A stretch of 18,310 bases of DNA from an uncultured Megamonas sp. (GTDB lineage: Bacteria; Bacillota; Negativicutes; Selenomonadales; Selenomonadaceae): the NCBI GenBank assembly GCA_900554895.1, contig USIX01000031.1:1-18310 (forward strand). The letters are read 5' to 3'. The notes beneath the pieces are model-generated. The model saw only the letters and a list, made by a program, of their open reading frames with translations. It searched no databases and was not told the DNA's origin. Position numbers and translations under genes: made by a program. This document shows positions 1 to 18,310 of this stretch, piece by piece; position 1 is the stretch's first letter; every line of letters starts with the position of its first letter.

Positions 1-1
1 T

Positions 2-31
2 GTGCCGAACCGGCACTCTTAAAAATTTTTT
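2..31 (+). terminator. Terminator of a gene lying left of the window
   Basis: GTGCCG (2-7) pairs with CGGCAC (11-16) around an AAC loop, followed by an A-run and a T-run. This is the usual form of a Rho-independent terminator. Only the 3' part of the upstream gene's transcript is in view, so the gene cannot be named. Confidence 0.5.
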
Positions 32-141
32 CTTTAAGTTCGTTTTCTTTAAAATTAAAAAAACGATAAATAGAAATTTTTTTTATATAAAGAAGTCAAT
101 ATTAAATATTATAAATAAAAGACAGAAAAAGAGGTTTTATT

Positions 142-525
142 ATGAGTGAAATGAAAATCGGCAGTATTGGCATGGCTGAAACCGTAGTCAGCAGTCAAAA
201 TACAGCAAAAACCATGAGAAGCGGAATGCTTGATGTATTTGCAACACCTAGTATGTGTGCTTTGATGGAAGAAGCCGCCTGCAATGCAGTGAGCAGATAT
301 CTTGATGACGGCGAAGGAACTGTCGGCATAAGTTTAAATATAACGCACGACAGACCGAGCGCGATAGGCGCGAAAATTACGGCGACGGCAACGCTGACGG
401 CGATTGAGGGGAGAAAACTCATTTTTGCCGTGGAAGCCAAAGACGGTGAAAATATAATCGGCAAAGGAACGCATGAGCGTTTTATTATAAACAATGAAAA
501 ATTTATGGCAAAATTGAATAAATAA
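142..525 (+). CDS. Fluoroacetyl-CoA thioesterase-like hotdog protein
   Basis: A 127-aa single-domain hotdog protein, most like the FlK family of thioesterases (FlK itself cleaves fluoroacetyl-CoA). The FlK catalytic triad is Thr42, Glu50 and His76. Here Thr35 (in FATPSM), Glu43 (LMEEA) and His69 (NITHDR) show the same spacings of 8 and 26 residues, and the FlK-like GKGTHERF motif is near the C-terminus. It is probably cytosolic and acts on a small acyl-CoA. The natural substrate cannot be read from sequence, since most FlK-like proteins in anaerobes are not linked to fluoroacetate. The start follows a GAGG ribosome site at 131-134. It stands alone and converges on guaD across a shared terminator. 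Confidence 0.85.
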   Translation: MSEMKIGSIGMAETVVSSQNTAKTMRSGMLDVFATPSMCALMEEAACNAVSRYLDDGEGTVGISLNITHDRPSAIGAKITATATLTAIEGRKLIFAVEAKDGENIIGKGTHERFIINNEKFMAKLNK

Positions 526-528
526 TAA

Positions 529-566
529 AAAAAGATGATAGGCACGAAAAATGCTTATCATCTTTT
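529..566. terminator. Bidirectional terminator between thioesterase gene and guaD
   Basis: AAAAAGATGATA (529-540) plus GGCA pairs with TGCT plus TATCATCTTTT (552-566) around an A-rich loop. The stem is flanked by A-runs and T-runs on both strands and lies between two convergent genes, so it can end both transcripts. Confidence 0.8.
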
Positions 567-570
567 GATT

Positions 571-1044
571 TTAGTAGATGGTTTTGTCCTGCTTCTGGCT
601 GAAGGCGTTAAAAGTCTTTATAGTAATATCACGGTCATTTTGAGTCAGTTCCAATACTTTGCCGTCTTTGCAGTTATTTTCGATGAATTTATAAATAAAA
701 TCATCGCGAAATCCAATATCGGCAGCATCCTTTGCAGTATTGCCATAATAAACTTTTTTGATATTTGCCCAGATAATGGCGGACAGACACATTGGGCACG
801 GATAGCAGGATGTGTATAAAGTGCAGCCTGTCAAATCATGTGTGTTTAAATTCCGACAAGCATCCCGGATGGCTTCAATCTCGGCATGGCAGGTCGGGTC
901 ATGATTTATGAGTACGCGATTATGTCCTCTGCCGATGATTTCACCGTCTTTGATTACAACGGCGCCGAATGGACCGCCTTCGTTCGTCTGCAGATTGCTG
1001 TCGGCTTCCTGTGCGGCAAGAGCCATAAATTCCTGTTTGTACAT
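571..1044 (-). CDS. guaD: Guanine deaminase
   Basis: A 157-aa enzyme of the zinc cytidine/deoxycytidylate deaminase fold that converts guanine to xanthine plus ammonia in purine salvage. The zinc ligands His53 (in CHAEIEAI), Cys83 and Cys86 (PCPMC) and the proton-shuttle Glu55 are present, with the same numbering as Bacillus subtilis GuaD by recall. The GGPFGAVVIKDG and FIYK segments also match that family. I start at the Met at 1044 because AAGGAGC lies just upstream on the minus strand. An upstream extension of 19 residues is possible but has no good ribosome site. It is divergent from the nucleobase permease, which suggests joint use in base uptake and catabolism. Confidence 0.93.
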   Translation of the reverse strand: MYKQEFMALAAQEADSNLQTNEGGPFGAVVIKDGEIIGRGHNRVLINHDPTCHAEIEAIRDACRNLNTHDLTGCTLYTSCYPCPMCLSAIIWANIKKVYYGNTAKDAADIGFRDDFIYKFIENNCKDGKVLELTQNDRDITIKTFNAFSQKQDKTIY

Positions 1045-1078
1045 AAAACCGCTCCTTTTGGTTAAATTTTGCATGAAT

Positions 1079-1124
1079 ATTATAACACAATGCGTTGACA
1101 TGTACTAATATATGCTATTATAAT
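1079..1124. promoter_or_regulatory. Divergent promoter region of guaD and the uraA-type gene
   Basis: On the plus strand TTGACA (1095-1100) and TATAAT (1119-1124), 18 bp apart, form a near-consensus promoter for the permease. On the minus strand TATAAT (1084-1079) is a likely -10 for guaD, but its -35 is poor. I see no guanine or xanthine riboswitch fold in the short leaders. Confidence 0.7.
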
Positions 1125-1166
1125 AATGCAGGTTTATTTTTTATAATTTTAGAAAGCGAGGCTGTC

Positions 1167-2438
1167 ATGAAAAAATTTTATGATGTAGAGGAAAAAGTAC
1201 CTCTTTTGCAGGCTGTACCGCTCAGTTTACAGCATTTGTTCGCAATGTTCGGTTCGACGGTGCTTGTGCCGTTTCTGCTGCATGTAAATCCGGCAACGGC
1301 TCTGTTTATGAACGGTATCGGTACTATTTTGTATCTGATTATCTGTAAGGGCAGACTGCCTGCATATCTGGGCTCCAGTTTTGCATTTATTTCTCCTGTA
1401 CTTGCCGTGCTGGCAACCAGCGGTATGAGCTACGGTGATGCACAGGGCGGTTTTATTGCTTTTGGTATATCGTTTATTATTTTATCTTTTGTTGTGGGTA
1501 AAGTCGGTACAAGCTGGATAGATGTTATTCTTCCGCCGGCTGCCATGGGAGCTGTCGTTGCCGTTATCGGTCTTGAGCTTGCACCGCTGGCGCTTGATAT
1601 GTCCGGTTTTGTCAGCAATACAATGGAGTCGCAGGGCATACCGAATGAACTTGCTATGATTACATCGGTATTCACGCTCGGCGTGGCGATACTGGCTTCC
1701 GTTGTTGGCCGCGGTTTTTTGAGTGTAATTCCTGTATTAATCGGTGTAGTAGCAGGTTATATCATGGCACTTTGTCTTGGCATCGTTGATTTATCCGCCG
1801 TGGAAAATGCGCCGTGGGTACAGATACCTACGTTTTACGAACCGAGCTTTAATCCCCATGCTATCATGATTATCATGCCGGCATTGTTTGTTGTATTTGC
1901 TGAACATATCGGTCATGTTGTTGTTACGAGCAGTATCGTAAACCGTGATTTAATTAAAAATCCTGGTCTAAACCGTTCGCTGTTTGCCGATGGTCTTTCC
2001 AATATGATTTCCGGTTTCGTCGGTTCTACGCCGAATACGACTTACGGGGAAAATATGGGCGTTATGGCGATTACGCGTGTCTACAGCGTCTGGGTAATCG
2101 GCGGAGCTGCCGTATTTGCGATTGTATTTTCCTTCGTCGGCAAGATTGCGGCGCTTATTCATTCCATTCCGGTACCGGTAATGGGCGGTATCAGCGTTCT
2201 GTTATTCGGTGTAATTGCCTGCTCCGGTATTCGTATGCTGATTGAAAAGAAAGTCGATTATACAAAAACGAAGAACATGATTTTGACTGCCGTTACCATG
2301 ATTAGCGGTCTCAGCGGTGCAGCCGTGAATGTAGGTCCCGTTCAGCTCAAAGGCATGGGTCTTGCCGTTGTCTGCGGTATGATTATAAGTATCGTATTTT
2401 ACGTTTTTGCCAAACTCGGTTTGGATAATAAAGAGTAA
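1167..2438 (+). CDS. uraA: Uracil permease (NCS2 family)
   Basis: A 423-aa integral membrane nucleobase:cation symporter of the NCS2 (UraA/PyrP/RutG) family with about 14 hydrophobic segments. Family hallmarks are visible: SLQHLFAMFGSTVLVP near the N-terminus, YLGSSFAFISP, the AEHIGHVVVTSS segment bearing the substrate-binding Glu, and TPNTTYGENMG with the second conserved Glu. This pattern fits the uracil branch rather than the xanthine/PbuX branch, although pairing with guaD leaves room for another base. The Met at 1167 is chosen because it has a ribosome-like AGCGAG upstream and matches the family N-terminus. The 24 residues upstream are unlike a permease. Confidence 0.9.
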   Translation: MKKFYDVEEKVPLLQAVPLSLQHLFAMFGSTVLVPFLLHVNPATALFMNGIGTILYLIICKGRLPAYLGSSFAFISPVLAVLATSGMSYGDAQGGFIAFGISFIILSFVVGKVGTSWIDVILPPAAMGAVVAVIGLELAPLALDMSGFVSNTMESQGIPNELAMITSVFTLGVAILASVVGRGFLSVIPVLIGVVAGYIMALCLGIVDLSAVENAPWVQIPTFYEPSFNPHAIMIIMPALFVVFAEHIGHVVVTSSIVNRDLIKNPGLNRSLFADGLSNMISGFVGSTPNTTYGENMGVMAITRVYSVWVIGGAAVFAIVFSFVGKIAALIHSIPVPVMGGISVLLFGVIACSGIRMLIEKKVDYTKTKNMILTAVTMISGLSGAAVNVGPVQLKGMGLAVVCGMIISIVFYVFAKLGLDNKE

Positions 2439-2439
2439 T

Positions 2440-2487
2440 AAAAAAGGAATTGTCGTAGATATTTTAAAACGACAATTCCTTTTTTTA
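2440..2487. terminator. Terminator after the uraA-type gene
   Basis: A 17-bp perfect stem (2440-2456 with 2469-2485) has a 12-nt loop, an A-run on the left and a T-run on the right. It sits just past the permease stop and before the convergent broken transporter, so it probably works in both directions. Confidence 0.88.
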
Positions 2488-2511
2488 TTTTTAAGAGTGC
2501 CCGTTAAGCAC
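2487..2511 (-). terminator. Weak terminator for the broken transporter
   Basis: On the minus strand GTGC and GCAC (2511-2508 and 2500-2497) can pair ahead of CTCTTAAAAAT and an A/T tail. Fifteen nucleotides (2487-2501, minus) are identical to the terminator at 12-26. The stem is only 4 bp, so this is a weak call. Confidence 0.35.
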
Positions 2512-2533
2512 AATATAATATTAAAAGAAATTT

Positions 2534-3404
2534 TTAAATTACCGTGGACAGTACGAGCGTCATGCAGATTGCCACGATGGAAGCAAGGCACGTTGCCAAT
2601 GTATATGATTTTAAAGCATCAATAACAGAGATACCGAAATATTCCTTTACAATCCAGAAGCCGGAGTCGGTTACATGCGAGAAGCAGATGGCACCGGAAC
2701 CTACAGCAAGGGCAACGAGCGCAGGGTCAAGTCCCGGATACTGCGGCAATACAGGCAGTACGATACCAGTGGCAGTCATCATGGCAACGGTGGCGGAACC
2801 TACGGAAAAACGCATCATGGCAGCAACAAACCATGCCAGAATGAGAGGACTTAAACATCGCCTCACAAACACAACGGCAAACATCAACAATAAGTTTACC
2901 TTTTTCTTCACCAATATGTGCTACTGCTACACCGAAAAAACAACTAAAAAAGATAATTTGCAACATATCGCTTTTAGCGCAGGCTTCAACAATATTAGTT
3001 GGAATAATATTTAATAAGTGCATGGAGATGCTGAATGACTCTGCCGTAGCCGCAGCATTGGCTCCGGCAGCTGCTCCGATAGACGGAAGAGAAACGCCCA
3101 CACCCGGTTGGAGAATGTTTACCACAACCAGCCCGACAATGAGTGCCAGACAGCTTGCCACTTCAAACCAGATAATCGCCTTGCCGCCGAGACGACCGAG
3201 TTTTTTGAAATCGCCCGTTCCGGCAATACCGACAATAAGCGTACTGAAGATAAGCGGGACGACAATCATTTTAATCATGCGAATGAAAGCATCGCCGAGT
3301 GGTTTAAGCTGAGAGCCTACTTCTGGCAGGAAATAACCAAAACATGCACCTAACAGTAATCCTAAAAAAATTTGTGTTGTTAAACCCATACGTATTTTTT
3401 TCAA
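2534..3404 (-). pseudogene. Chimeric transporter remnant: gltP-like 5' half joined to gntP-like 3' end
   Basis: The minus-strand reading from TTG 3404 (AAGGAG just upstream) gives ~185 residues of a DAACS-family proton/dicarboxylate or glutamate symporter, including MGLTTQIFLGL and MIKMIVVPLIFSTLIVGI. The match stops at ...CEAMFK near 2850. In a different frame, from about 2851 to the TAA at 2534, the next ~105 codons read as the GntP-family C-terminus: SPLILAWFVAAMM, GSATVAMMTATGIVLP, FSHVTDSGFWIVKEYFG. Two unrelated transporters are therefore joined out of frame, which cannot give a working protein of either kind. Continuing the gltP frame past the join ends at 2727. The likely origin is a deletion between neighbouring gltP and gntP genes in the same orientation. 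An assembly join cannot be excluded. Confidence 0.85.
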
Positions 3405-3425
3405 GTAAATAACTCCTTTTCTCAT

Positions 3426-3581
3426 TAATTTTGCATAATTAAACTATTAACACTAATACAGTTCTATATATTATTACACTATTTTATTTTAGTCAATGTA
3501 TATATAATTGGAAAATATATACAAAATAAATGTAATTTTTTTCAGGTCAATTATTGCATATAAAATTTAAATTAAACTAAA
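3426..3581. other. AT-rich non-coding stretch, probable junction of host genes and mobile element
   Basis: This stretch is strongly AT-rich, with no convincing ORF or RNA gene. It lies between the last host-type gene and the first hairpin element. I find no tRNA 3' end, inverted terminal repeat or integrase-type core that would define an attachment site. Confidence 0.4.
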
Positions 3582-3730
3582 AAATGATATAAGAAACTTT
3601 GCTTTTCTTATGCACATTATAGCAACGCCAGAAAAGACTACAAGGATAAACTACGCAGCTTACGCTGTCCTTGTAGTCTTTTCTTCTGTTGCTATTTTTT
3701 ATGTGCGAAAAGCGACAAAAAACGGTCGCT
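3582..3730 (+). promoter_or_regulatory. Long hairpin promoter/leader element, copy 1
   Basis: The element opens with AAATGATATAAGAAA, which holds an extended -10-like TGATATAAG. A nested hairpin follows: GCTTTTC (3601-3607) with GAAAAGC (3707-3713), GCACAT (3612-3617) with ATGTGC (3701-3706), ATAGCAAC (3619-3626) with GTTGCTAT (3688-3695), and a perfect 17-bp stem 3630-3646 with 3668-3684. The 21-nt loop 3647-3667 contains CAGC-TTAC-GCTG. A short hairpin GCGAC/GTCGC (3712-3716, 3725-3729) overlaps the outer stem by two bases. A related element precedes ardA at 6831. It could be a structured RNA leader or a promoter active in single-stranded DNA. In the right arm, TTGTAG (3671) and TATTTT (3693) are 16 bp apart. 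Confidence 0.8.
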
Positions 3731-3747
3731 GGTTAAGAGGTGATTAG

Positions 3748-3963
3748 ATGAAAAGGAAACGGTTGATATTTGCCTATCACGATTTTATAAAACAAGGTAA
3801 ATACAATTCAGCTCATACAGTTTTACAACTGTTGATAAGAAAAAAAGTAGTTTTAGGATTAGGTGATGATGATTTTGAAGTTGAAAAATTAGCATACAAA
3901 ATAGGACTTACAGTATCTTATGGTTATAGATACAATAGCACGCACATTTATTTACAGGAGTGA
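3748..3963 (+). CDS. Small unknown protein, first gene after hairpin element 1
   Basis: A 71-aa basic protein with no motif I recognise. It has no signal peptide or membrane helix; the middle (about residues 20-35) looks helical and the end is aromatic-rich (YGYRYNSTHIYL). The start has a clear AAGAGGTG ribosome site at 3735-3742. The next gene follows immediately, so the two are likely cotranscribed. Its place right behind the hairpin element, at the head of an operon containing ssb and near ardA, suggests an early-entry function such as an anti-defence factor. That is inference from position only. Confidence 0.75.
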   Translation: MKRKRLIFAYHDFIKQGKYNSAHTVLQLLIRKKVVLGLGDDDFEVEKLAYKIGLTVSYGYRYNSTHIYLQE

Positions 3964-3968
3964 TAAAA

Positions 3969-4316
3969 ATGAACAGAATTATCAGTTGTAACGGTTTTTT
4001 CGCAACTATTAATTATGAAGCAGGCAGTAAAATAAGTTTTGAGCAATCTGATTTGTTTCTATCGCATGATATCGGCAGATTTATAACATCAGGTGATGTT
4101 TTCCAAAAGGTTGCAGATTGCATCAGCTCCTTCTTAAAGTCTGATTGGGGCTGTATACATGGAGATGATATACCGCTAAACAATGAAGCTTTAAAAACGG
4201 GCGACAGGATTTTAGGAGCGTATATGATAGATAAAACAAAGATATGGATTATCGCTGACGCCAATAATGAACCTCAAAGACGAATTATTACGGTGCTATT
4301 TCCAAGTGAATACTGA
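3969..4316 (+). CDS. Small plasmid-type protein with WGxxxxDD...KIWII...TVLFPSEY pattern
   Basis: A 115-aa protein whose C-terminal half (SDWGCIHGDDIPLNNEA, RILGAY, TKIWIIADA, ITVLFPSEY) recalls a small domain family common on plasmids and conjugative elements of many phyla. Those proteins are often called hypothetical or, without good reason, restriction-subunit M. Its molecular role is not known to me. I start at ATG 3969 because AGGAG (3956-3960) is placed correctly for it. The GTG at 3960 would lie inside that ribosome site. It follows the 71-aa gene with almost no gap, and a 12-bp hairpin abuts its stop codon. Confidence 0.75.
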   Translation: MNRIISCNGFFATINYEAGSKISFEQSDLFLSHDIGRFITSGDVFQKVADCISSFLKSDWGCIHGDDIPLNNEALKTGDRILGAYMIDKTKIWIIADANNEPQRRIITVLFPSEY

Positions 4317-4343
4317 GTGATAGAAGGAAAATCCTTCTATCAC
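4317..4343 (+). other. Stop-adjacent hairpin 1
   Basis: GTGATAGAAGGA (4317-4328) pairs perfectly with TCCTTCTATCAC (4332-4343) around a 3-nt loop, starting at the base after the stop codon. No T-run follows, and the next gene's ribosome site comes a few bases later. It is therefore more like an RNA processing or stability site, or a single-strand fold, than a terminator. Confidence 0.7.
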
Positions 4344-4361
4344 CAATGAAAGGATAATGAA

Positions 4362-4742
4362 ATGCTTAATATAAATGAATTGGACAGTGATATAACCAAA
4401 ATAAAAGATGTCTCTCGAATTGAGAGAATGATAAAAATGGAAAATGAAATATTTGAAGATATGTACCGGTTAATGCTCTACGATGACAGCCGGTCCAACA
4501 AGGAAAACAACAATGTAGTAAAGGCATATCTTACATCACAAATTAAGGCTTTAAATCATCTTCAAAAATTGCTGGACAAACATAAACCTGCTTTTGATGA
4601 ATTGGAAAAAACCCGACAGGAAAAGAAAAAGGAAGCTGACAGGGAAAAGAAACAAAATGAAGATGTTAAATCTAAAAATGATACCGATAAAAATGATGAA
4701 ATGAATTTATTTGATGAAAACGAAACGGAGTGTGTAAAATGA
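4362..4742 (+). CDS. Charged coiled-coil protein upstream of ssb
   Basis: A 126-aa, strongly charged protein. Residues ~1-75 look helical, and ~80-115 are a Lys/Glu/Asp-rich stretch likely to be disordered or coiled coil. It ends with an acidic segment (DEMNLFDENETE). No family is recognised. A GAAAGGA ribosome site precedes the ATG. Its stop overlaps the ssb start (ATGA at 4739-4742), so translation is probably coupled. This suggests a role with single-stranded DNA or SSB, but that is inferred from coupling alone. Confidence 0.78.
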   Translation: MLNINELDSDITKIKDVSRIERMIKMENEIFEDMYRLMLYDDSRSNKENNNVVKAYLTSQIKALNHLQKLLDKHKPAFDELEKTRQEKKKEADREKKQNEDVKSKNDTDKNDEMNLFDENETECVK

Positions 4743-5074
4743 AAGTTTACGGTGTAGGGCGGTTAACACGGAACGTTGATGTTATGTACAGTGCAAGCGG
4801 TGTATGCGTAGCAAAATTCGGGCTTGCGGAAAACATCTATAACAACAAAACAAAAGAAAGTACAGCTCAATTTTACAATATAGTGGTATTTAACAAATTA
4901 GCTGAAAGGATTGGTAATCTGAACCTTGGAAAAGGCGACAAACTTCAAATAGAAGGTTATCTGCAAATACAGGATTATCTAGATAAAAAGGGCGACAAAC
5001 GGAAATACACCCAAATTATATTAAGTGGTTTTGAATTATGCACCACAAAGAAACAAGATACCGAAAATAAATGA
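4739..5074 (+). CDS. ssb: Single-stranded DNA-binding protein
   Basis: A 111-aa OB-fold SSB: MKVYGVGRLTRNVDV opens like bacterial SSBs, followed by the FYNIVVFNKLAERIG and GDKLQIEGYLQIQDYLDKKGDKR strands. The start at ATG 4739 has CGGAG 8 bp upstream and overlaps the previous stop. The protein is short and ends in ...TTKKQDTENK. It lacks the acidic DDDIPF-type tip through which chromosomal SSBs recruit partners, which suggests a coating role without that recruitment. Mobile-element SSBs are typical of leading regions, where they protect incoming DNA and damp the SOS response. Confidence 0.9.
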   Translation: MKVYGVGRLTRNVDVMYSASGVCVAKFGLAENIYNNKTKESTAQFYNIVVFNKLAERIGNLNLGKGDKLQIEGYLQIQDYLDKKGDKRKYTQIILSGFELCTTKKQDTENK

Positions 5075-5083
5075 TATATAAAC

Positions 5084-5114
5084 AGTGTAAGAAGGCTTAT
5101 CGCCTTCTTACACT
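5084..5114 (+). other. Stop-adjacent hairpin 2
   Basis: A 13-bp perfect stem (5084-5096 with 5102-5114) with a TTATC loop lies between the ssb stop and the next gene's AAAGG ribosome site. No T-run follows, so it is not a standard terminator. Confidence 0.7.
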
Positions 5115-5133
5115 AAAAGAAAGGATATTTATC

Positions 5134-6768
5134 ATGAAGAATATTTTTAGCGTTAAAATCGGCTCAGAAGCCTATTATTCCACCTATGAAGAAGATGGCA
5201 CAACGTTTATGTTCATTAATAAAAATATTGCATATTGCACAAAATGTAATTGTAGATTTCAATTTGATTTTTATTATCTCTATAGCTGTATCGATCAAAT
5301 AAGTTGTCCTAAATGTGGCAGAAGGTATTATAACAACGAGATTGTCTACAGCAATGTTTACAATAGCCATTTACCTTATAAAACGGAAATAAAAATTATC
5401 GAATACAAAACAAAGTTGCAACTCAAAATAAACTATAAGGCAATGAGTTTAAACGATAAAGATTTGTATGCTAAAGTCTATGATATTAAAGAAATTTATA
5501 CTTTTGATATACTAAACAGCTCATCTTCATGGGAAAAACATTATCCAAATGATGATGAAAAGCTGTTACATGAATACCAGGATATAGGATATCTGACGGA
5601 TTACGAGAACTTACAGGAAAAAACGGCGTTATGGTTTTTCTCTATTAATCATGCTACTAAAAAGAAGATACCTCTTAGCAGAATTTTGAAAATCCTGCGT
5701 CAGAAGATTAATCAAAAGGAACGTCAATTACACGGCTTTTCAAAAAGAAATATGTATATAGATAATGTTTCGCAAAAACATCGTCTTTTTGCCAATATAT
5801 TAAATCTAGCACACAAGGTCAGGTTTTGGGACAGTGATAATATATCTTACGGCGATGATTTCCCTGTTTTAAAGAAAGCTTTTATTGATACAGTCATAAA
5901 GCAAAACTTTGAAAAACAGGCTTTTGAGCTGATGAAAGAAAAAGATATGACATATCATCAAGCAATCTTTTCCGCATTATCCCTGCCGTACAGAAAAAAC
6001 ATTTTAAAATGTTTTTCTTATGATAATCTATACTTCCTATTGCCTATATATTCCATAAAAGATACTAAGATTGCTGATACTATGCTTACTATTTATGATA
6101 AGCACCTATACAAAGACCAGTATACGGCGTGGAATACAGTTGTTAAGAATTATACTGAACAGCTACGGAAAACATGTGAGTTCATAAATGTCTTTTATCT
6201 GAACTTTTACCGAAACATGAAGCTTACTGATATTTTAAAGAAAGACTATAAACTTAAAGATATTATGAACTTATGGCATACAGCCAATAATGACACCAAA
6301 AGCAAGTTTATGCAGGAAAAAGTACGATTTAAAGATTTGCATGACTGGCTCGCTATAAATGTTGCCAAACAGCCGGACCAAGAAATTAATTTCGATTTGC
6401 CTCAAAACATATTAAACAGATTTAATTTATATATGATGAACAGCAAATTTAAAAGCACCTGCATAAATAAATACAGTCATCTAAAATATGTTGCTCAAAA
6501 TCTTAAAAACTGTTCTGCCGGATATAAGGATAGAATATCAGAAAAACTTCAACTTGTTGTGATAAGTGATGATACAGGAAAACCGAAAGTTCTGCTGGAA
6601 GTGAAAGAAAACGCTATTGTACAGGCAAAACTCTTTAATAACGTATCTGTAAGAAATGATATTGTGCTGAATAAGCTGGTTTTAGAGTTTGCTAAAGAAA
6701 CAAGACTTGATATAGAAACAACAGATATACAGCAACCAGAAAATGATATAGCAGAAGCCATAGCTTAA
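5134..6768 (+). CDS. PcfJ-like protein with N-terminal zinc ribbon
   Basis: A 544-aa protein. Cys35/Cys38 (with Cys40) and Cys58/Cys61 form a CxxC...CPKC zinc ribbon. The C-terminal ~150 residues (SHLKYVAQNLKNCSAGYKDRI, then LVVISDDTGKPKVLLEV and AIVQAKLFNN) match the PcfJ family, named after a gene in the transfer region of enterococcal plasmid pCF10. The biochemical role of PcfJ is unknown. The start at ATG 5134 is preferred because AAAGG lies 8-9 bp upstream and the in-frame ATG at 5071 lies before hairpin 2. It is the last gene of operon 1 and is followed by hairpins that look like a terminator. Confidence 0.82.
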   Translation: MKNIFSVKIGSEAYYSTYEEDGTTFMFINKNIAYCTKCNCRFQFDFYYLYSCIDQISCPKCGRRYYNNEIVYSNVYNSHLPYKTEIKIIEYKTKLQLKINYKAMSLNDKDLYAKVYDIKEIYTFDILNSSSSWEKHYPNDDEKLLHEYQDIGYLTDYENLQEKTALWFFSINHATKKKIPLSRILKILRQKINQKERQLHGFSKRNMYIDNVSQKHRLFANILNLAHKVRFWDSDNISYGDDFPVLKKAFIDTVIKQNFEKQAFELMKEKDMTYHQAIFSALSLPYRKNILKCFSYDNLYFLLPIYSIKDTKIADTMLTIYDKHLYKDQYTAWNTVVKNYTEQLRKTCEFINVFYLNFYRNMKLTDILKKDYKLKDIMNLWHTANNDTKSKFMQEKVRFKDLHDWLAINVAKQPDQEINFDLPQNILNRFNLYMMNSKFKSTCINKYSHLKYVAQNLKNCSAGYKDRISEKLQLVVISDDTGKPKVLLEVKENAIVQAKLFNNVSVRNDIVLNKLVLEFAKETRLDIETTDIQQPENDIAEAIA

Positions 6769-6776
6769 TGTTTCAG

Positions 6777-6825
6777 GCAGGGCGTTTGCCCTGCTTATGA
6801 TATAAACAAAATCCTTCGGATTTTT
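6777..6825 (+). terminator. Double hairpin ending operon 1
   Basis: GCAGGGC (6777-6783) pairs with GCCCTGC (6788-6794) around GTTT. A second stem AAAATCC/GGATTTT (6808-6814, 6818-6824) follows and runs into T's. The second stem has terminator form. TGATATAAA, a -10-like box, lies between them. Confidence 0.6.
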
Positions 6826-6830
6826 AAAAG

Positions 6831-6986
6831 AAATGATATAAGAAATTTTTATCGCTTTTCTTTTTCGCACTATAATGTCATTCATTCCGAAAAGCAAGGG
6901 TAAACGGTGCAGCTTGCGCTGCCCTTGCTTTTCTCCCTTCTGCCATTATCTAAAGACGTGCGAAAAGCGACAAAAAAATGGTCGCT
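6831..6986 (+). promoter_or_regulatory. Long hairpin promoter/leader element, copy 2 (before ardA)
   Basis: The layout is the same as copy 1: AAATGATATAAGAAA at 6831-6845, then CGCTTTTC (6853-6860) with GAAAAGCG (6962-6969), GCAC (6867-6870) with GTGC (6958-6961), ATAATG (6872-6877) with CATTAT (6944-6949), and a perfect 12-bp stem 6889-6900 with 6922-6933. The 21-nt loop 6901-6921 contains CAGC-TTGC-GCTG. The short GCGAC/GTCGC hairpin (6967-6971, 6981-6985) follows. Compared with copy 1, the loop and the GTGCGAAAAGCGACAAAAAA block are almost unchanged, while the long stem differs in sequence and stays paired. TTGCTT (6925) and TATCTA (6947) in the right arm have the same 16-bp spacing as in copy 1. 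Confidence 0.82.
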
Positions 6987-7025
6987 GAGGTAAATACTAA
7001 GATTACATAAAGAGAGGTTTTAAAA

Positions 7026-7577
7026 ATGAAAGATTTATATGTGAGAGTTTATTTAACAAACATGAGAAAATACAATGAAGGTCAATTAATCGGTGGCTGG
7101 GTTGATGTTTCCACTGATACAGATTGGAGCAAAGAATTAAAGAATTTTTGCCGTATCGGTATCGGTAAAGATGATGTTTTCGGCGAAGAATATTTTATCA
7201 GTGATTATGAAACGAATATAAATGATTTGAACATCAGTGAGTACACATCAATTTCAGAGCTTGAAAACGTAGCTGAATTTATAGAATACGTAAATCTTAA
7301 TGACTTACAAGATATAGCAAATGAACTCATTGAAGCGATCGGTGGCATAGATATTTATAGACTTATGCGGTTGCTTGAGAATGAACAATATGTCTATATT
7401 GCCGATGCCGGTGATGATGAAAAACTCGGTGAATACATCATAGAAAATGATGCAAAATACAGCAGTTTATCTGATGATATAAAGCATTATTTAGATAAAG
7501 AAGCGATCGGTAGCGATTACTGTATAAATAACGGTGGTATATATCAGAATGGCAATTATATTGAACTTTTAGGCTGA
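7026..7577 (+). CDS. ardA: Antirestriction protein ArdA
   Basis: A 183-aa acidic protein that matches ArdA by eye. Family features are the opening LYVRVYLTNMRKYNEGQLIGGWVDV, the EEYFISDYE segment and the later LLENEQYVYIAD stretch. ArdA is an elongated dimer that mimics B-form DNA and blocks Type I restriction-modification enzymes, protecting incoming plasmid or transposon DNA. Its acidity and Asp/Glu spacing fit that role. AGAGAGG (7010-7016) precedes the ATG. It heads operon 2 directly after hairpin element 2, the position expected of an early-expressed anti-defence gene. Confidence 0.92.
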   Translation: MKDLYVRVYLTNMRKYNEGQLIGGWVDVSTDTDWSKELKNFCRIGIGKDDVFGEEYFISDYETNINDLNISEYTSISELENVAEFIEYVNLNDLQDIANELIEAIGGIDIYRLMRLLENEQYVYIADAGDDEKLGEYIIENDAKYSSLSDDIKHYLDKEAIGSDYCINNGGIYQNGNYIELLG

Positions 7578-7584
7578 TTGAAAA

Positions 7585-7613
7585 TGCAGTGCTGAACAAC
7601 ATTCAGCACTGCA
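7585..7613 (+). other. Stop-adjacent hairpin 3
   Basis: TGCAGTGCTGAA (7585-7596) pairs perfectly with TTCAGCACTGCA (7602-7613) around CAACA. It begins 8 bp past the ardA stop and ends 5-6 bp before the next ribosome site, with no T-run. Confidence 0.7.
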
Positions 7614-7633
7614 CATTAAAGAGGTGTATTGAA

Positions 7634-7855
7634 ATGAATGTAACGTTATATATCAAAGGCAAAAATGAAAACCATACCGAAAATTTTAAAATCAGCAAAA
7701 GCAGGAACTACAGTTATTTTCAAAAAGCTCTAAAAGGTTTTCATGAACTCAAAGGCACGGTATTTATAAAATACTTTGCAACAAACATGTTTAAGATTGC
7801 GGGCATTGTAGAGGGCTATATAATCGTTGTAGAAGGAGAAAAATTAAATGCTTGA
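7634..7855 (+). CDS. Small unknown protein after ardA
   Basis: A 73-aa protein of unknown family, mostly short beta strands by appearance (VTLYIKG, TVFIKYF, GYIIVVEG). The start ATG 7634 has AGAGGTG 8 bp upstream; an ATG at 7589 lies inside hairpin 3 and is unlikely. Its end overlaps the next small ORF by 8 bp, so the two are probably translated together. Position in the ardA operon hints at a defence-evasion or transfer-establishment role (inference). Confidence 0.7.
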   Translation: MNVTLYIKGKNENHTENFKISKSRNYSYFQKALKGFHELKGTVFIKYFATNMFKIAGIVEGYIIVVEGEKLNA

Positions 7856-8024
7856 TATACAAAAAGAAATTAACAATATAGATAAAATTATACAAAATTT
7901 ATATGAAATAAAGCTGGAATTGAAAATACTAAGTTTTAGACATGATGATAAATTCAAAGAAAGATATCTGAAACATAAATTGTATAAACTTGGTACGCTG
8001 ATAGAAAAAGAGGTGAGATTATGA
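7848..8024 (+). CDS. Small coiled-coil protein (58 aa)
   Basis: Reading from ATG 7848 gives 58 residues (MLDIQKEINNIDKIIQNLYE ... KLGTLIEKEVRL), rich in Lys/Glu/Ile/Leu with a heptad look, so probably a helical hairpin or coiled coil. AGAAGGAG (7831-7838) is a good ribosome site. It overlaps the previous gene by 8 bp and its TGA overlaps the next ATG (ATGA at 8021-8024), typical of coupled genes in an operon. No family is recognised. Confidence 0.7.
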   Translation: MLDIQKEINNIDKIIQNLYEIKLELKILSFRHDDKFKERYLKHKLYKLGTLIEKEVRL

Positions 8025-8371
8025 AAAAATTATCAAGAAAATATATGAGAGAAAACTTTCATAAACTGGGCGTTGTTCAATTCGGCTACCGTATTCCAGC
8101 CGACAAGCCAATAACTGAAGCTCTAAAAGAAGCAATGATAAGTTTACGGAAGAACTATGATTTAAAAAATGTTACCATGAACAATGTGATATATACCTCT
8201 GACAGTTTTATTCGGATGCGAAAAAACGGTACGTATTCTCAAGTCTTTTTAAAAAAAGGTTTTGTTATCTATATTCATGAGAATATTCTTTATGCTGGAC
8301 AAGTACAGAAAGAAGAATATGGTGATATAAAGCTCTATCTGCTGTTAGGAGCATTTTACAAGGTAAACTAG
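8021..8371 (+). CDS. Unknown protein at end of ardA operon
   Basis: A 116-aa basic protein with a mixed alpha/beta look. The N-terminus is rich in Arg/Lys (MKKLSRKYMRENFHKLG), and the C-terminal half holds short strands (QVFLKKGFVIYIHENILYAGQV). No family is recognised. GAGGTGAGATT lies just before the ATG, and the start overlaps the previous stop. A 10-bp hairpin starts on the base after its stop. Confidence 0.72.
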   Translation: MKKLSRKYMRENFHKLGVVQFGYRIPADKPITEALKEAMISLRKNYDLKNVTMNNVIYTSDSFIRMRKNGTYSQVFLKKGFVIYIHENILYAGQVQKEEYGDIKLYLLLGAFYKVN

Positions 8372-8396
8372 GATAGGGCAGTCAATCTGCCCTATC
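8372..8396 (+). other. Stop-adjacent hairpin 4
   Basis: GATAGGGCAG (8372-8381) pairs with CTGCCCTATC (8387-8396) around TCAAT, starting immediately after the stop codon. No T-run follows. TGATATAAT (8399-8407), an extended -10 box, comes next and may drive the following gene. Confidence 0.7.
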
Positions 8397-8398
8397 TA

Positions 8399-8407
8399 TG
8401 ATATAAT
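8399..8407 (+). promoter_or_regulatory. Extended -10 promoter of the Rpn-like gene
   Basis: TGATATAAT fits the extended -10 pattern TGnTATAAT. No good -35 is seen, as expected of extended -10 promoters. A GAGGTG ribosome site follows at 8414-8419. Confidence 0.5.
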
Positions 8408-8425
8408 AAGAATGAGGTGCATACT

Positions 8426-9082
8426 ATGACAAAACAAAAACGCAAAGTGTATCGACTCAATGACTTTTTCTTTAAAAATTTGATGGGCGATGAGAAAAGA
8501 AGCAATCTGACGCTTAGATTTTTAAATCTTATATTGAACCGAACCGGAGAAAACGCCTTTAAAAGCATACAATTTCTAAAAACGGAACAAGACCCGCTGA
8601 CAAAAGACGGAAAGTTATCCATTCTTGATGTTAAAGCAAGCGTTGATGATAAAACATTCGTCAATATAGAGCTTTAAGTATCAAGACAGAATTATATAAT
8701 TAAACGTTCTATGTTTTATATATCCCGAATATTTTCCGAACAGGCTGTAAGAGGTCATGACTATGATGAGCTCAAGCCTGTAATCGGCATAAACCTGTTA
8801 GATTTCAACTTGTTTGAAGAACTATCAAACTGGCATAATACGGCAAACTTTACAGTGAAAGGAATAGAAGAACCTATAACAGACTGCATTACAATGCACT
8901 TTCTTGAATTGCCGAAACTCAAATTTAGTGATATAAAGAAAGCTAAACGACTAGAAGCATGGGGCGCATATTTTTCCGGTGTATCTGATGAAAAGGAATT
9001 GGAGGTTTTATGTATGAATGAACCTTTATTAAAAGAAGCGTTATCTTATGAACAGGCTTTTACCAATAAAGATCCACAATAA
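8426..9082 (+). pseudogene. Rpn/PDDEXK_2-family nuclease, broken by an in-frame TAA and a lost C-terminus
   Basis: The N-terminal part (VYRLNDFFFKNLMGDEKRSNL, then KDGKLSILDVKASVDD) is typical of Rpn recombination-promoting nucleases (PDDEXK_2 'transposase'). The frame hits TAA at 8675-8677, exactly where the family's NIExQ motif needs Gln. It then continues in the same frame with the expected VSRQNYIIKRSMFYISRIFSEQ, so this is a single CAA-to-TAA change rather than a frameshift. The protein also stops at 9082, soon after CMNEPLLKEALSYEQAF, short of the usual ~290 residues. The Met at 8711 could restart translation but would lack the catalytic part. I start at ATG 8426 with GAGGTG upstream. 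Confidence 0.88.
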
Positions 9083-9258
9083 TTATCTCTGATACATTCA
9101 ATTGCTTCAGTTTCATTACCATCACACCAATGTACACCTTTACGACATGCAGTTACTAATTTTTTCATTGCCTCTTCTGAAATTTTTCCTGTAAAAAACA
9201 ACTCCATTACAACTTCTGTAACAGAATTTAAACCCCTACCAATATTATGACAACTCAT
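9046..9258 (-). CDS. Small cysteine-containing unknown protein
   Basis: A 70-aa protein with several cysteines (MSCHNIG, TACRKGVHWCDG, IECIRDNYCG, KACS) and a helical middle (VVMELFFTGKISEEAMKKLV). The cysteines and His could bind metal, but no family is recognised with confidence. AGAAGGTG precedes the ATG on the minus strand. Its 3' end overlaps the last 37 bp of the Rpn remnant on the opposite strand. The fused look of this junction suggests a deletion removed the nuclease's 3' end, and possibly the tail of this gene too. Confidence 0.68.
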   Translation of the reverse strand: MSCHNIGRGLNSVTEVVMELFFTGKISEEAMKKLVTACRKGVHWCDGNETEAIECIRDNYCGSLLVKACS

Positions 9259-9288
9259 TTTAACACCTTCTATCTAAATTGTTTTTAT

Positions 9289-9316
9289 ATTATCATGATA
9301 CTATATATCTAAGCAA
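9289..9316 (-). promoter_or_regulatory. Promoter of the 70-aa gene
   Basis: On the minus strand TTGCTT (9316-9311) and GATAAT (9294-9289) are 16 bp apart and point at the gene starting at 9258. Confidence 0.5.
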
Positions 9317-9332
9317 AAAAATAGATGAAAAT

Positions 9333-9366
9333 AAAAATAAGCTACCTGTAATGGCAGCTTATTTTT
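9333..9366. terminator. Terminator of the leftward topB operon
   Basis: AAAAATAAGCT plus CC (9333-9346) pairs with GG plus AGCTTATTTTT (9353-9366) around a 6-nt loop with one mismatch, and T-runs lie on both strands. It follows the last gene of the leftward operon. Confidence 0.82.
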
Positions 9367-9402
9367 TACTTTATAGGAGGAGTTAGAAAAGTATCAAGCA
9401 AT

Positions 9403-9591
9403 TTAACATAAGCCTTCTTCTTCGGCTATTCGGCGACGTTCCTCTTTGGGGAGAGAATTGAGATAATCGATTGCAGCATCAAACTCTTCATCAGAAATGA
9501 GCATTCCGCCGTCGCCATTTTCGAAAACGACAATAGGGTCAGCGTCGTCTCCTAAATCAAAAATGTCATAGTTTTTTTGTTCTTCTTTCAT
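9403..9591 (-). CDS. Small acidic unknown protein
   Basis: A 62-aa very acidic protein (FDLGDDADPIVVFENGDGG, DEEFDAAIDYLNSLPKEERRR). It probably has a beta segment followed by a helical hairpin. No family is recognised. GAGAGG sits just upstream of the ATG on the minus strand. It is the last gene before the terminator and follows the PRC-barrel-like gene by 11 bp. Confidence 0.75.
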   Translation of the reverse strand: MKEEQKNYDIFDLGDDADPIVVFENGDGGMLISDEEFDAAIDYLNSLPKEERRRIAEEEGLC

Positions 9592-9602
9592 TAGTATACC
9601 TC

Positions 9603-10340
9603 TCAGCAGTTAACAGTTTCTCCGAGAATGTTTACTTTGTTAGCAGCAGCCAGCTCGTCGATGAGCTGTTTAGTTACTGTTGTGCCGGAAGAATATGTTT
9701 TACCATTACAGGAGATATCTTTTTTCAGTGTTTTGTTTAAATACAGTTTATAGGACATACTCAAATCGTGATTAGCTTTTTTTACAGGAGGAGCTACTGT
9801 TTCTGTTTTAATTTTCACCTGTTCCGGTTCAGTTTTTTTTACCGGCTCTTTGGTATTATCCATATCTTTAACTTTAACTATGGTATAATCCTTTGCCAGT
9901 ATATCTATGTTTTGGATATCGATATCTTCTTCACAGTAATAGGCTACTTTACAGCTTAAAATATCACCGTTTTCATTTATGGTGTATTCTTTTACTTTGC
10001 CATATCTTTCGCCGTTTTTAATACAATCCGTATCTACTACCTTGATTTTATCCTGTAAGATTTTATCTATAAAGTCAGGTTTAATTTCGCGATAAGAGAT
10101 AATATCTTTGGAAGACATAATCATAATGTTGGTATCGTTGATACCGATAATTTTCTGGAACGGAATAACTTTGAGTTCTTCGGTCGGATAGTAATATTTC
10201 TCCGGAGTTTTACGGGCAAGTCCTAAAGCGATAACTTTTTTACCTGCTCCGTCTATAATTATATCATCTGCTACTCCGACTACAATGCCTTCCGTGATAC
10301 TTGTGATTGGTTTCAATAATGCTTTGCTTTCATACTTCAT
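9603..10340 (-). CDS. PRC-barrel-like protein
   Basis: A 245-aa soluble protein. Residues ~5-80 (ITSITEGIVVGVADDIIIDG, then KVIPFQKIIGI) and ~95-155 (RYGKVKEYTINENGDILSCKV) look like two PRC-barrel modules, small beta-barrels that bind proteins or RNA. A Lys/Glu/Pro-rich linker (~160-190) leads to a C-terminal module (SYKLYLNKTLKKDI, then SSGTTVTKQLIDEL). The gene overlaps topB by 4 bp. A PRC-barrel protein coupled to a mobile-element topoisomerase is not a pairing I know. It may be an adaptor for DNA processing, but function cannot be stated. Confidence 0.72.
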   Translation of the reverse strand: MKYESKALLKPITSITEGIVVGVADDIIIDGAGKKVIALGLARKTPEKYYYPTEELKVIPFQKIIGINDTNIMIMSSKDIISYREIKPDFIDKILQDKIKVVDTDCIKNGERYGKVKEYTINENGDILSCKVAYYCEEDIDIQNIDILAKDYTIVKVKDMDNTKEPVKKTEPEQVKIKTETVAPPVKKANHDLSMSYKLYLNKTLKKDISCNGKTYSSGTTVTKQLIDELAAANKVNILGETVNC

Positions 10341-12490
10341 TTAAAAAATCTCTTCTTTCTATTAGGATTATTTTTATTTACAGGATTACCCGGCAAGCCG
10401 TTTTTATCCGGTAACATATTTTTACAGTCTGGATAGTTATCGCAACTCCAGAACGGTTTTCCTTCATGACTAAATTTTTTCTTCATATAACCTTTGCGGC
10501 ATTTTTTACAGGAAATTATTACCGGCTTACCATTGTGATCTGAAAAAATTCCATTCTTACATTTTGTCTCATCTTCTGCAAAGAAGCTTTTACATATCCA
10601 GTACTTTTGACCATTCTTCTTTGAAATAACCTGTCTTAATATGTTATTACAATACGGACATCGTGGAACATCAATGTTAAGTTTTAAGTTTTTGGCGACA
10701 CGCAATGCTTCATTTATTATTGTAAGTTGTCCGTTTATAAAATTTTGTACACTTCCTGTACCGTCTGCAATTTTAGCAAGTTGATTTTCCCATACGGCTG
10801 TTATATCCGGCGTTTTCAGAAAACTTGGCAAGACTTCATAGATGGTTTCACCGTATTTAGTAGGAACAAGATTTTGTTTATCCTTTTCTATAAAGTTCTT
10901 GTCTAAAATTTTATCAATGATCGCTGCTCTTGTCGCTTCCGTTCCGATACCGGATACATTTTTAAGTGTAGCTTTAAGTTTAGGATTTTGAACAAACTTG
11001 TCTATTTTTTTCATCGCCTCTAAAAGCGTTGCCGTTGTAAATCTCTTCGGCGGTTTTGTTACAGCTTCTAACAAATTTGTTTTTATAGCTACTACTTTAT
11101 CACCTTTACTGCATACAGGAAGAATATTTTCTTCAGAGGTTTTATTATCAGAATATAATTTCTTCCAGCCAATTTCTAAAACAGTTTTACCGGATGCCGT
11201 AAAAGTTAAATCATTGCAGGTTATTTCAACAGTTGCTTTATTGTAGATATGCGGCTTGTAAAACTGGGCAATATAACAGGTAGCAATCAAGGTATAAATA
11301 TTTTTTTCACTATCGGATAAATTTTCAAATTCGCAAGGCTTTGTTGTAGGAATAATAGCATGATGTGCTGTTATCTTCTTATTATTCCATGCCTTACTTT
11401 TTGTCCCGGTATCTGTTTCGGCAACAAGTTTTTGGAAACTTTCATTGATACCGGATAGGTTGTTGAGAATTTCACCGGCATCAACAAATTGGTTTTCTGG
11501 CAGATAACTACAGTCTGAACGAGGATATGTAGTTAATTTTTTTTCATATAGTGATTGCACTGTATCCAAAACCATTTGCGGGTCATAACCGAATTTCTTT
11601 CCGGCAAAAAGTTGAAGGTCAGATAATGAATATGGAAACAGTTGATATTCGGTTTTCTTTTCCACTTTATAGTCTGAAATAATTCCCATAGGTGCAATTT
11701 TTAGTTTGTTTACGATAGCTTCTATTGAGGCTTTGTCTGTTACATAGTCATTTACTTTTATCTCATCGGGAATTTTCAATTTGGTTTTTATCTCAGCAGA
11801 TTGGTGCTTAAAAACTGCTTCTAAAGAATAATGTGTTACCGGTTTGAAATTTCGAATTTCATTTTCTCTTTGAACTACAAGAGAAAATGTCGGCGTCATA
11901 ACTCTGCCGATGTTGATACTTGTCGTAAGCCCGTTTTCTCTGCCAAGTATGGTATAAGCTCTTGTGAGGTTTATTCCAACAAGCCAGTCGGCTCTTGTTC
12001 TTGCCTCAGCACTTACATATAAATTTTGAAATAAACTGTCGTCTTTTAAATTATCCAGTGCATACAAGATGGACTTTTCATCTAGTGCGTTAAGTAAAAT
12101 TCTTTTTACGGGTTTTGTATTATTTAGATGAATAAGTGTTTCATGGATTAAAAGCTCACCTTCTCTATCCGGGTCGCCGGCGTGAACTATCTCATCAGCA
12201 ATATCGACAAGTCCTTTTATAATGTCGAATTGTTTTATGCAGTCTTTTTTTACAGTGCGCTCCCATTTTGTCGGAATAATCGGCAATGTTTCATATTCCC
12301 ATTTTGCATATTTGGGGTCAATCTGTTCAGCGGATTTTAATTCCAGAATATGTCCGAACTGCCAGGTTACTGTATCGCTGCCTACGCTGATAAAACCGTC
12401 GGAGCGTTCCATAAATATTTTATTTTTCTTGGCTAGAACTTTCGCTATCTCTGTCCCCATAGACGGCTTCTCTGCTATGAACAATCTCAT
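10337..12490 (-). CDS. topB: DNA topoisomerase III (type IA)
   Basis: A 717-aa type IA topoisomerase that passes single strands through a transient 5'-phosphotyrosyl break. It could resolve single-strand intermediates during transfer or replication of the element. The TOPRIM residues Glu7 (FIAEKPS), Asp106 and Asp108 (AGDPDREGELL) are present, and the catalytic Tyr is Tyr322 in TTYPRSDC. SINIGRVMTPTF is also family-typical. The C-terminus has two zinc-finger-like units, starting CPYCNNIL and CKKCRKGY. A GAGGTGA ribosome site precedes the ATG. TopB-like genes are common on conjugative elements of Firmicutes. The start lies 71 bp inside the end of the preceding coiled-coil gene. Confidence 0.95.
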   Translation of the reverse strand: MRLFIAEKPSMGTEIAKVLAKKNKIFMERSDGFISVGSDTVTWQFGHILELKSAEQIDPKYAKWEYETLPIIPTKWERTVKKDCIKQFDIIKGLVDIADEIVHAGDPDREGELLIHETLIHLNNTKPVKRILLNALDEKSILYALDNLKDDSLFQNLYVSAEARTRADWLVGINLTRAYTILGRENGLTTSINIGRVMTPTFSLVVQRENEIRNFKPVTHYSLEAVFKHQSAEIKTKLKIPDEIKVNDYVTDKASIEAIVNKLKIAPMGIISDYKVEKKTEYQLFPYSLSDLQLFAGKKFGYDPQMVLDTVQSLYEKKLTTYPRSDCSYLPENQFVDAGEILNNLSGINESFQKLVAETDTGTKSKAWNNKKITAHHAIIPTTKPCEFENLSDSEKNIYTLIATCYIAQFYKPHIYNKATVEITCNDLTFTASGKTVLEIGWKKLYSDNKTSEENILPVCSKGDKVVAIKTNLLEAVTKPPKRFTTATLLEAMKKIDKFVQNPKLKATLKNVSGIGTEATRAAIIDKILDKNFIEKDKQNLVPTKYGETIYEVLPSFLKTPDITAVWENQLAKIADGTGSVQNFINGQLTIINEALRVAKNLKLNIDVPRCPYCNNILRQVISKKNGQKYWICKSFFAEDETKCKNGIFSDHNGKPVIISCKKCRKGYMKKKFSHEGKPFWSCDNYPDCKNMLPDKNGLPGNPVNKNNPNRKKRFFK

Positions 12491-12881
12491 CTACAATCAC
12501 CTCACTGTCCTCATCTTCGATAGAAGATTCATTTGTTAGTGAATTATTCGTCACAATCGGATTTTCTTCAACTTCTTTCAATAAGGTATCTTTTTTAAGA
12601 GATATAGTATCAGCCGTTTTGTTAACATCTAAATCTTTTATATTTACATTCTTACTCTTTAAGGCTATAGCCAGTCTTTTTACATCCAGGAAATCTTTTT
12701 CCTGTTCCAAATCAAAGATATCTTTATCTATTTTTACTTTTTCGTTTTTCTTGCCGGCAAGAATTTTTTGCAGCCGTTCAATAGAACGTGCTACTGTATC
12801 TTGTTTTGTCTTTAATCCGACAATTTTCAGCTCACATTTTTTATATCGGGCTTCAACGTCTTCAAAGATATTTGGATTCAT
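12420..12881 (-). CDS. Coiled-coil protein upstream of topB
   Basis: A 153-aa charged protein. Residues ~10-75 form a long coiled coil (KKCELKIVGLKTKQDTVARS, then KVKIDKDIFDLEQEKDF). The last ~50 residues are acidic and Ser-rich (SSIEDEDSEVIVDE...SESSSQEK) and likely disordered. It overlaps the preceding gene by 20 bp and topB by 71 bp, so this operon is tightly packed. No family is recognised. Such coiled-coil partners often accompany mobilization genes, but no function can be assigned. Confidence 0.75.
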   Translation of the reverse strand: MNPNIFEDVEARYKKCELKIVGLKTKQDTVARSIERLQKILAGKKNEKVKIDKDIFDLEQEKDFLDVKRLAIALKSKNVNIKDLDVNKTADTISLKKDTLLKEVEENPIVTNNSLTNESSIEDEDSEVIVDEIVHSREAVYGDRDSESSSQEK

Positions 12882-13185
12882 TTATTCTGTATTCCCTCGC
12901 TTTCTGTCTGAAAAAATGCAGCTGACTGTCATCTAATAGATTATCTCTAATGGAAACGGCAATACCGATTAAAAGTTTTACGTCGATATCTTCCGGTAAG
13001 CCTACATCATCGAAAATATTTGCTATGAGTTTTAACTTACATCTCTTTTCTTTTTGTATCAGATGGTTCATCTTCTCATACAAAATATCCTGTCGCAGTT
13101 TGTTTTCTTCTATCTGCTTATTTATCCCCTGCAACTTTTTATTGCAGTCGTAAAGTTGTCTTTCAATTTTTTCTTCACTCTTCAT
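12862..13185 (-). CDS. Small coiled-coil protein, first gene of the leftward operon
   Basis: A 107-aa basic protein with a helical coiled-coil N-terminus (KIERQLYDCNKKLQGINKQI, EENKLRQDILYEKMNHLIQ). A second part (NIFDDVGLPEDIDVKLLIGI) recalls small conjugal-transfer TraD-like/MobC-type accessory proteins only loosely. No Shine-Dalgarno site is seen before the ATG, and a TATTAT -10-like box ends only 6 bp upstream, so the transcript may be leaderless. It is divergent from the membrane/relaxase operon across the repeat array. Confidence 0.7.
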   Translation of the reverse strand: MKSEEKIERQLYDCNKKLQGINKQIEENKLRQDILYEKMNHLIQKEKRCKLKLIANIFDDVGLPEDIDVKLLIGIAVSIRDNLLDDSQLHFFRQKAREYRINESKYL

Positions 13186-13191
13186 AATCTA

Positions 13192-13220
13192 ATAATATGA
13201 CATGAGAAATAATTCGTAAA
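13192..13220 (-). promoter_or_regulatory. Possible leaderless promoter of the leftward operon
   Basis: On the minus strand a TTACGA-like -35 and TATTAT -10 are about 17 bp apart. The -10 is so close to the ATG at 13185 that transcription would begin at or near the start codon. The -35 abuts the 10-bp repeat array. Confidence 0.4.
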
Positions 13221-13223
13221 TAC

Positions 13224-13263
13224 AAACGCCCCAAAACGCCTCAAAACGCCCCGAAACGCCCCA
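13224..13263. repeat. Four tandem 10-bp GC-rich repeats (iteron-like)
   Basis: Four head-to-tail copies of AAACGCCCCA occur at 13224-13233, 13234-13243 (TC for CC), 13244-13253 (last base G) and 13254-13263. The period equals one helical turn, so a protein could bind each copy on the same DNA face. The array sits between the divergent topB and relaxase operons. It may be an operator, a relaxosome-accessory site or a replication iteron set. Confidence 0.88.
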
Positions 13264-13322
13264 ACCATGAGACAAGAGAAAATGATACAATAAAAACAAG
13301 GAATTTTAGAATGTTCACTTTA

Positions 13323-13341
13323 CCATTTATTTCATAAATGG
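13323..13341. repeat. Inverted repeat in the divergent intergenic region
   Basis: CCATTTAT (13323-13330) and ATAAATGG (13334-13341) form a perfect 8-bp palindrome around TTC. It lies upstream of the membrane protein/relaxase operon and could be an operator or part of a transfer origin. Confidence 0.55.
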
Positions 13342-13430
13342 ATAAAAACAAAACAGGACAAGGATTTTGCCACTCGCAAAGCTCGTTGAACTGAAAGTTA
13401 TATGAACTGATTTAAAGGAGTAAAAAACGT

Positions 13431-13937
13431 ATGTTAAAAGATGGAATTGAAGGTATGTCGAGATTTGAATTAAAAGATATTGCAGTTGACATTGCAAAAA
13501 TAATGTCATCGTTTGCGTTGGTTATGATAGGCGTTAATCTGATAAAACATTTTATTTTTACCAGACAGGCAGCAGTCTATTATGCGGATAAAGTTACCAA
13601 ATCCTATGAAATATTTTCTGTCTATAATATAGTTTCCATCCTGATTTTTATAATTCTCTGTCGGTTTGTCTGGCATAAATTGAAATGTTACCTTCCAAAA
13701 AAGCAGCGTATAAATTCTGTAAAACTTACGCATGATTTTTTTCTGGTAAACGCTGTAACCATTTTGTATGTTATTTTTTTCTGTTTGTATGGATGTTTTA
13801 TCTTTATTATAGATTATGCCTCTGTGCCTTTAGTATTTTTAGCTACGATAATATACGCCGGCGTAATCACAATAAATATACTTTCCTGCTGCTATGTTTT
13901 CATTAAATATTTTTATGTATTCATTAAAGCTAGATAG
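13431..13937 (+). CDS. Four-helix membrane protein upstream of the relaxase
   Basis: A 168-aa inner-membrane protein. Hydrophobic segments are seen at ~24-43 (MSSFALVMIGVNLIKHF), ~64-82 (YNIVSILIFIILCRFVW), ~100-125 and ~128-165, with basic loops between (KLKCYLPKKQR). No family is recognised. AAAGGAG (13416-13422) is a good ribosome site. It directly precedes the relaxase gene and probably shares its transcript. Small membrane proteins at this place in mobilization operons may link the relaxosome to the transfer channel, but that is inference. Confidence 0.78.
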   Translation: MLKDGIEGMSRFELKDIAVDIAKIMSSFALVMIGVNLIKHFIFTRQAAVYYADKVTKSYEIFSVYNIVSILIFIILCRFVWHKLKCYLPKKQRINSVKLTHDFFLVNAVTILYVIFFCLYGCFIFIIDYASVPLVFLATIIYAGVITINILSCCYVFIKYFYVFIKAR

Positions 13938-13992
13938 TCATTTTTTATCTTCAAACAATAGTTAAATTTTTATAGATAAGGAGGTTTATGAG

Positions 13993-16269
13993 ATGGCTTT
14001 TTATCACTGTTCAATCAAAACACCAAAATCCAGAGACGGAAAATTTGTACCAGGTCAAAAACATGCTGACTATATAAACCGTGAAGGCGAGTATAAAAAT
14101 TATGACGATAAAACAGAAATAGCAGCCGCACACGCACAGTACATTAACCGGCAAAATGATTTTGCCAAAGAAAATTTTGTAAAAAAACACGGACAGTGTG
14201 TATACAAAGCCAATAGACTTCCCAAATGGGCGGATGGCAGCGCATCCAAATTTTTTCTCGCAGCCGATATTCACGGCAGACGTAACAGTCTGTCTTATCG
14301 TGAGTTTGAAATTGCGCTTCAAGAAGAACTTACATTAGAACAGAATATCGAAATTGTAAATACTATATTAAACAAGTATAAATATTTTCAGGATAAATAT
14401 TATGCGCTGGCAATTCATGATAAACAGGCGACACTCGACAGCGGCAAAAAGCAAATTCATTGTCACATTATGGTTAGTGATAAAATAATCGACGATAGAG
14501 AACATACAAACGAACGACCGGCAGAGCAATTTTTTAAGACGTATTGTCCGGTAAACACGGAAAACGGCGGAGCAAAAGTTGACAGGCATTTTTCTAAGGA
14601 CTCTTTCGGCAAAAACGTAACGGCATTCAGGAAATTTTACTGTGACGTAACAAATGCCGTTTTCAAAAAATACGGCATAGATAAGAGTATTGATTACAGA
14701 AGTCTTAAGATGCAGCGTGAAGAAGCTTTGCGTCAGGGCGATTATGTTAAAGCCGAAATATTAAACAGAGAGCCGGAAAAATATTTAGGTCCGATTGTAT
14801 CCGGTGATAAAAACAATCCCGTAGTGCAAAATCTTTTAGAATGCAGAAAGCTTCGTTCTGAGAGAGAAAATCTTATCCAGGCAGCTAATGAGCAGGAAAA
14901 GATTTTAAAAGACGCGCAATTCATCTCAAAAATAAATAAAAGTGTAAACGAAGCTGACAATATTATTCGAAAAGATTATTCGATAAAGTCAGCTCAGATT
15001 GTCACGCTTAAAAACAGCATTTTATTTTTGACAAATCAGGTTACTGAAGCCAGAAAAAATGTTTTGACGTATGACGCTGCTAAGAAACTGGCTAAATATA
15101 ATTTGATGAACAAAGATGAAAAAACTTTAATGAACAAATTATATACACTGCAAAAACAGGAACGAGAGCTTCAGTTTGAAATCAAAAATACCGAAAACAC
15201 TACGAATGAATTGTCTGCAAAGCTGGAAACTATTCAAAAATGTATCAGCGGTCTTAAAGTGCAGTTGCGTCCTGTTAACAAAAAATTCAATGAAACATAT
15301 TGGAAATCTAAGATTACTAAAAATGCCAACTGGCTACTAAAAGAAAACGCTCCGTTCAGAGATAAACTAGAACTTCTTCAGCAAAATCTTGATGAACAGA
15401 CAGCAAAATTCAGGGAGCTTACAGTAGCCAATATTAAAAATCTGTATAAAGAAGCATACTCGGCTAAAGAAGTTAAATCTGTTCTGGATAATCTTATTAT
15501 AAACGTAAAAAATTCTATAGCTTACAAAGAGCAGGAATATAAATCGCTTTTATCAAGAGTTGTCTCTCCTGCACGTGCTAGAGAAATGGCTCTTGATGTA
15601 TTCACTAATCATCAATTCAAAGAGCTCAGACAAACAAAAAAAGAAATTCAGAAAGAAAAAGTTCGTCTGGAAAAAGATGCACAGCCGATTTTAACTAAAA
15701 AAGATTATGCTCAGCGTGTCGGCGATAGTGAGTTGCTTAATGAATGCGACATTGAACTTAGTAAATTCGTTTCAGCATATAAAGAACAGTTAGCTAAAGA
15801 GAAAGTTATGCAGGGTAAATTTAACGAGCTGGATAGACTTTGTAATACGCCGCAGGGACAGGAAAAAATTCAAAGTATCATTGATGGCATTCTGACGAAA
15901 AACAGCAGTATTAAAGTTCAATTTGATACAGTCAAATCTTCACTTTCTTCACTCAAAACAGAACTTAAAAATCTTACATCCTTATCTGTAGGTGTTAATA
16001 ATCAGGTTCGTCTTGACCAAAATTCCAATACCAAATACTTCATAAAAGAAACCGCCGGCATGAATGTTACGACTAGCGGAAGCAGTATAAGTTCATCGAC
16101 AAACCAAGATATAAAAATTTTAGCACAGGCTTTTAATGGTATGGAAGAAGTTGCTCCACTCATCGCCCGTATAGACGATAATACAGATGAAATCTTAGAT
16201 TATACACATCTAAGTACGGTTGATAAAAAAGCTAAACAGACAGCCAGTATCTTAAAAGAATTTTCATAA
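13993..16269 (+). CDS. mobA: MobA/MobL relaxase (MOBQ family) with long coiled-coil tail
   Basis: A 758-aa relaxase that would nick the transfer origin and pilot the strand into the recipient. The first ~270 residues resemble RSF1010 MobA: AFYHCSIKTPKSR; KHADYINREGEY (catalytic Tyr27, like AKADYIQREGKY of MobA); LAIHDKQ (His142); and IHCHIMVSDKI (His156, His158), the metal-binding histidines. ERPAEQFFKTY and the later EKYLGPIV also fit. Residues ~280-700 are coiled coil (ERENLIQAANEQEKI, KLYTLQKQERELQFEI), not the primase found in RSF1010 MobA. AAGGAGG (13979-13985) precedes the ATG. Confidence 0.93.
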   Translation: MAFYHCSIKTPKSRDGKFVPGQKHADYINREGEYKNYDDKTEIAAAHAQYINRQNDFAKENFVKKHGQCVYKANRLPKWADGSASKFFLAADIHGRRNSLSYREFEIALQEELTLEQNIEIVNTILNKYKYFQDKYYALAIHDKQATLDSGKKQIHCHIMVSDKIIDDREHTNERPAEQFFKTYCPVNTENGGAKVDRHFSKDSFGKNVTAFRKFYCDVTNAVFKKYGIDKSIDYRSLKMQREEALRQGDYVKAEILNREPEKYLGPIVSGDKNNPVVQNLLECRKLRSERENLIQAANEQEKILKDAQFISKINKSVNEADNIIRKDYSIKSAQIVTLKNSILFLTNQVTEARKNVLTYDAAKKLAKYNLMNKDEKTLMNKLYTLQKQERELQFEIKNTENTTNELSAKLETIQKCISGLKVQLRPVNKKFNETYWKSKITKNANWLLKENAPFRDKLELLQQNLDEQTAKFRELTVANIKNLYKEAYSAKEVKSVLDNLIINVKNSIAYKEQEYKSLLSRVVSPARAREMALDVFTNHQFKELRQTKKEIQKEKVRLEKDAQPILTKKDYAQRVGDSELLNECDIELSKFVSAYKEQLAKEKVMQGKFNELDRLCNTPQGQEKIQSIIDGILTKNSSIKVQFDTVKSSLSSLKTELKNLTSLSVGVNNQVRLDQNSNTKYFIKETAGMNVTTSGSSISSSTNQDIKILAQAFNGMEEVAPLIARIDDNTDEILDYTHLSTVDKKAKQTASILKEFS

Positions 16270-16301
16270 ATGAAAGAATGATATTATGTTAACTATATAT
16301 T

Positions 16302-16368
16302 TTCAAGATATAAATGAAATTCGTGTATATCTTGAGCGTCCATATTTTTTATCTTGAAAAGATAAAAA
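16302..16368 (+). terminator. AT-rich hairpins after the relaxase gene
   Basis: TCAAGATATA and TATATCTTGA form a 10-bp inverted repeat. A second hairpin, TTTTTATCTT/AAGATAAAAA around a short loop, follows. They sit between the relaxase stop and the next ribosome site and may end or slow transcription. The stems are weak because they are AT-rich. Confidence 0.45.
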
Positions 16369-16401
16369 TAGTCTAACAGGCTTTAGAAAGGATGAAATAA
16401 T

Positions 16402-16924
16402 ATGAATTTGAGAACTATATTTATAATGTATATAATATGTACTATTTTAATAACCATTAGTACTATAGGAATGTTTTTACTTGATAAAAATAGTTCTGTT
16501 TTATTTATGTTAGGATTAATTATAGTTGATATGATAACACTAACATTAATGTTTGAACTTTATAAACTGATAGATAAAGACTGGACAAAGATATTTGATT
16601 TACAAAAAAGATCGATGAAGAAAAAAATATATTGATTACTTTATTGAAAAATTTAAGATAAAGATAATTTGTATTGATAACGAAATACATTTTACATCGG
16701 CTTATGAGTTTGAAACAATATTTAATACTGCAGAATCTTTAATGATAATAATAGAGAAAATAAAAAAGAGTAATGATTTAACCAAATACGAGAATTTGAT
16801 TGATAATCGAATAACATTTATGATAACAATGTTAAAAGAATACGAAAATTTTTGGGATAATTACTTTACTTCACGTGAAGGAACAAATAACGTTTCAGAA
16901 GAAATATTAAAAAAAGAGCAATAA
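16402..16924 (+). pseudogene. Membrane protein probably frameshifted at an A-run
   Basis: From ATG 16402 (AAAGGATG upstream) the frame reads 77 residues with two membrane helices (FIMYIICTILITISTIGMF; VLFMLGLIIVDMITLTLMF), ending soon after KRSMKKKIY at TGA 16633. The +1 frame is open from 16619 to 16924 and continues smoothly (KKYIDYFIEKFKIKIICIDN ... KEYENFWDNYFTS), without a start codon until ATG 16742. The frames meet at seven A's (16621-16627). Removing one A would give a single protein of about 172 residues with a cytoplasmic C-terminal domain. This is either a true frameshift, programmed slippage, or a sequencing error. Alternatively there are two short genes, 16402-16635 and 16742-16924. 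No family is recognised. Confidence 0.55.
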
Positions 16925-17018
16925 GAATATGATATGATAAAAAATAAGTATAATATTTTGAAGATATTACAATTTTTAGAAATGGAATTTGCTAAAATTG
17001 TAATTTACAGGAGCTAAT

Positions 17019-17735
17019 ATGAAGAAAAAATTTTATGCCGTGAGAAAAGGTATTACTACAGGTGTCTTTCAATCGTTGGAAGAATGTAAAAAACAGACTT
17101 TAGGTGTAAAAGGTTCTGAATATAGAGGATTTCCTAAATTGGAACAAGCTGAGTTATATCTTAAAACAGGTGCAGATTTAAAAGAACAGACAGATGATAG
17201 ATATTACATCTATGTTGATGGTTCTTATTCAATAAAAAGTAACTGTTTTGGCTGGGGAATTGCTGTTTATCATCATGGATATTTGATTGAAACATTAAAT
17301 GGATTTGGACGGAACGAATTGAAAAATCTAGCAGGAGAATTGCAAGCTGCCAGAGAAGCTGTAAATTGGGCTATAGAAAATAATAAGAAGGTTGTTATCT
17401 GTTATGATTTCAACGGCATTAGAGATTGGGTATATGATGTTAAACAAATTAAACATCGTTTCGTTGGCAGATATATCCGGTTCATGAAAAAACATCTTGA
17501 CCGTATCAATTTTAGAAAAGTGCCGGCTCATTGTGGTATTGGTGGAAACATGTTGGCAGATAGACTAGCCAAACAAGCAATAAAATTTCATGCCAGCACT
17601 ACACCATATATACCGCCTGGTACAATTTCTTCTGAGCAATATGTAAAAAAATTAAGAGAAAGATATTATGTATCTACCATAAATAATTATGAAAACATAT
17701 CAAATTATGTTAAAAGATTACGTCAATTTTTATAA
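17019..17735 (+). CDS. rnhA: Ribonuclease HI with N-terminal viroplasmin-like domain
   Basis: A 238-aa enzyme that degrades RNA in RNA-DNA hybrids. Residues ~4-48 (KFYAVRKGITTGVFQSLEEC, FPKLEQAELYL) are the hybrid-binding domain seen in caulimovirus viroplasmin and RNase H1. The catalytic domain shows Asp67 (YVDGSY), Glu107 (AGELQAA), Asp130 (CYDFNGI), His171 (AHCGIGGN) and Asp181 (LADRLAKQA), so all four acidic active-site residues are present. ACAGGAG precedes the ATG. On a mobile element it could remove primers or R-loops during strand conversion. Host rnhA-type copies with this domain order are also common in Firmicutes. Confidence 0.92.
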   Translation: MKKKFYAVRKGITTGVFQSLEECKKQTLGVKGSEYRGFPKLEQAELYLKTGADLKEQTDDRYYIYVDGSYSIKSNCFGWGIAVYHHGYLIETLNGFGRNELKNLAGELQAAREAVNWAIENNKKVVICYDFNGIRDWVYDVKQIKHRFVGRYIRFMKKHLDRINFRKVPAHCGIGGNMLADRLAKQAIKFHASTTPYIPPGTISSEQYVKKLRERYYVSTINNYENISNYVKRLRQFL

Positions 17736-17758
17736 CATCTACAAAAAAAGGTGATAAC

Positions 17759-18013
17759 ATGCGAAAAGTTTTTACTCAAGAAGAATTTGAAAAATTAACA
17801 TCTGTGATTATTTTGACTACTGATTATGTCGATTATGACTATTATGCAGTCTATATCCCTAAAATAGAAGGACCGGAGTTATATTTTTATAATGAAAATG
17901 ATGGTAACTATTACAGTGTAGAAGATATACACTATGTTTTAGGAAACAGTATCAATCCTAATCACGATATTTATATGGATACAGTTTTAAAAGAATTTGA
18001 AATGAGATTTTAA
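17759..18013 (+). CDS. Small acidic unknown protein
   Basis: An 84-aa acidic, Tyr/Asp-rich protein (TTDYVDYDYYAVYIPKIEGP, LYFYNENDGNYYSVEDIHYV). AAAGGTG lies just upstream. It follows the RNase HI gene by 23 bp and ends before a strong terminator, so the two probably share a transcript. No family is recognised. The acidic, tyrosine-rich composition is compatible with a DNA-mimic, but that is speculation. Confidence 0.7.
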   Translation: MRKVFTQEEFEKLTSVIILTTDYVDYDYYAVYIPKIEGPELYFYNENDGNYYSVEDIHYVLGNSINPNHDIYMDTVLKEFEMRF

Positions 18014-18025
18014 TACTTTGATATA

Positions 18026-18063
18026 AAAATAAGCTGTTACAAATTAATGTAACAGCTTATTTT
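18026..18063. terminator. Terminator after the RNase HI/84-aa operon
   Basis: A 16-bp perfect stem (18026-18041 with 18048-18063) with a 6-nt loop AATTAA has A-rich and T-rich arms. It works as a Rho-independent terminator in both orientations. Confidence 0.85.
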
Positions 18064-18310
18064 CATTGAGTTACTTTATCGTATTCTTGTTATAAATTTA
18101 ACCATAATTTTGCAACTGTAAAAGAACAACATATCATATAGAACAGATAGGACAAACTGCTTTCATACACGTAAAACTAAATATCGAACCACCAAGGCGG
18201 GGGTTCACTTAGATAAAGATACCACACCAATCCCACGCTGACTTTTGCTCAACCAATACAGCCGGAGGGCTGGATAACAAGAAAAGGCGGTATGCGCCCC
18301 GTGGAGGGGT
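18064..18310. other. Non-coding right edge, GC-richer from about 18190; possible transfer origin
   Basis: No supported gene is seen on either strand. The last ~120 bp are clearly richer in GC than the rest of the element. CAGCC/GGCTG (18259-18263, 18268-18272) form a small hairpin, and CCCC/GGGG (18297-18300, 18306-18309) a second at the edge. ATGCGCCC (18292-18299) matches the core of RSF1010-type nic sites (TAAATGCGCCCT), fitting the MOBQ relaxase in this window. The stretch continues past the window, so it cannot be fully judged. Confidence 0.4.

Follow-up and report, generated by a model that had tools for sequence, protein, structure and literature searches.

Promoters that work on single-stranded DNA are known from conjugative plasmids. 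In the cited accounts of Frpo1 and Frpo2 of plasmid F and ssi2 and ssi3 of ColIb-P9, a hairpin of the transferred strand stands 5' of ssb and other leading genes and rebuilds a -35 and a -10; F carries two Frpo paralogues about 5 kb apart (PMC9849209). Samuel et al. 2024 described Frpo-like candidates, proposed as ssDNA promoters before leading-region anti-defence genes, which were collected with five known Frpo/ssi sequences as BLAST queries and through a promoter consensus in four islands; the cited parts of that paper make no mention of Negativicutes (PMC11541004). In Bacillota, the conjugative plasmid pLS20 carries structured repeats, EGeRS1, 5' of its establishment genes, but its transferred strand is the non-template strand, and its authors, as cited, therefore consider ssDNA promoters highly unlikely there (PMC8708921). 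The single-strand origins (sso) of rolling-circle plasmids and ICEBs1 are a further relative, being folded single strands described as recruiting RNA polymerase (PMC4595007).

Two hairpins of a mobile element in a Megamonas sp. resemble these systems in different respects. Judged from the DNA sequence, they are very probably promoters that function as ssDNA, on the bottom strand (the one presumed to be transferred), in the manner of plasmid F Frpo, and by function they would belong with the Frpo/ssi promoters of conjugative plasmids. Like F, the locus has two paralogues, about 3.1 kb apart; unlike in pLS20, the transferred strand would be the template; and whereas an sso is one priming site, the Megamonas hairpins are several operon heads.

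Two paralogous hairpins at operon heads

The window is the whole 18,310-nt stretch of the contig that was analysed, and all coordinates refer to it. An earlier note had described two hairpin elements with shared blocks, each heading an operon, and both are present as described:

3593..3735, bottom strand (presumably transferred): element 1 hairpin, heading the ssb/PcfJ-like operon
3647..3667, unstranded: element 1 loop, TAAAC plus an apical mini-hairpin
3638..3643, bottom strand: proposed element 1 -35, TTGTAG, 3/6 against the consensus, paired and adjoining the loop
3616..3621, bottom strand: proposed element 1 -10, TATAAT, located after folding on the nontemplate arm
3693..3698, unstranded: arm facing this -10, TATTTT, with pairing lost beyond the first 3 bases
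3711..3730, top strand: element 1 tail hairpin AGCGAC...GTCGCT, probably near the transcript 5' end
6846..6991, bottom strand: element 2 hairpin, paralogue of element 1, heading the ArdA operon
6901..6921, unstranded: element 2 loop, TAAAC plus an apical mini-hairpin
6892..6897, bottom strand: proposed element 2 -35, TTGCTT, 3/6 against the consensus
6869..6874, bottom strand: proposed element 2 -10, TATAGT
6966..6986, top strand: element 2 tail hairpin AGCGAC...GTCGCT

Common to both elements are the blocks TAAAC, GCAGCTT, CGCTG and GTGCGAAAAGCGACAAAAAA. The arms had been called perfectly complementary, which is true of the inner stems (17 bp in element 1, 3630-3646 with 3668-3684; 12 bp in element 2, 6889-6900 with 6922-6933; a 21-nt loop in each) but not of the whole arms, which contain internal loops in both elements. 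The internal loops turned out to be informative in themselves. Bottom-strand folding exceeds that of shuffled sequences (z -9.75 and -4.77, with none of 200 shuffles equal for either element), and the top strands, taken as RNA, also fold better than shuffles.

No Rfam family matched the window at gathering score. Intrinsic terminators were rejected, the main hairpins being without a T run, although a scan places two terminator-like sites within the element 2 apex; an integron attC site was likewise set aside, as none of the 20 scanned proteins of the window is an integrase.

A covarying family in Negativicutes

Among three copies, those of the window and one on an M. funiformis plasmid, 11 of 34 pairs are changed on both sides, and 98% of alignment cells pair, compared with 38-52% in slid controls. 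Both-side changes, paired cells and covariation score were as high in 0 of 500 shuffles, and the number of further pair types in 9 of 500. Family-wide covariation is 0.640 against 0.172 in shuffles (0/500 equal), and pairing is kept among copies, which bears out the proposal that the structure is under selection.

The covariance-model search that had been suggested as a check found homologues with covarying stems: a core model without the -10 (R2) has matches in 25 of 380 Negativicutes genomes, 19 of them strong. A model that includes -10 columns (R1) matched 8 of the 380, one of which (G471) was judged false; its matches L132 (G471) and L136 (G413) were discarded as different hairpins without the family loop, and L133 was retained despite a loop starting TTCG. 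In 299 genomes of a wide group R1 gave three weak matches, the one in G276 being later backed by R2. An R2 match at 8430 in G735, which runs beyond the contig end, was left unscored. Family members occur on plasmids and integrated elements; a single integrated element holds six hairpin copies, and in G276 five are dispersed in the chromosome.

Early, unsuccessful patterns had required the tail GCGAAAAG, which is absent from most non-Megamonas copies. The exact tail pattern had no match in viral contigs, and the matches of a loop-and-tail pattern (66 genome-contig stretches, 9 viral) were judged to be chance because none had a stem beyond 5 bp, the stem extension in three known copies being 7-12 bp. 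An outer-helix pattern gave seven matches in viral contigs, none with the inner hairpin, and a search of viral contigs with the PcfJ-like protein led nowhere. BLAST of element 2 against 72,556 plasmid records matched only the Megamonas plasmid at E up to 1.

In a 20-kb region of plasmid F, the best R1 match (13.6 bits, E 0.27) does not lie at Frpo2 and R2 finds nothing with E of 1 or below, so that sequence homology to Frpo was not found there. The designs seem to differ as well: the elements have their proposed -35 at a TAAA/TGAA loop and a mismatch at the -10, whereas the F hairpin, in the fold computed here, is longer and bulges elsewhere. The earlier note's statement that no known element has this form thus stands for sequence, as far as searched; by function the elements have a probable counterpart in Frpo/ssi.

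A proposed -10 largely confined to one arm

In the 28 curated elements TAnnnT stands on the proposed nontemplate arm in 21 and on the opposite arm in one; as many elements are near-copies, these counts are not independent events. The arm facing the -10 loses complementarity there in the folded strand. The TTG of the -35 is paired in 27 of 28 and is the only conserved part of hexamers that are otherwise poor against the consensus, so that a single strand folding to bring -35 and -10 together would have a clear -10 and just TTG at the -35. TAnnnT is absent from seven elements (G382_290, G474, G490, G683 and the G744/G761/G762 group), and in element 1 the facing arm likewise reads TATTTT; both observations count against the promoter reading.

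The asymmetry recurs under rules that carry no -10 information. A hairpin rule gave TAnnnT at 17 of 19 loci against 1 of 19 on the opposite arm, these loci overlapping the 28 and having mostly been obtained through R1, with its -10 columns. A stem-top pattern gave 13 against 1 among 22 hairpins (one unreadable) and 5 against 0 among 66 non-hairpins. Outside the curated set R2 has 22 matches, 21 of them readable, with TAnnnT in 15 against 1. The strongest 13 (E up to 3.2e-6, a cut picked afterwards) show 13 against 0 and comprise about five new families and one copy of the Selenomonas element; the eight weakest have TAnnnT in just two. In G507_C5 a TACAAT lies on the wrong arm.

A general promoter scan does not list the proposed -35/-10 sites. 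By a simple score, the top-strand TTTATC-17-TATAAT of element 2 reaches 9.0 and exceeds the proposed site at 8.0, so an ordinary duplex promoter in that element is conceivable. This site bears on a reading in which the hairpin acts in the mRNA, as a 5' UTR structure, attenuator or stabiliser behind such a promoter; the good folding of the top strand as RNA, the tail hairpin that the transcript would contain and the two terminator-like sites in the element 2 apex agree with it. It is nevertheless very unlikely in view of the one-armed -10 and the stem mismatches, 29 of 57 of which are G-T on the bottom strand and only 3 of 57 G-U in the transcript. With near-copies counted once the figures are 25 of 50 and 3 of 50, and a margin-preserving permutation (n=50) has a mean of 15.3 (P 0.0001). 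Mismatches that are G-T on the transferred strand and rarely G-U in mRNA argue against an RNA structure; the tolerance of G-U in the transcript stem that would mark a structured 5' UTR is not seen. The choice between RNA and ssDNA had been left to further work, and the strand-specific findings favour ssDNA, with the bottom strand as the folded one.

Gene context and probable transfer polarity

The genes behind the elements, the relaxase gene and the oriT-like repeat lie as follows:

3748..3963, top strand: gene directly following element 1, its 71-aa product without a Pfam match
4739..5074, top strand: ssb, single-stranded DNA-binding protein
5131..6768, top strand: PcfJ-like protein, itself unmatched in Pfam and NCBIfam, a relative in M. 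funiformis being named PcfJ domain-containing
7026..7577, top strand: gene directly following element 2, encoding the antirestriction protein ArdA
13313..13341, bottom strand: oriT-like inverted repeat with nic-like TAAAGTGAAC
13993..16269, top strand: MobA/MobL relaxase

The window elements end 6321 and 9577 nt from the oriT-like repeat, on what would be the leading side. The nic-like motif was identified by comparison with the RSF1010 nic motif, and the putative polarity of the transferred strand depends on that. Across the family, 12 of 14 regions, or 11 of 13 when only distinct ones are counted, have the oriT-like repeat with the nic-like motif opposite the relaxase-gene strand, against 1 of 14 in the gene-strand control. 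Of 20 copies that have a relaxase gene within 60 kb, 19 share its strand, the exception being the G430 copy. The elements thus stand upstream of leading-type genes with, on the polarity given by this nic-like motif, the transferred strand as template.

Elements stand shortly 5' of start codons. Further copies upstream of ardA or ssb had been predicted; they exist and covary, yet only about half of the elements checked head such genes, SSB, ArdA, PcfJ-like or RadC-like proteins being the first or early products in 12 of 24 rows and no leading-type gene following in the other 12. An N6 methylase follows the elements in one further group.

Another reading is that the hairpins are the termini of transposable elements, or sites at which these recombine, and that copying has spread them. 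Copies adjoin TnpB genes in G382 and G430 and an IS3-like gene (by eye) in G430, and five are dispersed in G276. We consider this improbable to a high degree: the copies of the window, the M. funiformis plasmid, G591, G382 and G692 head SSB, ArdA, PcfJ-like or RadC-like genes and not one transposase, and covariation and the one-armed -10 hold family-wide, also in the five G276 copies.

A less remote alternative, though still an unlikely one, is that the hairpins are sso-like single-strand origins at which RNA polymerase makes the primer for the second strand, gene expression being secondary. TAGCGT (CS-6), the conserved loop motif of ssoA-type origins, is absent from both elements, its two matches in the window (5148 and 6611) lying outside them. 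Six copies in one integrated element, and sites shortly 5' of start codons with leading-type genes behind half of them, suit promoters better. The two functions are compatible: Frpo is described as doing both (PMC7736820), and the folded sso of many Gram-positive rolling-circle plasmids are, as cited, read as promoters (PMC4595007).

Proposed mechanism and implications

For the promoter reading, the following course may be envisaged. In conjugation the bottom strand would enter the recipient 5' end first, and hairpin folding of each element on it would reconstitute a sigma-A promoter. In this promoter the -35 (TTG-N3) would be paired and adjoin the loop, the spacer would be mostly paired, and the -10 (TAnnnT) would lie on the 3' (nontemplate) arm, where the mismatched opposite arm would leave the bubble pre-melted. 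RNA polymerase could then transcribe the transferred strand rightwards into the ssb, PcfJ-like and ArdA genes before second-strand synthesis, and ArdA and SSB would protect the newcomer DNA; duplex formation would abolish the hairpin and switch the promoter off.

We somewhat favour the broader view that these Negativicutes elements constitute an ssDNA promoter family of their own, unrelated by sequence, that selection removed pairing at about -11 to -7 and so produced a ready-made open complex, that the six-copy element carries a first-minutes regulon, and that other mobile elements, TnpB-bearing ones among them, also acquired the module.

The proposed pre-melted -10 permits a clear mechanistic test of which bases RNA polymerase needs unpaired in order to initiate on ssDNA, and the covariance model is a tool for finding early-expressed anti-defence genes in poorly studied gut bacteria, in which it could also reveal the direction of transfer. 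If the proposal is true, ssDNA-entry promoters would not be an enterobacterial speciality, since a second phylum would have evolved or spread them in a different and compact form, and protective genes would be switched on at once, and only while DNA enters the cell single-stranded.

Hairpins in the window and their relatives

The window comes from a Megamonas, its uracil permease being 99% identical to one named for Megamonas hypermegale. A putative mobile element occupies the window from about 3.55 kb, with ssb and genes for a PcfJ-like protein, ArdA, a topoisomerase and a MobA/MobL relaxase. Both hairpins described in the earlier note were confirmed, each at the head of an operon (ssb/PcfJ-like and ArdA), and no Rfam family matched in the window.

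2534-3425: GntP permease C-terminus fused to the start of a dicarboxylate symporter-like gene (the latter by eye); beside the mobile element, this looks like a chimeric assembly or rearrangement
3593-3735: element 1, hairpin; bottom strand is the putative transferred strand
6846-6991: element 2, hairpin; same strand relation
8417-9082: PD-(D/E)XK transposase-family gene, apparently stop-broken; a similar ORF (by eye) follows ArdA in the element of genome G591
13227-13262: repeats of CGCCCC/CGCCTC, at some 50-85 bp from the oriT-like site; possible sites of relaxosome proteins

The first relative found was a hairpin upstream of ardA on a M. funiformis plasmid, which together with the two window hairpins made up the three-sequence covariance model R1. 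This model detected a fourth copy on a Selenomonas plasmid (E 0.00045) and, in genome G382, one copy on each side of a PcfJ-like gene. At E up to 0.1 it matched 4 of the 17 genomes in the family of G382; the order yielded 4 of 61 (E up to 0.05) and the class 8 of 380 (E up to 0.01), one of the eight being judged false. The class would be Negativicutes, since the matches of the M. funiformis plasmid recur at identical coordinates in contig C2 of G591, whose chromosome holds six copies on a single strand (1,544,900-1,613,074). The core model R2, built from 26 sequences and ending before the -10, gave 45 matches across 25 of the 380 genomes (E up to 0.003), with a best match at or below E 3.2e-6 in 19 of them, and a second hairpin on the M. 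funiformis plasmid (39000-39074, E 6e-8).

Five copies came from G276, a genome drawn from a wider group; they (loci L270-L274) are scattered over one chromosome in both orientations, and the flanks of the four compared differ beyond about 100-150 bp. A near-identical subfamily, GCCTTGACGG...TACTTT, occurs in five genomes (L257, L266, L267, L268, L269), once with an IS3-like neighbour (by eye), the other members standing without a recognised leading-type gene.

Structure and the strand that keeps it

The covariation that the earlier note had read from two copies extends to the alignment of 26 sequences: 81.8% of cells are paired against 54.9 in shuffles, 240 cells are changed on both sides against 85, and the covariation score is 0.640 against 0.172 (slid controls 0.13-0.20), values reached by none of 500 shuffles. 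The count of further pair types does not stand out, since 116 of 500 shuffles reach it. Conserved features include CAAGG at the stem top, an apical mini-hairpin and a loop starting with TAAA or TGAA in all but one of 28 curated elements.

If the stem acted in mRNA, its imperfect pairs would be expected as G-U there. Mismatches fill 57 cells at positions 6-24 of the elements that are at least 65% paired over this range, and 29 of them are bottom-strand G-T against 3 that are G-U in the transcript; with near-copies counted once, the figures are 25 and 3 of 50 (permutations preserving the base composition of both arms: mean 15.3, P 0.0001). This bias indicates that the bottom strand is the one on which the hairpin structure is maintained.

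A putative -10 on one arm

Going outward from the loop, the bottom-strand 3' arm presents CCTTG and three variable bases, then after 15-18 nt the putative -10, TAnnnT; the opposite arm often stays complementary as far as roughly the -12 base, beyond which it diverges, often into a T run. TAnnnT preserves the two bases that sigma reads in the open strand, A-11 and T-7.

In the curated 28, TAnnnT (spacing 15-18) occupies this arm in 21 elements and the opposite arm in 1, a count biased by selection because R1 itself includes the -10 columns; relaxed NAnnnT (spacing 16-18) gives 25 against 2. A hairpin rule free of -10 information yielded 17 against 1 among 19 loci, mostly obtained through R1. 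A stem-top pattern, likewise free of -10 information and present in 72 of 380 genomes, mostly by chance, gave 13 against 1 in 22 hairpins (one unreadable) and 5 against 0 in 66 non-hairpins. Outside the curated set lie 22 R2 matches, one running off its contig; the 21 scored give 15 against 1. Of these, 13 reach E 3.2e-6 or better, a cut set afterwards; they give 13 against 0 and include near-copy groups of five and four members plus a copy of the Selenomonas element. The eight weaker give 2 against 1. TAnnnT is likewise single-armed in the additional M. funiformis hairpin and all five G276 copies, one of which belongs to the curated 28.

Against the promoter reading, the -35 hexamers are weak, the proposed promoters were not among the sites listed by a general promoter scan, and at element 2 a top-strand TATAAT site scores slightly better (simple score) than the proposed promoter.

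Orientation and gene context

Upstream of the relaxase gene, on the opposite strand, a TAA-TG--C motif comes after an inverted repeat in 12 of 14 regions (11 of 13 distinct), against 1 of 14 on the relaxase gene strand as control. The motif is like that at the nic of RSF1010; the inverted repeat of the window recurs in the integrated element of G591. Because this oriT-like arrangement lies opposite the relaxase gene, the transferred strand would be the template for genes encoded on the same strand as the relaxase.

Of 20 copies located within 60 kb of a relaxase gene on one molecule, 19 share its strand (window 2, M. funiformis plasmid 2, Selenomonas plasmid 1, G591 6, G382 6, G761 2), the single counted copy of G430 being opposite; left out of the 20 are G692 (119 kb, same strand), a distant G382 copy at 1.64 Mb, and genomes where element and relaxase are on separate contigs or the relaxase was not sought. 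Locus L001 (NZ_CP048628.1) is typed as non-mobilizable in PLSDB, though MobA/MobL, many T4SS genes and an oriT-like site are present.

An SSB, ArdA, PcfJ-like or RadC-like gene comes first or in the same stretch in 12 of the 24 rows of the gene-context table, from which two rows were dropped. Pfam supports SSB in G591, G382 and G692, ArdA in G591 and G474, and RadC-like UPF0758_N in G382. An 854-aa ORF with an N6 methylase domain follows the element in G735, and ORFs resembling it (first 80 residues, by eye) follow copies in G744, G761 and G762; methylases behind Frpo, the single-stranded-DNA promoter of plasmid F, are already known in enterobacteria from an excerpt of PMC7736820.

Relation to known systems

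In plasmid F, Frpo1 and Frpo2 are needed for early leading-gene expression, according to an excerpt of PMC9849209. The present hairpins are like Frpo in position and design, whereas their sequence is unrelated as far as tested; the strand logic of pLS20 EGeRS1, as excerpted from PMC8708921, is opposite. No earlier description of the family was recognised among the papers listed in searches on ssDNA promoters of Megamonas, Negativicutes or Bacillota (open-licence PMC papers, without preprints and supplements).

The hairpins are read as a novel member of the Frpo kind, unrelated to it in sequence, that very probably works as an ssDNA promoter; confidence in this function is slightly reduced by the poor -35 match and by the competing site on the top strand. 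They may double as a priming site. Two copies, in two genomes, stand directly upstream of TnpB genes with a Cas12f1-like TNB domain (L131:9910-10050, L134:10014-10158). For one of the two, the closest relaxase gene is on the other strand. It would be unusual for an ssDNA promoter to drive an RNA-guided nuclease.
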